Of a DNA stretch of 64,000 nucleotides, positions 1 to 64,000 are shown piece by piece. The stretch covers positions 1-64,000 of the forward strand of contig NZ_JACJQO010000021.1 in NCBI RefSeq assembly GCF_014696715.1, written 5' to 3'. Origin of the DNA: Pseudanabaena sp. FACHB-2040 (GTDB taxonomy: Bacteria > Cyanobacteriota > Cyanobacteriia > Phormidesmidales > Phormidesmidaceae). The notes beneath the pieces were generated by a model, which worked only from the letters and a program-made list of their open reading frames with translations, did no database searches and was not told where the DNA came from. Position 1 is the first letter of the stretch. Each line of letters begins with the position of its first letter. The translations under genes and the position numbers were made by a program.

Positions 1-150
1 AATCCAGGACCTAACAATCCAGGACCCAACAATCCAGGACCCAACAATCCAGGACCTAACAATCCAGGACCTAACAATCCAGGACCTAACAATCCAGGAC
101 CTAACAATCCAGGGCCCAACAATCCAGGACCCAACAATCCAGGACCTGAA
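1..150 (+). repeat. 15-bp tandem repeat, ten copies, encoding NPGPN
   Basis: The unit is AATCCAGGACCTAAC. Nine complete copies span 1-135 and a tenth (136-150) ends in GAA instead of AAC. Differences among copies are almost all CCT/CCC and GGA/GGG wobble changes, so the peptide is conserved. The array probably continues upstream of the window. Since the unit is a multiple of three, changes in copy number would lengthen or shorten the protein without breaking the frame. Confidence 0.95.
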
Positions 151-327
151 TTTCCTGACAAGGTAGCTCCAACTAGTCAAGCTCCAGGGCTATCGATTGA
201 GACGCCTGGGCGCGATGGGGCACCTCCTCCAGGGCTAGTAAATGGCACGCCTCCTGGGCAAGAAATTGTAAATCCAGGTCGTAGTGATGTTTTGCCTCCT
301 GGGCAGGGTAATACCAATACGCCTTAA
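1..327 (+). CDS. C-terminal part of a Pro/Gly/Asn-rich repeat protein (5' partial)
   Basis: The gene enters from the left edge; 108 codons are visible in frame 1, ending in TAA at 325. Residues 1-50 are ten copies of the pentapeptide NPGPN, the last one ending in E, encoded by a 15-bp tandem repeat. The remaining 58 residues keep the bias, with scattered PPG, PGR and PGQ motifs (for example APPPGLVNGTPPGQ). No catalytic motif is visible. The composition suggests an extended, low-complexity tail of a secreted or surface protein, but any signal peptide lies outside the window. A strong hairpin follows 84 bp after the stop. I do not recognise the family. Being coding is supported by the intact frame through the repeats and by third-position C/T variation that leaves the peptide unchanged. 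Confidence 0.7.
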   Translation, partial: NPGPNNPGPNNPGPNNPGPNNPGPNNPGPNNPGPNNPGPNNPGPNNPGPEFPDKVAPTSQAPGLSIETPGRDGAPPPGLVNGTPPGQEIVNPGRSDVLPPGQGNTNTP

Positions 328-410
328 ACGTAGAAGTCAGTCTGCTGATGTGGCCCAGCCCTAGCAGGTTGACTGTTGAAATAAATAATGGAGCGCATCC
401 GTCAATATGC

Positions 411-447
411 AAATAGGCAAGCCAATAAAAAAGTGGCTTGCCTATTT
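411..447. terminator. perfect 14-bp hairpin between convergent genes
   Basis: AAATAGGCAAGCCA (411-424) pairs perfectly with TGGCTTGCCTATTT (434-447) across a 9-nt A-rich loop. The stem ends in A/T pairs on both sides, so it could end transcription of the repeat-protein gene on the plus strand and of the signalling gene on the minus strand, whose stop is at 546. Confidence 0.75.
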
Positions 448-545
448 GTGCTGCTAACGCCATCCATCAACCTGTGAGGTAACGGCAGACTGGTTTGTTT
501 CGGCCTGGGCGCGGCTGGTTTTAGATGAAGCGAGTTCTGCTTGAT

Positions 546-3500
546 TTAACTCTCTAGCTTAACGGTTTCATCCACCTCTTCTTCCACGTTCCAGCCATCG
601 GGTAAGACGCAGGTGCTGCTGTCTATGATTTCGCTTTCCTCGATTTCGCTTTCTTCAGGTTTTGTATATAGGTCTGCAATATCTTCAGAAGGGTTGTTGA
701 AGGCTTCGAGCTCTTCTGCTGAGGCTTCGTTTTGAAGCTGCTGCTCAACGGCAAGTAGATCTGCCAGCACCTCCTCACTGCTTTGGTACCTTTCTGTGAA
801 GTCGTAGCGCACAAGTTGGGTCAGGATGTTGGCGAATTCTGAATTAAGCGTGGAGACAGCGTGCTTCCAAATCACCTCACCAAATTTATCTCGCTGTAAG
901 GCATAGGGAGGGAGTCCAGTTAGGGCTTCGATAGCGGTAATGCCAATAGCATAGAGGTCACTGTTTAATTTAGGCATTCCGGCAGACTGTTCGCTGGGCA
1001 TGTACCCTTGCGTGCCAATACCAATGGTGGAGGTTACTTGAGCATAGGTATCAGTGAGCTTGTTGGAGATTTGTTTGACTGCACCAAAGTCAATTAGCAC
1101 TAGGCGCTTATCGGATTTGCGACGGATTAGGTTAGAAGGTTTGATGTCTCTGTGAATAACATTCTGGCTGTGAACAAAGGTCACAACTGGCAGGATGTCT
1201 TTGAGCAAGCTGAGGACATAGAGCTGGGATTTGGGCGTACGGGAGGCTAGCTCATCTCGAAGCAGACGCCCTTCAATCATTTCTTCTACCAGATAGAAGG
1301 AGTAGTGAGCTTCAAAAGAGGCTAGCAGTCGAGGAATTTGATCGTGGTGGCCCAACTGTTCTAAGGTCTCGGCTTCTGCGGTGAAGAGTCTGCGGGCCAG
1401 GATGTGGGCTTTGGGGTCATCGCTGATGATTTTGAGCTGCTTGACTACGCAGGTTGGCGAACCGGGACGCTGGGTGTCTTGGGCGACGTAGGTTTCCCCA
1501 AATCCGCCTGATCCCAGTAGTTTGATAACTTGGTAGCGATCTTGCAGCAGCAGACCGATGACTTCTTCTTCGCGGGCCTTGAGCAGGTCGTGAAAGTCTT
1601 CCTGCTGACTAATGATCTCCTGAACAATAGGTGAAGTTGCATAGAAGGCTAGGGTCTTGCGCAGCCGCTGTTTGCTGATTTGCTCGGTCACTACATTTGT
1701 GATGAGGTAGGCTCCACCCATGGTCAAAAAAGCAATGATAGGGGTGGCTGTAGGCAGCACGACTCCAGCCTGAGAGAAGACTACAAAGCCTAGCCCCAAC
1801 CACAGGCCAGCGCTGGAAACTGTTAGCGCTAAACGAGCCGTTGGGCGCTTGAGCTGACGTAACAAGAGGCCGTACCCGCAGCCTGTTGCCAGGATTAAAA
1901 GCCCTCGCATCCAGGGTTGGGGCAATCCTTCTCGGAGGGCAGTACCGGCTTGTAGAGTAGCGATGTCGTTGGCTAGGATTTCGACGCCTGAGAGGGGCTT
2001 GGGGTAGAAGAAGGTTTGGGAGAAGGGGGCAGCCCAGAAGTCTTGCAGGCTGCCTGCTGTAGCACCAATGATGACGATCTTGTCTTTAAAAACTGTGCCG
2101 GACTGGAGGTAGTTAGTCCAGGGATCGGAATCGAGCACGTACCAGAACGGGATGTGCTCAAAGGTGCGGTGGGGGCCGGAGTAGTTGATGTAGGGACCAG
2201 GTGGGGCAGGATAATCGATCTCGGCTACAGCTAAGACACTCTCGGCAAAACTTTTGACGGAGTCAATTTCGCTGTCGATAGTGCTGGTGCTGTCGATGTC
2301 TGCGTTGGATTTGGCTAAGTCGCTAATGTACTGGCTACCCTGTCTGTGAATGCGCCCATCGATTTCAATGGGGAATTGGACGAGTCCGGTTGTTGCGGGC
2401 GTGTTGAGGAGAATCGGAATGGGTAGGTTGGGCCGGGATAGGTCGCCCTGGTTTAGGTCTGTGCTGCTGAAGGTTGAGCCAAGGACAACGCGATCGCCGT
2501 ACTGGTTTAAGATTTGGGCGAACTGCTGGTCGTCGCTGGGTCCATAAGCGCTGTTAGTAGTGAAAAGAACATCGAAAGCAACAACTTTGGCTCCGGCATT
2601 GACTAGGCGCTCGATTGCGATCGCAATCAGCAGCGCCTCAGCAATGTGGTGCCCCAAACTGTATTTAATAAACTTAAACCGCTCTATATCCAGATACAGC
2701 ACAGCCAGGGAACGGCGGCTATCGTTGCGCTGCGCCTCGATTAGCTCCTCTAGCCGCTGCAGAAAAAGACTGCGGCGGGGCAAGCTAGTCAGCGGGTCAA
2801 AGTAGGCCAGCCGCTTAAGCTGTTCCTCTGCCTGCTTCTGCTCCGTCACATCCTGCACCATCGATAGCAGCCCGACAAAGTTGCCTTCTGCGTCTAGCAA
2901 GGGGGTGTTGTGCCAGCTGCACAAAATTAGCCGACCGGTGCAGGTCTGGTTTTCATTAAAACAGTGGGCCGTCATGTCCCCCTGGACAACTCGCTGAAAG
3001 ATCTGACTGACCTGAGATTGGGCTGAAGGCGGCACAATTCGGCTGAAGGGGTGCTGACCCAAGACTTCTGCTTTGGTGTAACCAAAAATAGACTCAGCTG
3101 CTTGGTTCCAGTCGACAAAGCGGAATTCCTGATCGTGAATAATGCAGCCCACCGGCATCCGGTCGATCTGTAGCTGCAGCCGTTCCTTCAAAGCCTGCGT
3201 TTGCTCAAACAGCTGTGCATTGAGAATTGCCAGCGTACACCGCTCACCAATAATTTCCAGCAAGTGCAAAATCCGCTCCTGATAGGGCTGGATGTTTTGC
3301 CACTCAAGCTGTAGCACCCCAATGCGCTGGGTACCTCTTTGCAAAGGCACGCCCAGCAAAGTGTGGGTTAAGCGCGGCATCGGGCTAGCGGCTCTAAAGC
3401 GCAAATCCTGGCTAGCATCTTCTACATAGAGCGGTTTACCGGTCTGAAAGACAGTTCCGGCAAATCCCTCTCCCACAATGCTGTTGTAAAGCGTGATTTC

Positions 3501-4310
3501 GGACTCAGACAACCCCCGACTAGCGCGAACGTAGAGACTGTGATTTTGGCTAAGTAGAATCATCGCCGCGTCTGCCTGAGTGACTGACATCAGCCGATCT
3601 AGCAGGACACTGAGCAGTTCTTCTAAATTGAGGGTGCTGACGGCGTTGGCAGTAATCAGATGCAGCGCCTGCAGATCTTCAGCCTGCGCCTGCAGATTGG
3701 CGATGAGCTGCTGCCGCTCTTCCTGCAACTGCTTGTATTCAGTCAAATCGCGAGCAATGCCGATCAGGCCCTGTACATGCCCCTGAGAATTGCGCCAGAC
3801 ATACTTGGTTGACCAAAAAGTCCTGATCTGGGAGCCCTGTAAAACCTGCTCTTCTAAACTGACCGGCTCACCCCTAGCCATGATCTCCTGATCGGCTTTT
3901 TGGATCTGCTGAGCCATTTCTGCAGGCATAAGGGCTGTATCCTCCCGATTCAAAATGGCGTCTACAGGCTGACCTAGAATCGAGGCTGTTACCGAATTCA
4001 CCATAATGTAGCGACCTCGGCGGTCTTTGACAAAAATCGCGTCGGTGGTGCCCTCCACGACTTTTTGCAGCAAGGTATAGCTTTTATGCTGAGAACGCTG
4101 GTTGGTCTGCAACAGTCCGTACAGAATGCCGCTAGTGGCTAGGACAAAGAACCAACCCTTCAAAGTTTGCAGTTGGGTCAGTAGTAACTCATTGGAGACG
4201 ATTTTTTCGAGAAAATAATCAGAAACTAGTATCCAACACGCGCTAGTAAAGGCATAAACCAAAACGATACGGATAGCTGCGTATTTCTTAAAAGGATTCC
4301 CGACAACCAT
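546..4310 (-). CDS. chimeric signalling protein: 2 TM, PAS, GAF, PAS, partial GGDEF, partial CHASE2, 3 TM, Ser/Thr kinase
   Basis: The 1254-residue protein has two N-terminal membrane helices (about 13-34 and 48-68), PAS (80-192), GAF (225-368), PAS (378-492) and the first ~60 residues of a GGDEF domain (500-563). The sequence then switches to CHASE2, joining at RLVNAGAKVVAFDVLF (568-583) and so lacking its usual start. Three TM helices follow (about 801-875). The eukaryotic-type kinase (925-1190) has a glycine loop GSGGFGET, a lysine in VVKQL (957), HRDIKPSN (1053-1060) and DFG (1074-1076), so it looks catalytically complete. The GGDEF half stops before its signature motif. The junction is the codons of IAIA, that is a HIP1 palindrome at 2613-2628. 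A cytoplasmic PAS-GAF part followed by three TM helices would put the kinase outside the cell. The gene may be a recombinant, a natural fusion or an assembly join. A weak AGGA precedes the ATG. Confidence 0.85.
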   Translation of the reverse strand: MVVGNPFKKYAAIRIVLVYAFTSACWILVSDYFLEKIVSNELLLTQLQTLKGWFFVLATSGILYGLLQTNQRSQHKSYTLLQKVVEGTTDAIFVKDRRGRYIMVNSVTASILGQPVDAILNREDTALMPAEMAQQIQKADQEIMARGEPVSLEEQVLQGSQIRTFWSTKYVWRNSQGHVQGLIGIARDLTEYKQLQEERQQLIANLQAQAEDLQALHLITANAVSTLNLEELLSVLLDRLMSVTQADAAMILLSQNHSLYVRASRGLSESEITLYNSIVGEGFAGTVFQTGKPLYVEDASQDLRFRAASPMPRLTHTLLGVPLQRGTQRIGVLQLEWQNIQPYQERILHLLEIIGERCTLAILNAQLFEQTQALKERLQLQIDRMPVGCIIHDQEFRFVDWNQAAESIFGYTKAEVLGQHPFSRIVPPSAQSQVSQIFQRVVQGDMTAHCFNENQTCTGRLILCSWHNTPLLDAEGNFVGLLSMVQDVTEQKQAEEQLKRLAYFDPLTSLPRRSLFLQRLEELIEAQRNDSRRSLAVLYLDIERFKFIKYSLGHHIAEALLIAIAIERLVNAGAKVVAFDVLFTTNSAYGPSDDQQFAQILNQYGDRVVLGSTFSSTDLNQGDLSRPNLPIPILLNTPATTGLVQFPIEIDGRIHRQGSQYISDLAKSNADIDSTSTIDSEIDSVKSFAESVLAVAEIDYPAPPGPYINYSGPHRTFEHIPFWYVLDSDPWTNYLQSGTVFKDKIVIIGATAGSLQDFWAAPFSQTFFYPKPLSGVEILANDIATLQAGTALREGLPQPWMRGLLILATGCGYGLLLRQLKRPTARLALTVSSAGLWLGLGFVVFSQAGVVLPTATPIIAFLTMGGAYLITNVVTEQISKQRLRKTLAFYATSPIVQEIISQQEDFHDLLKAREEEVIGLLLQDRYQVIKLLGSGGFGETYVAQDTQRPGSPTCVVKQLKIISDDPKAHILARRLFTAEAETLEQLGHHDQIPRLLASFEAHYSFYLVEEMIEGRLLRDELASRTPKSQLYVLSLLKDILPVVTFVHSQNVIHRDIKPSNLIRRKSDKRLVLIDFGAVKQISNKLTDTYAQVTSTIGIGTQGYMPSEQSAGMPKLNSDLYAIGITAIEALTGLPPYALQRDKFGEVIWKHAVSTLNSEFANILTQLVRYDFTERYQSSEEVLADLLAVEQQLQNEASAEELEAFNNPSEDIADLYTKPEESEIEESEIIDSSTCVLPDGWNVEEEVDETVKLES
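2613..2628. other. HIP1-centred 16-bp palindrome at the domain junction
   Basis: GATTGCGATCGCAATC is a perfect palindrome built around HIP1 (GCGATCGC, 2617-2624). It lies exactly where the protein changes from GGDEF to CHASE2 sequence (residues 561-566). HIP1 is very abundant in cyanobacterial genomes, so similar sites in two genes can serve as short homology for recombination or for misassembly. Confidence 0.85.
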
Positions 4311-4523
4311 GTTGAATCCTGATCGCTGTGTTGTGCGCCGAGAATGGTTTTCTTGGCTCGGCTTCTATGCAAAATTCTTTAATTCGGCTCTTATCTGAAG
4401 GAATCTCGTGGACTTTCTCTACCGAGCTGCTGTTTTCAACAATCTGGGAAATTCATCACACGGGTCTACAGGAATGCCGTCACACACCCTTGAATTGTAT
4501 CGATTTTTGCGAACAGTGCTGCT

Positions 4524-5852
4524 TTACAATCGGCTGCGGTTTTTGATGCGAAGGTAAGCCTCGACCAGAGGATCGGTGATCCGGTTAGCGGGCGCATCTA
4601 GCACTAAGACGCCCCGCTGCTGCAGGCGGGTAAAGACGGCCTGCCGCTGGGCCAGTAGATCTAAGGCCACTGCTCGCGAGTAAGCCTCACCTACCTGAGT
4701 CTGAAAAGTTTGGGCCCGCCGGTCTACTTCGGGATCGCGCAGGGTGACGCAGAAGGGTAGATAACGGGGTCGCAGCCTCACCAGCGCTGACAGCAGCTCT
4801 GCTGAGGCAGTTTGGTCTACAACATCGGTGAGCACTACTACTAGGGCGCGGCGGTGCTGCTGTTTTACGATTTGGGTAACTGCCCCTAGGTAGTCGGACT
4901 CCAGCAGCACTGGCTGAAGCGGCGTTAGCCGCTCGATCATTTGCTGCAGATAGGGCTGGCCTCCTTTGGGCGGCAGCCAACTGTGAAGCGTGCGATCAAA
5001 CACGCCTATGCCGACGCGATCGCCCCGATGAATGCCTGCCAGAGCTAGGGCTAGGGCAGCATTGAGGCCCCAGTCAAAGCGGGACAGGCCCTGGACTTGC
5101 GCGGTCATCAGGCGACCTCGATCTAGCAGCACGATCAGGGTTTGCTCTCGCTCTGGTTCCAGAACCCGGACTAGGGGAGCGCTGTGGCGGGCGGTGGCTT
5201 TCCAGTCGATAAAGCGGGGGTCGTCGCCGGTGCCGTACTCCCGCAGCTCAGCAAATTCGGTGCCAACACCGAGCTGACGCTGCTGCCGCAGGGTGCCGGT
5301 CGACTGTAGCGCCAGCCGAATAGAGAGCTGGCGCAGGCCAATTAGGTCGGGGTAGACAGCAACTGTGCCCGCTAGCGGCAGCCTCCAGTCGGCCCAGGCC
5401 AGGCCCAACGGCCCCCGCTGCTGTACCTGCAGATCGCCCCAGGCATACTCTCCCCGATGTTTGGGGTTGACGGTATAGGTTAGCTCTGCTGGCTGCCCCA
5501 CTGGGATGCTCGCTACTAGGGGCATGGGCGTGCCCTCAAATTCGGCCGGGTAGTGGTCATAGATTCTTAGCTCAGCTGCTCTGGAACCTGGCTGCAGGGT
5601 CAGCGTCAGGGGATTGTCTCGCCCAATGGAGAGCCGGTGTAGGGGGGAGCGGGTAATCTGTGCCCGCTGGGAGCGCACTTGCCAGCCATCCCAAACCATT
5701 GCCAATAGCACGGCTCCGTCTAACACCAGCAGGGTGAAAATAGCTAGCCCTAACCGACTGGGGCCATCAGAAAAGGTGGACTGTAGGGTTGCGATCACAC
5801 CCAACGCCAGTAGCAGTCCGTAGGTGCGGGTTGTAGGAACCATTGCCATCAC
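4524..5852 (-). CDS. DUF58 family membrane protein, vWA-like
   Basis: This is the last gene of a four-gene operon and overlaps the MoxR gene by 4 bp. The 442-residue protein has two N-terminal hydrophobic helices (about 9-28 and 34-55), an Ig-like beta-rich middle and the DUF58 core with FAELREYGTGDDPRFIDWKATAR (split here as FAELREYGTGDD and PRFIDWKATAR). A vWA-like segment follows: LIVLLDRGRLM occupies the place of the metal-binding DxSxS motif, which is therefore degenerate. DUF58 proteins are the usual partners of MoxR ATPases, and the pair is thought to act in assembly or metal loading of envelope or multi-subunit proteins. The actual client is unknown. Family assignment is firm; function is inference. 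Confidence 0.88.
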   Translation of the reverse strand: MMAMVPTTRTYGLLLALGVIATLQSTFSDGPSRLGLAIFTLLVLDGAVLLAMVWDGWQVRSQRAQITRSPLHRLSIGRDNPLTLTLQPGSRAAELRIYDHYPAEFEGTPMPLVASIPVGQPAELTYTVNPKHRGEYAWGDLQVQQRGPLGLAWADWRLPLAGTVAVYPDLIGLRQLSIRLALQSTGTLRQQRQLGVGTEFAELREYGTGDDPRFIDWKATARHSAPLVRVLEPEREQTLIVLLDRGRLMTAQVQGLSRFDWGLNAALALALAGIHRGDRVGIGVFDRTLHSWLPPKGGQPYLQQMIERLTPLQPVLLESDYLGAVTQIVKQQHRRALVVVLTDVVDQTASAELLSALVRLRPRYLPFCVTLRDPEVDRRAQTFQTQVGEAYSRAVALDLLAQRQAVFTRLQQRGVLVLDAPANRITDPLVEAYLRIKNRSRL

Positions 5853-6799
5853 CGGGGTACCGGAATGCCATCAAGCAGGCCCCGAATTACCTTTTCGACG
5901 GTGAGTCCATCGAGCTGTGCTTCTGCGCCTAGGATCAACCGATGTCGCAGCAGGGGAGGCGCTACGGCCTTGACGTCGTCTGGCGTGATGTAGTCTCTGC
6001 CCTGCAGCCAGGCATGGGCTTTGCTGCTTTGCAGCCACAGTACTGCTGCCCGAGGTGAGGTGCCCAGATCCAGATCCGCGTGCTGACGGGTCTTTTGCAC
6101 CAGCGCTAGCAGGTAGTCCAAAATGCTCTCCTGCACAGTGACGGCCTTAATTGCCTGACGGGCGGCCACGATCTCAGCAGCCGTCGTGATCGGCTTTAGC
6201 TTGGCTAAGTCTAAGCGCTTGGCCTCAAATCCGGCTTGGGCGTTGAGCAGCATTTGTTTTTCGGCCGCAGGGTCAGGGTAGGGCACCATTAGCTTAAACA
6301 AAAAGCGATCGAGCTGAGCCTCTGGTAGAGGGTAGGTGCCCTCAAACTCCAGGGGGTTTTGGGTTGCGACCACCCAAAACAGATCGGGCAAGGGGTAGCT
6401 CTTGCCGTCTAACGTTACCTGCTGCTCTTCCATCGCTTCTAGCAAGGCCGCCTGGGTTTTGGGCGGGGTGCGGTTAACCTCATCGGCCAGCAGTACCTGG
6501 GTAAACACAGGCCCCTGCTTGAGGTTGAAACTGCGGCTGGTGAGGTCAAAAATGTTGGTGCCCAAAATGTCGGAGGGCAAGATATCAGGGGTGAGTTGAA
6601 CTCGGCAAAAATCGGCCTGAATTAGCTGAGAAATGACCTTGACCAGCAAGGTTTTGCCGGTACCGGGAACGCCTTCTAAAATTACGTGGCCACCTGCCAA
6701 CAGGGCAACCAGCAGCTGCTCTACCAGCGCCGTTTGACCCACTACCACCTGGCTCAGGGTTTGACCGATGCGGTTAATGGCGGCTTGGGGCTCATTCAT
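5849..6799 (-). CDS. MoxR-type AAA+ ATPase
   Basis: The 316-residue AAA+ protein has Walker A GVPGTGKT (about 43-50), Walker B LLADEVNR with the acidic pair, sensor-1-like VVATQNP and the MoxR C-terminal lid with SPRAAVLWLQ. Length and motif order match the MoxR proper subfamily. It overlaps the upstream DUF4350 gene and the downstream DUF58 gene by 4 bp each (ATGA type), so it is translationally coupled to both. MoxR ATPases act as chaperones together with vWA proteins; here DUF58 is the obvious partner. No regulator is encoded in the cluster. Confidence 0.95.
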   Translation of the reverse strand: MNEPQAAINRIGQTLSQVVVGQTALVEQLLVALLAGGHVILEGVPGTGKTLLVKVISQLIQADFCRVQLTPDILPSDILGTNIFDLTSRSFNLKQGPVFTQVLLADEVNRTPPKTQAALLEAMEEQQVTLDGKSYPLPDLFWVVATQNPLEFEGTYPLPEAQLDRFLFKLMVPYPDPAAEKQMLLNAQAGFEAKRLDLAKLKPITTAAEIVAARQAIKAVTVQESILDYLLALVQKTRQHADLDLGTSPRAAVLWLQSSKAHAWLQGRDYITPDDVKAVAPPLLRHRLILGAEAQLDGLTVEKVIRGLLDGIPVPR

Positions 6800-7944
6800 G
6801 GAGCGGGATTCCTCTTGAGGATGGATTGGTGTAGGGTTTGCAGGCGCTGCAGCCAGGCAGCTAGCTCTTGGTCGCGCTGTAGGCGGGTGGGAGGTTCGAC
6901 CAGGCTAGTCAGTTCCTGGGCGGCCTCTCCAGTTGACTGAGTCCAGGCTGTTTGTAAGGCGGCATCGGGTACAGGCCCTTCTCCTAGCCCCAGCGTTTTC
7001 TGTAGGGTCAGCCGCTCAGCTTTACTCAGGGTTGTGGTGACAAAATCGTGGCTACCTGCTTTGTGAAGCGCTCCGGCTAGGGCCGCAATATAGGCCTCGC
7101 TGTTGTCTACAACGGGTCTTTTAAGCCGCTGCTTAACGCCAAACCGACGGTTTTGCGCCACCAGCGCCACTAACCCCACCAGTACCAGCTGGGTAACAAT
7201 CACGACCAGAGGGGTCTGAGCCAGGTAGCTGATCCAGCTGTCGCCGGCTTCTTCAACTACCACATCGGCCTCTTTGTAGCCGTGCAGATACTCGTCTACC
7301 CAAATAGGGCCGCCCGCCTGAGTCACGACGTCGGCTAAAAAAGGGAAATTGCCAGGGTCAGCCTGGTAAGCATTTGCGGCTAGATGGGGGGTGACAATGA
7401 CGGTGACTAGGCCGTTGCCCTCGGGGCGCTGCCATGCGATCGCACCATAGTCATCGGCCAGTAGCGGCTGCCGGGCCTCAGATAGGCTAGCCCGTCGCCG
7501 CGTCTCAACTGTAATTAACCCCGCTGGGCTGGCCTGCTGGGTGGCAAACGGAGCGGCTGTAGCCGGTTCCTGTTGGCCCAAAATTATCACATGGTGACCC
7601 GCCTCGGCCCAGTCCGAGAGCCAGGGCCGCAGCGGGTACAGCGCTCCAGGCTGGATAAACCCAGAATTTACCTGTACCAAAGTTGCCGGGGCGTCGGGCG
7701 CTGAGGTTTCTGCCAGCTGCTTGATCAGGTCTTCGACTGGGCGCTGCCACCGCTGCAATGGCGTTCCCTGCTGAGCCATGTAGTCATACCAGGCACTGTA
7801 GCCATCGGGGCCTTGGTTCCAGCTAGAGCCGCTGGTCAGTCGGTTGCTGGCAGGAGCCGCTAAAAAAGACAAAAACGCCAGCAGTACCAGAAAGATCAGG
7901 CCAATCCACAGATAACGGTTAGACAGCCGCAGCGGTGCGGTCAT
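6796..7944 (-). CDS. DUF4350 domain membrane protein
   Basis: The 382-residue protein has an N-terminal TM helix (about 12-28), a soluble region resembling the DUF4350 fold (HVIILGQQEPAT followed by a conserved WVDEYLHG segment near residue 215), a second TM helix (about 240-262) and a charged C-terminal tail. The tail holds a predicted helical stretch ending in LQRLQTLHQSILKR. DUF4350 genes usually sit between DUF4129 and MoxR genes, as here. The soluble part between the two helices is predicted on the outer face. No catalytic residues are recognised. It overlaps both neighbours by 4 bp, which argues for equimolar expression in one complex. Confidence 0.85.
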   Translation of the reverse strand: MTAPLRLSNRYLWIGLIFLVLLAFLSFLAAPASNRLTSGSSWNQGPDGYSAWYDYMAQQGTPLQRWQRPVEDLIKQLAETSAPDAPATLVQVNSGFIQPGALYPLRPWLSDWAEAGHHVIILGQQEPATAAPFATQQASPAGLITVETRRRASLSEARQPLLADDYGAIAWQRPEGNGLVTVIVTPHLAANAYQADPGNFPFLADVVTQAGGPIWVDEYLHGYKEADVVVEEAGDSWISYLAQTPLVVIVTQLVLVGLVALVAQNRRFGVKQRLKRPVVDNSEAYIAALAGALHKAGSHDFVTTTLSKAERLTLQKTLGLGEGPVPDAALQTAWTQSTGEAAQELTSLVEPPTRLQRDQELAAWLQRLQTLHQSILKRNPAP

Positions 7945-8534
7945 GGTCGATCAATCTCCTGATATGCCTGGCGGCAGCGCTGATAGGTTTCAGCTGAGAC
8001 GGTGGCATTGCCAAACTCGCTGCGCTCATGGGTGCGGATCAGCAGCTCGTAGGGGCGGCCTCTGGGTGCCTGGGCTAGGGTCTGAAGGTATTCGCCATCG
8101 GTGCGGCTAGGGTCGTAAACAATTTGCTGCTGCTCATGCAGCTTTTGTAGGGCGGCTAGATAGAGGGCGCGGCAGGCCGCCCGGTATTGTCCGGCTTGGG
8201 CTAGGGCATTGGCTTCGCGCCACCACGCCTGGGCAGATCGAACCTCGGGGGTGGGCACTGATCGGGTAGCTGGCTGAGCAGCTTGGCGCGCCTGCCGCTT
8301 TTGCCAGGAGGCCAAGATTGCCCGGTACAGCAGCCAGCTCAGCCACAGACCTAGACCTACAACCAAAACCCAAAACAGTCCTCTGGCCAAGCCTGCAGGC
8401 CAGCTCCACTGGGGCAAGTCTGGCCCTTCTAGATCAACTTTAGAGAACTGGTACTCAAACCATTCCTGAAACTGCCGAACCGTTTTTCGGATCTGCCAGC
8501 CAGGAGTATTAATGTTGTAGGAGCCTGCGACCAT
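7941..8534 (-). CDS. DUF4129 domain membrane protein, first gene of the MoxR operon
   Basis: The 197-residue protein has one membrane helix (about 49-70: GLFWVLVVGLGLWLSWLLY), a basic linker, and a C-terminal DUF4129 helical domain (about 100-195) with the typical ACRALYLAALQKL and DGEYLQTL segments. The gene starts the operon DUF4129-DUF4350-MoxR-DUF58, in which every junction is a 4-bp overlap. No good ribosome site precedes the ATG, so the start is the least certain part. It probably anchors the MoxR/DUF58 system in the membrane; the substrate is not known. Confidence 0.82.
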   Translation of the reverse strand: MVAGSYNINTPGWQIRKTVRQFQEWFEYQFSKVDLEGPDLPQWSWPAGLARGLFWVLVVGLGLWLSWLLYRAILASWQKRQARQAAQPATRSVPTPEVRSAQAWWREANALAQAGQYRAACRALYLAALQKLHEQQQIVYDPSRTDGEYLQTLAQAPRGRPYELLIRTHERSEFGNATVSAETYQRCRQAYQEIDRP

Positions 8535-8629
8535 GCAGTTTTGGGCGACTTAGGTTGGTTGGGTTGGGATCGTCTGCCGTATTATAGGCGGGGATTTGGG
8601 TCGGGAGGCGAGTGAAACTGCGGGTTTCT

Positions 8630-9517
8630 TCACCGCAGCACAAAATTCATGCCGACCAAAATTAGCCCCATGCTAGACAGCATGACAGGGGTGACCGGTT
8701 CGCGGAAAAAGAGCCAGGCCAGCCCTGCGACAAACACCGGCACACTGCTGTAGACCACGCTGGCGGTGCGCGTTGGGCCGATGCGCTGAATGCTGAGATT
8801 AAACAGCAGATAGCCCAAGCCCGAAGCCGCCGTCCCCATATAGAGCAAAGATAGAAACGAGGCTAGAGAGAGAGTGGCGAGCTGCTGCCACCAGTACTCT
8901 AGCCCCGCCAAAACCAGCAATTGCACCACCCCGCTTAGCGCAGCATAGAAGGTAATGATCAGGCCGCTGTGGCGCTGACTCAGCTGCTTAATTAGTAGGG
9001 CATAAATTGCCCAACAAAAAACGGCACCCAGCATCAGCAGGTCGCCCCGATTGAGCCGTAGCTCTAGCAAGCGCAGCAGATGGCCTTGGGTGAGTAGGGT
9101 GAGTACGCCAAGCAGTGCGATCGCACCCCCGCCATACTGGCGCAGCCGCAGCCGCTCTCCAATAAACGCTGCGGCCAGTAGCCCTGTGACTACTGGGTTA
9201 AACGCGTTAATGATCGCCGTATTGGCAACAGCAGTGTGGCTCAAGCTGGCAAAAAAGAAATAGTGATAGCCTACCACGCCAAAGCTGCCCAGCAAGCCCA
9301 TCGGCAGCCAGTCCCGTCGCTCAATCTTCAGGTCAGCAGGACTGGCTGAGTACCTAACCAGCAGGCCCAAAGTCAGGGCCGCAATCAGATAGCGCAGTAG
9401 AGACGTCGTCAGCGGCCCCAAGTCTAGAGTCGTATATTTACCAGCAACGAAACTGCCCGCAAACAGCAGGCTAGTCAGAACGGGCAGCAGCCCTTTGAGG
9501 AAATGGAGAATCTTCAC
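8630..9517 (-). CDS. EamA/DMT-family transporter
   Basis: A ten-helix drug/metabolite exporter with two EamA repeats: residues from LLPVLTSLLFAGSFVAGKY and from LLMLGAVFCWAIYALLIKQL. The sequence ends FVLR directly at the stop. I place the start at a GTG (9517), giving 295 residues that begin VKILHFLKG. An ATG at 9610 would add 31 residues, but these are encoded by a G/T-rich simple intergenic repeat that also occurs near 42250 and give an unlikely Thr/His/Pro N-terminus. No clear ribosome site supports either start. Substrate cannot be inferred; members export amino acids, nucleobases or drugs. Confidence 0.85.
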   Translation of the reverse strand: MKILHFLKGLLPVLTSLLFAGSFVAGKYTTLDLGPLTTSLLRYLIAALTLGLLVRYSASPADLKIERRDWLPMGLLGSFGVVGYHYFFFASLSHTAVANTAIINAFNPVVTGLLAAAFIGERLRLRQYGGGAIALLGVLTLLTQGHLLRLLELRLNRGDLLMLGAVFCWAIYALLIKQLSQRHSGLIITFYAALSGVVQLLVLAGLEYWWQQLATLSLASFLSLLYMGTAASGLGYLLFNLSIQRIGPTRTASVVYSSVPVFVAGLAWLFFREPVTPVMLSSMGLILVGMNFVLR

Positions 9518-9539
9518 TACGGGGCAGAGTGCAGAGGTT

Positions 9540-9665
9540 TCTCCATCGTAAGGGAGGTGGGTGAGTGGATGGGTGGGGATAGGAGAGTGGGTTTTGAGTT
9601 TTGAGTTCACGAATCAGATGAATTCAAAACTTTCCCATCTCCCTCCCCGCGTCCTCTTCTAACGC
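9540..9665. repeat. dispersed low-complexity intergenic element (copy 1)
   Basis: Plus-strand runs of GGGTGAGTGGATGGGTGG (around 9555-9580), then a block with CTCCCTCCCCGCGTCC (around 9637-9655). Both blocks, the first as its reverse complement, recur at 42083-42290, and the CCCCGCGTC core recurs at 59935-59960. No ORF or stable hairpin explains them. Similar purine- or pyrimidine-biased blocks are common between cyanobacterial genes. Confidence 0.5.
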
Positions 9666-10757
9666 CTACTTCACGGCACTCCGTCGCCGTCGCAACATCA
9701 GATAGCCTGACCCGGCCCCCACCACTAGACCAATGAAGCTAGTAGGTTCGGGCACGATTGTGCGATCGGCATCAACTCGATCAATAAACGTATCGAAAAT
9801 CAGGGTGTAGTCGCGGGTGCGCTGCTCGATTAGCCCTGGAAAGACCGTGGTGATCACCTCTCGGTTGTCGAGCGCTGGGATGTGCCAGGTTGCTCCATTT
9901 GGAATGGCGGGGTTGCTGGTCTGGGTGTAGCCGTCTAGATCGCCGATATCCCAGTTTGTCGCCTCTGCTGCGACGACCGGCATGAGCAAGTCAAATGACT
10001 CTAGGTCGCTGCAGCAGCCCGTTCCGGCGGGGTAATTGGGATTGAGGCCGGGGTTGGTTTCAGCGGCAATGCCGTACTCCTCAGCAATCTCTAGGGTCAA
10101 ATCGCGGAATCTAAACCAGTCGGGGTTTTCGGCTGCCCCACGACCGGCATGGAGATACAGTTTGTCGCCTAGAACCAAGCTGTCGAGGTTGACCATTACT
10201 GCAGTGTTACGGATTTCCTCGGGACTGAGGCTGTTGGCATAGTACTCAGAGCCGATCAGGCCAATTTCTTCGGCCCCAAAGAAGACAAACTTAACGGTGA
10301 GATTGGTGTCTTGCTGCAGCCGCTCGGCTAGCTCTAGCAGCACACCGACTCCAGAGGCATTGTCGTTGGTGCCCTCTAGACCAGAGCGATCAAGCGTAGC
10401 GCTGCTGGGAGCTGTATCGTAGTGGGCTCCTAGGATGATTTGCTTGGATGAGGTGCCCTGCCGCTCGGCAATGACGTTGTAGGAGGTGAACTGCTGACCT
10501 CGAAAGGTGTAGGTAAAGGGCTGCAGTTCTGGCGTGTAGCCAAAGGAGCTGAGTCGCTCACTGAGGTAATCAACAGTTTCGGCTTCCTTGGCGGTGCCGA
10601 TGCTGCGGCCAGCTAAAAATTCGGATAGGTAGTAAGTTTCTTGAGCGGCGGTGGCACCGATACCCAAAGTAGCGGCTTGGGCCGGGATTGCTCCCATGAT
10701 CGGTGCTGCGATCGCACACACGCCCCACAAAAGACCTTGACGAGGGAAAAACGGCAT
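9666..10757 (-). CDS. secreted M28-family metallopeptidase with PEP-CTERM-like tail
   Basis: I start at the ATG at 10757, which has GGAGAG six bases upstream and gives a clean signal peptide (MPFFPRQGLLWG to PAQA). An upstream ATG at 10784 lacks a ribosome site. The M28 zinc ligands are all present: GAHYDT, GTNDNASGVG, FFGAEEIG, VNLDS and the late histidine in ATWHIPALDN. The C-terminus is VPEPTSFIGLVVGAG, a hydrophobic stretch, then RRRR: a PEP-CTERM-like sorting signal processed by an exosortase in organisms that have one. Predicted role: extracellular or surface aminopeptidase. It is transcribed alone, downstream of and in the same direction as the GGDEF-EAL gene. Confidence 0.9.
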   Translation of the reverse strand: MPFFPRQGLLWGVCAIAAPIMGAIPAQAATLGIGATAAQETYYLSEFLAGRSIGTAKEAETVDYLSERLSSFGYTPELQPFTYTFRGQQFTSYNVIAERQGTSSKQIILGAHYDTAPSSATLDRSGLEGTNDNASGVGVLLELAERLQQDTNLTVKFVFFGAEEIGLIGSEYYANSLSPEEIRNTAVMVNLDSLVLGDKLYLHAGRGAAENPDWFRFRDLTLEIAEEYGIAAETNPGLNPNYPAGTGCCSDLESFDLLMPVVAAEATNWDIGDLDGYTQTSNPAIPNGATWHIPALDNREVITTVFPGLIEQRTRDYTLIFDTFIDRVDADRTIVPEPTSFIGLVVGAGSGYLMLRRRRSAVK

Positions 10758-10903
10758 TTGCTCTCCAGGTTGCATTAAAAGCATGACGGCTCATCAGTAG
10801 TCTTACTGACTGATAAACCGCTGGTTATTTTTTCACATCCCCCCTGGAGGGGTTGTGACGCAGGAGACGGTTTAATTTTAAGTAGCGATCGCTTCAACCA
10901 GCC

Positions 10904-13900
10904 TCAACCAGCAGGTTTAGGCGGCAAGTGAAGTTCTGCGGCCAGCAGCGCTTCAACTTGAGGAGTGGTGAGCGGGCGGCTGAACAGGTAGCCCTGACCG
11001 CATTCACAGTGAAGATCCTGGAGAAAGGTGAGCTGGTGATCGGTTTCGATGCCTTCTGCGATCGCATTAAGCCCCAGGCTGTCGGCCAGAGCCACCATGG
11101 TTCTGACAATACCGGGGTTTTCCCGCTGTTGGCCCAGTTGAGACACGAAAGACTGATCGATCTTGAGTGCCGTGAAGGGGAAGCGGTGCAGGTAGCTTAA
11201 GGAGGAGTAGCCAGTGCCAAAATCATCAATGCTCAGGCCGACCCCATGAGCGCGGATTGCCGCCAGCACGTTGATAGTGTGCTCAATGTCCTCAATTAAA
11301 ACGTTTTCGGTGATCTCTAAAGTTAGGCACTGGGGCGAGATAGCGGTAGCCATCAAAACAGCCTCCAGTTCAGTGACCAGATTGGGGTCTTTTAGCTGGC
11401 GAGGAGAGAGATTAATGCTCAGCGTCAGAGCTTTGGCTAGGGGATGTTGAGCCTGCCAGAGGCTGAGTTGGCGGCAGGCTTCCCGGAGAATCCAGTTGCC
11501 TAGGGGCACAATCAGACCCGTTTCTTCAGCTAGGGGAATAAACTCTCCAGGGTAAATCAGGCCCTGTTGAGGATGGTGCCATCTGACTAGGGCCTCAAAG
11601 CTCTCGACACGACCCGTTTTGAGCGAAACGACCGGCTGGTAGTGAAGGATGAACTGCTGCTGCTCTAGGGCCAAGCGCAGGGCGTTTTCTAAATCCATTT
11701 CACGCAGCACCTGCAGATGCATTTGAGGGTCGAAAATGGCGTAGCAGGCTTTGCCGTTTGCTTTAGCGCGGTACATGGCAATATCGGCGTCTCGCAGCAG
11801 CTCGTCGCCCTGCTGGTAACGGGGCGAACCGATAACGATGCCGATACTGGTGCTGACAAAGACCTCTCGACCCTGCAGCGTAAAGGGCTGCTGAAGATCG
11901 TGCAAAACCCGCTCGGCAATTCGCACAGCATCGCCAACGCCTTCAATGTCTTCTAGCAACACCACAAACTCGTCGCCACTAAGGCGAGCTGCCAAATCAA
12001 CGGTTCGCACTAGAGCTGAGAGCTTTTGGGCAATTCCCAATAGTAGGTCATCTCCTACCTGATGCCCCAAACTGTCGTTAATCACCTTAAAGCGGTCTAG
12101 ATCGAGAAACAGCACAGCAAAATTGAAGTCGGCCTGGCGCTGCAGACGCTCTAGGGCCAGCGCTAACCGCTCCATCAGCAAGTTGCGATTGGGCAGTCCT
12201 GTGAGGGCATCGTGCAAAGCTTCGTACTTTAGCTGGTTCTGAATTTCAATTTTCTCGGTGACGTCGCGGGAAGCAGTTTGAATCTGAATGACTTGGCCGG
12301 TGTCGTTCAGGATAGAGCTGGTCAGGGTTTCTAGCCAAATGTATTCTCCAGTTTTGCGGCGGACGCGATAGGTAATAGAAGAATCAACGTCCTGTAGAGC
12401 TGGCTGATGAATGGTTTCTCGAACGCGATCGCACTCCTCTCGATGAATCAAGTCATAGGGGCTAGTGCCCACCAGTTCCTCAGGCTCGTAACCTAAAAGC
12501 ATTCGGCAGGAGGGGCTGACGTAGAGAAAGGTGCCCTCGCGATCGTGCAGACACACCAAATCGTTCATGTTTTCAGCCACCAGGCGAAAGCGGGCCTCGC
12601 TCTCCCACAGAGCCTCTTGGGCCAGTCTGAGTTCAGTCAGGTTGCGAATGCTGACGACCACTCCTGAAACTGTGCCATCTAGCTCGCGGTAGGGCGAGTA
12701 GGTAACGCTGTTAAATTCTCGACCGACAGCAGGGTGCTCAAACCACAGCTCAAACCGCAGGTCTTCCCCCGCTAGACAGCGCTTAAGCCGCTCAGATGTG
12801 CTTTTAAACACAGCCTCCCCAATAATTTCTTGAGCTGGGTGGCCTATGATTTCCTCAGGCTGGAGATGGAAACGGTCTAGGTAAGCTTGGTTCGCTAACT
12901 GGAAGTTAAAGTTTCGATCAACCAGGGCGATGGCATCTGTGGTGGCCGAAAAAACCCGCTCAAAGCAGCGTAGGCTCTCTTCAGCCTGTTTACGCGCAGT
13001 AATGTCTTGACTGACATTGACAATCACCCAGCAGTCAGCCTCGCGATCTCGCCGAGAGGTGTAGCTGCCGGAGATCCAGCGCCAAGAGCCGTTTTTGTGG
13101 CGAAAGCGAAATTCGACGTTGCAGGCGCGTTCCTGGAACAGATCCTCAAACAGGGGGCCAGTCAGCATAGCCTGATCCTCTGGCCACACTCGGGAATACC
13201 AGAGGGTTTTATCTGCATGTAGCTCCTGGCGGCTAAACCCAAAAACGTGGGCATGGCCAGCGGAGGAGTAGTCATATTCCCAGGTGCGGTCGGCGTAGAG
13301 CCGGAAGCTGGCAATGCCGGTGCTGGCGTCGTCCAAGATAGCGCTGAGCTGGGCCTGGGAATGGCGCACCGCTATCTCTAGGGCTTTGCGATCGCTAATA
13401 TCAGTATCGATTACGGTACACACCCAGCAGCCTGCCTGCTCGTCCCATCGGGCGGTTGCTGCGCTGGCGATCCACCGCAGCGACCCGTCTTGATGGCAAA
13501 ACCGGTACTCTATGTAGCTTGTTTTCCCGGCTTTGATGACATCCCACACCGGTTTGACGACGGCTTCGATGTCTTCTGGCAGCACCCGAGAAAACCAGAG
13601 CCGGGGGTTAGCCCTAAACGCCTGAGCCGAAAAGCCAAAAACGGACTCTGCCCCTTCTGACCAAAAATCATAGGTAAAGCGGTTATCGGGATAAAGTCGG
13701 TACTGAGCAATGCAGGCCAGAGTGTTATTGAGGATATCGGCCAGTTGGGTTTGATTTTGGGCAATTTGATGGTGAGCGGTCTGTATCGTCAAATCCAGCG
13801 GCTGGTGCTGGGGAGTGTCCTCAGCGGCGTGGGTGGGGTCTAAGCGATTGAGGTACCTGCGGTAAAGAATTTGCCCTAAGATGACCTGGCAGATTGAAGA

Positions 13901-14179
13901 AGCTGCGATCGCATGGCCCAGCCCAACCCCAGCAAAAGCAGCCTGGCTCTGGGGCAGAAAAAGCCAGCTCAAGGCAGCTGCTAGGGTGATCCCTTGCAGG
14001 CTCAGCAGCAGTACCCAAAGCACCTTAAGAATGACCCGCCCTGAATTTGACGACATCCCTAGAAACCTCTCTGGGAAAATCTCTGGGAACCTACTTTGGG
14101 CCAGCCACTGTAGAACCTGCTCCAGGGCCTTCTTAGGGGCCTTCTCGGAGGCTTTTTCCAGGGCCCTTTCTGAGGCCAT
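10904..14179 (-). CDS. PAS-PAS-PAS-PAS-GGDEF-EAL c-di-GMP signalling protein
   Basis: 1091 residues. An N-terminal basic-acidic helix (ALEKASEKAPKKALEQ) leads to two membrane helices (about 50-75 and 84-105), then four PAS/PAC units (about 145-270, 275-400, 405-520, 527-650). The GGDEF domain (about 655-820) carries SGDEF in place of GGDEF near residue 735, an altered first glycine that may or may not lower cyclase activity. The EAL domain (about 835-1085) is complete: ESFEALVRW, EITENVLIED, IDDFGTGYSSL, LKIDQSF and GQGYLFSRP, so phosphodiesterase activity is likely. A second possible start, MSSNSGRVILK at residue 42, would remove the odd repetitive N-terminus. The gene stands alone on its strand. 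Confidence 0.92.
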   Translation of the reverse strand: MASERALEKASEKAPKKALEQVLQWLAQSRFPEIFPERFLGMSSNSGRVILKVLWVLLLSLQGITLAAALSWLFLPQSQAAFAGVGLGHAIAASSICQVILGQILYRRYLNRLDPTHAAEDTPQHQPLDLTIQTAHHQIAQNQTQLADILNNTLACIAQYRLYPDNRFTYDFWSEGAESVFGFSAQAFRANPRLWFSRVLPEDIEAVVKPVWDVIKAGKTSYIEYRFCHQDGSLRWIASAATARWDEQAGCWVCTVIDTDISDRKALEIAVRHSQAQLSAILDDASTGIASFRLYADRTWEYDYSSAGHAHVFGFSRQELHADKTLWYSRVWPEDQAMLTGPLFEDLFQERACNVEFRFRHKNGSWRWISGSYTSRRDREADCWVIVNVSQDITARKQAEESLRCFERVFSATTDAIALVDRNFNFQLANQAYLDRFHLQPEEIIGHPAQEIIGEAVFKSTSERLKRCLAGEDLRFELWFEHPAVGREFNSVTYSPYRELDGTVSGVVVSIRNLTELRLAQEALWESEARFRLVAENMNDLVCLHDREGTFLYVSPSCRMLLGYEPEELVGTSPYDLIHREECDRVRETIHQPALQDVDSSITYRVRRKTGEYIWLETLTSSILNDTGQVIQIQTASRDVTEKIEIQNQLKYEALHDALTGLPNRNLLMERLALALERLQRQADFNFAVLFLDLDRFKVINDSLGHQVGDDLLLGIAQKLSALVRTVDLAARLSGDEFVVLLEDIEGVGDAVRIAERVLHDLQQPFTLQGREVFVSTSIGIVIGSPRYQQGDELLRDADIAMYRAKANGKACYAIFDPQMHLQVLREMDLENALRLALEQQQFILHYQPVVSLKTGRVESFEALVRWHHPQQGLIYPGEFIPLAEETGLIVPLGNWILREACRQLSLWQAQHPLAKALTLSINLSPRQLKDPNLVTELEAVLMATAISPQCLTLEITENVLIEDIEHTINVLAAIRAHGVGLSIDDFGTGYSSLSYLHRFPFTALKIDQSFVSQLGQQRENPGIVRTMVALADSLGLNAIAEGIETDHQLTFLQDLHCECGQGYLFSRPLTTPQVEALLAAELHLPPKPAG

Positions 14180-14294
14180 TCAGTAAATATCCTGATGTGA
14201 GCGTCCCTAGGGTTCCCTACCCTCCCCAGTATTATTGATACCCGATTTTGGATTTCCCGGGCTCATCTGCAGCAGGGCTGTAATCCTCATCTCT

Positions 14295-14660
14295 TCAACG
14301 GCTTCTCTGCTGCTCTAACTGCGTAACTCGCTCCTCTAAAGTGCGGATCTGCTGCCTCAGCTCAATAGTTAGAGTTGCCAGGTTGTCAAACTGCTCCCCC
14401 AGTGAAGGATCGGCTGGAATCTCCCCGGTCGGAGTCGCGGGACGAGGGGCTGCAGGACGGGCCAAGCTGGGCTGAGATAGGCGGGCCTCGATTTGGCTGA
14501 CTTGCGATCGCACCTGCCGCAGCTGAAACTCTAACTGCGACAATCGCGATTCCACCTGGGCCGATGCGGGGGCGGGCATGAGCCCCACCAGCACCCAAAA
14601 TACCAGTAGAGTCAGCCCGATCAGCCCCCACCGCCACCGAATGCGAAACGGCTGCTTCAT
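14295..14660 (-). CDS. small secreted coiled-coil protein
   Basis: 121 residues. A basic start and hydrophobic core (about 12-34, LIGLTLLVFWVLVGLMPAPA) end in ASAQ, a plausible signal peptidase site, or else act as a membrane anchor. The rest has two heptad stretches (about 38-62 and 90-119) separated by a Pro/Ala-rich linker. It is predicted to be a trimeric or dimeric coiled coil in the periplasm. It is divergently transcribed from the TPR gene with about 140 bp between starts. No known family is recognised. Confidence 0.7.
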   Translation of the reverse strand: MKQPFRIRWRWGLIGLTLLVFWVLVGLMPAPASAQVESRLSQLEFQLRQVRSQVSQIEARLSQPSLARPAAPRPATPTGEIPADPSLGEQFDNLATLTIELRQQIRTLEERVTQLEQQRSR

Positions 14661-14799
14661 TTGAATTGCCTTGAGCGTATCTTCTCTATGGTAAAAAATC
14701 TGGGAATCTAACTATTTCATTCCCGGCAGGGTGACCTATGATAGGCCCCATACCCGTTTTCAATCGGGACATCTCGTGATAGGCGTGGGGGAGACAGCT

Positions 14800-16236
14800 A
14801 TGACCAAGACTCGTACCATAACAACCTTGCTGAGCCTGACGCTGCTGTTAGGATTGGCTCCAGCGGGGGCTCTGGCTCAGGCTGAACCGGCTTCCGAACC
14901 CGTTGAGGGTCAGTCGGAGGAGCCAGCCGTTTCGCCGCCAGTCGTGGCTCCCAATCCGGTGGAGGCTTACAACCGAGGCGTGGAGTTGTTTCAAAGCGGC
15001 AACCTAGAAGCAGCTCTAGTTAGCTTTGACGAAGCCATCGCTGCCAACCCCAGCTACGCTGAAGCTTATGTCTATCGGGGTCTGGTCTACGCCCGACAGC
15101 AAGACTACACAACAGCAATTTCCAACCTAGACCGAGCGATTCAGCTCAACCCGAGCTACGCAACTGCCTACTTCATGCGGGGCATTACCTACTACAACAT
15201 GGGTAACCGCGAGGCCGCCTCGGCGGATTTTAATACTGCCGTTCAGCTCGATCCAGACTCGGTTGAAACCTATCTGTATCGAGGTTTGGCAGACTCTGAC
15301 GCAGGCAATACGGATCTGGCCATTGAAGACTTTACTGAGGCCATAAACCGCAACCCAGACTCGGTCGATGCCTATATCTTGCGTGGTTTTGCCTACGAGA
15401 AAGTCGGGGCCCACGAGGATGCCGTAGCCGATTTTAGTCGGGCCATCGAACTCAACAACAGCCGCCCTGCTGCTTACATGGGTAGGGGTGTGGGCTATTA
15501 CCACCTAGGCCTGCTAGAGCCAGCCCTAGACGATCTGAATCGGGCTATTAGCCTCAATCCTAATGGGGCTAGCGCCTATCTCAATCGCAGCTACATCTAC
15601 GTGCAGCAGAACCGGCTTGGCCGAGCCCTTGAGGATTTGAACCGAGCGATTGAGCTCAACCCCAGACTATCCGAGGCTTACATGAACCGGGGCATTGTGC
15701 GAGCCAACCAGCGAGATTTTGCTGGAGCTGAGCGAGACTTTGCCCGTACCCTAGAACTCAACCCAGAACGAGCCGATGCCTACAAGCAACGAGGCGATGC
15801 CCGGATGTCTACGGGGGACGAGTTGGGGGCGATCTCTGACTACAGTGAGGCCATTTTTATCGATGCTAACTATGCTGAAGCCTACAAAGCTCGGGGCGAT
15901 GCTCGATTAGCAATTGGCGATACGCCGGGTGCGATCGCAGATTACAGTCAGGCCATCGATATCCGACCCAACTATCTAGATGCGTTTTCAGCCCGAGGGC
16001 GCGCCTATGTCCAAACGGGGCAGTCTCAATTTGCCTACAGCGATCTGACCCAGGTAATCTTGAACGACCCCCGCACCCTCAGCCCTGATGTCTACTTCCA
16101 CCGGGGCATGGCTCAAGCCACCCTAGGTGAGAGCTTAGGGGCCAGGCAGGACCTACAGCAGGCCGCTGATCTCTATCTGAGAGTGGGCGATGCCGCAGGC
16201 TATCGAGCGGCACTTGAGGAGCTCGGACAGCTATAG
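14800..16236 (+). CDS. secreted tetratricopeptide-repeat protein
   Basis: Start chosen at the ATG at 14800 because GGGGGAG lies just upstream and it gives a proper signal peptide (MTKTRTITTLLSLTLL to GALAQ); an ATG at 14731 would add 23 non-conserved residues. 478 residues. After an acidic linker come about twelve 34-residue TPR units from VEAYNRGVELFQSGN to the end, with regular AxxxRGxxYxxxG and AIxLNP signatures. Such proteins are periplasmic scaffolds; no partner is encoded by motif. The stop TAG at 16234 abuts the ATG of the next gene, so the two are coupled. Confidence 0.88.
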   Translation: MTKTRTITTLLSLTLLLGLAPAGALAQAEPASEPVEGQSEEPAVSPPVVAPNPVEAYNRGVELFQSGNLEAALVSFDEAIAANPSYAEAYVYRGLVYARQQDYTTAISNLDRAIQLNPSYATAYFMRGITYYNMGNREAASADFNTAVQLDPDSVETYLYRGLADSDAGNTDLAIEDFTEAINRNPDSVDAYILRGFAYEKVGAHEDAVADFSRAIELNNSRPAAYMGRGVGYYHLGLLEPALDDLNRAISLNPNGASAYLNRSYIYVQQNRLGRALEDLNRAIELNPRLSEAYMNRGIVRANQRDFAGAERDFARTLELNPERADAYKQRGDARMSTGDELGAISDYSEAIFIDANYAEAYKARGDARLAIGDTPGAIADYSQAIDIRPNYLDAFSARGRAYVQTGQSQFAYSDLTQVILNDPRTLSPDVYFHRGMAQATLGESLGARQDLQQAADLYLRVGDAAGYRAALEELGQL

Positions 16237-16758
16237 ATGGCTCATTTTTGGTTAGGCGGCAAGCCCTTGCAGCGGTGGCTGGTTGGCTTGCTGCTGGCCC
16301 TGGTGCTGGTCTGGGCCGCGCCTGCTGCAGCGGCCACACATACCTACCATGAACGCCCCGGACAGACGACCTACCGTTCTCAACAGAGCTTGCGCGATCG
16401 CACTGATCGCGCCTGGCAGGCAACCCTGTTTAAGCGTTTTATAGGCGGCGAGCTGCAGGGAATCTACCTGCGACTGGTGGGTTTTCCGGGGATGACCCAG
16501 GTTGCTGCCCAGCAGCCGCTGCAGATTAGCACCGGCACTGGGCTAGCGTGGCAGGCTGCGTCCTCCTTAGATCCGCAAACCCAAAATCTGCCAGATAATG
16601 TTGGTCAATATGACCTTCAGCCAGTTCTGGCCGATCTGAAAGGGGCTATTCCTCTAGAACTCGTCGTGCCGCTACGTCGGGGCGAAGCCCATTTAGCGGT
16701 TGCTCCCTTCGTTGTTGAAGAATGGCGCAGCCTAAGAGATCAGGCAGAGACCCCTTAA
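16237..16758 (+). CDS. DUF3122 family secreted protein
   Basis: 173 residues with a signal peptide (hydrophobic about 15-33, ending PAAAAT). The mature part has the cyanobacterial DUF3122 pattern: THTYHERPGQTTYRSQQSLRD is its opening, followed by YLRLVGFPG, a GQYDLQPVL segment and the closing PFVVEEWRSL. The family is restricted mainly to cyanobacteria and has no assigned function. The gene starts immediately after the TPR stop codon, so it is expressed with it and may share its compartment. A hairpin terminator follows. Confidence 0.8.
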   Translation: MAHFWLGGKPLQRWLVGLLLALVLVWAAPAAAATHTYHERPGQTTYRSQQSLRDRTDRAWQATLFKRFIGGELQGIYLRLVGFPGMTQVAAQQPLQISTGTGLAWQAASSLDPQTQNLPDNVGQYDLQPVLADLKGAIPLELVVPLRRGEAHLAVAPFVVEEWRSLRDQAETP

Positions 16759-16800
16759 CGTCTTGGCCCAGCTGTTCGCTAGAGCTTGGCTATAAAAATT

Positions 16801-16830
16801 GGCCCATTAGTTTCTTTTAACTAACGGGCC
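16801..16830. terminator. bidirectional hairpin terminator
   Basis: GGCCCATTAGTT pairs with AACTAACGGGCC across a TCTTTT loop, 12 positions with one A-C mismatch. It lies between the convergent DUF3122 gene and the reverse-strand gene ending at 16909. The A-run just before the stem gives a U-run for reverse-strand transcripts. Confidence 0.65.
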
Positions 16831-16908
16831 TAATTCGATTCAGCCGAAATAAACGGGGAAGCTGCTGCAGATCTCGCTGCAGGTTTTACTTTCTCAGCTT
16901 TCTACCCG

Positions 16909-17217
16909 TTAGACCAAACCGGGGCCTTTGCCCCCCGGCTCGTTGATTTCCTGACGCTCTTCAACGCGGCGCTGCTTCTCAGCCTCTTCCTCTTCCCGCA
17001 GGTCGCCGGGTTCATCAACGTACATCTCAGGCTCAATAGCAAAGTTATTAACCAACCCTTCCTGGTCTGTTGTGTAGCCGCCAGCAGTATCTAGCGTTCC
17101 TTCGTGGTCGGGTAGTTTCTTAAAATTTTCTCCTTCACGGTCTTCTCTGGCTCCTTTTTCAGCAGGAGTAATATGAGGATCGTAGTTACTAGCTTTGTTA
17201 TCAACGGTGTCTGCCAT
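16909..17217 (-). CDS. small acidic hydrophilic protein of unknown function
   Basis: 102 residues starting MADTVDNKASNYD, preceded by AGAGG; an upstream ATG adds ten residues without a ribosome site. The protein has no hydrophobic segment and is dominated by Glu, Asp, Lys, Arg, Asn and Gly, with a highly charged helix LREEEEAEKQRRVEERQE near 80-97. Composition is like that of intrinsically disordered, stress- or desiccation-related hydrophilic proteins, but no motif proves that. I do not recognise a named family. It is a single-gene unit. Confidence 0.7.
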   Translation of the reverse strand: MADTVDNKASNYDPHITPAEKGAREDREGENFKKLPDHEGTLDTAGGYTTDQEGLVNNFAIEPEMYVDEPGDLREEEEAEKQRRVEERQEINEPGGKGPGLV

Positions 17218-17570
17218 AATAGCCTCTAAAAATTGAACAAAATTCACTTTAATCGAGCCACACTTTTAAGCGTTAAGCAAAGAAAAATGCTTCAGCTCAG
17301 TCGATTAAAGTCAGACTAACCCGCCAGAATTTACAGCGAACCTGCCTTCTGAAAGAGGTGATCCCCATCACTTAGGTATAGATAGCCTGCGTTCTTAATG
17401 TTCCGTTCGGCTGCTGCAAAAAACGTAACTTCTCTAGATCTAAGGACTACCAGAACTCCGACGGGAACAGGACTAACCAGTCTGGCTTCTGTACCCCTAA
17501 AGTAGTGCCTCTGCCTCATTGAACGGAGGCAGAGGCAGGGCAGTTTTAGGCAAGGCCGCTTAGGTTGTGT
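17218..17570. other. 353-bp intergenic region with a hairpin
   Basis: Upstream of the acidic protein and downstream of the lectin gene, both on the reverse strand. It holds the 17507-17536 hairpin. A 62-codon reverse ORF at 17331-17519 starts inside that hairpin and has no ribosome site. The part between 17220 and 17330 is A/T-rich and probably carries the promoter of the acidic-protein gene. I see no RNA gene. Confidence 0.5.
17507..17536 (-). terminator. hairpin downstream of the lectin gene
   Basis: GCCTCTGCCTC (17507-17517) pairs perfectly with GAGGCAGAGGC (17526-17536) across an 8-nt loop, 35 bp after the lectin gene stop. There is only a weak U-rich tail in the reverse direction. Confidence 0.55.
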
Positions 17571-19433
17571 TTATGCTGCGACGGCTGCGATCGCACGACC
17601 TTCAGAACGGCCGAAGAGGACATAGTGGGATAGACCACTGACTAATCCTCCAGCTTGTACCAGTGCCCCTACATCAGGATTGAGTGCAAGATACCCGCTC
17701 TCATCGAAGACAGCGCTCGGGTTGCGGCCTTCCTTAGCTCCTAGGGTTACGTAGTGCTCATAGCCGCTGCCAAACAAGCCAGCTTGCACAGCATTTCGCA
17801 CATCAGTGTATTGTGCCAGGTAAAAGCTTTCCTGGAAGAGCATGAGCTGGGGCGAGCGCGACTCATTTACACCTACCTCGCTCCAGTGCTCAAAGGCGCT
17901 GCTAAAGGTACCCGCAGCGACAGCAGCCTGCACATCCGAGTAGCGCGTTAAGTAGTCCTGCTGATTGAATAGCTGGCTGGGGTTGCGTAGCTCCCGATGA
18001 CCATGCATGGCAAAGTGTTGAAAGCCGCTCTTGAAGGCACTGCTGGCAACAGCCAAAGCGACATCCTGGTTGGTTTCTAGATAAAAGCGCTCGTTGAAAA
18101 CGCTAGTAAAGTCTCGTCCCTCCAACCAACCAACCTGCCTAAAGTGATCAAACCCATTTGCAAACTGGCCGGTTTGCACAGCACTGGCGATGTCTTGGTT
18201 GTTGCGTAGGTAGCGAACTTCATCAAAAAAGAGCGAAACTTCCAAGCTACCTTGAGCAGAAACACTCAGAAAGTCGCGCCCTTCCTGGCGTCCAAACTGA
18301 GTGAAATGGTCAAAGCCATTGGTGAATTGACCGTTTTGCACAGCGATAGCTACGTCCAGGTGAGTCAGCAGGTAACGCTCTTCATTGAAGAATTGGGTAT
18401 TTAGTAGGCCCCCTGTTGCCGATGGAAAGGGTGGAATTGCAAGATTAGTAAAGCCGCCAAATTTAGCAAACTGTTCAAAGTTAAAAATCTCATCCCTGAT
18501 GACTGGCAAAAGCGTGGCGGGAGGCGTCACAGGGGGGAGGTCAGGAGGCGTTACAGGGGGCGTATCAGGGGCGATGGTCAGTGTCAGTGTCCCGGTACTA
18601 ATGAATCCTGCCCCGTAATCAACGAGGTAGCCAGCCTGAGCATAGGGGCCACCGCCGCCACTGTTGGGCTCGTCATACCATTGGCCCAGCAAAATTGGAA
18701 TTCCTGGCCCAGCCATCAAAGCGAAATCGTCGCCCGGATCAGGCGCTGCGTTGTTAGGCTCAGTGATAAACCAGTTGGAAAAGCCTGACGCAGTTACGCT
18801 GCCACTTTGATTACCCTGCCAAAACAGAGTGCCAGATTCAGGGCCGGTAACCCATCGCCACTGTCCTTCTGCGTCAACATCACTGGCCCCAATCCAGGCG
18901 TTACCTTGAATCAGCCCCTGGACAAAGTTCTGTTCATTTTGAGAGGTAATCGTTGCTAGATATCCACTGGTCCCCACGAAGTTGCGCGCAGCAGCGGCAT
19001 TACGAGCATCTGCCCAGGTAAGTCCGCTCCCAACAACATATTCGTAATAGGCTCCGCTTAAAGGGTCTAAGCCTGCTTTGCTGATCGAGATTTCAACTGA
19101 TTTTGAGCCGGTTCCGCTGGTGTTGATGTAAACAACTTGCCGCAGAGCTGCTTCGTAATCTGCTTCAGAAGCATTACCGGTAAGCGTTAAGACTTTTTGG
19201 CTATCGTCGTAGCTCCACTGAATCAAGGTTCCAGGAACGTTGCCCTGAGTTTGGCTGCCTTGCTCTTTTATACTGAGATTACCTTGGGCAGAACCTGAGG
19301 CAGAAGCAATTTTGACTGTGGCACCTGTGAGATCGCCAATTCCATCAGCCAGGTCTAGACTCGGTGCAATATTGGTGGCAGTGCCCTCTTCAAGAGAAAT
19401 TGCGCTAGTTAGTTGATTGATAAGGGTTGTCAT
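17571..19433 (-). CDS. C-type-lectin-domain protein with six C-terminal ~45-residue repeats
   Basis: 620 residues and no signal peptide. Residues 1-120 form a Ser/Thr/Gly-rich beta region, and 130-285 a C-type-lectin-like domain: TWADARNAAAARN, GYLATITSQNEQNFV, AWIGASD, WRWVTGPESG, FSNWFITEPNN. A proline linker (about 290-315) follows. The last 300 residues hold six repeats of the form YLxxNxDVxxAVxxGxFxxGFxHFxxxGxxEGR. Repeats of this type occur in secreted cyanobacterial and proteobacterial proteins, often exported by type I or related routes, which would fit the missing signal peptide. Predicted role: surface adhesion or carbohydrate binding. It is a single-gene unit with an AT-rich upstream region. 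Confidence 0.82.
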   Translation of the reverse strand: MTTLINQLTSAISLEEGTATNIAPSLDLADGIGDLTGATVKIASASGSAQGNLSIKEQGSQTQGNVPGTLIQWSYDDSQKVLTLTGNASEADYEAALRQVVYINTSGTGSKSVEISISKAGLDPLSGAYYEYVVGSGLTWADARNAAAARNFVGTSGYLATITSQNEQNFVQGLIQGNAWIGASDVDAEGQWRWVTGPESGTLFWQGNQSGSVTASGFSNWFITEPNNAAPDPGDDFALMAGPGIPILLGQWYDEPNSGGGGPYAQAGYLVDYGAGFISTGTLTLTIAPDTPPVTPPDLPPVTPPATLLPVIRDEIFNFEQFAKFGGFTNLAIPPFPSATGGLLNTQFFNEERYLLTHLDVAIAVQNGQFTNGFDHFTQFGRQEGRDFLSVSAQGSLEVSLFFDEVRYLRNNQDIASAVQTGQFANGFDHFRQVGWLEGRDFTSVFNERFYLETNQDVALAVASSAFKSGFQHFAMHGHRELRNPSQLFNQQDYLTRYSDVQAAVAAGTFSSAFEHWSEVGVNESRSPQLMLFQESFYLAQYTDVRNAVQAGLFGSGYEHYVTLGAKEGRNPSAVFDESGYLALNPDVGALVQAGGLVSGLSHYVLFGRSEGRAIAAVAA

Positions 19434-19854
19434 ATTGAGCTTCGGGAAAAGACAGCAAAACTATTACGCTCAGGTATAAAAGAGCTTAGGCTTCCCAAAT
19501 GTGTTAAGCCTTTTGCATGCTCGCTCTATAACCGGGCGCAGTGAGCTTTATGTTTGCAAGTCCATTCAATCAATTCGAATGGCTTAGTGTGTTGCAAACT
19601 CAGCAAACCCTTAGATACTGTCTATAAAAGGCACCAGAACTCTAAATTTCTTTTTTAGGTATTGCTACCGATTTCAGAAGCTGCTAAACTCCCGTTCGCT
19701 TTTATTAAAACTGTGAATCAACATCAAAATCTTAAACACGCTTTATCTTTTCATAAACTCCAATTTGCTACTTCAATTCTGAATTACAAGTCCTGAGCCT
19801 AAATTCAGATCGCCAATAGTCATAGCGCTGACTGCAAGTCACATGCATATTCAA
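19434..19854. promoter_or_regulatory. AT-rich upstream region of the lectin gene with nested inverted repeats
   Basis: No gene is seen. An imperfect cruciform-like structure lies at 19553-19598: outer TTTGCAA/TTGCAAA and inner CCATTC/GAATGG arms. It sits 120-165 bp upstream of the lectin ATG, a plausible place for a regulator site or leader hairpin. Promoter elements cannot be fixed with confidence. Confidence 0.35.
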
Positions 19855-19894
19855 AAACAAAGCCGACTACCTCAAGGGGCAACCGGCTTTGTTT
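19855..19894 (-). terminator. rho-independent terminator of rplU-rpmA
   Basis: AAACAAAGCCG (19855-19865) pairs perfectly with CGGCTTTGTTT (19884-19894). Read on the reverse strand the stem is followed by a short U-run, 30 bp past the rpmA stop. Confidence 0.85.
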
Positions 19895-19923
19895 GGATTT
19901 AACTTAAATTGACTTCAGCTAGA

Positions 19924-20226
19924 TTAGGCCGTTGCGGTTGCAGTTGCCGTTTCATTTGCAGTTTCAGCTGCAGCTGCACCGTAAACACTGACCTTCTTGC
20001 CGTTCTTACCTTTACGCTCAAAGGTAACAATGCCGTCAACCAGGGCAAAAAGGGTATCGTCGCTGCCTCGACCGACGTTGTTACCAGGGTGCAGTTTAGT
20101 GCCCCGCTGACGAACCAGAATATTGCCTGCCTTTACAGCTTCGCCACCGTACTTCTTCACGCCCAAACGCTTAGCATTTGAGTCGCGACCGTTCCGTGTG
20201 CTGCCTGTTCCTTTCTTATGAGCCAT
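19924..20226 (-). CDS. rpmA: 50S ribosomal protein L27
   Basis: The first ~85 residues are a clear L27: [19 protein letters not shown] at the N-terminus, whose tail reaches the peptidyl-transferase centre, then [17 protein letters not shown] and the closing [16 protein letters not shown]. No cleavable N-terminal extension of the Firmicutes type is present. The last 15 residues are an Ala/Thr tail ([15 protein letters not shown]) beyond the usual length. The gene follows rplU by 53 bp, the normal order, and is closed by a terminator. Confidence 0.98.
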
Positions 20227-20279
20227 ATCGCCTCCCTGTGACTATCCAAGATATGAATGCTTGATACTGGTTGCCTACT

Positions 20280-20690
20280 TTATTCCTCTTCAGCAGCACC
20301 TGTAGTAGTTGAAGCCGTATCTACTGTTGCCTGACTAGAAGCGGATGCATCAGCTGCTTCAGCAATGGCTGTGCCATTCAAGTTGATTGCATCTACCATC
20401 AGTCGGGTTAGTTCCTGGCGGTGCCCCCGCTTCTTGCGGGTTTTCTTTTTGGGCTTCATCTTGTAAACGATGATCTTGCGTCCCCGTAGATGACGCATCA
20501 CGGTTGCAGTGATGGTTGCGCCCTCAACAACGGGTTGACCGACGTGGGCTTCACCGTCGTTGTTGATAAACAGAACTCGATCAAGCGTGATCTGCTCATC
20601 TTCGCCGATCGCCAGACGATCAACGTCGTAGAAACGACCTGGCTCTACTAGGATTTGCTTGCCGCCGGTTTCAATAATTGCGTATGTCAT
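20280..20690 (-). CDS. rplU: 50S ribosomal protein L21
   Basis: The core of about 103 residues is L21 ([18 protein letters not shown], then [20 protein letters not shown] and the basic [12 protein letters not shown] loop that binds 23S rRNA). A further ~33 residues form an Ala/Ser/Thr tail ending in EEE, not needed for the fold and resembling in composition the tail on L27. First gene of the rplU-rpmA operon. The 5' region (20700-20760) contains a short hairpin, GCTCT-CGCC-AGAGC at 20729-20742, that could be part of a leader. Confidence 0.98.
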
Positions 20691-20949
20691 CTCTCACCTC
20701 ATGGATGCCGTACAGGTAGCCGATCACTGCTCTCGCCAGAGCAAGCACGGCTCTTAGAAACCTGATCCGAGCAAAATAAACAGCCAGTTAACCATCATGC
20801 CTGAGAAATTCCTGCTCTGTCAAGAAACCCTTTTGCTATCGGGTGGTTAGGTCAGAGTCAAGTTTTCAAGACAGATAAAATTCTGTCCTGACTGAGCCGG
20901 AGATCGCTGTCAAGAGAAGGTAATGGGTCTTCCTTGGGAAGGAGAAAAT

Positions 20950-22074
20950 ATGGCCGATGTGTGCTTGATGGCAGCTCAGATACTGGCGGACTGCATGAGC
21001 GATCCTGGGCAGAAACCCATGATTCACCGTGAACCTGTAGAAGCGGTGGCTATGCGGCCTACCATTGCCCCGCCCCGCCCTGCCAGCGTGGCAGCCTCTT
21101 CGGCTCCCATGACAGCACCCCCGGCTCCTTTTGCTCGGCCAGCTCCCTGTGAAGCGGGGCCGGTTGGAAAGGGGGGATGTGTAGCGGCATCCTCTGGCGT
21201 CGGTTTCGTTTCTGCGCAGGCGATGGCGGAAACAGCGGCAACTGCCGATATCACCCAAACGGCTCCGGCCCGTACGGCTGCTCGGCCCCAGCCTTTGATT
21301 CCCATGCTGCCCCGATTTAGCCGCCCGACGTCAGTTCATCCGGCGGTTGCCATCAGCGAAACCCATCTGTGGATGCCTCGGCCCCAGAATGGGACTCAGC
21401 TTTATTCTCAGCGGCGAGCTGCTCTACGGTCTGGACAGCTATTTACTCGTATTTCACCTGGGGCCTTCCGGGAGCAGTGGGAGGCGGCAACGAGTCAGCC
21501 AACCCACCAGCAGTGGCAGGATCTCCTGGCCCAAGAGGCGCGGGCCGTGACGGCAGGGCAAGGCGGTAACCGGCTTACCGTTGTGGTGGGGGATTCGCTT
21601 AGCCTGTGGCTACCTTCGGAGGCGCTGCCGCGCGATCGCTTCTGGCTCAATCAAAGTATTTCTGGAGAGACGACTGCTCAGATTTTGCAGCGGCTTCCGG
21701 CCTTTGCCTCGACCCGCCCCGACACTATTTATGTGATGGCTGGGGTTAACGATTTGAAGAATGGAGCCTCGAATGCAGAGGTCGTGAATAACTTGCGGCT
21801 GATCACCCAGCGCTTGCGGCAGCAGCACCCCGAGGCCCGCATTGTGGTGCACTCGATCTTGCCAACCCGGCTAGCAAATATCTCCTCGGCCCGAGTGCGG
21901 CTGTTAAACCAGCTGATTGGCTATGCTGTGCGGCATCAGGACGGAGAATTTTTGGACTTGCAGCCCCAGTTTACGGATACTCAAGGCAACTTGAGCCAGG
22001 ATCTGACGACCGACGGCCTGCATTTAAACCCTCAGGGTTATCGGGTTTGGCAGATGACGATGCTGGCGATTTAA
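20950..22074 (+). CDS. SGNH/GDSL-type esterase or acyl hydrolase with N-terminal low-complexity region
   Basis: Start at 20950 because AAGGAG lies seven bases upstream. 374 residues. Residues 1-170 are Ala/Pro-rich with a short conserved block MADVCLMAAQILADCM. The hydrolase domain follows: block I VVVGDSLSLW with the nucleophile Ser, block III AGVNDLKNG, and block V DGLHLNPQGY with the catalytic Asp and His. A catalytic glycine in block II is plausible at NQSISGET. It probably deacylates a lipid or polysaccharide. There is no signal peptide, so it is cytoplasmic or exported by an unseen route. Transcribed divergently from rplU. Confidence 0.85.
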   Translation: MADVCLMAAQILADCMSDPGQKPMIHREPVEAVAMRPTIAPPRPASVAASSAPMTAPPAPFARPAPCEAGPVGKGGCVAASSGVGFVSAQAMAETAATADITQTAPARTAARPQPLIPMLPRFSRPTSVHPAVAISETHLWMPRPQNGTQLYSQRRAALRSGQLFTRISPGAFREQWEAATSQPTHQQWQDLLAQEARAVTAGQGGNRLTVVVGDSLSLWLPSEALPRDRFWLNQSISGETTAQILQRLPAFASTRPDTIYVMAGVNDLKNGASNAEVVNNLRLITQRLRQQHPEARIVVHSILPTRLANISSARVRLLNQLIGYAVRHQDGEFLDLQPQFTDTQGNLSQDLTTDGLHLNPQGYRVWQMTMLAI

Positions 22075-22139
22075 AGGCCCCAGGAAGACCCCAGGATTTA
22101 GCTACCTCAAAATTTATTTCTGAACCAGGCTGAATCGCT

Positions 22140-24506
22140 ATGCTGGAGAGAATCGGCAGCGGATTCAGTATGACAGCGGTTAGCCAGTTAGATAGAGCAG
22201 CCCTTCTCCAGCAAATTCGCAGCAGCCTCAGACCGGGGCAGCAGGCGCTGGCAGACTGGTCGGGTGGGCCGCTGGCAGTGTCGGCGGTGCCAGGATCGGG
22301 CAAGTCTACTGGAATGGCAGCGGCGGCGGCGATTGCGATCGCACGTCACCAGCTCCACGTCAATCGCCAGCTAGTGTTGGTCACCTTTACCCGCTCGGCA
22401 GCCGCTAACCTCAAGGCCAGAGTTCGGCACCATTTGCGCCAGCTAGCGTTGCCCCCAAACAGCTTTGTGGTTTATACCCTGCACGGTCTGGCCTTAACCA
22501 TTGCTACCCGCAACCCCGAACTCTCCAACCTGAGTTTGGAATCGCTCACCCTGGTTTCACCGGGGCAGAGCAACCGGCTGATTCGGGCCTGTGTGGAGCA
22601 GTGGATTGTTGCTAACCCCAACTTCTACCAGAAGCTGATTGAGGGCCGGCGCTTTGATGGCGAAGAAACTGAGCGGCTAAGACGGCAGTCGGTTTTGCGG
22701 ACAGAGATTTTACCAGCGCTGGCGCTGACTGCCATTCGAGAAGCTAAAAGCTCGGGCGTTTCTGCCGCAGAAATGGGCCAGATTTCGTTGAACCTGACGC
22801 AGGCTCTGCCGGAGGGTGTGGAAGACTACAGCGTACTTTCGATGGCTGCTGGTCTGTATGAGCGCTACCAGGATCTCCTGCAGCAGCGAGGCTTTATCGA
22901 CTACGACGATATGATTTTGGCTGCTCTGCGAACGCTGCAGGATGATGAAACTCGGCGCTTTTGGCAGGGGCGCATGTTTGCGGTCTTTGAGGACGAGGCC
23001 CAGGATTCATCGCCGCTGCAGACAGAGCTGCTGACGCTCCTAGCGGCGGATCCCCAGCATCCGGACGCGCCGCCCAACCTGGTTAGAGTCGGGGATCCCA
23101 ATCAAGCGATCAACTCGACGTTTACCCCGGCAGACCCAGTTTTCTTCAATCGATTTTGTGATGATTGTCAGCGTCAGGGCCGGTTGATCACGATGGATCA
23201 GGCTGGGCGCAGTAGTCAGATCATTATGGATGCGGCCAATGCGCTACTGAAGTGGGTCAATCAATCCCGGCTGGCTGGGGGCGAAACGCCCTTTCGAGAT
23301 CAGGCGATTTTGCCGGTCACTTGGGATGATCCTCAGGCGGATGCTAACCCGCTGCCGGAAGGGCTGGGGCTGGAACTGCAGGTGCCCGATGACATTACCG
23401 ATTCGGTGCGGCGACTGGCCCAGCGGGTGGTGGATCTCCATCAGCAGCAGCCCGACTACAGCTTTGCGGTGCTGGTGCGAGAGGGGCGGCAGGGGCTGTT
23501 TATCGGCAACTTGCTGCGCAATCCTGCGGCCCTGGGGGTAGATCTGGCCCAGGCGGGGGTGCGGCTGTATGACGTGGGCGAGCGCGATCGCCAGACTCAG
23601 GTGCCTGAGGAAATGCTGGCCCTGATGCGGTTTATTGAGCGGCCCCACTCGCCAGATGCCCTGAAGGGAGCGCTGCGGGTGCTGGTGGATCGTCGCCGCA
23701 TTCCTACCCAGGATCTCAATGCGCTGGCGAATGCGCCCGAGCAATTTCTCTACCCTGGCCCTTTAGATACGCCGCCCGACACTGATGCGGCCCGGCAGGC
23801 GCGGCGGCTATGTGCGGGGCTGTTGCGATCGCGACTAGAGCTTCCCCCCTACCACCTAATTCCTTTCATTGGGCTGACCCTAGGCTATAGCCAGAGTGAG
23901 CTAGCGACTGCCGATAAGCTGGCTGCTCGTCTCAGTCAGCAGACTCGAGAGCACAACACGCTGGCTGCCATGCTGGAAGCCTTGCAGGAGATTGTGGGTT
24001 CTGAGCGGTTTGAGGGGGTTGATACCGAGGAAACCGAGTCGCAGTATTCGCGTCCGGGCCAGCTCACTCTGATCACAATGCACAAGGCGAAGGGTCTGGA
24101 CTGGGATGTGGTGTTTCTGCCGTTTCTCCATGAAAGAACGATCCCCGGTGAGCTTTGGGTGCCGCCCCAGGGAGAATTTTTGGGCGACTTTACCCTGGCT
24201 GATGTGGCCCGCGCTCAAATTCGGGCCTATGCCCACGGCGAGAGGGGAGCCGCTACGCTTCCCGATGTTTTGTCTGCCTGGGATCAGGCCAAACACCTCA
24301 AAACTGCTGAAGAGTACCGCCTCCTCTATGTGGCGATGACCCGCGCCAAACGTCTGCTCTGGATGTCGGCGGCGCGGCAGGCCCCATTTACCTGGAGCAA
24401 GCCTGAGAAGGTACAGGAGGCTCAGCCCTGCCCGGTCTTTCCGGTGCTGCGGCAGCGATTTTTGCCTAAGGGTAGCGGCTGGGTGGGTAAAGAAATAGGA
24501 AAATAG
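22140..24506 (+). CDS. UvrD/Rep-family superfamily 1 DNA helicase
   Basis: 788 residues (or 778 from an internal ATG at 22170; neither start has a convincing ribosome site). Helicase motifs in order: Walker A SAVPGSGKST (motif I), VTFTRSAAANLKARV (Ia), FEDEAQDSS (motif II, DEAQD), VGDPNQAINSTF (III), DQAGRSS (IV region), ITMHKAKGLDWDVVFLP (V) and YVAMTRAKRLLW (VI). It is diverged from PcrA/UvrD, being more compact in domain 1B and lacking the C-terminal RNA-polymerase-binding tail. Likely 3'-5' helicase in repair or replication restart. The thioredoxin-like gene follows 34 bp downstream. Confidence 0.9.
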   Translation: MLERIGSGFSMTAVSQLDRAALLQQIRSSLRPGQQALADWSGGPLAVSAVPGSGKSTGMAAAAAIAIARHQLHVNRQLVLVTFTRSAAANLKARVRHHLRQLALPPNSFVVYTLHGLALTIATRNPELSNLSLESLTLVSPGQSNRLIRACVEQWIVANPNFYQKLIEGRRFDGEETERLRRQSVLRTEILPALALTAIREAKSSGVSAAEMGQISLNLTQALPEGVEDYSVLSMAAGLYERYQDLLQQRGFIDYDDMILAALRTLQDDETRRFWQGRMFAVFEDEAQDSSPLQTELLTLLAADPQHPDAPPNLVRVGDPNQAINSTFTPADPVFFNRFCDDCQRQGRLITMDQAGRSSQIIMDAANALLKWVNQSRLAGGETPFRDQAILPVTWDDPQADANPLPEGLGLELQVPDDITDSVRRLAQRVVDLHQQQPDYSFAVLVREGRQGLFIGNLLRNPAALGVDLAQAGVRLYDVGERDRQTQVPEEMLALMRFIERPHSPDALKGALRVLVDRRRIPTQDLNALANAPEQFLYPGPLDTPPDTDAARQARRLCAGLLRSRLELPPYHLIPFIGLTLGYSQSELATADKLAARLSQQTREHNTLAAMLEALQEIVGSERFEGVDTEETESQYSRPGQLTLITMHKAKGLDWDVVFLPFLHERTIPGELWVPPQGEFLGDFTLADVARAQIRAYAHGERGAATLPDVLSAWDQAKHLKTAEEYRLLYVAMTRAKRLLWMSAARQAPFTWSKPEKVQEAQPCPVFPVLRQRFLPKGSGWVGKEIGK

Positions 24507-24540
24507 TCAATAAGCGGCTATCTGCATAGGAGGAGTTTTT

Positions 24541-24855
24541 ATGAGTCGAGCAGTGATTAAGTTCTCGTCTGAGGACTGCGGCATCTGTCACAAAATGTCG
24601 TTTTACGACCAGAAGGTGTCTGAGGAACTGGGCCTGGAGTTTGTCGATGTGAAAATGCAGGACACGGTTACCTACCGTAAGTACCGCAAGATTCTTTTGG
24701 CTCAGTATCCTGACAAGGCTGAGATGGGTTGGCCGACCTACCTGATTTGCGATGATCCCGAGGGAGAGTTTGCCATTGTTGGAGAGGTTAAGGGGGGCCA
24801 TCCGAAAGGTGAGTTTCGCAGCCGTTTGCAGGAAGTTCTGGGTGTGGGTAGCTGA
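24541..24855 (+). CDS. thioredoxin-like protein with CGIC active site
   Basis: 104 residues with a strong AGGAGG site eight bases upstream of the ATG. The thioredoxin fold is indicated by VIKFSSEDCGICHKMSFYD, in which Cys-Gly-Ile-Cys replaces the usual CGPC, and by a cis-proline candidate GWPTYLI. The redox pair is therefore intact but with a less reducing type of linker, close to glutaredoxin or TlpA relatives. No signal peptide: cytoplasmic. It follows the helicase gene closely and may be co-transcribed, but the biochemical link is not obvious. Confidence 0.8.
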   Translation: MSRAVIKFSSEDCGICHKMSFYDQKVSEELGLEFVDVKMQDTVTYRKYRKILLAQYPDKAEMGWPTYLICDDPEGEFAIVGEVKGGHPKGEFRSRLQEVLGVGS

Positions 24856-24895
24856 TATGGAGTAAGGCGATGTTGGGGTCTGCGCTTTAAGACCT

Positions 24896-24962
24896 AGCCC
24901 GGGGCCTTTCCCCAGACCCCGCTTTTTGGGGGCCCGGGCTCCCCTAAACTCCCCGAAAGGGG
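24896..24962 (+). terminator. GC-rich hairpin and small stem after the thioredoxin-like gene
   Basis: AGCCCGGGGCC (24896-24906) pairs with GGCCCGGGCT (24931-24940) with one bulged G, and CCCC-GAAA-GGGG follows at 24951-24962. No U-run follows, so this could be a terminator of a different type or a dispersed GC-rich element. It is 40 bp past the stop. Confidence 0.4.
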
Positions 24963-25039
24963 CTGCCTGTGGGCCGGATGGCCAGATCAGTGATCCAGTT
25001 GTTCAGTGGCTTACTCAATGTGGGTAGACGGGGGTTGTC

Positions 25040-26080
25040 ATGCCAGTTGCCTTGGATAATCTTTTTAGCCAGATTGAGTCGCTGGTGCTGTGCCACTCTC
25101 CTAGCGGCGCGGAATGTGAGATTAATGAGTTTTTGCTGGAAGCGTTTGCGGCGCTGGGAGTGGAGCACTGGCGGGATGATGCGGATAATCTGATTGCCAA
25201 GATTCCTGGGAAGGATGAGCGGCGGGCCATTGCCATTACTGCTCACAAAGATGAGATCGGGGCTATCGTCAAAGCCGTGCTGCCCGATGGCCGAATTTCG
25301 GTGCGCAAGTTGGGCGGGGCCTTTCCCTGGGTCTATGGAGAAGGGGTAGTGGATTTGTTGGGGGATCAGCAGACTGTCAGCGGTGTTCTTTGCTTTGGCT
25401 CGCGCCATGTCTCCCATGAATCTCCCCAAAAGCAGCAGCAGGAGGGTAAGGCCGTCACGTGGGAAAGCGCCTGGATCGAGACCTGCCGTACCCCCAGTGA
25501 ACTGGAGCAGGCTGGGGTGCGGCCCGGTACTCGCATGGTGGTGGGCAAGCACCGCAAGCGCCCCTTTCGCATGGGCGACTTCATTGCCAGCTACACCCTC
25601 GATAACAAAGCCTCGGTTGCGATTTTGCTGGCGCTGGCTGAGCGGCTCAAGCAGCCGCCCGTGACGGTGTACCTGGTAGCTTCAGCTAAAGAGGAGGTCG
25701 GGGCGATTGGGGCGCTCTATTTTTCTCAGCGTCAAGCGCTAGAGGCGCTGGTAGCCCTGGAAATCTGTCCCCTGTCGGAGGAGTATCCGGTGCAGGCAGG
25801 GCCGGTGCCGGTGCTGCTGTCCCAAGATGGCTACGGCGTGTACGATGAGGGGCTAAACTGGCAGATTCGTCAGGCGGCTGAAGCCTTACAGCAGCCTTTG
25901 CAGCTAGCCACTATCAGCGGCTTTGGCAGCGATGGCTCGATTGCTATGAAGTTTGGCCATGTGTCTCGGGCTGCCTGTTTGAGCTTTCCGACGCAAAATA
26001 CCCACGGGTTTGAGATTGCTCATTTGGGTGCGATCGCAGCCTGCACCGACATCCTAGAGCGTTTCTGTAACGACCTGTGA
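25040..26080 (+). CDS. M42-family aminopeptidase (glutamyl aminopeptidase-like)
   Basis: 346 residues. The M42 di-metal ligands can be placed: His and Asp in ITAHKDEIG, Asp in TLDNKASV, the general base Glu pair in ASAKEEVGAIG, an acidic residue in VALEICPLSEEYP (Glu where many members have Asp), and the last His in FPTQNTHGFEI. The fold-typical PDZ-like insert (about residues 70-160) is present. These enzymes are large tetrahedral cytosolic peptidases that trim peptides. The gene is separated from its neighbours by 184 and 89 bp. The start ATG lacks a strong ribosome site. Confidence 0.9.
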   Translation: MPVALDNLFSQIESLVLCHSPSGAECEINEFLLEAFAALGVEHWRDDADNLIAKIPGKDERRAIAITAHKDEIGAIVKAVLPDGRISVRKLGGAFPWVYGEGVVDLLGDQQTVSGVLCFGSRHVSHESPQKQQQEGKAVTWESAWIETCRTPSELEQAGVRPGTRMVVGKHRKRPFRMGDFIASYTLDNKASVAILLALAERLKQPPVTVYLVASAKEEVGAIGALYFSQRQALEALVALEICPLSEEYPVQAGPVPVLLSQDGYGVYDEGLNWQIRQAAEALQQPLQLATISGFGSDGSIAMKFGHVSRAACLSFPTQNTHGFEIAHLGAIAACTDILERFCNDL

Positions 26081-26169
26081 CCGGGATTCTGGGGTTTTTG
26101 AGAAACTTGCCTAGAATGTAGGCAGGAGGCGGCGTTGCTAGCTTCCCAATCTGTTTTCCGGAAAGAGCT

Positions 26170-26637
26170 ATGGCCAAAACTGTCGCAGACGTGATGACCT
26201 CCGACCCCATCACGGTCAAACCCGAAACCCCGCTAAAAGACGCCATTCAGATCCTGGCGGAAAAGCGCTTTAGCGGCCTACCCGTGGTGGATGAGGCGGG
26301 AAAGCTAGTAGGCGTTCTCTCCGAAACTGACCTGATGTGGCAAGAAACAGGTGTGGAGCCTCCTCCTTACATCACGCTGCTAGACAGCGTAATCTACCTG
26401 AAAAATCCGGCCAAATATAACCAGGAACTGCACAAAGCGCTGGGGCAAACGGTTCAGGAGGTTATGACGGCTGAAAAAATTGTCACCATTGCGCCCGACC
26501 AGCCGCTGCGAGAAGCGGCTCAACTAATGCACGACCGGCAAATCCGGCGACTGCCCGTGGTAATCGCGGCGGGCAATCTAGTGGGCATCCTGACCCGAGG
26601 GGACATCGTCCGAGAGATGGCCAGCCACTACTCCTGA
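26170..26637 (+). CDS. CBS-domain pair protein
   Basis: 155 residues made of two CBS motifs: VADVMTSDPITVKPETPLKD to VGVLSETDL, and VQEVMTAEKIVTIAPDQPL to VGILTRGDIVREM. The linker of about 35 residues contains a YITLLDSVIYLKNPAKYN segment. CBS pairs bind adenosine nucleotides and act as energy sensors; stand-alone forms in plants and cyanobacteria also regulate thioredoxins. It has no other domain, so it must act through partners. AAGAG precedes the ATG weakly. Confidence 0.92.
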   Translation: MAKTVADVMTSDPITVKPETPLKDAIQILAEKRFSGLPVVDEAGKLVGVLSETDLMWQETGVEPPPYITLLDSVIYLKNPAKYNQELHKALGQTVQEVMTAEKIVTIAPDQPLREAAQLMHDRQIRRLPVVIAAGNLVGILTRGDIVREMASHYS

Positions 26638-26779
26638 GGCTTGGATCAACAGCCGCCTAGCATCCAGGGGGTGTTGGGCACGACAGCTAATCCCAGAAGT
26701 TTCCCAGAAATTAAAGACTATCGCTGATCCCCAAAATGGCCGATAGTGGTATTAGCTGATTTGTGTTGAAGATTACGAA

Positions 26780-27442
26780 ATGACCCACACACCGGAAAGC
26801 GTTAGGGCACTTCTACAGTCAGAAGACTACGGCGATCGCCTGCGGGCCGTGAATCAGCTGCGGGAGCTAGACCCTGAAACTGCCTTTGAAATGGTGCAGT
26901 CAGCCGCCGTTGATAGTAATGCTCGAGTTCGCTATGCTGCCGTCAGTCAGATTGCTACCTTAGGGCAGAATGAACCGGCTCAAGTCGCCTCCATGCTGCG
27001 CACCCTGCTAAAAACCGATCCTGATCCGGATGTGCAGGCCGCCGCTGCAGACACCATTGGAGCCCTGCGGCTGACCGAAGCTTATGAAGATCTAGAAACG
27101 CTTTACCACCAAACCTCTGAATGGCTGGTGCAGTTCAGCATTGTCGCTGCCCTTGGAGAACTGGGCGATCCCCGCGCTTTTGACCTGCTGCAGACTGCCC
27201 TTGACGCTGGCAACGAACTAATTTCAACAGCAGCTATTGGAGCTCTGGGAGAGTTGCAGGATGATCGGGCGCTACCGCTGCTGTTGGCCCACACTGAGAG
27301 TGCTGATTGGCAAGTGCGTCATCGCCTAGTGCATGCCCTCAGTCATTTTTCTCAGCCCGAAGCCCGCGCTGCTCTACAAGCCCTGACCCAGGATGGATCC
27401 CCCATTGTGGCGGAGGCAGCTACCCATCATCTGAATGCCTAA
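26780..27442 (+). CDS. nblB: HEAT-repeat protein, phycobilisome degradation protein NblB-like
   Basis: 220 residues, the usual NblB length, composed of about six HEAT/PBS-lyase-like repeats (YGDRLRAVNQLRELDP, NARVRYAAVSQIATLG, DPDVQAAAADTIGAL, LVQFSIVAALGELGDP, STAAIGALGELQDD, WQVRHRLVHALSHF). This repeat type is shared with bilin lyases of the CpcE/F group, but no chromophore-specific features stand out. In Synechococcus NblB is needed for phycobilisome breakdown under nutrient starvation. Here it is a single-gene unit flanked by an unusually long 3' intergenic region. Family match is strong; the in vivo role is inferred from the family. Confidence 0.85.
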   Translation: MTHTPESVRALLQSEDYGDRLRAVNQLRELDPETAFEMVQSAAVDSNARVRYAAVSQIATLGQNEPAQVASMLRTLLKTDPDPDVQAAAADTIGALRLTEAYEDLETLYHQTSEWLVQFSIVAALGELGDPRAFDLLQTALDAGNELISTAAIGALGELQDDRALPLLLAHTESADWQVRHRLVHALSHFSQPEARAALQALTQDGSPIVAEAATHHLNA

Positions 27443-28174
27443 CACAATGGGTGCCTTAACCGCTAGTTGAGCCTTGATTAGTAGCCTGCCTTGAGGACAA
27501 CTAGTATCGGTTCGAGAGTGTCTTTGCTGCTAAGGGTCTGGGATTATTGTGGGCACCGCTTTTTAGGCCTACTTCAGCTTGTCTGACGACATAAGCAGTT
27601 GAAAGAATCTACCTGTTTACAAGTCTTCTGTTGTTGGTAGAAACACGGAAGGTGGCAATCTGCAAACAAGTTTTGCGATTGATTAAAATTTCCTATCGCC
27701 CAGCTCAAAGGCTTGAGCTTTCCGTCTCAGAAGTAGGCAGAGTAGCTCGTTGATAATCCATTGATAGTTTTGAAAAAGCGCCATTTTGTTGATTTTGGCC
27801 TATTCAAAAGTTGCGAGACTGAATTTTCTGAGGCTAAAAAGAAGTGCCTTCAATGCCTTTTGTAGGCTCTAGGTGTTGACTTTATAAGTTTAAGGTTTGC
27901 TATATTTAAAGCATGCGCGTTCACCGCAAAGCATTCTCTGCAGGGGTTGACACGCAAGTATTTATGCCAGTTGTCTACTGGGCATTGTGCTTTCCCAAAG
28001 TTTGGGCGATCGCAAGTGTTTAACGATTGTGCTGATTAATGGGGCATCGGCAAGATTTTGAGCATAGTAAAGTCCTGAGGACACATAACTGGCAATTGCG
28101 AGTCATCTCTGCAGCAGCTGTCAGACTTGATTGACTCCTCATCCTATATGAATTTAGTTCTGGAGGCTTCTTGA
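27443..28174. other. 732-bp intergenic region between nblB and the anti-sigma-type gene
   Basis: No credible ORF. A 7-bp hairpin AGCTCAA-AGGC-TTGAGCT lies at 27702-27719. A promoter-like pair, TTGACT (27876-27881) and extended TGCTATATT with -10 TATATT (27901-27906), lies about 270 bp upstream of the next gene, and a further TTGACA is at 27947. This is the longest gene-free stretch in the window, so a small RNA is possible. I cannot identify one by motif. Confidence 0.35.
27876..27906 (+). promoter_or_regulatory. candidate sigma-70 promoter
   Basis: TTGACT and TATATT, 19 bp apart, the -10 being preceded by TG (extended form). It could drive the ATPase gene through a leader of about 260 nt, or an unannotated RNA. 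Spacing is longer than ideal. Confidence 0.35.
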
Positions 28175-28621
28175 GTGGTTGTCATCTCTCCACCGCCTGC
28201 CAACCATAAATGGGGAACGCTGAGCTTCGTCTCGACCCTATACCTGCGGCCTGTCCTTGATTTGCTGCTGGTAGAGGTGCCTACGACTTGGCAGGCAGAA
28301 GTGCGCTTGGGTCTGCAAGAAGCCCTGGTTAACGCCGCAAAGCACGGCAATAATCTTGATCCAGCCAAAAAAGTCTCTGTGCAGTTCTCTGTCTTTGGCG
28401 ATTATCACTGGTGGATTATTGCTGATCAAGGCAGCGGCTTCAAACATCCTTACCAGTGCGAAGAAACCCTGCATGGCTGCACCTATCATGCAGGAGAGTG
28501 TGGCCGAGGGCTGTACATTCTCTACCAGGTGTTTGACGAGGTGCAGTGGGCCCGAAATGGTCAAGAGCTTCACCTTTGTAAAAAGGTGAGACGACGGAGC
28601 CGATTGCCCCTGATTAGCTAA
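28175..28621 (+). CDS. HATPase_c protein, anti-sigma regulatory factor (RsbW-type) homologue
   Basis: 148 residues from a GTG start with GGAGG nine bases upstream. GHKL ATPase boxes are present: N box QEALVNAAKHGN, G1 DQGSGFKH and G2 GRGLYILYQVFDEV. There is no sensor or dimerisation domain, as in RsbW/SpoIIAB-type Ser kinases that bind sigma factors or phosphorylate STAS antagonists. No STAS, PP2C or sigma gene lies in the window, so the partner is elsewhere. The gene converges with the next one, with eight bases between stops. Confidence 0.82.
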   Translation: MVVISPPPANHKWGTLSFVSTLYLRPVLDLLLVEVPTTWQAEVRLGLQEALVNAAKHGNNLDPAKKVSVQFSVFGDYHWWIIADQGSGFKHPYQCEETLHGCTYHAGECGRGLYILYQVFDEVQWARNGQELHLCKKVRRRSRLPLIS

Positions 28622-28629
28622 CGGGTAAG

Positions 28630-28944
28630 CTAGGGGTCTTTGCGGTGTCCGTGGCTGGGGCAAGGTGGCGCTTGTAGCGAACGGTCTAACCATCCAGTGG
28701 CTTGCTGCAGGCGAACGAGGGCTTCTTCTGGCTGATCCTTGAGCAGGTAGACGAGGGCTGAGGCAATCTGTTCCCCTGCCCGCACCTTGCGGTTACGGTT
28801 GAGCCGATGCCAGTCTTGGGGCTTGATGGCAAGTCGTTCGGCCAAGGCTTGGGCCAGCTCTAGATCGCTGAGATCGGCAGTTTTTTGAGAGAGTGTAGAA
28901 GTGCTGGCTGGGGCAGGCGGCATTGAGGTTGGCTTGTCTGTCAT
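28630..28944 (-). CDS. conserved cyanobacterial small protein (DUF6439-like)
   Basis: 104 residues. A Pro/Thr/Ser-rich first 25 residues precedes a helical region with ELAQALAERLAIKPQDWHRL, RAGEQIASALVYLLK and EEALVRLQQATGWLDRS, ending APPCPSHGH. The pattern matches a small family known in cyanobacteria (I believe DUF6439). No signal peptide or membrane helix. Function is unknown. It is convergent with the ATPase gene. Assignment to the DUF is from memory of the pattern and should be treated as moderate. Confidence 0.72.
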   Translation of the reverse strand: MTDKPTSMPPAPASTSTLSQKTADLSDLELAQALAERLAIKPQDWHRLNRNRKVRAGEQIASALVYLLKDQPEEALVRLQQATGWLDRSLQAPPCPSHGHRKDP

Positions 28945-29028
28945 GGGGTTGAATTTGGGTTTAGGTGGGCTACAGATTTGGGCTTGGCTTAGGCTGAGAG
29001 ATATGCTGGGTAGTTGTTTCTATTCTGC

Positions 29029-29415
29029 ATGATGAAGCGAGTTCGCCGGTGGATTCATCGGCCTTCCCAAGGGGGATCGGTAGGGGGTGGACCTGCCCCT
29101 GATCCCAATCCGCGTATCATAGACCTCAACCAGGCTCTAAACCGTCTAGAGGAGCGTTTGCGGCATTTGCGCTCTGCAATTCGCAACTTGGTCCAGCTGC
29201 AGCAGGTTCAAGACCGCCTGGCCGAGTCGGATCAGCTGGCTCTAGCTGCAGACGAGATTAAAGCACTACAGCAGCAGGCAGAAGATCTGGAGATGGCGTT
29301 AACCAGTCAGGTCTTTTCGTGGCAGCAGCTCAAGGAGCCTTTTTGGCAGGCTATTAGGTTTGGCGGGCTGGGGCTGGTGGTGGGCTGGCTGCTGCGGGGC
29401 TGTGCCGGGGGCTAG
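29029..29415 (+). CDS. coiled-coil protein with C-terminal membrane anchor
   Basis: About 128 residues from either of two adjacent ATGs (29029, 29032); a TTG at 29014 would add five residues. After a basic N-terminus ([12 protein letters not shown]) a long helix (about 30-100) with heptad-like Leu/Ala positions ([19 protein letters not shown]) forms a coiled coil. Residues 110-124 ([15 protein letters not shown]) are a short hydrophobic tail. The layout suggests a tail-anchored or membrane-associated cytoplasmic protein. I do not recognise the family. asnS follows 82 bp downstream. Confidence 0.6.
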
Positions 29416-29497
29416 AGACGCTGTTGGCGGGAAGTTCTACCATAGATATTCAGCTTTAACATGCGGTTGTTTACTGGAAAGCCACCTGACAAGAATC

Positions 29498-30886
29498 ATG
29501 ACTCAACGTATTCGAGAGATTTTGCAAACCGGACAGCCTGACGAATCTGTGTTGATTCGAGGATGGGTGCGTACGAAGCGAGAGTCTAAGGGGTTTACCT
29601 TCGTCGACGTCAATGACGGTTCATCGATGAATGGGCTGCAGGTGGTCATGGGTGAAAGCGTGCCTGGCTACGCAGAGACGATGAAACGGATCAGCACCGG
29701 AGCCTCAGTGGAGATTGCAGGCAAGCTGGTGGAGTCGCCGGGAAAAGGTCAGCGAATTGAGCTGCAGGCCGCTGAAGTGACTGTGTTTGGTGAGGCCGAT
29801 CCCGAAACCTACCCGCTGCAAAAGAAGCGGCACACGTTTGAGTATCTACGGACATTGGGCCATTTGCGATCGCGCACCAACACCCTGGGCGCAGTCTTCC
29901 GAGTTCGCAACGCTTGCGCCCAGGCAATTCACCAGTTTTTCCGGGAGCGCGGCTTTCTCTGGGTTCACACTCCCATCATCACTGGCAGCGACGCAGAGGG
30001 GGCCGGAGAAATGTTTTCGGTGACGGGCTTGAACCTCAAGCAGGTGCCCACCACTGACCAAAACCAGGTGGACTATAGCCAAGACTTTTTTGGCAAGCCC
30101 GCTTACTTAACCGTGAGCGGCCAGCTAGAGGCCGAAATTATGGCCATGGCCTTTACCAACGTCTACACCTTTGGCCCCACCTTCCGGGCCGAAAATTCCA
30201 ATACCTCCCGCCACCTAGCGGAGTTTTGGATGGTAGAGCCAGAAATGGCCTTCTGTGCCCTAGAAGGCAACATGGATCTGGCCGAAGACTTCCTGAAATA
30301 CGTGTTTCGGCAAGTGTTGGAGCAGTGCCCAGAAGACATGGAATTTTTCAACCAGCGCATTGACGACTCAGTACTGGCCACTGCCGACAACATCATCCAC
30401 AACACTTTTGAGCGCGTCACCTACACTGAGGCTGTGAGATTGTTAGAAAAAGCCGACCGCCAGTTCGAGTTCCCGGTGGAGTGGGGGATCGATCTGCAGT
30501 CAGAGCACGAGCGTTACCTCGCCGAGGAATTGTTCAAAAAGCCGGTGATCGTGACCGATTACCCCACTGGGATCAAGGCTTTCTATATGCGCTTGAGCGA
30601 CGATGGTAAGACCGTGCGGGCTATGGACGTGCTGGCCCCCAAAGTGGGTGAAATCATCGGCGGATCTCAGCGGGAAGAGCGCCTCGACGTGCTAGAGCGC
30701 CGCATTCAGGAGGCTGGTTTGCCTGTAGAAGATTACTGGTGGTATCTCGATCTGCGTCGCTTCGGCACCGTGCCTCACGCAGGCTTTGGTCTCGGTTTTG
30801 AGCGCCTAGTGCAGTTTATGACCGGCATGGCCAACATCCGAGATGTCATTCCCTTCCCTAGGACACCCGACAGTATTGAGTTTTAG
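29498..30886 (+). CDS. asnS: asparaginyl-tRNA synthetase
   Basis: 462 residues from the ATG at 29498; an in-frame upstream GTG at 29360 overlaps the previous gene and is rejected. It has the OB-fold anticodon-binding domain ([20 protein letters not shown]), class II motif 2 [21 protein letters not shown] with the Asn-type loop, and motif 3 [15 protein letters not shown]. The AsnRS-specific ending [12 protein letters not shown] is present. It charges tRNA-Asn; its presence means this organism need not rely solely on the transamidation route for Asn-tRNA. Confidence 0.97.
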
Positions 30887-30911
30887 CGCGAAGAGACGTG
30901 TCTCTTTCGCG
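30886..30911 (+). terminator. hairpin after asnS
   Basis: GCGCGAAGAGAC pairs with GTCTCTTTCGCGC with a one-base bulge, starting on the last base of the asnS stop codon. It has no U-run, so termination strength is uncertain. Confidence 0.5.
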
Positions 30912-31105
30912 CGCTCTCTGGAACTTGCAGAATTGGCCCAAGGTCAACTGAGTCAGGCGGGCTCTTGCGAAGGTTTTGGGAACCCTGCCTGATCCAAATT
31001 TCTGCCTGTTCGCGAAAACTTCTCTAGAAATGCATCTTTTGGCGGGAAATTCCCCAGGGAGCAAAGAGAATAAGATTGGTCCTTCAAGTTTTCTGTGAGG
31101 TGTCT

Positions 31106-31762
31106 ATGGTTCTGCCTTTTTTCTGCAGTCACAGGGTCTACAGAGTATTGCCTCTGCTGTCGGGGTTAGCGGTCGCCTGTTTGCTAGGCTTGCCTGCCCA
31201 AACCAGGGCTCAGACTCCAAACCTGCCGGTTCCGCCTCAGAGCTTGCCGATGGGGGTGCGAGGGGAGCAGGGGGTCTGTCTGGTTGGCCCCCAAGAAACA
31301 GTTGCGGGTGAAGCCATTTTCTCAACCCGCCCCGTTTTTGTTTGGCAGGGCGCTACGATTGGCCGCATTGAGTTGACCAATGTGACGGAAGGCCGGGTCG
31401 TCTGGTCGGGGCAGCCAGAACTGCCAGTCCCTCAGATCGCCTACCACAGCACGCCTCTGACGCCGGGCCATGCCTATAGCTGGACGCTGTATAGCCAGGG
31501 AGGTGGGGTTTTGGGAACGGCTCCGTTTCAGATCATGACGGCAGAGCAGCGGGCTGACGTCGATACGGCGTTGAATGCTCTGGTAACGCGCCTCAATCAG
31601 GAGGGCAGAACTCCAGCAGAAATTAACGTTGCGGTTGTAGACTACTTCAACACTCAAGGGCTCTGGTCGGACGCAATTACCGCTGCGGTTAATGCCAATC
31701 CTCGTTCGCCCATTCTGGGACGCTATGTGCTGACGACGCGCGATCGCATCTGCAGCCGCTAG
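31106..31762 (+). CDS. secreted protein of unknown function (DUF928-like)
   Basis: 218 residues from the ATG at 31106 (GTGAGG nearby). The signal peptide is hydrophobic from about 12 to 30 and ends near TRAQ. The mature part has a beta-rich domain (RPVFVWQGATIGRIELTNV, then HAYSWTLYSQGG) resembling the DUF928-type sandwich of cyanobacterial periplasmic proteins. A helical C-terminus follows (NALVTRLNQEGRTPAEINVAVVDYF). The order and the FxW motif are suggestive only. It is a single gene between the asnS terminator and the glx-type operon. Confidence 0.65.
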   Translation: MVLPFFCSHRVYRVLPLLSGLAVACLLGLPAQTRAQTPNLPVPPQSLPMGVRGEQGVCLVGPQETVAGEAIFSTRPVFVWQGATIGRIELTNVTEGRVVWSGQPELPVPQIAYHSTPLTPGHAYSWTLYSQGGGVLGTAPFQIMTAEQRADVDTALNALVTRLNQEGRTPAEINVAVVDYFNTQGLWSDAITAAVNANPRSPILGRYVLTTRDRICSR

Positions 31763-31986
31763 TCACCCCAAAACTGTTGACCCTAAAAGTTGGCAGTTCC
31801 CTGAGAAGGGTTACAAAAGACACAAACCTTCAGTGGCTCAACTTGTTATAACGAGTTTTATCCCTATGGGGCTGCATGATTTGAGGATTGCCTAGATCTC
31901 CTAACCGAGGTCTGAGGGTATACCTGGGGTGCCCTGTAGGGATAATTTTTTCAGGAATCAGGCTTGAAGGCGATAGGAGGGTTGCT
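31763..31986 (+). promoter_or_regulatory. leader of the glutamate-synthase-like operon with an 18-bp near-palindrome
   Basis: AACTTGTTATAACGAGTT (31840-31857) is a palindrome apart from one mismatched pair, centred about 140 bp upstream of the TTG start. It could be an operator or overlap a -10 element (TATAAC). AGGAGG at 31975-31980 is the ribosome site of the first gene. No glutamine riboswitch signature is seen. Confidence 0.35.
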
Positions 31987-32943
31987 TTGTGCGGCATTGC
32001 TGGAATTATTTACCGTGATGAGTCTCTTGTTGGACATCTAGGGGCAGATCTTGCGGCGCTGATTCAACCTTTAGAAAGCCGAGGTCCTGACTCTAGCGGA
32101 ATTGCGCTCTACACTCGCCCCATTGCTGCAGGACAGGTCAAGCTGGTGCTGCGGGGAGAAGCTGGGGTAGATTGGGGGGCCGTGCAAGACTGGATCGAAC
32201 AAGCGGTGCCAGTACTCGATACCCATGTTACTGCTGACGATCGCCGGTTTATTTTAGACTTGACTCAGGATTTGCCCTTTCAAGTCAACGAGTTTCGCCG
32301 TGCCCTGCGAACTGCCTTTCCTAGCCTGCACGTGATGAGCCTGGGGCAGGGCCTGGAGATCTATAAGGAAGTCGGAGCTGTAGACAATCTGATCCAGAAA
32401 TACGGTTTGACGACGTTTCAAGGTACCCACGGCATTGCCCACACCCGCATGGCAACCGAATCGGTGGTGGATATTGACCACTGCCATCCCTTCACCACTA
32501 ACTTCGATCTGGCGATTGTCCACAACGGCCAGATCTCTAACTACTACCGCCTGCGGTTTCAGCTAGAGCGGGCCGGTATGGTGTTTGAAACGCACAACGA
32601 CTCGGAGACTATCGTCAACTACATTCACTACCAGCTGCTGCAGGGCAAGTCTCTGGAGGAAAGCCTGGAGGCTCTGCTGCACGATATCGACGGCACCTAT
32701 ACTTTCCTAGTGGCAACTCCGGATAAGGTGGCGCTGGTGCGAGACAAGTTTGCCGCCAAGCCAGCAGTGATCTATGAGGCGGCAGATAAGGTTGCGATCG
32801 CATCTGAGTACCGCTCCCTGCTGCAGCTCAGCAACTTCGACCCCAATGCGCTGATCCGAGAGCCCGATGCTGGGGAGATCAACATTTGGCCAGTCACCAC
32901 TCCGGCCCAAACGGCTGCTGTACTCTCTGTCATAGGAAGTTAA
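31987..32943 (+). CDS. glxB: class II glutamine amidotransferase, GlxB-type subunit
   Basis: TTG start at 31987 with AGGAGG six bases upstream. This places Cys at position 2 (MCGIAGI), the nucleophile freed by removal of Met, which decides the start. 318 residues. Ntn-amidotransferase landmarks: ESRGPDSSGIA, HTRMATES, HNGQISNY and HNDSETIVNY. It corresponds to the N-terminal amidotransferase domain of glutamate synthase made as a separate protein, as in rhizobial GlxB and methylotroph N-methylglutamate synthase subunit A. It supplies ammonia from glutamine. First gene of a three-gene operon; the next ATG is four bases after its stop. The symbol follows the family name only. Confidence 0.82.
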   Translation: MCGIAGIIYRDESLVGHLGADLAALIQPLESRGPDSSGIALYTRPIAAGQVKLVLRGEAGVDWGAVQDWIEQAVPVLDTHVTADDRRFILDLTQDLPFQVNEFRRALRTAFPSLHVMSLGQGLEIYKEVGAVDNLIQKYGLTTFQGTHGIAHTRMATESVVDIDHCHPFTTNFDLAIVHNGQISNYYRLRFQLERAGMVFETHNDSETIVNYIHYQLLQGKSLEESLEALLHDIDGTYTFLVATPDKVALVRDKFAAKPAVIYEAADKVAIASEYRSLLQLSNFDPNALIREPDAGEINIWPVTTPAQTAAVLSVIGS

Positions 32944-32947
32944 TGGG

Positions 32948-33664
32948 ATGACCGAATCGCTAATTTTGTCCCCCCCTACACTTGACTGCACCGGTTTAAC
33001 CACCCGCGAGATCAACCAGCAGCTGAAAAAGCTGGCGGCTGCCGGGGCCGATACTGTAGACCTGTTGAACCCCCAGGGTCGCCACAATCTGGCCGTTGCG
33101 ATCGAAGCGCCTTTAAAGGTTCGCATTCGGGGCCCTGTGGGCTACTACTGCGGCGGCTTGTCTGAGGGAGTAGACATTGAGGTAGATGGGCCCTGCGGCT
33201 GGTCTGTGGGCGAAAATTTGATGGCAGGGCGCATTCTGGTCAAGGGCAATGCGTCAGCCTGTGCCGCTGCCTCAGCCCACGGCGGCACCGTCTGCATCCT
33301 GGGCAGTGCCGGACCCCGGGCCGGCATTTCGCTCAAAGGCGGCACCCTAATTGTGCAGGGCAACGTCGGCCACAGCAGTGCCTTTATGATGCAGGCAGGC
33401 ACCTTTATCATCTGCGGCGATGCCGGTCACAGTCTGGGCGACTCTCTGTACGATGGCACAATCTATGTCGGCGGCGAAATTGCCTCCCTGGGCGCAGATG
33501 CTCAGCTAGCCCCCATGACCGACGAAGACAACGCTTTGCTGGAGCAGCAGCTCAGCCCCTACGGCCTAGCTACCCAGGACTATGCCTTTAAAAAGATCGT
33601 GTGCGCCAAGCAGCTCTATCACTTCAAAGCCCAAGACTTCTCTAAGTTCAAAGACGCCTACTAA
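32948..33664 (+). CDS. glxC: GXGXG-motif glutamate-synthase-like protein, GlxC-type subunit
   Basis: 238 residues. The central part is a right-handed beta-helix of the glutamate synthase C-terminal type with repeated glycine patterns (GPVGYYCGGLSEGVDIEV, AHGGTVCILGSAGPRAG, GGTLIVQGNVGHSSAFMM, GDAGHSLGDSLYDGTIYVGG). Alone it has no active site; in glutamate synthase this domain organises the ammonia channel. It is placed between the amidotransferase and FMN genes exactly as in glxBCD and mgsABC operons. It starts 4 bp after glxB and ends 18 bp before glxD. Confidence 0.85.
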   Translation: MTESLILSPPTLDCTGLTTREINQQLKKLAAAGADTVDLLNPQGRHNLAVAIEAPLKVRIRGPVGYYCGGLSEGVDIEVDGPCGWSVGENLMAGRILVKGNASACAAASAHGGTVCILGSAGPRAGISLKGGTLIVQGNVGHSSAFMMQAGTFIICGDAGHSLGDSLYDGTIYVGGEIASLGADAQLAPMTDEDNALLEQQLSPYGLATQDYAFKKIVCAKQLYHFKAQDFSKFKDAY

Positions 33665-33682
33665 CTCGCACCCTCCACGATT

Positions 33683-34993
33683 ATGGACGACCCCATTCTT
33701 CATACCAGCAGCACGTTTAATCCTCAAGTGATTGCCGCTATTCAAGAACGCGCCGAGCTGGGCCGCTACATGATTCGAGGCTTCGGCGCTTTTCGCAACG
33801 TGCCGCGCTTAGATGACTTGGTGTTTCTTACAGCTTCCATGACCCGGCTGCCCCTAGAAGGGTATCGGGAGAAATGCGACACCCGCACGGTTTTGGGCAC
33901 CCGCTTTGCCAAGCGCCCGATGGAGCTGGAGATTCCGATCACCGTCGCTGGGATGAGCTTTGGGGCGCTCTCCAAAAATGCCAAGGTGGCGCTCGGACAG
34001 GCCGCTACTTGGCTGGGTACCTCCACCACCACCGGCGACGGTGGCATGCTGCCTGCTGAACGAGATGCGTCGGCCAAGCTGGTCTATCAGTGTCTGCCCT
34101 CTCGCTACGGCTTTAACCCCAAGGATCTTAAAAAAGCTGATGCGATTGAGATCGTCATCGGCCAAGGGGCCAAACCGGGCGGCGGCGGTCTGCTGATGGG
34201 GCAAAAGGTCAACGCAGTGGTCGCCGGTATGCGGACGCTGCCAGAGGGTGTGGATCAGCGATCGCCCTCGCGCCACCCCGACTGGATTGGCCCCGACGAC
34301 CTGCGGATCAAAATCGAAGAACTGCGGGAAGCTACTGACTGGGAGATCCCGATCTACATCAAGATGGGCGCGACTCGGGTCAAAGATGATGTGAAGCTGG
34401 CTGTCAAAGCCGGGGCCGATGTGATCGTGCTAGACGGCATGGAGGGCGGTACTGCTGCCACTCAGAGCATCTTTCAGGAACACTCCGGCATTCCCACCCT
34501 GCCCGCCTTAGTGCAGGCGGTTGAGGCCCTCAAAGAAATCGGCGTCTATGGAGAAGTGCAGCTAGTCATTTCGGGCGGCATTCGCTCTGGCCCCGACGTG
34601 GCCAAAGCTCTGGCTCTGGGTGCGGATGCGGTGAGCATTGGCACCTCAGCTCTAATTGCAATGGGCTGCAACAAGCCGGTTTATATTGAAGACTACCAGG
34701 CTCTAGGCACCGAGCCCTACCACTGCCACCACTGCCACACGGGCCGCTGCCCCGTTGGTATCACTACCCAAGACGAAGACCTGATGGCGCGGTTGCCCAT
34801 AGAGGAAGCCTCAACTCACGTAGCTAACTACCTGCAGTCGATGGTGATGGAGGCCCAAAGCTTGGCCCGTTCTTGCGGCAAGTCCAGTGTCCATAACCTG
34901 GAGCGAGAAGACCTAGTGGCTCTAACGCTGGAGGCTTCGGCAATGGCTAAGCTGCCGCTGGCGGGAACGGATTTCATCCTGGGGCAGTCTTAG
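33683..34993 (+). CDS. glxD: FMN-binding glutamate-synthase-family protein, GlxD-type subunit
   Basis: 436 residues. TIM-barrel synthase domain with FMN/substrate-binding segments GMSFGALSKNAKVALGQ, GDGGMLPAERD, QGAKPGGGGLLMGQK, IKMGATRVKDD and DGMEGGTAATQ. The Fe-S cluster motif is HCHHCHTGRCPVG, that is CxxCxxGxCPxG near residue 350. These features are those of the synthase domain of glutamate synthase and of N-methylglutamate synthase subunit C. The acceptor (2-oxoglutarate, or glutamate plus an amine) cannot be told from sequence. Electrons could come from ferredoxin; no NADPH subunit is encoded nearby. Confidence 0.88.
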   Translation: MDDPILHTSSTFNPQVIAAIQERAELGRYMIRGFGAFRNVPRLDDLVFLTASMTRLPLEGYREKCDTRTVLGTRFAKRPMELEIPITVAGMSFGALSKNAKVALGQAATWLGTSTTTGDGGMLPAERDASAKLVYQCLPSRYGFNPKDLKKADAIEIVIGQGAKPGGGGLLMGQKVNAVVAGMRTLPEGVDQRSPSRHPDWIGPDDLRIKIEELREATDWEIPIYIKMGATRVKDDVKLAVKAGADVIVLDGMEGGTAATQSIFQEHSGIPTLPALVQAVEALKEIGVYGEVQLVISGGIRSGPDVAKALALGADAVSIGTSALIAMGCNKPVYIEDYQALGTEPYHCHHCHTGRCPVGITTQDEDLMARLPIEEASTHVANYLQSMVMEAQSLARSCGKSSVHNLEREDLVALTLEASAMAKLPLAGTDFILGQS

Positions 34994-35037
34994 CCGTTTC
35001 ACGGTAGGATCGGCAAGGTGTTAAGAACTGTTGAGTC

Positions 35038-35403
35038 ATGGCTGATAGTCCAGAGAACCAAAGCGATCGCCCCAAGAAGGTCATTGACCGCCCCATTAAG
35101 GTGAAAGACAAAAAAGAGGGTGGCCAGGAGAAGCCGGTTAGCCAGGGTGGCCGGGAGAGGTCAAGTGGCCAGGGTGGCCGGGGACGGGAGCGAGATGATC
35201 GCGATCGCAAACCTTCTGTGCCTCCTGCCCTCATGCGCGGCCCCAAGCCGACCAAGGCTAAGCCAGTAGAAGAACCTCCTGTCGAGGAAGTCTCTGCAGA
35301 AGAAGCTCCCGTAGAAGAAGCTGCAGCTGAAACAGAAACGCCTGAAGCAGCTGCAGAGCCTACCTCAACGGTAGAAGATCCTGCTCCTGAAGCCTCGGCC
35401 TAG
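35038..35403 (+). CDS. low-complexity conserved cyanobacterial protein
   Basis: 121 residues. N-terminal half basic and Arg/Gly/Asp-rich (RERSSGQGGRGRERDDRDR), then a conserved-looking block PPALMRGPKPTK, then a Glu/Ala/Pro-rich acidic tail. It is predicted disordered, with charge switching from basic to acidic, possibly RNA- or protein-binding. It lies 44 bp downstream of glxD and could be in the same transcript, but it is not a known part of glx-type operons. Function unknown. Confidence 0.7.
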   Translation: MADSPENQSDRPKKVIDRPIKVKDKKEGGQEKPVSQGGRERSSGQGGRGRERDDRDRKPSVPPALMRGPKPTKAKPVEEPPVEEVSAEEAPVEEAAAETETPEAAAEPTSTVEDPAPEASA

Positions 35404-35916
35404 GTATTGGGCAAAATCCCACAGATTTAGCCAAGATGACCCGTTCCTCAGCTGTTGGAAACTTCAAACATGGCTGGGGAATCTGCAATTGTCTGCATGG
35501 CTAAATTTGTGTCTTAGCTGCATTAGTCGCCGCGAGTGAACATCTACAAAGATTGCTTTGCTTTGCTGGCAATGACTGATGCAGAGTTGTTTTGCTGTAT
35601 TTGCAATAACGGTCATCAATTTCTTGTTTGTCGCAGAAAAACTCCTGGGCTCTCCTCAAATAAACATTCCGGGACTATAAGCGCTGATTTTGAAAGATAG
35701 CGAGCAGGCCGCTGAGCAGGAATAATTTTTCTAACAGCTCAGAAATCTTGTGATGTTCAAGCTGACGTTTGAGAGAGCGTTTTGCGAGTTTGCCGTAGCT
35801 GACCTTGCTAAAATCTCAGTCCTGCGGCAACCCGATCCCATTATTTTTTGTCTAATCTGGTAGAGCACCTTTGGGTGGTCTTCTTTTAGCCCGTCTTGTT
35901 TAACCATAGGTCTCCA
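35404..35916. other. 513-bp intergenic region upstream of the peptide-binding lipoprotein
   Basis: No convincing gene. A 9-bp inverted repeat, ATTTAGCCA (35425-35433) and TGGCTAAAT (35498-35506), brackets 64 bp. AT-rich tracts near 35700-35880 probably hold the promoter of the following gene. A 36-codon ORF starting at 35752 lacks a ribosome site. Confidence 0.4.
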
Positions 35917-37680
35917 ATGAAATCAGGGATTTGTGCAACTGTTTTGCTGGTGACTGCTCTACTGGGGGCGGGAGCACTCAATGGCTGCAGTCAACCTAGC
36001 CCAACTGCTCAACCAGAGCCTGTTTCATCTGGGGAGGAGCGGGCAGAGCGCGACCCTGATGTGCTGAAATTACTCTACGGTCGAGCAGCCGTAACGCTGA
36101 ACCCGCACCTAGCAACAGGCTACCAGGATTTTGAGGCCGCTCGGATTGTCTACGAACCCCTGGCTAGCTACAGCGCTAAGGGTGAACTGGTGCCCTTCTT
36201 GGCAGCTGAAATTCCCACTGAGGAAAATGGCGGAATTGCTGCCGATGGCAAATCCGTTACCTGGAAACTACGGCCAGAGGTAACCTGGACAGACGGCAAG
36301 CCTTTTACTGCCGACGATGTCGTTTTTACCTTTGAGTTTATTCGCAATCCTCAAGTTGCGGCTGCAACTGCTCAGTTTTATGAGGGGGTAGAATCGGTCG
36401 AGGCAGTTGATTCCAATACGGTCAAAATTACTTTTACGGAACCGACAGCGGCTTGGTCAGTTCCATTTACCGGACAGACGGGGCTGATCTTGCCGCGCCA
36501 CGTCTTTGAGGAATTTAACGGGCCCAAAGCCCGCGAGGCTCAGGTCAATGTGCAGCCTATTGGCACCGGCCCCTACACGGTTCTAGCTTTTGCCCCAGGA
36601 ACGGTGATCTACAGCCCCAACGTCACCTACTGGGGGGGAGCCCCGGCATTTAGAAGTATTGAGCTAACGGGAGGCATTGCGCCTTACGCGGCGGCACGAG
36701 ACGTGATGAGAACGGGCAATGCTGACTTGGCCAACAATATTCAGGTGGAGGCCAGCGCCCTTAAAGACCTAGAGAAAGATGCTCAGGGCCGACTGATCAC
36801 GACCTTTGGCTCGAGCGTAGAGCGAATCATGCTCAATTTTTCACACCCCTTCGCTAAAACCGAAAAGGGAGAGCGCTCCAGCTCAGAGGTACCCCATCCC
36901 TATTTCAGCGATATTCGGGTGCGAGAGGCGATTAACCTGGCGGTCGACCGCGATGCAATCGCACAAACCCTCTATGGCGGCACCGGGCGACCTGTGGCCC
37001 AACTGCTGGTGGAACCTGCCCAATATGCGACTAGCACTATTCCCTACGAGTACGACCTGGAAAGAGCCAAATCACTGCTAGATGCAGCGGGCTGGGTCGA
37101 TACCAACGACAACGGGATTCGCGACAAGGGCGGTGTGGAAATGGAGGTGCTGTTTCAGTCGGCGGTCAACCCGGTGCGGCAGCAGACCCAGGCAATGGTT
37201 CAAAAGAGCTTGGAAGAGTTGGGCATGAAGGTGCAGATTGAGCGGGTGCGAGTAGATGATTTCTTCTCGGCCAACCCCCAGCAGACCAACAGTCTGAACC
37301 ACTTTTTTGCTGATATGCAGGTCTACTCGACGGGCAGCGAAAGCCCCGACCCCACCACCTACATGAGCTGGTGGACCTGCGGCAAAATTGCCTCCCAGGC
37401 CAACAAATGGCAGGAGCCCAACAACGCCCGCTACTGCAACCCTGAGTATGACCAGCTCTGGGAAGCTGCCAGCAAAGAACTAGACCCCGAGAAACGGGCA
37501 GCGCTATTTAAGCAGATGGACGAACTGCTGGCGATGGATGTGGCAGTGATTCCAATTGTGCACCGTGCGATCGCAAATGCCGTTAGTAACACACTAACAG
37601 GGCTAGAGCCCACGCCTTGGGATGCCAGCACCTGGGATATCAAAAATTGGCAGCGGGCATCAGAAGCCCCTGAGAGCTAA
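35917..37680 (+). CDS. oligopeptide/dipeptide ABC transporter substrate-binding lipoprotein (SBP family 5)
   Basis: 587 residues from the ATG at 35917; a TTG seven codons upstream is less likely. It has a lipoprotein signal MKSGICATVLLVTALLGAG with lipobox LNGC, so it is anchored in the membrane outer leaflet. SBP_bac_5 features: LNPHLATGYQDFEAARIVYEPL, TWKLRPEVTWTDGKPFTADDVVFTFE (here cited as two parts, TWKLRPEVTWTDGKPF and TADDVVFTFE), VREAINLAVDRDAIAQTLYGG and the C-terminal lobe with STWDIKNW. Ligand is probably a peptide or nickel-type complex. No permease or ATPase gene is adjacent, so its membrane partners are encoded elsewhere. Confidence 0.92.
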   Translation: MKSGICATVLLVTALLGAGALNGCSQPSPTAQPEPVSSGEERAERDPDVLKLLYGRAAVTLNPHLATGYQDFEAARIVYEPLASYSAKGELVPFLAAEIPTEENGGIAADGKSVTWKLRPEVTWTDGKPFTADDVVFTFEFIRNPQVAAATAQFYEGVESVEAVDSNTVKITFTEPTAAWSVPFTGQTGLILPRHVFEEFNGPKAREAQVNVQPIGTGPYTVLAFAPGTVIYSPNVTYWGGAPAFRSIELTGGIAPYAAARDVMRTGNADLANNIQVEASALKDLEKDAQGRLITTFGSSVERIMLNFSHPFAKTEKGERSSSEVPHPYFSDIRVREAINLAVDRDAIAQTLYGGTGRPVAQLLVEPAQYATSTIPYEYDLERAKSLLDAAGWVDTNDNGIRDKGGVEMEVLFQSAVNPVRQQTQAMVQKSLEELGMKVQIERVRVDDFFSANPQQTNSLNHFFADMQVYSTGSESPDPTTYMSWWTCGKIASQANKWQEPNNARYCNPEYDQLWEAASKELDPEKRAALFKQMDELLAMDVAVIPIVHRAIANAVSNTLTGLEPTPWDASTWDIKNWQRASEAPES

Positions 37681-38100
37681 ATTCTGCAGCGGGGATCAGT
37701 AAATTAAGAACTTCTGTAAATGGCAAAACCTGCTAGTGGGATTCCAACAACTTTTTTTCTTTCCTGATCCCCGTAATTTCACTGATCCTTCTTTGCCTTA
37801 TCTATTTTTGTCTGTTTAATGAATGAGAATTCTCAGTTAGAAAAGTCTTAAAAAATAAATCTTAAATCAGATGACTTTGATCCCCGTGTGTTAAATCCAT
37901 CTTTGGATATGTTTTAGGAGTGTTCCTCTTACTTCTGTATCTATATCTGAAGTGAAGATAAAGAAAAGGTGAAGGCAATTATTTGAATCCAAATTCTAGA
38001 ACCCGCGATAGAGGCCCATTCTGATTAGTTTTTTTACTCTAAAAGAGATTAGAACGAACCGTCAGAATAAACCTATTCGCTCATTCGAAACCTGGATTCT
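37681..38100. other. 420-bp intergenic region with inverted repeats
   Basis: CGGGGATCAG (37690-37699) is the reverse complement of CTGATCCCCG (37764-37773), a possible long-loop terminator with a T-run (37752-37758) inside it. TGAGAATTCTCA (37824-37835) is a perfect 12-bp palindrome in an AT-rich stretch, resembling but shorter than Fur/Zur boxes. GATCCCCG recurs near 37880. No ORF is supported. The last 100 bp likely hold the promoter of the 38101 gene. Confidence 0.4.
37824..37835. promoter_or_regulatory. 12-bp palindrome, metalloregulator-box-like
   Basis: TGAGAATTCTCA, about 265 bp upstream of the small Cys-motif gene. Fur/Zur 7-1-7 sites are TGANAAT-N-ATTNTCA, so this lacks three central bases. 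It may be an unrelated operator. Confidence 0.25.
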
Positions 38101-38355
38101 ATGAAACCCATTAGGTCTAGAGCTTCATTCTGCAGCCTGTGCCGTCATTACACTCCAGAAGGTAGACGAGGCGGCCAGTGTGGGCTGCTGGGTGCGCCCG
38201 TAAAGGGCCGTTGGCAGGCCTGCTCCATGGCAGTGCCAGTTTTTAGAACGCCGCTGCCATCGCTAGACGTTTTAGAAAGGCTGCCCCAACCCATTGAAGT
38301 TCACATGCCTGATGTGTTTGTAGAAAAGCCTGAGCCTGTAAAGGCCCGCCTGTAA
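38101..38355 (+). CDS. small cysteine-motif protein conserved in cyanobacteria
   Basis: 84 residues. The N-terminal half carries four cysteines: SLCRHYTPEGRRGGQCGLL and, fifteen residues on, QACSMAVP; the spacing C-x2-C, then C and C, suggests metal or disulphide binding. The RHYxxEGRRGGxC pattern is characteristic of a small cyanobacterial family without known function. There is no signal peptide. The C-terminal 40 residues are Pro/Val/Glu-rich and not structured. It is a single gene closed by a terminator. Confidence 0.72.
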   Translation: MKPIRSRASFCSLCRHYTPEGRRGGQCGLLGAPVKGRWQACSMAVPVFRTPLPSLDVLERLPQPIEVHMPDVFVEKPEPVKARL

Positions 38356-38413
38356 ACTTAGCTTACAGATCGGGGATCAATTGCTTTGGCAGCTCAATTC
38401 ATCCCAAACCAAC

Positions 38414-38451
38414 AAGCGCCCCTAAATTCTAGGGACGCTTATTGAGTCTTT
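38414..38451. terminator. bidirectional terminator between the Cys-motif gene and menB
   Basis: AAGCGCCCCTA (38414-38424) pairs with TAGGGACGCTT (38430-38440), one mismatch, loop of five, then a CTTTTT run on the plus strand. On the other strand the flank is T-rich too. Confidence 0.75.
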
Positions 38452-38465
38452 TTCCCCCATGAGGA

Positions 38466-39299
38466 TCAGGGGAGCCAGGGATACTGTTTGAAGTTGGGGG
38501 ATCGCTTTTCTAAGAAGGCTTGCTTGCCTTCTGCCCCCTCCTCAGTCATGTAGTAAAGCATCGTGGCATTGCCCGCCAATTCCTGTAGACCCGCTTGCCC
38601 ATCACAGTCAGCATTAAAAGCCGCTTTGAGACAGCGAATAGCAATTGGGCTTTTCTGCAAAATTTCCTCAGCCCAGCGAATGCCCTCGGCCTCCAGTTCA
38701 TCCACCGGCACCACGCAGTTGACTAGGCCCATGTCTAGAGCTTCCTGGGCGCTGTACTGGCGGCAGAGAAACCAAATCTCCCGCGCCTTCTTCTGGCCGA
38801 CAATACGGGCTAAATAGCTTGCTCCAAACCCGCCATCAAAGCTGCCTACCTTAGGGCCAGTCTGTCCAAAGATGGCATTGTCGGCAGCGATGGTCAAATC
38901 ACATAGGATATGGAGGACATGGCCGCCGCCGATGGCGTAGCCAGCCACCAGCGCAATGACTACTTTGGGCATCGAGCGGATCAGCCGCTGCAGATCCAGC
39001 ACATTCAGCCGGGGAACACCAGCGTCATCCACATAGCCCGCCTTGCCGCGCACGCTCTGGTCACCGCCAGCACAAAAAGCATATTTGCCGTCGGTGTGAG
39101 GTCCAGCCCCAGTCAACAGCACCACGCCAATGGAGGTGTCTTCACGGGCATCCCAAAAAGCGTCGTACAGTTCTACAACGGTCTTGGGTCGAAAGGCATT
39201 GCGCTTGTGGGGCCGGTTAATGGTGATTTTGGCAACGCCGTTAGCTTTGTGATAGAGAATGTCTTCGTAGGGCTTGGCTTCCTGCCAGTCAGCATGCAT
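38466..39299 (-). CDS. menB: 1,4-dihydroxy-2-naphthoyl-CoA synthase
   Basis: 277 residues, standard MenB length. Crotonase-fold signatures: [18 protein letters not shown], with the MenB-specific oxyanion and substrate-loop residues, [20 protein letters not shown], and [24 protein letters not shown] split as [15 protein letters not shown] and ASYLARIVG. The ending [10 protein letters not shown] is typical. In cyanobacteria the pathway makes phylloquinone, the photosystem I secondary acceptor. It is divergent from hemJ with about 200 bp between starts. Confidence 0.97.
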
Positions 39300-39501
39300 A
39301 GGGTTAAGTGCAAAAGCATCTCAAGAACAGTTCAATCCCTCAGCATCGCACACCCTGTCCAATCCCTTAGCCTCAAACGTTAAGAACCATCGCTGCCACC
39401 TTTGCAAGGAGGAAGCCTTCCATCACAATAGGTTTCGACAGCTTTACGGTCTGAAATATTAAAGCGGGACCAATCTAGTCACCTGCTCATCCTGCAACAC
39501 T

Positions 39502-40095
39502 ATGGCTTACTACTGGTTCAAAGCATTTCACATTGTTGGTGTAGTCGTTTGGTTCGCTGGCCTGTTTTACCTGGTGCGGCTGTTTATCTATCATGTCGAG
39601 GCCGAGTCTGAACCCGAACCGGCCCGGAGCATCCTCAAAAATCAGTACGAGCTGATGGAAAAGCGGCTCTACTCGATCATCACTACACCCGGTATGCTGC
39701 TCACCGTGGCAATGGCCATTGGCCTGCTGGTGTTGATGCCTGACTACCTGCACCAGAGCTGGATGCATGCCAAGTTGGGCTTGGTGGCTCTGCTGATAGG
39801 CTATCACCACTACTGTAAGCGCCTTATGAAGCAGCTTGCTCGCGGCGAGTGCAAGTGGTCAGGCCAACAGCTGCGGGCCCTCAATGAGGCACCGACCTTA
39901 CTTCTGGTAGTTGTGGTCCTACTGGTAGTGTTTAAGAATAACCTACCGGCAGACGCCACGACTTGGCTCGTCGCTGGCTTGGTCGTTTTCATGGCGGCAA
40001 CTATTCAACTCTATGCCCGCAAACGCCGTTTGGACAAAGAGAGGGCACAGGCAGAGTTGGTTTCGCCAGAAGGGCAGGCTCTGCAAAATTCCTAA
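39502..40095 (+). CDS. hemJ: HemJ, protoporphyrinogen IX oxidase
   Basis: 197 residues with four membrane helices (about 5-25, 55-75, 85-105 and 130-170 region). It has the conserved His in FHIVGVVVWFAGLFYLVRLF, the following YHVEAE segment, YSIITTPGM, and the conserved lysine in WMHAKLGLV. It oxidises protoporphyrinogen IX to protoporphyrin IX, the shared step before heme and chlorophyll. The C-terminal ~30 residues (RKRRLDKERAQAEL) are a charged cytoplasmic tail. Single gene with its own terminator. Confidence 0.95.
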   Translation: MAYYWFKAFHIVGVVVWFAGLFYLVRLFIYHVEAESEPEPARSILKNQYELMEKRLYSIITTPGMLLTVAMAIGLLVLMPDYLHQSWMHAKLGLVALLIGYHHYCKRLMKQLARGECKWSGQQLRALNEAPTLLLVVVVLLVVFKNNLPADATTWLVAGLVVFMAATIQLYARKRRLDKERAQAELVSPEGQALQNS

Positions 40096-40150
40096 CTCTT
40101 AAATCAACGGTTTGTAGTTTTTCAAGGTTTGTAGTCTTCTAAAAGGTCAG

Positions 40151-40181
40151 TAGGTGCAGGGCTTCCTGCACCTATTTTTTT
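40151..40181 (+). terminator. rho-independent terminator of hemJ
   Basis: TAGGTGCAGG-GCTT-CCTGCACCTA, a perfect 10-bp stem with a four-base loop, followed by a seven-T run. Confidence 0.93.
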
Positions 40182-40446
40182 AGTTTCCTTTTTTTGGTAA
40201 AGCTGAGCCCAGAACTCGACCATTTACAGATGCATTTGTCAAGATTTGCAGAATTAAAACTGCGCACAAGCTCGCCTGGCTTACTAGGTTTTAGGCTCTA
40301 AGCTTTGTAAATCAGGGCTTGGCAAGGATGTGCTGGGCTGCCAAAAAGATTAAAGAAATGTTGCAGGTTTGAGGAAAACTGTTTAATATTTGTTTACAAG
40401 GGTAGATGAAACCCCTGTCATCTGAAACGAGAGAGGTTTTACAGTC
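40182..40446 (+). promoter_or_regulatory. upstream region of the hli gene with a degenerate direct repeat
   Basis: GTTTAATATTTGTTTACAAG (40381-40400) contains two related GTTTA units 11 bp apart, resembling in part the HLR1 element bound by RpaB (GTTACA-type repeats). HLR1 normally has a 10-bp period, so the match is imperfect. GAGAGG (40431-40436) is the ribosome site of hli. Confidence 0.35.
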
Positions 40447-40593
40447 ATGGCTCAAGAGCAACAAGCAAAGTTCGGTTTCACTCAATTCGCTGAAAACTGG
40501 AATGGCCGTTTGGCAATGCTGGGCTTTACCATTGGTCTGGCTACCGAACTGCTGACTGGCAAGGGTATTCTGGCTCAGCTCGGTCTGATGTAA
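40447..40593 (+). CDS. high-light-inducible protein, single-helix Hli/SCP
   Basis: A 48-residue ORF, MAQEQQAKFGFTQFAENWNG onwards. It has the chlorophyll a/b-binding motif FAENWNGRLAMLGFTIGLATE: E16 and N19 with R21 are the pigment-binding and salt-bridge residues, spanning the single membrane helix (about 16-36). Such proteins protect photosystem II assembly intermediates and chlorophyll under high light. GAGAGG lies ten bases upstream. It is below common length cut-offs and easy to miss; a longer reverse-strand ORF over it is spurious. A terminator follows about 100 bp downstream. Confidence 0.93.
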   Translation: MAQEQQAKFGFTQFAENWNGRLAMLGFTIGLATELLTGKGILAQLGLM

Positions 40594-40694
40594 TTTCTCG
40601 GTTAGCACCCATAGACTGACTGGAATGACTGCATCGACTGCTTTATTTAGTCGCAGTTTGCAGCGCTTATTACACAGTTAGAGGAATTTAGGCT

Positions 40695-40719
40695 GGGGTG
40701 AGAAAACTCACCCCTTTTT
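40695..40719 (+). terminator. rho-independent terminator downstream of hli
   Basis: GGGGTGAG-AAAA-CTCACCCC, a perfect 8-bp stem with a tetraloop, followed by TTTTTA. Confidence 0.9.
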
Positions 40720-40750
40720 ATTTGCGATTTTTTGTTTGAGGTTTTATTGA

Positions 40751-40790
40751 GGACAGAGGCTTGGATCAATACCTTGTTATGCCTCTGTCC
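40751..40790. repeat. inverted repeat just past the 40806 gene
   Basis: GGACAGAGGC (40751-40760) and GCCTCTGTCC (40781-40790) form a perfect 10-bp inverted repeat with a 20-nt loop, 16 bp beyond the stop of the reverse-strand gene. It lacks a U-run in that direction, so it is only a possible terminator. Confidence 0.6.
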
Positions 40791-40805
40791 CTTCAATATC
40801 TGCCC

Positions 40806-41150
40806 TCAGTCGTCGCTATCCTCGTCTTCGAAGCCTTTGTTCTCAATATCGTCAAAGTCCACCCAAGTGGCTACGGGCTTGAGCACTGGGGGAATTTCGT
40901 CTGCTGGGGCAAATTCAAGGATAGTTTCCCGGTGATACAGGTAGCCTGCCTCGGCGAAGGCCGTTAACATACGACGCAGCGCTGGCCAGACTTCGTCGGC
41001 AAACTCCCAATCTTTACCAAAGCCTGACTGCTCAGTAATAGATCGCAGCGCCCAAAAATAGCTGTTGCGCACCACAGAACCTTTCTTCTTGTAGTGGGGT
41101 ACATCGTCCTGGTGAAGGTACAGTATTTGCTGGTGGATCCGGCTACGCAT
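40806..41150 (-). CDS. conserved hypothetical protein
   Basis: 114 residues, soluble, no signal peptide. The first 35 residues (ILYLHQDDVPHYKKKGSVVRN) and the WALRSITEQSG segment look structured and helical. The C-terminus is very acidic (DDIENKGFEDEDSDD). A tryptophan-rich helix, FADEVWPALRRMLTAFAEAG, lies near 50-69. I recognise it only as a cyanobacterial hypothetical, with no functional clue. Transcribed divergently from the ABC ATPase gene with 80 bp between starts. Confidence 0.72.
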   Translation of the reverse strand: MRSRIHQQILYLHQDDVPHYKKKGSVVRNSYFWALRSITEQSGFGKDWEFADEVWPALRRMLTAFAEAGYLYHRETILEFAPADEIPPVLKPVATWVDFDDIENKGFEDEDSDD

Positions 41151-41230
41151 AGGAATCTGCTGTCTCTACTGAGTGATACCTTAAATCCATAGAGATTTTT
41201 TGCTCAACTTGTTCTTCTTGCTTTTCGATT

Positions 41231-42082
41231 ATGGTCGCTGCCGTTACCCTGCAAAACGTTCACAAGGTCTATGACAACGTGCCTGTAGTCAACAACTTGT
41301 CGTTGACGATTGAACCGGGGGAGGTATTTGGCCTGCTCGGCCCTAATGGCGCAGGCAAATCTACTACTATTCGCATGCTGACGACCCTGGCAAGGGCGAC
41401 TGAGGGCTGTATTGTGGTGGCGGGCTATGACATTGATCGCCAGCCGCTAGACGTGCGGCGACAGATTGGCGTGGTGCTGCAGCAGATCAGTGTCGATGGA
41501 GATATGACCGTGTGGGAAAACATGGAGTTTCATGGGCGTATGCACCACCTGCCCAACCCCAGACGACAGCGACAAATTGACCAGTGGCTGGAATATGTAG
41601 ATCTGGCTGACCGCCGCGATGATAAGGTCAAAACCCTCTCAGGCGGGATGAAACGCCGCCTACAGATTGCCCGTGCCCTGCTGCACAACCCCCGTATTCT
41701 TTTTTTAGACGAGCCAACTGTAGGCCTCGATCCGCAAACCCGCCGCCGCCTGTGGGAAATTATTCAGGGACTGAGCCAGCAGGGCATGACGCTGCTGCTG
41801 ACTACCCACTATATGGAAGAGGTCGAGTACTTGTGCGATCGCATCGGTATTATGGACCAAGGCCAGCTGATCGAAGTTGGCACCTTAGCCGAACTGCGCC
41901 AAAAGCACGGTCACGGCCTGCTGATGCAGCAGCGCGGCGATCGCTGGGAGTACACCTTCTTCCCCACCTTGGAAGAAGCCAACATCTACTTAGACCAGCA
42001 GACCGACAAGACCGGACTAATGACCCGCGAGTCTAACTTGGAAGACATTTTTGTAGAGTTGACAGGGCGAAATTTGGACTAA
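41231..42082 (+). CDS. ABC transporter ATP-binding protein (ABC-2/DrrA type)
   Basis: 283 residues. Walker A LGPNGAGKSTT, Q-loop in VVLQQISVDG, signature LSGGMKRRLQIARAL, Walker B ILFLDEPTVGLD, H-loop LLTTHYMEEVEYL, and the C-terminal DUF4162-type tail with LEDIFVELTGRNLD. This tail is found in ATPases of ABC-2 exporters (drug, polysaccharide or cytochrome-maturation type). The ABC-2 permease gene is not in the next position: a 208-bp low-complexity gap and scpB follow. So the permease is elsewhere, or the operon was broken. Confidence 0.9.
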   Translation: MVAAVTLQNVHKVYDNVPVVNNLSLTIEPGEVFGLLGPNGAGKSTTIRMLTTLARATEGCIVVAGYDIDRQPLDVRRQIGVVLQQISVDGDMTVWENMEFHGRMHHLPNPRRQRQIDQWLEYVDLADRRDDKVKTLSGGMKRRLQIARALLHNPRILFLDEPTVGLDPQTRRRLWEIIQGLSQQGMTLLLTTHYMEEVEYLCDRIGIMDQGQLIEVGTLAELRQKHGHGLLMQQRGDRWEYTFFPTLEEANIYLDQQTDKTGLMTRESNLEDIFVELTGRNLD

Positions 42083-42290
42083 GGCAGAAGGGAAGACGCG
42101 GAGAAGGGGGAACAGGGAGACGCGGGGAACTCTTCTTGCTTAAGACTTTGTGCCGTGTGGTTTTGAGGGATAGGGTTAGTAACACCAAGACTTTGCAAGA
42201 CTCATCTATACCGCACCCCATCCTCCCCCACCTTCCCTTACTCGCGCTCTCCTCACCCTCCCACTCCTTACCCATCCACCCACCTCCCCT
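42083..42290. repeat. dispersed low-complexity intergenic element (copy 2)
   Basis: Purine-rich first half (GGGAGACGCGGGGAAC around 42115) and pyrimidine-rich second half (CTTACCCATCCACCCACC around 42270). Both motifs occur in reverse complement near 9550-9650, and the CGCGTC core near 59940. It directly abuts the scpB ATG, which has no ribosome site. Confidence 0.55.
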
Positions 42291-42836
42291 ATGCTCGGTC
42301 TGGCCAGTACAATCGAAGCTATTCTCTACCTCAAGGGTCAGCCGCTGCCGATTGGCAAGATCGCTGAGTACGCGGGTTGCGATCGCGAGGCAGTTGAGGA
42401 AGGGCTGATGGAACTGATGGACGACTACGCCCACCGGCAAGGGGCTCTAGAAGTTGTCGAAACCAAGGATGGCTATAGCCTGCAGCTCAAAGAGCGCTAT
42501 CGGCATTTAGTAGATAGCCTGATTCCATTAGATTTGGGGGTGGGGGCTCTGCGAACGCTGGCTGCGATCGCATTGAAAGGGCCAATTAGTCAAACTGATT
42601 TAGTAGATTTGCGCGGTTCAGGCGCATACCAGCACATTCAAGAATTGGTGAGCCAAGGATTTGTGCGCAAGCGACGTCAGGCAGATAGCCGATCGTCTCT
42701 AGTGCAGGTGACAGAAAAGTTTTATCAGCATTTTGAGATTGATCAGCTGCCTAAACTGCGCCCCAAAACGCCTGCGCTAGAAGCTCCTCCTGGTGAAGCA
42801 GAAGATGAAGCAGAGAACATGGAGGCAGCCTCCTGA
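42291..42836 (+). CDS. scpB: segregation and condensation protein ScpB
   Basis: 181 residues. Two winged-helix domains typical of ScpB: LASTIEAILYLKGQPLPIGKIAEYAGC (split: LASTIEAILYLKGQ and PLPIGKIAEYAG), then YRHLVDSLI, LRTLAAIALKGPISQTDLVDLRG (LRTLAAIALKGPI, then SQTDLVDLRG) and VTEKFYQHFEID. It forms a dimer that binds ScpA and bridges the SMC heads in chromosome segregation. The Pro/Glu-rich C-terminal 30 residues are an unstructured extension. scpA and smc are not in the window. Confidence 0.93.
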   Translation: MLGLASTIEAILYLKGQPLPIGKIAEYAGCDREAVEEGLMELMDDYAHRQGALEVVETKDGYSLQLKERYRHLVDSLIPLDLGVGALRTLAAIALKGPISQTDLVDLRGSGAYQHIQELVSQGFVRKRRQADSRSSLVQVTEKFYQHFEIDQLPKLRPKTPALEAPPGEAEDEAENMEAAS

Positions 42837-42982
42837 AGGCAATTCATAGTTCGTTACGCTATCATCGGGAAATACTGTTTGAAAGACTACGGCCTGGAGG
42901 CGCATACAGTTTTAGGGTAAAGCCCTGCCTGAATCAATTCCGTTGCAGGGTCTAAGGTAGTAGATATAGGTTTCTGAGTGCT

Positions 42983-43339
42983 ATGGTGTTTAACCCTGAA
43001 GATGCTGATTTCATTGGCATGTCTACGGATAGCGACCAGACGAATCAGCTCCTGAAGTACCTTCAGCATCAGCCCCCTGAGGTGCTGACTCGTGTAGCTC
43101 AATCCGTCAGCGGTGAAATCAAGCAAATTATCTCTCAGAACGTTCAGGGTTTAATTGGCGTACTTCCCGCTGATGGCTTTAGCGTTCAAGTCACCACCGA
43201 CCGGGAAAACCTGGCTGGGCTGTTGGCTTCTGCCATGATGACGGGCTATTTTCTGCGCCAAATGGAGCAGCGGATGGAGCTAGAGCACCGGGTGTCGGGC
43301 TCCTTGTTTAGCAGCGATTCAGACTCAGACAGTCTTTAA
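42983..43339 (+). CDS. DUF760 family protein
   Basis: 118 residues. The conserved DUF760 core is NQLLKYLQHQPPEVLTRVAQ, then IKQIISQNVQGLIGVLP and TTDRENLAGLLASAMMTGYFL. The family occurs in cyanobacteria and plant chloroplasts; plant members have been linked to light-dependent degradation control, but no general function is set. The C-terminus is a Ser/Asp tail (SSDSDSDSL). Single gene followed by a strong shared terminator. Confidence 0.85.
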   Translation: MVFNPEDADFIGMSTDSDQTNQLLKYLQHQPPEVLTRVAQSVSGEIKQIISQNVQGLIGVLPADGFSVQVTTDRENLAGLLASAMMTGYFLRQMEQRMELEHRVSGSLFSSDSDSDSL

Positions 43340-43414
43340 GCGAGCTTTTCTATCACCATTGAAACTGCAGCCAAAAATAGGCTCAGTAAAGTCTGGCGAA
43401 CAGGTTTGTCATTC

Positions 43415-43458
43415 AGGGGTGAAGTTGGGGGTTTGATGCCCAGCTTCACCCCTATTTA
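43415..43458. terminator. bidirectional terminator between DUF760 and htrA genes
   Basis: AGGGGTGAAGTTGGG (43415-43429) pairs with CCCAGCTTCACCCCT (43439-43453), 15 positions with one G-U pair, followed by ATTTATTTTG. The reverse-strand protease gene ends 15 bp beyond it. Confidence 0.85.
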
Positions 43459-43472
43459 TTTTGTGCAGGGTC

Positions 43473-44699
43473 CTAGGGATTGTTTGGCAGGGCAGTTGGC
43501 CTTACCTCTAGGGTTTCAGTTCTGCCTTCTCGTAAAACGACAACTTCTAAAGGCTCACCAATCTGGCTTCTCTCGACCTGAGCCTGAACCTCAACGGGAG
43601 ACTGCACAGGCTTACCCTTGATGCTCTGGATGATGTCGCCGCGCTGCATACCGGCGACTGCTGCTGGACTTTCCTCCATCACCCGTACGATGAGCACACC
43701 CGTATCCTGGGTGACCTTGATGCCCAGTTCTTCACTGAGGCTGTTTCGCATGTTGGGGGTAAGGCTGACCATCTGAATGCCTAGGAAAGGATGCTGCACT
43801 TCCCCTGTGGTAAATAGCTGATCGGCAATCCGCTTGGCGGTTTCAATCGGGATAGCAAAGCCTAGCCCTTGAGCGTTGGCCCGAATGGCGGTGTTCATGC
43901 CGATCACCTCACCGCGATCGTTGAGCAGGGGTCCGCCTGAGTTGCCGGGATTGATAGCGGCATCGGTTTGAATAAACTGCACTCGCTTATCAGGAATGCC
44001 AACCTGGTTGCTAGAGCGGTCAATCGCGCTAATAATGCCTGCCGTGACAGTGTTATCTAGGCCCAATGGGTTACCAATGGCAATGGCCCACTGCCCAGGT
44101 GCAAGATCTTCAGTGGAGCCTAGTGTCACGGAGGGCAGATCGCTAGACTCGATTTGAATGACGGCAACATCAGTGACCGGATCGACCCCGGCCACCTTGC
44201 CCTCAAATGTGCGCCCATCTTTGAGCGTAACTGTGACCGTGCTGGCCCCTTCTACTACGTGGGCATTGGTCATAATCCGGCCGTCGGGGCTGAGAATAAA
44301 GCCTGACCCGGTTCCCTGCTCGACCCGATTGGGCAGAGACTCATCGGGCATCTCTTCGCCAAAGAAGCGGCGGAAGAAAGGATTTTGAAAGGCATCGGGC
44401 ATCGCTTGAGAAACCGAGCGCTCGGCGTCGATCCGAACGACGGCAGGGCCAACCCGCTCAACCGCACTCGCAATAAAGTTGTGGTTGTTTTGACCCATGG
44501 CCCAGGGAGCCGGAACAGCTTGAGCTGTCTGGTCAATGATGTTTCGCAGGGAGGTGTTGACCGTCTGGGGGGCCTCCTCGCTGCTGTCTTCAGGGGATGA
44601 AGTAGTCCCAGAATGGTAGTAATGCCCTGCCCAACCTGCTCCGCATCCGACTGCCAGTGCAGCAGCCACCAGAAGGCCTTGTTTGGGAAACGCTCCCAT
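43473..44699 (-). CDS. HtrA/Deg-family trypsin-like serine protease with PDZ domain
   Basis: 408 residues. N-terminal hydrophobic segment (about 7-27) as signal or anchor. The catalytic triad is His in TNAHVVEGA, Asp in VDPVTDVAVIQ and Ser in NPGNSGGPLLND. One PDZ domain (about 310-400: PFLGIQMVSLTP, then GVLIVRVMEESPAAVAGMQRGDII). Domain order and the LGSTEDLAPGQWAIAIGNPLG segment are those of cyanobacterial HhoA/HhoB/HtrA proteins, which degrade damaged periplasmic proteins and protect against light and heat stress. Which of the three paralogues it is cannot be decided. Confidence 0.95.
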   Translation of the reverse strand: MGAFPKQGLLVAAALAVGCGAGWAGHYYHSGTTSSPEDSSEEAPQTVNTSLRNIIDQTAQAVPAPWAMGQNNHNFIASAVERVGPAVVRIDAERSVSQAMPDAFQNPFFRRFFGEEMPDESLPNRVEQGTGSGFILSPDGRIMTNAHVVEGASTVTVTLKDGRTFEGKVAGVDPVTDVAVIQIESSDLPSVTLGSTEDLAPGQWAIAIGNPLGLDNTVTAGIISAIDRSSNQVGIPDKRVQFIQTDAAINPGNSGGPLLNDRGEVIGMNTAIRANAQGLGFAIPIETAKRIADQLFTTGEVQHPFLGIQMVSLTPNMRNSLSEELGIKVTQDTGVLIVRVMEESPAAVAGMQRGDIIQSIKGKPVQSPVEVQAQVERSQIGEPLEVVVLREGRTETLEVRPTALPNNP

Positions 44700-44885
44700 C
44701 GTATGTCCTCTCAGTTAGACAGCAACCGCTTCGACAGACAGGGTCTGCTGCCTCTACTTTAGCGAATCTTCTGGGAAAGTTAGTACCTCATAACGTCCCT
44801 TCACGCGGTTCGTTGAAGATCAAGCAGAATGGAAGCAGTAGTTTCTATCCTCAGTGCCTTGGCAAGTGAGCGATAGCGGTTTTGG

Positions 44886-45839
44886 ATGGGTCCGGTTCCT
44901 ATGGCAATTAAATCTTTATGGATGGCGGCTTTCCTGGGAGTGGCGGTTTGCCAACTGGCTCCCGGATTGGCTTTGGCTAATGAGTTGCAGGACGCTGGTC
45001 AAGCTAATGAAATTGTGGCTCAGGCTGGGGCAAGTGGGCGAGATCGCACCGCTATTTGCCCGTCCTCAGCGCTGGCTCGATTTACCCGTCACCGCATTCA
45101 GCCAGGAGAAACTCTAGAAGCTATTGCCGAGCAGTACAACCTGGTAGCGCCCACGTTGCTGCGCCTCAACCCCAGCTTGCAAAACGGTCTGCCCCAGGGG
45201 CAGGAGATTTTGGTGCCGCCCTTTAACGGCATTGTGGTAACGGTGCCTCGGGGCCAAACTTGGGAGCAGGTGGCCAACCAGTACCAAAGCCGCGCTGATG
45301 TGCTGTTTGAATCTAATGGCTGTCAGGCGGCGGTGCCAGAGCGGATCTTTGTACCGGGCTTGACTTGGTTGACACGGGGATCTGCGATCGCAGCTGCAGA
45401 GGGCACCCCTAGTCCAACCAGCAGTCCAGTGCGGGGCTATCCCCTGCCGCAGGAAGCGCGAATTTTAGTGGCCTATGGCTGGCAGCCAGATCCGGTTGAG
45501 GCAAGGCTCGTTTTTAATACAGGGGTAACCCTGGCCGCTATTCCCGGAACTGCCGTGATGGCAGCTGGAGATGGCACTGTAGCCTTTGCTGGGCAGGATC
45601 AGGTCTACGGCAATTTGGTGGTGATTAACCATCAGCAGGGGCTGCAGACCCGCTATGCCAACCTCGCCTCGGTAGCCGTATCCGTAGGGCAGACAGTGCG
45701 GCAGGGCACTTCCCTAGGCACGATTGCAGAAGACACACCAGAGGCTTCCTTCTTATTCTTTGAGGTACGGCGCAACTCGGATCTGGGTTGGGTGGCTCAA
45801 GACCCCCAGGACTATATTCCGGCCTTGGTGATTCGTTAG
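44886..45839 (+). CDS. LysM plus degenerate M23 (LytM-like) peptidase-domain protein
   Basis: 317 residues (or 312 from an ATG at 44901). A signal peptide ends near LALA. Two LysM-like modules (RIQPGETLEAIAEQYNLVAP; TVPRGQTWEQVANQYQ) bind peptidoglycan. The C-terminal 120 residues have the M23 fold: GVTLAAIPGTAVMAAGDGTV, GNLVVINHQQGLQTRYANL and LFFEVRRN. However, the metal-binding HxxxD is FNTGVTL, the first His of HxH is replaced (TRYANL for tLYaHL) and HFEVR is FFEVR. The hydrolase is therefore predicted inactive, like the EnvC/NlpD regulators that activate amidases. Confidence 0.88.
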   Translation: MGPVPMAIKSLWMAAFLGVAVCQLAPGLALANELQDAGQANEIVAQAGASGRDRTAICPSSALARFTRHRIQPGETLEAIAEQYNLVAPTLLRLNPSLQNGLPQGQEILVPPFNGIVVTVPRGQTWEQVANQYQSRADVLFESNGCQAAVPERIFVPGLTWLTRGSAIAAAEGTPSPTSSPVRGYPLPQEARILVAYGWQPDPVEARLVFNTGVTLAAIPGTAVMAAGDGTVAFAGQDQVYGNLVVINHQQGLQTRYANLASVAVSVGQTVRQGTSLGTIAEDTPEASFLFFEVRRNSDLGWVAQDPQDYIPALVIR

Positions 45840-45975
45840 CACCCCGAGGTTCTTTTTCCCTCATCCTTGAGTGGGTATCACTCCCGACTCTAGAGACACT
45901 GGCGGCTGATTTCAAGAGCACCTACAATACCGATAACGATCTTCCGATCTCCCGCGTTTATTAGGAGATTTCCCC

Positions 45976-46896
45976 ATGAGCCGCCCTGCTTATAAACCCG
46001 GGGACAATCTGAGCTTGTTTACGGCTGCAGACGACCCGGCCCTAGTCTCTACTCAGTTTTGGGTGCAGCTGCTGCGCTATCGCCCCATTCTTTTGCTGGG
46101 TAGTCTTTGGTTGGGGCTGATCTGCGTGGCGGCTGTGGCCTACAGTCGGCTGATGTTTGCGGGAGTGCCGCCTTCAGCCTTAGACTCGGCTCCTCCGGCA
46201 GCTACTCAGAGCCGCTCCTCAGATCGCCAATCTCGCTCTGGGCTGTCTTCAGTGGCTCCGGTTACGCCTCGTGCGACGGAGCAAGTAGAGACGGCTGGGG
46301 CAGACGGAACGGCCGAAATGGATGGAACGGCTGGGGCAGAAGCCGTAGCCGCAGTGCCGAGCGAAGTTACAAACGGAGGGTTTCCTGCCTGGTCTTTGGG
46401 GGCCGTGGTGGGCCTATGTGCGCTGGGCTGTTTTCTCATGCAGCGGCGGTTCACAGCTCCGGCTCGACCCCGCAAGAAGCGAGCCAATGAGCCTACTCAA
46501 ACGCTGCCTAGGGGCCTTAAAACGGCTGCCGTTAAGCGACCCAGCAAGCTATCTCGCGCCAGAGTTCAAGCTGCGAAAAAACCTGCTGAACCCAAACGGC
46601 TAGCGCCTTTTTCTCCAGGACGTGACCAGATTGTGGTGCCCAATCGCTCGCCGTTGCCCCCATCTCTAGAGCTAACTGCTAACCGATCTGCAGGGCCAAA
46701 ATTGGCTCCCATTTCCGCTCAGGTGATGGGCCAATCCTCCCCTGCACCCGCCTTGGCGCAGGAGCAGAGTGCGCCCGCCTCGCCTGAGGTTACCGTTGTT
46801 TCTCCCCAAGAATCGGTGGCGCTAGACTGGCCTGAAGGCAGCCTGGCCCACTCCCTGGATATTCGCCAGCGCCGCTCCCTCTCTTCTTTCATGTAA
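45976..46896 (+). CDS. two-TM protein with basic Pro-rich tail, unknown function
   Basis: 306 residues. TM helices at about 35-57 (PILLLGSLWLGLICVAAVAY) and 137-154 (WSLGAVVGLCALGCFLMQ), with a Ser/Ala/Gly-rich loop between them on the outside. A long cytoplasmic tail (155-306) is rich in Lys/Arg/Pro and ends with the conserved-looking SLAHSLDIRQRRSLSSFM. The layout resembles envelope or cell-division linker proteins but no domain is recognised. AGGAG lies nine bases upstream of the ATG. The next gene begins six bases after the stop, so they are co-transcribed. Confidence 0.72.
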   Translation: MSRPAYKPGDNLSLFTAADDPALVSTQFWVQLLRYRPILLLGSLWLGLICVAAVAYSRLMFAGVPPSALDSAPPAATQSRSSDRQSRSGLSSVAPVTPRATEQVETAGADGTAEMDGTAGAEAVAAVPSEVTNGGFPAWSLGAVVGLCALGCFLMQRRFTAPARPRKKRANEPTQTLPRGLKTAAVKRPSKLSRARVQAAKKPAEPKRLAPFSPGRDQIVVPNRSPLPPSLELTANRSAGPKLAPISAQVMGQSSPAPALAQEQSAPASPEVTVVSPQESVALDWPEGSLAHSLDIRQRRSLSSFM

Positions 46897-46902
46897 AGCC
46901 CC

Positions 46903-47823
46903 TTGAGCTCGCTGCCCATTGTTTACCATCCCGCCTACGTTGCGCCGCTGCCCCCGGGACACCGTTTTCCCATGGCTAAATTTAGCGGCCTGTATGAGCG
47001 GCTGTTGTGCGATCGCATTACCACCACCGACCATGTCTACCAGCCCGGCCCGCCGCCCCAAGGGTGGATTGAGCTGGTGCACCGGGCCGAATACGTCAAT
47101 GCCTACTGCCAAGGTACCCTCGACCCCAAAGCGCAGCGCCGCATTGGCCTACCCTGGAGCCCGCAGCTGGTACAGCGAACCTGCACTGCCGTAGGCGGCA
47201 CAATTTTGACTGCCAAGCTGGCGTTGAAACGGGGGCTAGCCTGCAACACAGCGGGAGGTACCCATCACGCCTTTCCCCACTATGGGTCGGGGTTTTGCAT
47301 TTTTAACGACTTAGCAGTCGCCGCGCGTCTCCTGCAACAGCAGGGGCTGGTTCAAAAAGTTCTCATCGTCGATCTTGATGTGCATCAGGGAGATGGCACT
47401 GCCTGGATCTTTCAGAATGACCCCAGCGTTTTTACCTTTTCCATGCATTGTGAGGTGAACTTTCCTGGAACCAAGCAGGAGAGCGATCTAGATGTGCCCC
47501 TGCCCGAAGGGATGCAGGATGATGCCTATCTACGATGTCTGAATGATTACCTGCCGGGTCTGCTGGAGCAGGTGCAGCCCGATCTGGTGCTCTACGATGC
47601 AGGCGTCGATACCCATCAGCAAGACCGACTCGGCAAGCTAGCAATGACTGATGAGGGCCTCTACCAGCGAGAGCTGCAGGTGCTGAGTACCTGCGTAGCG
47701 GCAGGGTATCCGGTAGCCTGTGTCATCGGCGGCGGCTATGCCGATAATTTAGAGGCATTAATCTACCGTCATTCGCTGCTACATCGGGCGGCAGCAGCCG
47801 TTTACGCCCAGTACCGGCTGTAG
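46903..47823 (+). CDS. histone-deacetylase-superfamily protein
   Basis: 306 residues from a TTG (46903), the only start near the conserved N-terminus LPIVYHPAYVAPLPPGHRFP. The HDAC fold has the His-His pair in AGGTHHAF, zinc ligands Asp and His in DLDVHQGDGTA, and Asp in YDAGVDTHQQDRLG. These bacterial enzymes (acetoin-utilisation/acetylpolyamine type) deacetylate small molecules or proteins. All catalytic residues look intact. Start is six bases after the upstream two-TM gene and trhO follows, indicating one transcript. Substrate unknown. Confidence 0.9.
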   Translation: MSSLPIVYHPAYVAPLPPGHRFPMAKFSGLYERLLCDRITTTDHVYQPGPPPQGWIELVHRAEYVNAYCQGTLDPKAQRRIGLPWSPQLVQRTCTAVGGTILTAKLALKRGLACNTAGGTHHAFPHYGSGFCIFNDLAVAARLLQQQGLVQKVLIVDLDVHQGDGTAWIFQNDPSVFTFSMHCEVNFPGTKQESDLDVPLPEGMQDDAYLRCLNDYLPGLLEQVQPDLVLYDAGVDTHQQDRLGKLAMTDEGLYQRELQVLSTCVAAGYPVACVIGGGYADNLEALIYRHSLLHRAAAAVYAQYRL

Positions 47824-47877
47824 GTGGGTTGGTATACTGGAAGGCTGAATCGACTGAGGGCAGATTGCTGCAGATCT

Positions 47878-48762
47878 ATGGTGCTGACTGTTGCAACCTT
47901 CTACAAATTTACCAAACTGCCGGATTATCAGGAGATGCGGCAGCCGCTGCTGCAAGTTTGCGAGGCTGCTGGGGTAAAAGGAACGATCTTGCTGGCGCAG
48001 GAGGGTATTAACGGTACGCTAGCAGGTCTGCGGAGCGGCATCGAGCGGGTACTGGCTGAGCTGCGAGCCGATCAGCGGCTAGCCGATCTGGAGATGAAGC
48101 TGTCTTTTGCCGATCAGCCACCCTTTGAGCGCCTGAAGGTAAAGCTCAAGCAGGAGATTGTCACCTTGGGCGTGGCGGCTGATCCTACAGAGCAGGTGGG
48201 CACCTATGTGTCACCCCAAGACTGGAACCAGATAATCTGCGATCCAGAGGTGTTGGTGCTCGATACGCGCAACGACTATGAAGTGCAGATTGGCACTTTT
48301 CAGGGGGCCGTCAATCCTCAAACGGAGGCCTTTCGTCAGTTCCCAGACTATGTGCAGTCTCACCTGAGTCCTTACCGGCACAAAAAGGTGGCCATGTTTT
48401 GCACAGGCGGCATTCGCTGTGAAAAGGCGACTGCTTACCTGCTCAACCAGGGGTTTGAACAGGTCTATCACCTCCAGGGCGGCATTCTGAAATACTTAGA
48501 AGCCGTGCCGGTGGCCGAGAGCCTCTGGCAGGGGGAGTGTTTTGTCTTTGATGAGCGGGTGGCGGTGAGGCACGGGCTAGAGCCGGGTAGCTACGATTTG
48601 TGTCTGGCCTGCGGCCATCCCATCCACCAGGATGACAAAGCTTCGCCGCACTACCGAGTAGGGATTGCCTGCCCCTACTGCTACGCCACGCTCACCCCTG
48701 AGAAACAGGCTCGTCAGGAGGAACGGCAGCGGCAGCGGCGGCAGCAGCAGGGCAGGCTTTAG
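47878..48762 (+). CDS. trhO: tRNA uridine(34) hydroxylase TrhO (rhodanese family)
   Basis: 294 residues from the ATG at 47878; an in-frame GTG at 47824 adds 18 poor residues. TrhO layout: N-terminal acylphosphatase-like part ([12 protein letters not shown]), a central rhodanese domain ([20 protein letters not shown]) with catalytic Cys in [16 protein letters not shown], and C-terminal zinc-ribbon cysteines ([12 protein letters not shown] and [15 protein letters not shown]). It makes 5-hydroxyuridine at position 34 of certain tRNAs. The Arg/Gln-rich tail is unstructured. Confidence 0.93.
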
Positions 48763-48814
48763 CAGAAAGGGCCGTAGGCAGAAAGGACTTTAGCAGTAGA
48801 GCTGGATTCAGAGC

Positions 48815-49204
48815 ATGGAAATGAATTTGCCGGAGGTGGTAGCCGAGGTGCGGGCTGCCTTTGATCGCTATGAGGCGGCGTTGATTAATAACGAGGTGGC
48901 GGTGCTCGATGAGCTGTTTTGGCAGAGCCCCCATACAGTGCGCTACGGAGCCACAGAGAATTTGTATGGCTATGATGCGATCGCAACCTTCCGCGCCAGC
49001 CGCCCTGCTCTAGACCTGCAGCGGAGCCTGACTAAAACCGTCATTACCACCTACGGCCAAGACTTTGCTACCGCAAACACTGAGTTTAGAAAAACAGCCT
49101 CCGACAAACTCGGTCGCCAAACCCAGACCTGGCTACGCACCCCCGAGGGTTGGCGTGTCGTCAGTGCTCACGTCTCGTTTTTGCCGGAGTCTGCCCAAGG
49201 CTAA
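48815..49204 (+). CDS. AtzH/HpxZ-like NTF2-fold protein
   Basis: 129 residues. The family pattern is [20 protein letters not shown], then [40 protein letters not shown] and [12 protein letters not shown]: a SnoaL/NTF2-fold protein close to HpxZ, whose gene is normally beside an amidase (AtzF/HpxY-type, oxalurate or biuret catabolism). No amidase gene is near here, so the role in this organism is open. It follows trhO by 52 bp and may be on the same transcript. Ribosome site is weak. Confidence 0.85.
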
Positions 49205-49454
49205 TCTTCTTTCCAAGGCCAGATCTAGCCTCTGTCGAGGGGGGCATGCGGCTGTTGAAACAGTTCGATATAAAGATTTAGCAACGGTGACAGGTTCTCT
49301 GCGCTGATCGGCTCTAAATCCCGAAAGATGTGCCATACTTAACCACGATACTAACGAGTACGAGTGTCACTTTTTATAGGCATTTCGCGGTTAGGTCGAG
49401 AGTTCCTTAGAAGCGTCTTCAGCGTTCGGAAAGGGATGCTACCTTGAGGAGTGA

Positions 49455-50114
49455 ATGAAGGATTCGACAGCTTTTGTAGCTGGGTGTGCTGCGGCTGGAG
49501 CAATGGTTCTGTTGATGCTCCTGACTCGTTCTGGCGCGGGTAGAGTTTCCAATTCAGTGCCGTCTCCTTCATCTAGTCCGATGGAAGTTCAGGCTGTGCC
49601 TGTACCGCCACCCCCAACGCTACCCGTAGAAACTAGGGCAGAGACAGAGTTAAAAGAAGAGCTCAATCGTCAAAAAGAGTTGACGGCGGAGCTCAAGTCT
49701 CAGCTCGAACGTCAGCAGACCCTGACAGAAGACCTGAGGGTGCAGCTCAGCAGGCAGCAAGACGACACCGATGCCATTCTGGATCAGCTGAGTGACTACC
49801 GGCACTCCATGGAAACGATGGCGGCCCAGCAGACCCGCCTAGCTGAGTCTATTCCCCAGTCCGGCGACACTCAGACGGTTTTGCTGTGGGGCATTGCGGG
49901 GCTGTTTCTGTTTCTGATAGTCGGCGGCGGCGCAGTGCTAACCGTTTTTGCCGTATGGCTGCTGCAATCACAGCAACGCCAGTCTCGGCGCACTGCAGTC
50001 GTGTATCCCATGCACGTGCCCAACCATTACCCCAGCTATGAGTACCAGGCGTTGCCAGCCCCTTCTCGACCCCAGCGGGTGGTGCAGTACGACGTTCAAG
50101 ACTTTGCCGACTAA
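49455..50114 (+). CDS. membrane-anchored coiled-coil protein of unknown function
   Basis: 219 residues, with GAGG in TTGAGGAGTG upstream of the ATG. One N-terminal membrane segment (about 6-21, AFVAGCAAAGAMVLLMLL), a Pro-rich linker, a coiled coil (about 65-130, TELKEELNRQKELTAELKSQ), a second TM helix (about 145-170, LWGIAGLFLFLIVGGGAVLT) and a Tyr/Pro/Arg-rich tail. The coiled coil is on one side of the membrane with both helices bracketing it. No family recognised. 250 bp upstream to the previous stop hold no other gene. Confidence 0.68.
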   Translation: MKDSTAFVAGCAAAGAMVLLMLLTRSGAGRVSNSVPSPSSSPMEVQAVPVPPPPTLPVETRAETELKEELNRQKELTAELKSQLERQQTLTEDLRVQLSRQQDDTDAILDQLSDYRHSMETMAAQQTRLAESIPQSGDTQTVLLWGIAGLFLFLIVGGGAVLTVFAVWLLQSQQRQSRRTAVVYPMHVPNHYPSYEYQALPAPSRPQRVVQYDVQDFAD

Positions 50115-50267
50115 TCAGGCCAGCTAAACATCAGGTTGACTGGAAAATTCTGATAGGGCACTTGCCCCTCAGGTTGGGCCATTGCGGTATCCTGCCTGCC
50201 CCACTGCCGCTAGAAATCCGTCATCATAAGTAGAATGACCCAGTCCTGCTCGGGTGACGGCATACTC

Positions 50268-52271
50268 ATGAGCGACTTCAATATTCAGGCCCCGTTTGAA
50301 CCCAAGGGCGACCAGCCTAAGGCGATTCAGCAACTGATTAACCATCTCCAGGGCAACCACCGCTACCAAACCCTGCTCGGGGCGACGGGAACCGGCAAGA
50401 CCCATACCATGGCCCGTGTCATCGACAAAATTGGCAAACCTGCGCTCGTGCTAGCTCACAACAAAACGCTGGCAGCGCAGCTGTGCAACGAACTGCGAGA
50501 GTTTTTCCCTGACAACGCCGTTGAGTACTTCATCAGCTATTACGACTACTACCAGCCGGAAGCCTATATCCCGGTTACCGATACTTACATTGCTAAAACA
50601 GCTTCGATCAACGATGAGATCGATATGCTGCGCCACTCTGCTACTCGCTCTCTGTTTGAGCGACGAGATGTGATTGTGGTGGCCTCTATTAGCTGCATAT
50701 ACGGCTTGGGCATTCCCTCTGAGTATCTCAAGGCCTCGATTCCCCTAAAGGTGGGGATGGAGGTGAACCAGCGGCAGGTGCTGCGGGATCTGGCGACCGT
50801 TCAGTATGAGCGCAACGACTTAGACCTGAGCCGGGGTCGATTTCGAGTGAAGGGAGATGTGCTGGAGATTGGTCCGGCCTATGAGGACCGGATAATTCGG
50901 GTTGAGTTCTTTGGCGATGAGATCGACGCCATTCGCTACATTGACCCGATTACAGGGGCAACCCTGCAGAGTATGGATGCTCTCAACATCTATCCGGCCC
51001 GTCACTTTGTTACCCCTAGTGAGCAGCTAGAGCAAGCCTGTCAGGCTATTCACGACGAGCTAAAAGAGCGCCTGGAGCAGCTAGAGCAGGCCGGTAAACT
51101 GCTGGAGGCCCAGCGCCTGGAGCAGCGCACTCGCTACGACCTGGAAATGCTGCGGGAAGTGGGCTACTGCAACGGGGTGGAAAACTATGCCCGCCACCTA
51201 GCCGGCCGGCACCCCGGATCGCCTCCTGAGTGCTTGCTAGACTATTTTCCCAAAGACTGGCTGCTGGTGATTGACGAGTCCCATGTCACCCTGCCCCAAA
51301 TTCATGCCATGTACAACGGCGATCGCTCCCGCAAAACGGTGCTGATCGACCACGGCTTTCGGTTGCCCAGCGCAGCAGACAACCGGCCTTTAAAGGCTGA
51401 GGAATTTTGGCAGAAGGTGAACCAGTGCGTCTTTGTCTCGGCCACACCTGGCAACTGGGAAATAGAAATTTCTGAAGGGCGGGTAGTGGAGCAGATCATT
51501 CGGCCTACAGGCGTACTTGATCCAGAAATTTTTGTGCGGCCTACGGAAGGGCAGATCGACGACCTGCTGGCGGAAATCAAGGATCGCATTCTGCGGCAGG
51601 AGCGGGTGCTGGTGACGACGCTGACCAAGCGCATGGCCGAAGACCTGACTGAGTACTTAGATGAGCATGGGGTGAGGGTGCGCTACCTGCACTCAGAGAT
51701 TCACTCCATCGAACGGATTGAAATTATTCAGGATCTGCGAGACGGCCACTTTGATGTACTGGTGGGGGTGAACCTGCTGCGGGAGGGCTTGGATCTGCCA
51801 GAGGTGTCGCTGGTCGCCATTCTCGATGCGGATAAGGAAGGCTTTCTGCGGGCTGAGCGATCTCTGATTCAGACGATTGGGCGGGCCGCTCGACATGTGC
51901 AGGGGCAGGCGATTCTCTATGCCGACAACCTGACTGACAGCATGGCGCGGGCCATTGATGAAACTGAGCGCCGTCGTCAAATTCAGCAGCGCTACAACGA
52001 GGAGCATGGCATCACGCCGCACTCGATTATTCGACGCACGGGCAACTCTATTCTTTCGTTCTTGGAGGTGTCGCGGCGGCTGAATGCCCAGGAACTAGAC
52101 CAGGTTTACGAGCACCGCGAAGATTTGCCTCTAGATGATATTCCTGAACTAATCGGCCAGCTAGAAAAGCAGATGAAGGAGGCCGCCAAGAACATGGAGT
52201 TTGAAGAGGCCGCCAAATATCGCGATCGCATCAAGACCCTACGAGACAAGTTGCTGGGTAAGCGAGCCTGA
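50268..52271 (+). CDS. uvrB: excinuclease ABC subunit UvrB
   Basis: 667 residues from the ATG at 50268, which begins [20 protein letters not shown] as in other UvrB; an earlier ATG at 50235 adds eleven residues. Walker [15 protein letters not shown], beta-hairpin tyrosines [12 protein letters not shown], motif [11 protein letters not shown], motif VI IGRAARH, and the C-terminal UVR motif with [20 protein letters not shown] that contacts UvrC. It verifies DNA lesions in nucleotide excision repair. Single gene, complete. Confidence 0.98.
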
Positions 52272-52348
52272 AATGGGCGCTGCCCCGGTTAATTTTTGGC
52301 CCCAAAATAGGCATATTAGGGATACCTAGCCTATAACTGGGACGAATC

Positions 52349-53353
52349 ATGAGCGGTGTTTCCCCTGAGTCAATTTCCCTAGATTTTTCTGTGGCCATCT
52401 GCACCTACAACGGGGCACAGCGCTTGCCCGAGGTGTTGGAGTGTTTGCGGCAGCAAGTTGAGGCTGACAACTTGGCTTGGGAAGTGATTGTCATCGACAA
52501 TAACAGCACAGACAGCACGGCTCAGGTGGTTGAGTCGTTTCGAGAAAGCTGGCCCAAGGCGGTCGCCTTACGATATGCCATTGAGCGGCAGCAAGGGTTG
52601 GCGTTTGCTCGTCACCGGGCGGTGGTTCTGGCCTGCAGTCCCTGGGTTGGGTTTTTAGACGACGACAATCTGCCCTCGCCAGTTTGGGTGGCTCAGGCCT
52701 ACCAGTTTGGCCAAGCCCATCCCCAGGCAGGGGCCTTTGGTAGCCGTCTGCAGGGCGTTTTTGAGGTGGAGCCGCCGCCAAACTTTGAGCGCATTGCCCC
52801 CTACTTGGCCCTGACCGATCGAGGTTCTCAGCCGCTGCTGTACCAACCCAGTCAAAAGATTTTGCCCCCTGGGGCTGGTCTGGTCGTTCGTCGCCAGGCT
52901 TGGGTTGAGCAGGTGCCAGCGGTCCAGGTGCTCAGTGGTCGACTGGGCAAAAGTTTGGTGGCCGGAGAAGATCTAGAGGCGGTGCTATACATTCAGCAGG
53001 CGAACTGGGAGGTTTGGTACAACCCAACGATGCAGGTTGACCACCTAATTCCCAAGAACCGCCTGGAGCGAGCTTACCTGATCAACTTGCTGCGGGCGGT
53101 AGGACTGAGCCGCTACCCCACTCGAATGCTGAGTTTTCCGGCCTGGAGTGGGCCGCTGGTGATGCCGCTATACGCGCTCAATGACTTGCGCAAGATTGCC
53201 CGCCAGCTGCTCAAATACGGTCGCGCTGCTTTTACAGATACCGTTGCAGCTTCTGAACTGAGCCTGTACTGCTATAGCCTAGTCAGCCCTTTTTACTTTT
53301 GGCAGCGAGGGCTGCAGCAGCGGCTAGAGGCCCGGAAGTACCCAGAGGGGTGA
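52349..53353 (+). CDS. hpsE: HpsE-type family 2 glycosyltransferase
   Basis: 334 residues. GT2 core: FSVAICTYNGAQRLPEVLE, VIDNNSTD, the DxD region GFLDDDNLPSPVWV, and the acceptor-side AGEDLEAVLYIQ with PPGAGLVVRRQAW. The pattern matches HpsE, which takes part in secreted hormogonium polysaccharide synthesis in filamentous cyanobacteria. The C-terminal amphipathic helices suggest membrane association. Other hps genes are not in the window, so an hps cluster is absent here. Symbol is by family resemblance. Confidence 0.85.
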   Translation: MSGVSPESISLDFSVAICTYNGAQRLPEVLECLRQQVEADNLAWEVIVIDNNSTDSTAQVVESFRESWPKAVALRYAIERQQGLAFARHRAVVLACSPWVGFLDDDNLPSPVWVAQAYQFGQAHPQAGAFGSRLQGVFEVEPPPNFERIAPYLALTDRGSQPLLYQPSQKILPPGAGLVVRRQAWVEQVPAVQVLSGRLGKSLVAGEDLEAVLYIQQANWEVWYNPTMQVDHLIPKNRLERAYLINLLRAVGLSRYPTRMLSFPAWSGPLVMPLYALNDLRKIARQLLKYGRAAFTDTVAASELSLYCYSLVSPFYFWQRGLQQRLEARKYPEG

Positions 53354-53497
53354 TGCGATCGCACTTCGGACCGAGCCACTGTAGATAGGAGCATAACCGC
53401 TTGTGGTGGAGTCTAAAGGGCTCTCGTTTCCCTCAACGATCGGTGAAAGGTAAAGGCAAACCGCTCTAAAGTTAAAAAAACTGAACGAGTGATTGCC

Positions 53498-54139
53498 ATG
53501 CTGCCGCTTTTTGTCAAAGCCTTTCTGACCCTGTTTGTGGTGATTGACCCGGTTGGGTTGGCTCCGCTGTACCTAGCGCTGGTGAGCGATCGCACCCCTG
53601 AAGAACAAACCCAAATCGCCACTCGCGCCATTGTTGTCTCCGCCGGAATTCTCGTTGTGTTTGGCTTGACTGGGGCCTATGTGCTGCACTTTTTGGGCAT
53701 TAGTCTGGAGGCTTTTCAGATTGCGGCTGGGGTACTGCTGTTTAAGATTGCGCTGGATATGATCTTTGTGCAACAGGAGCGGGAAACCGAGGCTGAAGCC
53801 AAAGAAGCTGAAGTGCGCCAGGATGTTAGCGTCTTTCCCCTAGCCATTCCTCTGATTGCTGGGCCGGGGAGCCTAGCCAGTATTTTGGTGCTGTCGCGGG
53901 AGTCGGCCAACTACTACCTGGGCTTGGCTGTGGTGCTAGGGGCTGCTGGCGTGGTGCTGCTGCTGGCCTACCTGCTGCTGCTGCTGTCAAGGCCGCTAGC
54001 GAAAGGGCTCGGCCAGATCGGTATCAATGTTGTGACGCGGGTGTTAGGAGTGCTGCTGGCAGCGCTGGCAGTACAGTACATGATGGATGGGCTGCTCAGC
54101 CTTCTGCAGCTGCCCCCTGCTCAAGCCTTCGGAACCTGA
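53498..54139 (+). CDS. MarC-family membrane protein
   Basis: 213 residues from the ATG at 53498 (a GTG three codons upstream is an alternative). Six membrane helices, with the MarC signature VKAFLTLFVVIDPVGLAPLY at the N-terminus and GPGSLASILVL in the middle. MarC proteins were named after multiple antibiotic resistance but are small, poorly understood inner-membrane transporters. Predicted export of small metabolites such as amino acids is inference from the family. Followed by the antiporter gene 85 bp downstream. Confidence 0.9.
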   Translation: MLPLFVKAFLTLFVVIDPVGLAPLYLALVSDRTPEEQTQIATRAIVVSAGILVVFGLTGAYVLHFLGISLEAFQIAAGVLLFKIALDMIFVQQERETEAEAKEAEVRQDVSVFPLAIPLIAGPGSLASILVLSRESANYYLGLAVVLGAAGVVLLLAYLLLLLSRPLAKGLGQIGINVVTRVLGVLLAALAVQYMMDGLLSLLQLPPAQAFGT

Positions 54140-54224
54140 TTCTATCTCAGGGTGTATGGTGCGTTATCCTGGGGCGGGGTAGGGTCTTGCAGGCCCCTAA
54201 TGTCTAGATGATTAAGGCGTTTGC

Positions 54225-56246
54225 ATGAATTTACTGGCTCAAGCGAGTGGCCTGTTTGCTGGACCCATTCAAGATCCGGTTCAGGTTTTCCTGATCATTG
54301 TGGCCATCATGCTGCTGGCCCCGCTGATCTTCGAGCGGCTGAAGATGCCCGGTTTGATTGGACTCATTCTGGCCGGAGTGCTGGTAGGGCCGCACGGCCT
54401 CAACATTCTGGCGCGCGACGCCACTATTGAGCTGCTGGGGACGGTGGGGCTGCTGTTCCTGATGTTCTTAGGTGGGCTGGAGACAAGCCTGGGCGATCTC
54501 AAGGGCAGTGCTGGCAAGACTGCGACCTTCGGCCTAGCGACGTTTCTATTGCCAATGGCCCTGGGTACTGGGGCGATGCTGGCAATTGGCTACTCGCCGC
54601 TGGCAGCGATTTTGGTGGCCTCTTGTTTTGCCTCTCATACTCTGGTGTCGCTGCCGATTTTGAGCCGATTGGGGCTGATGCGATCGCAATCTGTCACCGT
54701 CACCCTGGGCGCAACCCTGATCACCAACATTCTGGCCCTGCTGGTGCTGGCGGTGGTGGTGCGGGCTACCAGTGGCGAACTGACGCTGAGCTTCTGGCTG
54801 TTTCTGATTCCGGCGCTGATTATTTACACGGCGGCTACTCTGCTGGGCGTGCCTTATCTAGGGCGCTGGTTTTTTCGCAAGTTCGGCCACGACGAAAGTG
54901 CTGAATTTGTGTTTGTGCTGGCCACCCTGTTCGTGGTGTCGGTGGTCGCTGATCTGATTCAGATCGAGCCGATCGTGGGTGCGTTTTTGGCGGGCATTGC
55001 CCTCACCCCGCTAATTCCACAGCTCAGCCCGCTCATGAACCGGCTGCAGTTTATTGGCAACACTCTGTTCGTGCCTTTTTTCCTGATTTCGGTGGGCATG
55101 CTGGTCGATCCGCTGGTGCTGGTGCGGCAGCCACAGTCGATTATGGTGGCGCTGGTGATGATTGCGGCAGAGGTGTCGAGCAAGTTTTTGGCTGCCTTTG
55201 GGGCAGGCAAGCTGTTTAAGTTTTCTTTTCCCAACATCATGGTGATGTTTGGCATGTCGGTCGCCCAAGCTGCGTCTACCCTGGCTGCGATCACTGTAGC
55301 CTTTGATATCGAACTGGTAGATGAGCTAACTGTCAATGGCACCATCGCCATGATCCTGGTGAGCTGCATTCTTTCGCCCTGGATTACAACCCATTGGGGA
55401 AAGAAAATGCAGCCTGAGTCCGGCACGTCTGCAACCGGAGAGGTTATGGGGCTGCTAGGCGATCGCGTCCTGGTGCCTGTATCTAACCCCAGTACAGAAA
55501 ACAACCTTCTGCAGCTAGCTCTGATTCTGGTCAAGCGCGGTGAAGGCACCGTCCTGCCGATCCACGTCATTGCCAGCGTGGATGAACAAATTCGGCAGCC
55601 CGCGCTGATTCAGCAGCAGCAGCTCCTGGAAACGGCTGAAACCGTAGCCCACGCTGCTGTTGTTCAAGTAGAGACGATTGGCCGGGTCGATGATTCAATT
55701 GACAAAGGCATTATTCGAGCAGCGGCAGAGAAGCGAGCCAGCCTGATTATCTGCGGTTGGAAGGGATATTCGACCTACCGGGAAAACTTCTTTGGCGGGG
55801 TACTCGACAACATTGTGCGGCTAGCAACCGTTCCCGTTTTGATCACTCGGTTTCCCGAACCTCTGCAAAATGCTCAGCGCATCGTGCTGGCGGCTACCGA
55901 GATGGAAACGAGCCCCTACGAATTTGAGCAGGCAATCATCCTAGCTAAGACCCTCTCAGATGAGCTGAAGGCTCCTCTCCACCTGATTCAGTTCGTAGCC
56001 GATCCGAAGCGGAGCCGTCTGGCTGAGCTGGACCTTGACCTGATTGAGGAGTCCTTGCCAGTGCATCGGGTTCACGGCAACTTCTCGGGCAAGGTCTCTC
56101 GGTTTTTAGACCCAGGTGATTTGCTGCTGCTGACGACAGGCACCCGCCGCATTGGTCAACCCGTTTTAGGCAAGGCCCCTGAAGCAGTTGCTCGCCGCTG
56201 CCCGAAAAACTCAATCATCACTCTCCATTTTCCCCGTCTGCTGTAG
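54225..56246 (+). CDS. CPA2-type cation:proton antiporter with C-terminal UspA-like domains
   Basis: 673 residues. The transmembrane part (about 20-400, roughly twelve helices) has the NhaA/KefB-type fold with AGVLVGPHGL and GAFLAGIALTPLI, a conserved acidic residue in FVVSVVADLIQIEPIVG and helix segment FVPFFLISVGMLV. A soluble region follows with two UspA-like parts (LVPVSNPSTEN; IICGWKG, then IVLAATEMETS). Cytoplasmic USP tails in such antiporters sense nucleotides. Probable Na+/H+ or K+/H+ exchange. The last 29 bp of coding sequence overlap the end of the opposite-strand gene. Confidence 0.9.
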   Translation: MNLLAQASGLFAGPIQDPVQVFLIIVAIMLLAPLIFERLKMPGLIGLILAGVLVGPHGLNILARDATIELLGTVGLLFLMFLGGLETSLGDLKGSAGKTATFGLATFLLPMALGTGAMLAIGYSPLAAILVASCFASHTLVSLPILSRLGLMRSQSVTVTLGATLITNILALLVLAVVVRATSGELTLSFWLFLIPALIIYTAATLLGVPYLGRWFFRKFGHDESAEFVFVLATLFVVSVVADLIQIEPIVGAFLAGIALTPLIPQLSPLMNRLQFIGNTLFVPFFLISVGMLVDPLVLVRQPQSIMVALVMIAAEVSSKFLAAFGAGKLFKFSFPNIMVMFGMSVAQAASTLAAITVAFDIELVDELTVNGTIAMILVSCILSPWITTHWGKKMQPESGTSATGEVMGLLGDRVLVPVSNPSTENNLLQLALILVKRGEGTVLPIHVIASVDEQIRQPALIQQQQLLETAETVAHAAVVQVETIGRVDDSIDKGIIRAAAEKRASLIICGWKGYSTYRENFFGGVLDNIVRLATVPVLITRFPEPLQNAQRIVLAATEMETSPYEFEQAIILAKTLSDELKAPLHLIQFVADPKRSRLAELDLDLIEESLPVHRVHGNFSGKVSRFLDPGDLLLLTTGTRRIGQPVLGKAPEAVARRCPKNSIITLHFPRLL

Positions 56247-57201
56247 AGCCCCAGTTAGCGGCGTAGCTGTGGGCTCTGGCGATCGCCATCAAGCGATCGC
56301 AATTAGTCGGGCTAATCTTGCTAAACGTTTTAACGAAGTGGCTGTGCACCAGGCCAGAGCCGATAAACGTCCAGCGATAGGCTCTTTCCTGCACCGCCTG
56401 AATCGTCTGCCGCTCAGCCTCAGTGTAGGCATGGCCGGTAGCGTGAGTTAGGCTCTCAATGTCGAGCTGCACCTGAGTCATTAGGCCCTGGTTAAGAAAT
56501 TCAATCAGTCTGAAGAAGTCTTCTACTCCGGCAGCAATGCCAGCTGCGTCTAAATCGGCCGCCACCTTTTCCACCATCAGGGTATCTAGGGCGGTGTGCT
56601 GAGCTTCCTCTAGCCAGTGGTGCCGCAGCAGGCTACAAAACTGTACATCCAACGTTTCGAGATAGTTGTCCCGCACGCTTTCCAGGTAGTGGCGCTGGGT
56701 CATCCACTCCACATAGAGAATCATCAAAATTACGCTCAGGGGATGGTGCTGGAGCACCAGATCGGCAATCTCCTGAACGGGGCCAATGGTTTCGCACCGG
56801 CTACCAAAGCCGCACTCAAATTCTTCGGCAAAGCCGCGAAACAGGCGAATGTGCTTGCCTTCCTCCTCAGCAAAGTGCAGCAGCGCTTGAACTGCTACCC
56901 AGTCACTGCTGCCCAGGTGGTGTATGTGGTCGATCACCGTGGGCACGATGCATTCTTCGACCAGACTAAAGATGTGCAGATAGCTATTGCCCCGAATCTG
57001 ATTGAGCTTCAGCTTTTCGTAGCTGCTGAGAAAGGGAATGTCGTTGACCCGAGCCAGCGTTTCGGGCATGAATCGTTTGGTAAAGTCTATTCTCCTATCG
57101 CCATTGAGAATGTCTTCAACTCGCCAGTTAACTTTGAGGGCGCTCTTGTGGGCCTGCTGGTAGCTGTAGGTAGTGGTTTGGGGGAAGATGATTGCCGTCA
57201 T
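56218..57201 (-). CDS. ferritin-like diiron protein
   Basis: 327 residues, soluble. It has the four-helix diiron pattern: Glu at about 83 (FSLVEECIVP), ExxH at 114-117 (EEEGKH), Glu at 165 (VEWMTQRH) and ExxH at 199-202 (LEEAQH), each on a long helix. This resembles AurF-like or fatty-acid diiron oxygenases. The exact subfamily is not clear to me. Ends convergently: its stop lies inside the antiporter coding region on the other strand. Confidence 0.75.
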   Translation of the reverse strand: MTAIIFPQTTTYSYQQAHKSALKVNWRVEDILNGDRRIDFTKRFMPETLARVNDIPFLSSYEKLKLNQIRGNSYLHIFSLVEECIVPTVIDHIHHLGSSDWVAVQALLHFAEEEGKHIRLFRGFAEEFECGFGSRCETIGPVQEIADLVLQHHPLSVILMILYVEWMTQRHYLESVRDNYLETLDVQFCSLLRHHWLEEAQHTALDTLMVEKVAADLDAAGIAAGVEDFFRLIEFLNQGLMTQVQLDIESLTHATGHAYTEAERQTIQAVQERAYRWTFIGSGLVHSHFVKTFSKISPTNCDRLMAIARAHSYAANWGSTADGENGE

Positions 57202-57622
57202 AGGATGTAGGCGGTATGGGGGGAAGGGCTCCTTGTGATTGGCAGCCTAGGGGGGAAGTAGGCTGACAACTGTCACCTTAAGCAGAGAGCGAGAAGAAAC
57301 CGAGAACAGCCTCAAAAGATTGGGAAAGCTTGTGTCCTAGCTGCTGTTGTCAAGTTGCCTGCCTGGCGGAGGGAACCCCTCAGCAATCCTCTAAGCTAAC
57401 TCTGCACTTCTGGCCGAACAGCTTGCGGGAATTGAGGAAAATCCTTTTAAATGGAAACTATCAGGAAATATAGAGACCACTAGCAGATTTTGTTAACAGG
57501 GTTTGGGGCAAAGCTAGTGGATGTTCTCTGTGCAACGACAGGGTGAAAACTGCAGTGCCGCCCGATGTGTGGCCAAGCCTGCACGGTAAAGTCAATTAAT
57601 CGCTCTGCTGGACCCTTGGCCC
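57202..57622. other. 421-bp intergenic region between the divergent diiron and response-regulator genes
   Basis: No gene. It contains promoters in both directions by position; GGTTTGGGG and AAACTATCAGGAAATATAG blocks are seen but no repeat or hairpin I could defend. Short ORFs are under 40 codons and lack ribosome sites. Confidence 0.45.
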
Positions 57623-59929
57623 ATGAGAATTTTGCTGATTGAAGACGATGAGATTTTAGCGGAGCGGCTAACAGAATCTCTCGCCAGTCAAAACTATGTA
57701 GTCGATGCCGTTGCCGACGGTCAGCTGGGTCTCGAATATGCCCAGGGGACTGACTACGACCTAATTTTGACCGATGTCGGATTGCCCCACCTAGATGGCA
57801 TTACCCTGTGTCAGCGGCTGCGGGCTGCGGGCTGCTCTACCCCAATTCTGCTAATGACGGCTCGCGATGCTCCAGATGAGCGGGTTCGAGGACTCGATGC
57901 CGGAGCTGACGATCACCTGATCAAGCCGCTTAACCTAGATGAACTCCATGCTCGGCTGCGGGCGTTGCTGCGTCGGGGGGAAGTGGCTGCAACGGCGGTG
58001 CTGTCATTGGGACCGCTGCGGCTCAATCCGGTGAGCTGCCAGGTCACCTATGCCGACCAGCTTTTGAAATTGACGCCTAAAGAGTACAACCTGCTGGAGC
58101 TGTTTCTACGCAATCCGGCGCGGGTATTTAGCCGGGGGCAAATCATTGAGCATCTCTGGAATTTTGATGACCCGCCCCTGGAAGATAGCGTTAAGGCTCA
58201 CGTCAAGGGGCTCCGCCGCAAGCTCAAGCAGGCCGATTCGCTGGAGTGGATTGAAAATGTTTACGGCCTAGGCTACCGGCTGAATCCAGATGTGTTGAAC
58301 CTTGACGAGGCCCAAGCTGCTGTGGATCAAGCTGCCCACGCGGCTGCACTGCCTGCCCCTATGGGGCCGCTAGAGCAGGATTTTCGGCAGGCGATGGGAG
58401 GGCTGTGGCAGCAGTACCAGGGGCTGATGGCAGAGCGGTTAGGCAGCTTGCAGGCAGCTGCCCAAGCTATTCAGGCAGGAACTTTGAGTGAGGCTCTGCG
58501 GCAGTCCGGGATGCAGGCGGCCCATAAGCTGGCCGGGGTGCTGGGCATGTTTGAGTGCGATGAGGGCACTGCGATCGCACGTCAGCTAGAAACCCTACTA
58601 GAGTCTTCACCCGCTCCTGCAGCCCAAACCGTAGTCGATCTGGTGCAGCAGCTAGCGGCGCAGATGGCGCTATCGGCTCAGCCAGCAGCGGCTCCCAGCG
58701 AACCTGTTGCCCTGCTGCTGGTTACCCTAGACCCTGAGCTAAGTGCAGAACTACAGGCATTAGCGGCAGCGGCAGAGCTGAGCTGGGTCGAAGCCACCAC
58801 CCTAGCCGAGGCCCAGGCCCTAGTGCAGCAGCGCAAGCCAGAGCGAGTGGTTCTAGAAATTGCCTCGGCCAGTCAGTGGACGGAGAGCCTGACCTTTCTC
58901 CACAGCCTCACCACCCAGACGCCCCCCGTATCTGCCCTAGCGCTGACCACGCTAGATAGTTTGGTAGATCGAGTTGCGATCGCACGGGCTCTGACCGGAC
59001 AGCTCGGCCAAACCAGCAGCCAACGGCTACTTGTCAAGCCCGTCACCGCCACCCAAGTGTGGAGCCAGCTCATCCCAGGCTGGCGGCTCAGCCCCCTCAC
59101 TCGCGCCCAGGTGCTGGTAGTAGACGACGACCCCCTCATTCCTGCTGCCCTGCGCCCCCTGCTAGAACCATGGGGCCTGGGCGTAGTCGGGCTAGCCTCT
59201 CCCCAGCAGTTTTGGGACGTGCTCAACAGAGTTGCCCCCGACCTGCTGATCCTAGACGTAGAGATGCCCCAATTTAGCGGCATTGACCTCTGCCAGGCAG
59301 TGCGCGTTGACCCCCACTGGCAAAACCTGCCCATCCTGTTTCTAACCGCCCACCAAGACCGCGATACTGTGCAGCAGGTGTTTACAGCAGGCGCAGATGA
59401 CTTTATCACCAAACCGATTGTGGGGCCGGAGCTGCTGACCCGCATTCTCAACCGGCTAGAGCGCAATCAGCTTCTGCAGACAGTGTCTCGACGCGACCCC
59501 CTAACCGGCCTCTTAAACTACACTCAGTCCCGGCAAGCACTGACCGATCTGCTTCAGCAAACCAACGCCGGTTCCCTAGCCCTGCTAAAGCTAGTCGATC
59601 TAGGCAACCTCCAGACCCGCTGCGGCCCCGAAACCGTTTACCAAATCCTGCAGCACTGGGGTTCCCAGATCCAGTCAGGGCTTCGCAACTCAGACATTGC
59701 GGGCTACTGGGGCAACGGAGAAATCATTGTAGGTATGGCAGGCCTCAATCAACCCGAGGCCACCGATATGCTAGCCCCCCTCTGCCAACGCCTGCGGCAG
59801 CACATCGTAACCCTACCCACTGGAGAACGCCTCCAGCCCGAACTTGCGATCGCGCTTACCTCATACCCCGAAAACAGCACCGATCTGTTCACCCTCTACC
59901 AATCGCTCGTCAAAAGCATCACCCCTTAG
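57623..59929 (+). CDS. multi-domain response regulator: REC, OmpR-type wHTH, HPt, REC-like, REC, degenerate GGDEF
   Basis: 768 residues. REC1 (1-118) has the acidic pair, Asp51 in LILTDVG and Lys in LIKP. The OmpR winged helix (about 125-222) has LTPKEYNLLELFLRNPARVFSRG (split as LTPKEYNLLELF and LRNPARVFSRG). HPt (about 255-335) has its His in QAAHKLAGVLG. A weak REC-like module (about 355-480) lacks the phosphoacceptor pattern. REC2 (about 490-605) is complete: VLVVDDDPL, LLILDVEMP, DFITKP. The C-terminal GGDEF-like domain has YWGNGEIIVGM where RxGGDEF is expected, so no cyclase activity is predicted. The design is a phosphorelay with DNA binding. It sits just upstream of a giant sensor kinase in the same direction, so the two probably form a pair. 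Confidence 0.9.
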   Translation: MRILLIEDDEILAERLTESLASQNYVVDAVADGQLGLEYAQGTDYDLILTDVGLPHLDGITLCQRLRAAGCSTPILLMTARDAPDERVRGLDAGADDHLIKPLNLDELHARLRALLRRGEVAATAVLSLGPLRLNPVSCQVTYADQLLKLTPKEYNLLELFLRNPARVFSRGQIIEHLWNFDDPPLEDSVKAHVKGLRRKLKQADSLEWIENVYGLGYRLNPDVLNLDEAQAAVDQAAHAAALPAPMGPLEQDFRQAMGGLWQQYQGLMAERLGSLQAAAQAIQAGTLSEALRQSGMQAAHKLAGVLGMFECDEGTAIARQLETLLESSPAPAAQTVVDLVQQLAAQMALSAQPAAAPSEPVALLLVTLDPELSAELQALAAAAELSWVEATTLAEAQALVQQRKPERVVLEIASASQWTESLTFLHSLTTQTPPVSALALTTLDSLVDRVAIARALTGQLGQTSSQRLLVKPVTATQVWSQLIPGWRLSPLTRAQVLVVDDDPLIPAALRPLLEPWGLGVVGLASPQQFWDVLNRVAPDLLILDVEMPQFSGIDLCQAVRVDPHWQNLPILFLTAHQDRDTVQQVFTAGADDFITKPIVGPELLTRILNRLERNQLLQTVSRRDPLTGLLNYTQSRQALTDLLQQTNAGSLALLKLVDLGNLQTRCGPETVYQILQHWGSQIQSGLRNSDIAGYWGNGEIIVGMAGLNQPEATDMLAPLCQRLRQHIVTLPTGERLQPELAIALTSYPENSTDLFTLYQSLVKSITP

Positions 59930-60036
59930 CCCCCTCCCCGCGTCTCCCCTCCTCGGGCCTCCCCAAATTTTCCCGATTAGCCATTACAGTTAGGCTTGGA
60001 TTAGTCTTGACTGCAGGCCGACTTACGCTAACCCCC
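59930..60036. repeat. short copy of the C-rich dispersed element
   Basis: CCCCTCCCCGCGTCTCCCC (about 59933-59951), sharing the CCCCGCGTC core with 9640 and, in reverse complement, with 42115. It lies between the response regulator and the kinase genes. Confidence 0.45.
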
Positions 60037-63000
60037 ATGAGCGTCAACCCGGAAGAACTGGTCAAACCCCTTTCCGGCCCTCTCGATATTCTGACAGTAG
60101 CGCTCAACAGCGTTGCCGATGCCCTGGTCTGGACTGACTGCCAGGGACAGGTTTTGGGCTGCAATGCTGCCTTTGAGAGGTTAGTAGGGCAGAGCAGCGG
60201 TCAGGCGCAGCAGCTACCGCTGTGGCAGCTTTTACCCTTACGGCAGCAGCACCAGCTTGTAGAGCCACAAAATTATCCCTCGTACCAAATTTTGCAGGGC
60301 TGTTACACCCCGTGTGAATACGAGCTGCAGCTGAGCGACCAGCGCTTAATTTTGGAGGTCTCTGGCAATCGGGTCGATAGCAGCGGTGAGCCCGTCGCAC
60401 TTTTGACAATCCGAGATCTTACCCGCACTAGGGCGGCTGCTCAAACGCGAGCTGAAACCCTATCGCTGCTCCAGGCGGCCCTGGAATCCACTGCAGACGG
60501 CGTGTTCGTGGTGGCCCGTAACGGTCAGGTGTTGGCCTACAATCAAAAGTTCGTGCGGATGTGGGGTGTGCCCAAGCATCTGCTGGCTGCTGATACCAAC
60601 CCCCCTGAGCGGTTTCAGTACTTGGCGGAGCAGACAACCGATCCAGAGGAGTTTAAGGCCAGGGTCTTGTATCTGTTTGACCAAACTCCCGAAGCAGCAG
60701 TTTTTGATCGGCTAACGATGAAAGATGGCCGCATCTTTGAGCGCTATTCTCAGCCTCAATGGTTAGAGGGCCGCATTGTAGGCCGAATCTGGAGCTATCG
60801 GGACATCACCAAACGCCAGCAGGCAGAGATTGCCCTGCAGCAGCGAGAAGAGAAATATCGGGCTATTTTTGAAAACTCCCAGGTGGGCATTGGCCGCACT
60901 CGCATCTGGGACGGGCTGATCTTAGAGGCCAACCAGCGCTTTGCCCAGATTATGGGCTATGCCTCGCCCACCGAGCTAATCGGTCAGGTTCATACCCAAG
61001 ATTTCTATGCCAACCCTCAAGATCGGCATGAGCTGGTGGCGGCACTGCAGCGCCAAGGCGGCGTTCATGACTTTGAGGTGCAGCTGCTGCGCCGGGATGG
61101 CTCTCTCATCTGGGGGCTGCTGTCTCTGCGGACAAATCTGGCCGAAGACTGCCTAGAGTTTGTGATTACGGATATTAGCGATCGCAAACGTGTCGAAGCA
61201 GATCGCCAGCGAGCCGAAGCCGCTCTGCGCCAGCGGGAAGCCGAGTACCGCCTGCTGGTAGAAACGGCCAACTCCGTCATTTTGAAATGGGATACCCGGG
61301 GCAGCGTGCTGTATCTCAATGACTACGGCCAAAAATTCTTTGGCTATGAGTTAGAAGAGATTGTGGGGCACAGTGTGGTGGGTACGATTGTGCCCGAAAC
61401 TGAAACCACTGGGCGCGATCTGGAAGACCTGATGGTTAACCTCTGTGAGCACCCCGAACGCTACACGTTCAATGAGAACGAAAACTGCTGTAAAGACGGT
61501 CGCCGCGTCTGGATCGCTTGGGCCAACAAGCCCATTTACAATGAGCAGGGCCAGCTGACAGGCATTCTCTCGGTAGGGGCCGATGTGACCGAGCGCAGAC
61601 GTTTAGAAGAAAATCTGCGCCAGTCTCAACAGTTTTTCAACATGATTGTGGAAAACATTCCCATCACCGTCTTTACCAAGAACATTCGGGCGGGGTTTCG
61701 CTACGAGCTGATCAACCAAAACTGCGAACGTATCTTAGGCTTTACCCGGCAAGAGGGCATGGGTAAGACTGATTATGACCTGCTGCCCCAGCCCCTAGCC
61801 GATCACTATCGGGTCCAGGATTTAGCGGTAGTGGCTCAAGGCACTGCAATGGAAACCTCAGAAGAGGTGATCTTGCCTCGCAGTGGGGAAAAGGTTTTTC
61901 TGCGCAGCGTCAAACTGCCGCTGTTTGACCGTCACGGCAACCCTTCTTATCTGCTGGGCATCTCCGAAGACTTTACTGAACGACAGCAGCGGGAAGAAGC
62001 CTTACGCCTGATTGTAGAGGGCACAGCATCTGCCACTGGAGAAGAGTTTTTTCGCACCTGCGTCAGCTACCTGGCTCGGGTACTGCGGGTGCGCTATGCC
62101 TTCATTGCCCAGTTCACTGAGGCAGGCCACGCCCAAACGCTGGCCTATTGGGCCGATGGAGACATTGCTGAAAACTTTGACTACGCGATTGCCGGAACCC
62201 CCTGTTCAGAGATGGTGCCGGGCCAGCTGCTTTGCTACCCCCAAGAGGTAAAGCTACAGTTCCCCAACTCTCCCCGGCTGCAGAGCATGACGGCTGAGAG
62301 CTATTTGGGCGCACCGCTGCTTGATGCTGCTGGTCAAATGCTGGGCCATCTAGCCGTATTGGACGACAAGCCCATGTCTGAAGATACTGGCCGAGAGTCG
62401 ATTCTGCGCATTTTTGCTGCTAGAGCGGGAGCCGAGCTGAAGCGGATGCAGGCCGAAAAAGAGCTGCGGGACAGCGAGGAGCGCTTTAGAACTCTAATTG
62501 CCAACCTGCCTGGAGCGGCTTACCGCTGCCACGACGATGAAAACTGGACGCTGACCTTCCTCAGTGAGTCCTTTGAGCAAATTACGGGCTATCCCGTCTC
62601 AGACTTCGTCCATAACCGAACTCGCAATATTAATGACATTTCCCTGGCCGATGCTGCTCAAGTCAGAGCCGCAATCCAGACTGCCTTGGCCGAGCGCCAG
62701 CCCTATATTCTGGAGTACCCCATTGCCCATGCCGATGGCAGCATCCGCTGGATATATGAAAAGGGCCAGGGTATTTTTGATGCCGCAGGCCAGCTGCTGT
62801 GGTTAGACGGGGTAATGTTTGACATTAGCGATCGCAAACAGGCCGAAACCCTGCTCAATAGCCAAAAGCAGGTGCTAGAGCGAATTGCTGCCGGGGCACC
62901 TCTCGTCGAGACGCTAACCCTGCTGATCGACACCTTTGAACCTCTGGCCCGCTGCAAAGCCGGGTCGATTTTGTTTTTAGACGCTGCTGGCAAGCGCCTG

Positions 63001-64000
63001 CACCACGGTATTAGCCCGCGCCTGCCCGAGGCGTACAAGCAGGTAGCCGACGGGCTGGAAGTCGGGCCCTGTGCCGGTAGCTGCGGCACAGCCGTTTATC
63101 GCAAAGCGCCAGTGATCGTCTCCGACACCCTCACGGATCCGCTCTGGGCTGCTAAACGGGAACTGGCTCGTCTACACCACTTACGCAGCTGTTGGGCTGT
63201 GCCGATCTTGGGGGCTCACGGGCAAATTCTTGGCACCCTGGCCTTTTACTACAGCAAGCCCCACAGCCCTACTCAGGAGGATTGGCAGCTGCTAGAAACG
63301 GCAGCCCACCTGGCGGGCATCGCCATTGAGCGCAAGCGCACGGAGGAAGAACTCTACCGGGCCAAGGAAGCTGCCGAAGCCGCCAACCGAGCCAAGAGCC
63401 AGTTTCTGGCTAACATGAGCCACGAACTGCGCACTCCTATGAACGCCATTCTGGGCTTTACCCAGCTAATGGCGCGAGATACTACCCTTTCAAGCCAGCA
63501 GCATGATTCTCTGGGCGTAATCAATCAGAGCGGCAAACACCTGCTTAGCCTGATCAACGACGTGCTAGAGATGTCCAAAATTGAAGCGGGCCGGGTAGTG
63601 CTCAACCTAGCGCCCTTTGATCTCTATAGCCTGCTGCAGGGTCTGCAGGAAATGTTTCAGGTCTTGGCTGCCGCTAAAAACCTGACCCTAATCGCTGAAA
63701 TTGCGTCTGAAGTGCCTCGGTACATTGTGGGAGATGAGGGCAAACTGCGCCAAGTTCTGATTAACCTGCTGGGCAACGCAATTAAGTTCACTGACGTGGG
63801 AACGGTGTCTTTAGCGGTGCATTTAGAGCCTGTGCCTCCCGATCTAGCCGCTTTACACGGCAGTCAAACGCTCCAGTTTGAGGTAGCCGATACAGGCCCC
63901 GGCATTGCCACAGATGTGCTGCCCATTTTATTCCAGCCCTTTGTGCAGGCCTGCAATCACGTGCCGGGAGAAGGCGGTACGGGCCTAGGGCTGGCCATTA
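60037..64000 (+). CDS. multi-PAS/GAF sensor histidine kinase (3' partial, runs off the window)
   Basis: ATG at 60037, open to the end of the window (1321 codons). Order: a weak PAS (about 20-125), PAS (135-260), PAS (275-385), PAS (390-520), PAS (525-650), GAF (655-800), PAS (812-935), GAF (938-1100), HisKA with SHELRTP (His at about 1129) and the start of HATPase_c with NLLGNAIKFTD, VADTGPGIA and the G2 box GTGLGLA. PAC-like endings such as VITDISDRK and VGADVTERR separate the units. There is no membrane helix in the visible part, so it is a soluble sensor unless the missing end adds one. A hybrid REC could follow beyond the window. Likely partner: the response regulator upstream. Confidence 0.93.
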   Translation, partial: MSVNPEELVKPLSGPLDILTVALNSVADALVWTDCQGQVLGCNAAFERLVGQSSGQAQQLPLWQLLPLRQQHQLVEPQNYPSYQILQGCYTPCEYELQLSDQRLILEVSGNRVDSSGEPVALLTIRDLTRTRAAAQTRAETLSLLQAALESTADGVFVVARNGQVLAYNQKFVRMWGVPKHLLAADTNPPERFQYLAEQTTDPEEFKARVLYLFDQTPEAAVFDRLTMKDGRIFERYSQPQWLEGRIVGRIWSYRDITKRQQAEIALQQREEKYRAIFENSQVGIGRTRIWDGLILEANQRFAQIMGYASPTELIGQVHTQDFYANPQDRHELVAALQRQGGVHDFEVQLLRRDGSLIWGLLSLRTNLAEDCLEFVITDISDRKRVEADRQRAEAALRQREAEYRLLVETANSVILKWDTRGSVLYLNDYGQKFFGYELEEIVGHSVVGTIVPETETTGRDLEDLMVNLCEHPERYTFNENENCCKDGRRVWIAWANKPIYNEQGQLTGILSVGADVTERRRLEENLRQSQQFFNMIVENIPITVFTKNIRAGFRYELINQNCERILGFTRQEGMGKTDYDLLPQPLADHYRVQDLAVVAQGTAMETSEEVILPRSGEKVFLRSVKLPLFDRHGNPSYLLGISEDFTERQQREEALRLIVEGTASATGEEFFRTCVSYLARVLRVRYAFIAQFTEAGHAQTLAYWADGDIAENFDYAIAGTPCSEMVPGQLLCYPQEVKLQFPNSPRLQSMTAESYLGAPLLDAAGQMLGHLAVLDDKPMSEDTGRESILRIFAARAGAELKRMQAEKELRDSEERFRTLIANLPGAAYRCHDDENWTLTFLSESFEQITGYPVSDFVHNRTRNINDISLADAAQVRAAIQTALAERQPYILEYPIAHADGSIRWIYEKGQGIFDAAGQLLWLDGVMFDISDRKQAETLLNSQKQVLERIAAGAPLVETLTLLIDTFEPLARCKAGSILFLDAAGKRLHHGISPRLPEAYKQVADGLEVGPCAGSCGTAVYRKAPVIVSDTLTDPLWAAKRELARLHHLRSCWAVPILGAHGQILGTLAFYYSKPHSPTQEDWQLLETAAHLAGIAIERKRTEEELYRAKEAAEAANRAKSQFLANMSHELRTPMNAILGFTQLMARDTTLSSQQHDSLGVINQSGKHLLSLINDVLEMSKIEAGRVVLNLAPFDLYSLLQGLQEMFQVLAAAKNLTLIAEIASEVPRYIVGDEGKLRQVLINLLGNAIKFTDVGTVSLAVHLEPVPPDLAALHGSQTLQFEVADTGPGIATDVLPILFQPFVQACNHVPGEGGTGLGLAI

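Follow-up and report, generated by a model that had tools for sequence, protein, structure and literature searches.

A Ser/Thr kinase gene joined in frame to a PAS-GAF-PAS gene at a HIP1 palindrome in Pseudanabaena sp. FACHB-2040: a probable deletion scar

The window analyzed is a 64,000-nucleotide stretch of Pseudanabaena sp. FACHB-2040 (genome G000, contig C21). Near its start, a minus-strand frame remains open across 1254 codons and combines parts of two signalling genes. The features of this region are as follows.

1-327, plus strand: 3' end of a FecR-domain, (NNPGP)n-repeat gene that starts on contig C11; its homologues are the 3' neighbours of the CHASE2-kinase gene in genomes G011 and G017
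546-4310, minus strand: fused ORF, 1254 aa, TM - PAS - GAF - PAS - half GGDEF / truncated CHASE2 - TM - Ser/Thr kinase (ORF and Pfam)
549-2615, minus strand: residues 566-1254, presumably from a CHASE2-Ser/Thr-kinase parent (the match of relatives mostly starts at residue 561-563)
780-1535, minus strand: Ser/Thr protein kinase domain (Pkinase), residues 926-1177 (Pfam, alignment)
1701-1910, minus strand: three possible TM helices, residues about 801-820 (weak), 827-846 and 851-870 (crude hydrophobicity scales)
1881-2615, minus strand: truncated CHASE2, profile positions 61-252 of 257, the match taken from the seam (Pfam)
2613-2628: 16-bp palindrome at the seam, GATTGCGATCGCAATC
2616-2807, minus strand: first 39% of GGDEF, residues 502-565 (profile 1-63 of 161), with the signature and the EAL domain lost (Pfam)
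2616-4310, minus strand: residues 1-565, presumably from a PAS-GAF-PAS-GGDEF-EAL parent (85% aa identity to the G001 orthologue; the DNA match stops at 2616)
2617-2624: HIP1 octamer GCGATCGC, the putative deletion junction (sequence, end of the G001 alignment)
2835-3164, minus strand: PAS domain adjoining GGDEF, residues 383-492 (Pfam)
3225-3632, minus strand: GAF domain, residues 227-362 (Pfam)
4527-5852, minus strand: DUF58 gene, the upstream neighbour (same order in G001, 90% aa)

An earlier sequence-only reading had described an in-frame switch from PAS-GAF-PAS and a partial GGDEF domain into the middle of CHASE2 of a Ser/Thr kinase, and this was confirmed by the ORF and Pfam analyses. PAS_4 matched two stretches of the protein, the best being residues 383-492. 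Pfam found no EAL domain and no GGDEF signature, so that the product does not qualify as a GGDEF-EAL c-di-GMP enzyme; the loss of the parental EAL domain, in addition to that within GGDEF, was missing from the earlier account. Since the CHASE2 match starts at profile position 61, the first 60 or so positions, about the first quarter of the domain, are missing. The parental N-terminus is gone, and there is no complete CHASE2 with a preceding TM helix. The kinase catalytic motifs VVKQL, HRDIKPSN and DFG are all present in the alignment.

The seam had been placed in the codons of IAIA, inside a perfect palindrome that contains HIP1, and its position was borne out. Read on the minus strand, the palindrome gives ATT GCG ATC GCA ATC, which translates to I A I A I (residues 562-566); the codons of the GGDEF parent at the break are ATT GCG ATC GCA CGC. 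GATTGCGATCGCAATC occurs once within the window (shuffled sequence mean 0.00), and HIP1 has 49 copies there where 0.94 would be expected. HIP1 is described in PMC4390886 as strongly over-represented in many cyanobacteria, with an unsettled role. Two phases of the octamer are favoured in the window genes (18, 20 and 4 of 42), so that about 42% of joins made at random would preserve the frame, with little or no such bias in two of the seven sequence sets compared. HIP1 makes up just 2-4 of the 147-251 8-mers common to both genes, and the seam represents one event. A general HIP1 hot spot was considered and rejected, as only one of 16 G000-G001 alignment ends falls at HIP1 and the other fifteen lie at least 349 bp away; this test is weak, several of these ends being those of contigs or places where repeats overlap.

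The single same-genus genome compared (G001, 78% complete) carries the PAS-GAF-PAS-GGDEF-EAL gene intact, at 944 aa, and next to the upstream neighbour that it has in the window. Its GGDEF signature is already degenerate (ESDEF). The DNA match between the two genomes (83%) stops at C21:2616, equivalent to position 6910 of G001 contig C304, at HIP1 in both; the G001 octamer occupies C304 6911-6918. A HIP1 octamer at the junction, with the alignment ending there, is what a deletion between two such sites would leave.

No CHASE2-kinase gene was found in G001, but 17 family genomes have separate frames of this kind, 733-883 aa long, at 18 places in all. Among CHASE2 relatives, HIP1 lies at the same codons and in the same phase in 12 of 34 rows, or 10 of 32 distinct loci. 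Because the seam codons of the remaining 22 distinct relatives lack it, we infer the HIP1 of the true CHASE2 parent rather than observe it. Both parents thus exist as separate genes in relatives, where HIP1 lies in phase at the seam codons of the GGDEF parent in G001 and of part of the CHASE2-kinase genes. The sequence-only reading held that a full-length orthologue with the same join elsewhere would speak against it; no match spanning the seam was present among those listed from 62 other family genomes.

Each flank of the window was colinear with contigs of G001. The stretch that would join them, with the CHASE2-kinase gene, is absent from the G001 contigs, so this colinearity was seen flank by flank. 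On the 3' side, the end of C11 and the start of C21 have a repeat in common, the genes at the C11 end are homologous to those next to the CHASE2-kinase gene in G011 and G017, and the match of G001 contig C372 to the C11 end breaks off in a repeat of a similar kind. In G001, C304 starts 280 bp before a TetR gene that points out of the contig. Of 29 genomes compared, 23 have the TetR homologue 5' of the CHASE2-kinase gene and no more than 5 kb from it, 20 of them divergently; in five the two genes are on different contigs and in one they are 597 kb apart. From these sequence comparisons, the TetR gene would connect the two parents, the CHASE2-kinase/TetR link itself being visible in genomes other than G001, and the G001 contigs would be ordered C372-C304-C497. 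An NYN-domain gene, suggested as a lost 5' neighbour by G011 and G017, was dropped because a homologue with 89% identity sits elsewhere in G000 (C5:883493).

The lost sequence was not found in G000, the missing parts of the two parents being sought at protein level and the genes between them at DNA level. The whole 944-aa G001 orthologue, used as query for the EAL half, retrieved distant paralogues only. The same was true of a 15-row profile of the CHASE2 N-terminus, whose sole hit (C1:178519-178761) lies in a separate CHASE2-PAS-histidine kinase. The intervening genes were not found by DNA search, in which C304:1-6909 gave short paralogous matches only (40 of 114 candidates scored); TetR was not found by protein search either, the best match being 45%.

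Two explanations had been offered for the seam, a HIP1-HIP1 deletion and an assembly join at the palindrome. The former is well supported by the separate parents in relatives, with in-phase HIP1, by the colinearity of each flank with G001 and by the failure to find the missing pieces; the latter is disfavoured. With high probability, the fused gene was left behind by one HIP1-HIP1 deletion that took out about 7-8 kb. Contigs of several genomes suggest an ancestral order of the FecR/NNPGP gene (rightward), CHASE2-kinase (leftward), TetR (rightward), DNA methyltransferase (leftward), DUF975-like (rightward), transglutaminase-like (rightward), PAS-GAF-PAS-GGDEF-EAL (leftward), DUF58 (leftward) and MoxR (leftward). 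One HIP1 copy would have lain in the A-I-A codons of GGDEF in the PAS-GAF-PAS-GGDEF-EAL gene and the second, in phase, in the A-I-A codons of CHASE2 in the downstream, same-strand Ser/Thr-kinase gene. Slippage or short-homology recombination at the common 8-10 bp would have deleted all the sequence from the middle of CHASE2 to the middle of GGDEF, with the hybrid frame staying open. The product would have lost c-di-GMP output and normal CHASE2 sensing; its kinase would be retained and tethered to the PAS-GAF-PAS module, probably without tuned control.

The sequence-only reading further held that the membrane topology was impossible, with two TM helices before CHASE2, none at it and three after, and the kinase outside the cell. 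In our prediction, TM segments were called from crude scales only. The layout is plausible: residues 10-29 stood out clearly, 827-846 and 851-870 were candidates too, and 47-66 and 801-820 were weaker. At a hydropathy cut-off of 1.5 these two fail and a segment at the seam (556-574) passes; at 1.2, segments within PAS and GAF pass too. On the insertion scale the seam segment scored 6.6, against 6.0 for 47-66 and 7.1 for 801-820, making it a weak helix candidate. As two alternative topologies would keep the kinase inside, an impossible topology was not established with these crude predictors.

Nor was the hybrid shown to be broken, given its open frame, its kinase motifs and ordinary kinase divergence. 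Selection may even have kept it as a working PAS/GAF-controlled Ser/Thr kinase, which is compatible with an origin by deletion, but we regard this as unlikely. In its favour, besides the open 1254-codon frame, dN/dS of the N-terminal half (0.096) is similar to that of DUF58 (0.095), and the CHASE2 match gains 5.3 bits from the GGDEF stub. The CHASE2/kinase divergence ratio of the remnant is the highest of 27 (1.58, next 1.51), but the margin is small and the sequences compared are related. The seam helix is the most hydrophobic at its place among 28 sequences (6.6, against 10.3 in G001 and 8.3-15.9 in 26 CHASE2 relatives) and could replace the lost TM helix, but it holds E, R, N and K. Moreover, most of the divergence may be older than the fusion, the GGDEF stub shows no relaxation (91%), and the join is seen in no second genome among the listed matches. 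Structure models of the hybrid were poor (mean pLDDT 57.0) and, like that of an intact CHASE2 relative (55.9), uninformative. More speculative still is the idea that a dense, phase-biased octamer eases in-frame fusions in cyanobacteria and that one step here gave a working receptor kinase, in which PAS-GAF-PAS sensing would drive a membrane Ser/Thr kinase held inside the cell, with its own CHASE2 decaying and a hydrophobic helix built by the join replacing the lost one.

An assembly artefact, in which both genes are intact in the genome and contigs were merged over 8-10 bp at HIP1 with the sequence between dropped, is improbable. G000 is a draft of 44 contigs, and the contig starts with a tandem repeat 2.6 kb away from the seam, but an overlap of 8-10 bp is far below those usually used by assemblers. 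Such an error would also have left about 7 kb (the GGDEF-EAL end, four genes and the CHASE2 start) out of an assembly rated 99.95% complete, and both ends fall on in-phase HIP1, as expected from a biological event. Least probable of all is an inversion, translocation or exchange with another copy, with the seam as one of two reciprocal junctions: excerpts of PMC9239245 mention HIP1 near an inversion in Synechococcus elongatus and cite HIP1 plasmid recombination in Synechococcus, but no CHASE2-start/GGDEF-end-EAL product was found in G000 with the 944-aa orthologue and the CHASE2 N-terminus profile, and the gene order of each flank is as in the G001 contigs.

The HIP1-HIP1 deletion is the preferred origin. 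As relatives keep both genes separate, the locus seems to illustrate, in nature, a type of rearrangement that is already known, as opposed to a new system. It is a natural case open to testing, for which one can name the two parents, the junction and the segment that was lost, and it offers a concrete route by which a HIP1-like repeat could build multidomain signalling proteins.

A HIP1-associated deletion at the metallothionein locus of Synechococcus PCC 6301 was reportedly described by Gupta et al. in 1993, to judge by the title, and HIP1-promoted excision is said to have been reported by Robinson et al. in 1997. PMC6331805 places HIP1 within the coding region of smtB and mentions a proposal that it promotes rearrangements; excision promoted by HIP1 is mentioned in PMC4390886. 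As HIP1-linked deletion is already in print, the present locus is a new example; among the texts retrieved, our literature search found no gene fusion made by HIP1. With the PAS-GAF-PAS-GGDEF-EAL proteins, represented by the G001 orthologue, the fusion shares its N-terminal 565 residues, but it lacks the second half of GGDEF and the entire EAL domain. Like cyanobacterial cbSTKII CHASE2 kinases such as all4838, alr1869 and tlr1540, as described in PMC2176072, it combines CHASE2, not C-terminal, and a Ser/Thr kinase domain with its catalytic motifs in one protein; unlike them, it lacks the first TM helix and the first CHASE2 quarter and adds PAS-GAF-PAS. HIP1 excision (PMC4390886) and inversion and plasmid recombination (PMC9239245) resemble our case in being rearrangements at or near the same octamer, but they concern cloned sequences, plasmids or an inversion, and the extracts of these sources mention no gene fusion. 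The Synechococcus PCC 6301 deletion, as far as its title tells, similarly involves HIP1, whereas the deletion proposed here would cover several genes and fuse two signalling genes in frame.

In the assembly of Pseudanabaena sp. FACHB-2040 (44 contigs, 6.28 Mb, completeness rated 99.95%), the fused gene is a single open reading frame:

546-4310, minus strand: fusion ORF, 1254 codons

Its domain order by Pfam is PAS, GAF, PAS, GGDEF, CHASE2 and protein kinase, with only profile positions 1-63 of 161 of GGDEF present. Counted from the seam, CHASE2 covers profile positions 61-252 of 257 (95.9 bits), as against 5-252 in one intact relative. Adding the GGDEF stub raises the match to 101.2 bits, so the stub is only slightly like the part of CHASE2 that was lost.

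The sequence-only reading took this frame for a hybrid of two genes, and both parents were found as separate genes in relatives. G001, the sole same-genus genome compared (78% complete, 680 contigs), encodes on its contig C304 an intact PAS-GAF-PAS-GGDEF-EAL protein of 944 aa that is 85% identical to fusion residues 1-566; a DUF58 gene lies upstream of it, in the same order as in the window. This orthologue (L040 5803-8634) combines a degenerate GGDEF signature (ESDEF) with a full-length EAL match, which suggests a phosphodiesterase. A search of 39 genomes, FACHB-2040 included, listed separate frames of 733-883 aa matching the fusion from residue 540-563 on, in at least 18 places in at least 17 other genomes of the family; at a nineteenth listed place, in G019, there is a stop codon, and the frame is 578 aa long.

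The DNA match between C304 and the window (83%) runs from the C304 end down to 6910 and stops on the window side at 2616. The unmatched stretch of C304 holds the following:

TetR regulator
L040 (G001 C304) 1388-2332: N6/N4 DNA methyltransferase gene, within the segment lost from FACHB-2040
DUF975-like protein (assignment below the Pfam cut-off)
transglutaminase-like protein
rest of the GGDEF-EAL gene

For this remainder of C304, only short paralogous DNA matches were seen in FACHB-2040 among the 40 candidates scored out of 114; the search for the methyltransferase, DUF975-like and transglutaminase-like genes was made at the DNA level. The best protein match to TetR there has 45% identity. No orthologue of the EAL half was found in this genome, where long matches reach at most 47% identity and one 58-residue piece 52%, nor was the lost start of CHASE2. 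We regard deletion rather than exchange as the likely origin of the fusion.

On gene order in the relatives, TetR would supply the missing link between the two parents. The comparison comprised the 29 genomes with a listed CHASE2-kinase match and a best TetR match of at least 50% identity, thus leaving aside two TetR genomes without a listed CHASE2 match and those with weaker TetR matches. TetR lies within 5 kb of the CHASE2-kinase in 23 of the 29, always on its 5' side and divergently in 20; in the other 6 the two are apart. The G001 TetR starts 280 bp from the start of C304, in the expected orientation. No CHASE2-kinase was found in G001 at its 78% completeness, so the full ancestral gene order is one that we infer. 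The TetR-to-CHASE2 spacing is 600-1490 bp in the 20 divergent relatives and, added to the C304 stretch, would give a deletion of about 7.2-8.1 kb. On the other flank, the repeat at position 1 of the window's contig, C21, is also present at the end of contig C11. The assembly is broken here (window 1-327 and the C11 end) by a long (NNPGP)n tandem repeat in a gene for a FecR-domain protein, which makes C11 and C21 probable neighbours. The genes at the C11 end have homologues (43-60%) in G011 and G017 that adjoin the CHASE2-kinase gene on its 3' side, and in G001 a contig, C372, aligns to the C11 end and terminates within a similar repeat gene.

At the seam, the coding strand of the fusion reads CTG ATT GCG ATC GCA ATC GAG CGC, and the G001 GGDEF gene at the same place CTA ATT GCG ATC GCA CGC CGC. 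The sequence GCGATCGC occupies the corresponding codons, with identical phase, in 12 of 34 CHASE2-kinase rows, or 10 of 32 distinct loci (L024, L065 and L079 being counted as one), and is absent at these codons in the 22 others. Comparison of the three kinds of sequence points to HIP1 (8 bp) as the core common to both parents, extending perhaps to 9-10 bp if the flanking T and A are counted. The palindrome as a whole would have been created by the join, GGDEF supplying the left arm and CHASE2 the right. HIP1 is common, with 49 copies in the window. Depending on the CHASE2 sequence used, HIP1 accounts for 3 of 251, 4 of 183 or 2 of 147 same-orientation 8-mers common to both parental genes, and 10-mers containing it for 1 of 20, 1 of 13 or 0 of 7 common 10-mers. 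Given this rarity, a junction at HIP1 would be a coincidence of 1-2% if all common 8-mers were equal, a figure that is suggestive but comes from a single event, picked because it was noticed. None of 15 other alignment ends between FACHB-2040 and G001 had HIP1 nearby. HIP1 phases in the window are uneven (18, 20 and 4, for 42 copies in ORFs of at least 150 aa), so that HIP1-HIP1 joins made at random would keep the reading frame in about 42% of cases; there is little or no such bias in G002 (10, 10, 11) or in G013 with G053 (12, 8, 11).

A seam peptide of 145 residues served as query against 63 family genomes, FACHB-2040 included. The same join in another genome, which the sequence-only reading had named, together with an extra TM helix, as counting against its account, was not seen among the matches listed for the 62 others; these include the best match for 60, the exceptions being G065 (5.0e-11) and G066 (3.5e-9), for which only E-values were available. 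The best left-hand match (G001) stops at query 74, exactly at the seam, and the listed right-hand matches begin at query 47-72. Some GGDEF proteins extend weakly beyond the seam, the longest to query 104 and 106 (35 and 37% identity).

The topology had been called impossible. By parity, two helices before and three after CHASE2 would place the kinase outside; crude scales leave this undecided, and two alternatives would keep the kinase inside. Should the first helix after CHASE2 fail to insert into the membrane, the kinase would be cytoplasmic. This helix shares the weakest score among 27 sequences, 7.1 (range in intact relatives 1.8-7.1), and the second and third score 1.5 and 4.3; loop 818-826 and residues 880-885 have four K or R each, so that both are favoured inside. 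Against its being out of the membrane, the intact relatives L024 and L031 also score 7.1. The predicted structure has three long helices within 799-879, at low confidence. Alternatively, a helix at the seam scores 6.6, against 10.3 at the corresponding position in G001 and 8.3-15.9 in 26 CHASE2 relatives, and is the most hydrophobic of these. Lodged in the membrane, it would put CHASE2 back outside and the kinase inside, a weak reading because the helix contains E, R, N and K.

Divergence of the kinase part is not unusual, and the CHASE2/kinase divergence ratio of the fusion (1.58) is the highest of 27 sequences by a small margin (next 1.51), which would fit retention of the kinase and relaxed constraint on the CHASE2 remnant. 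Two observations speak against a general decay: the GGDEF stub retains 91% identity to G001, and the N-terminal half has a dN/dS (0.083/0.859) similar to that of DUF58 (0.056/0.591). Divergence of the N-terminal half may be mostly older than the deletion. We consider it improbable that the fusion is a working PAS-GAF-PAS-driven kinase in which the seam helix replaces the lost TM helix, the more so because the helix comparisons with relatives cut both ways.

A HIP1-associated deletion at the metallothionein locus was reportedly described by Gupta in 1993, in work that is cited for it. PMC6331805 places HIP1 in the coding region of smtB and mentions a proposed role in promoting rearrangements, and PMC4390886 and PMC9239245 discuss HIP1 together with excision or site-specific recombination; CHASE2-kinases are listed in a cyanobacterial survey (PMC2176072). 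HIP1-associated deletion is thus a known phenomenon, of which the fusion locus is probably another example.
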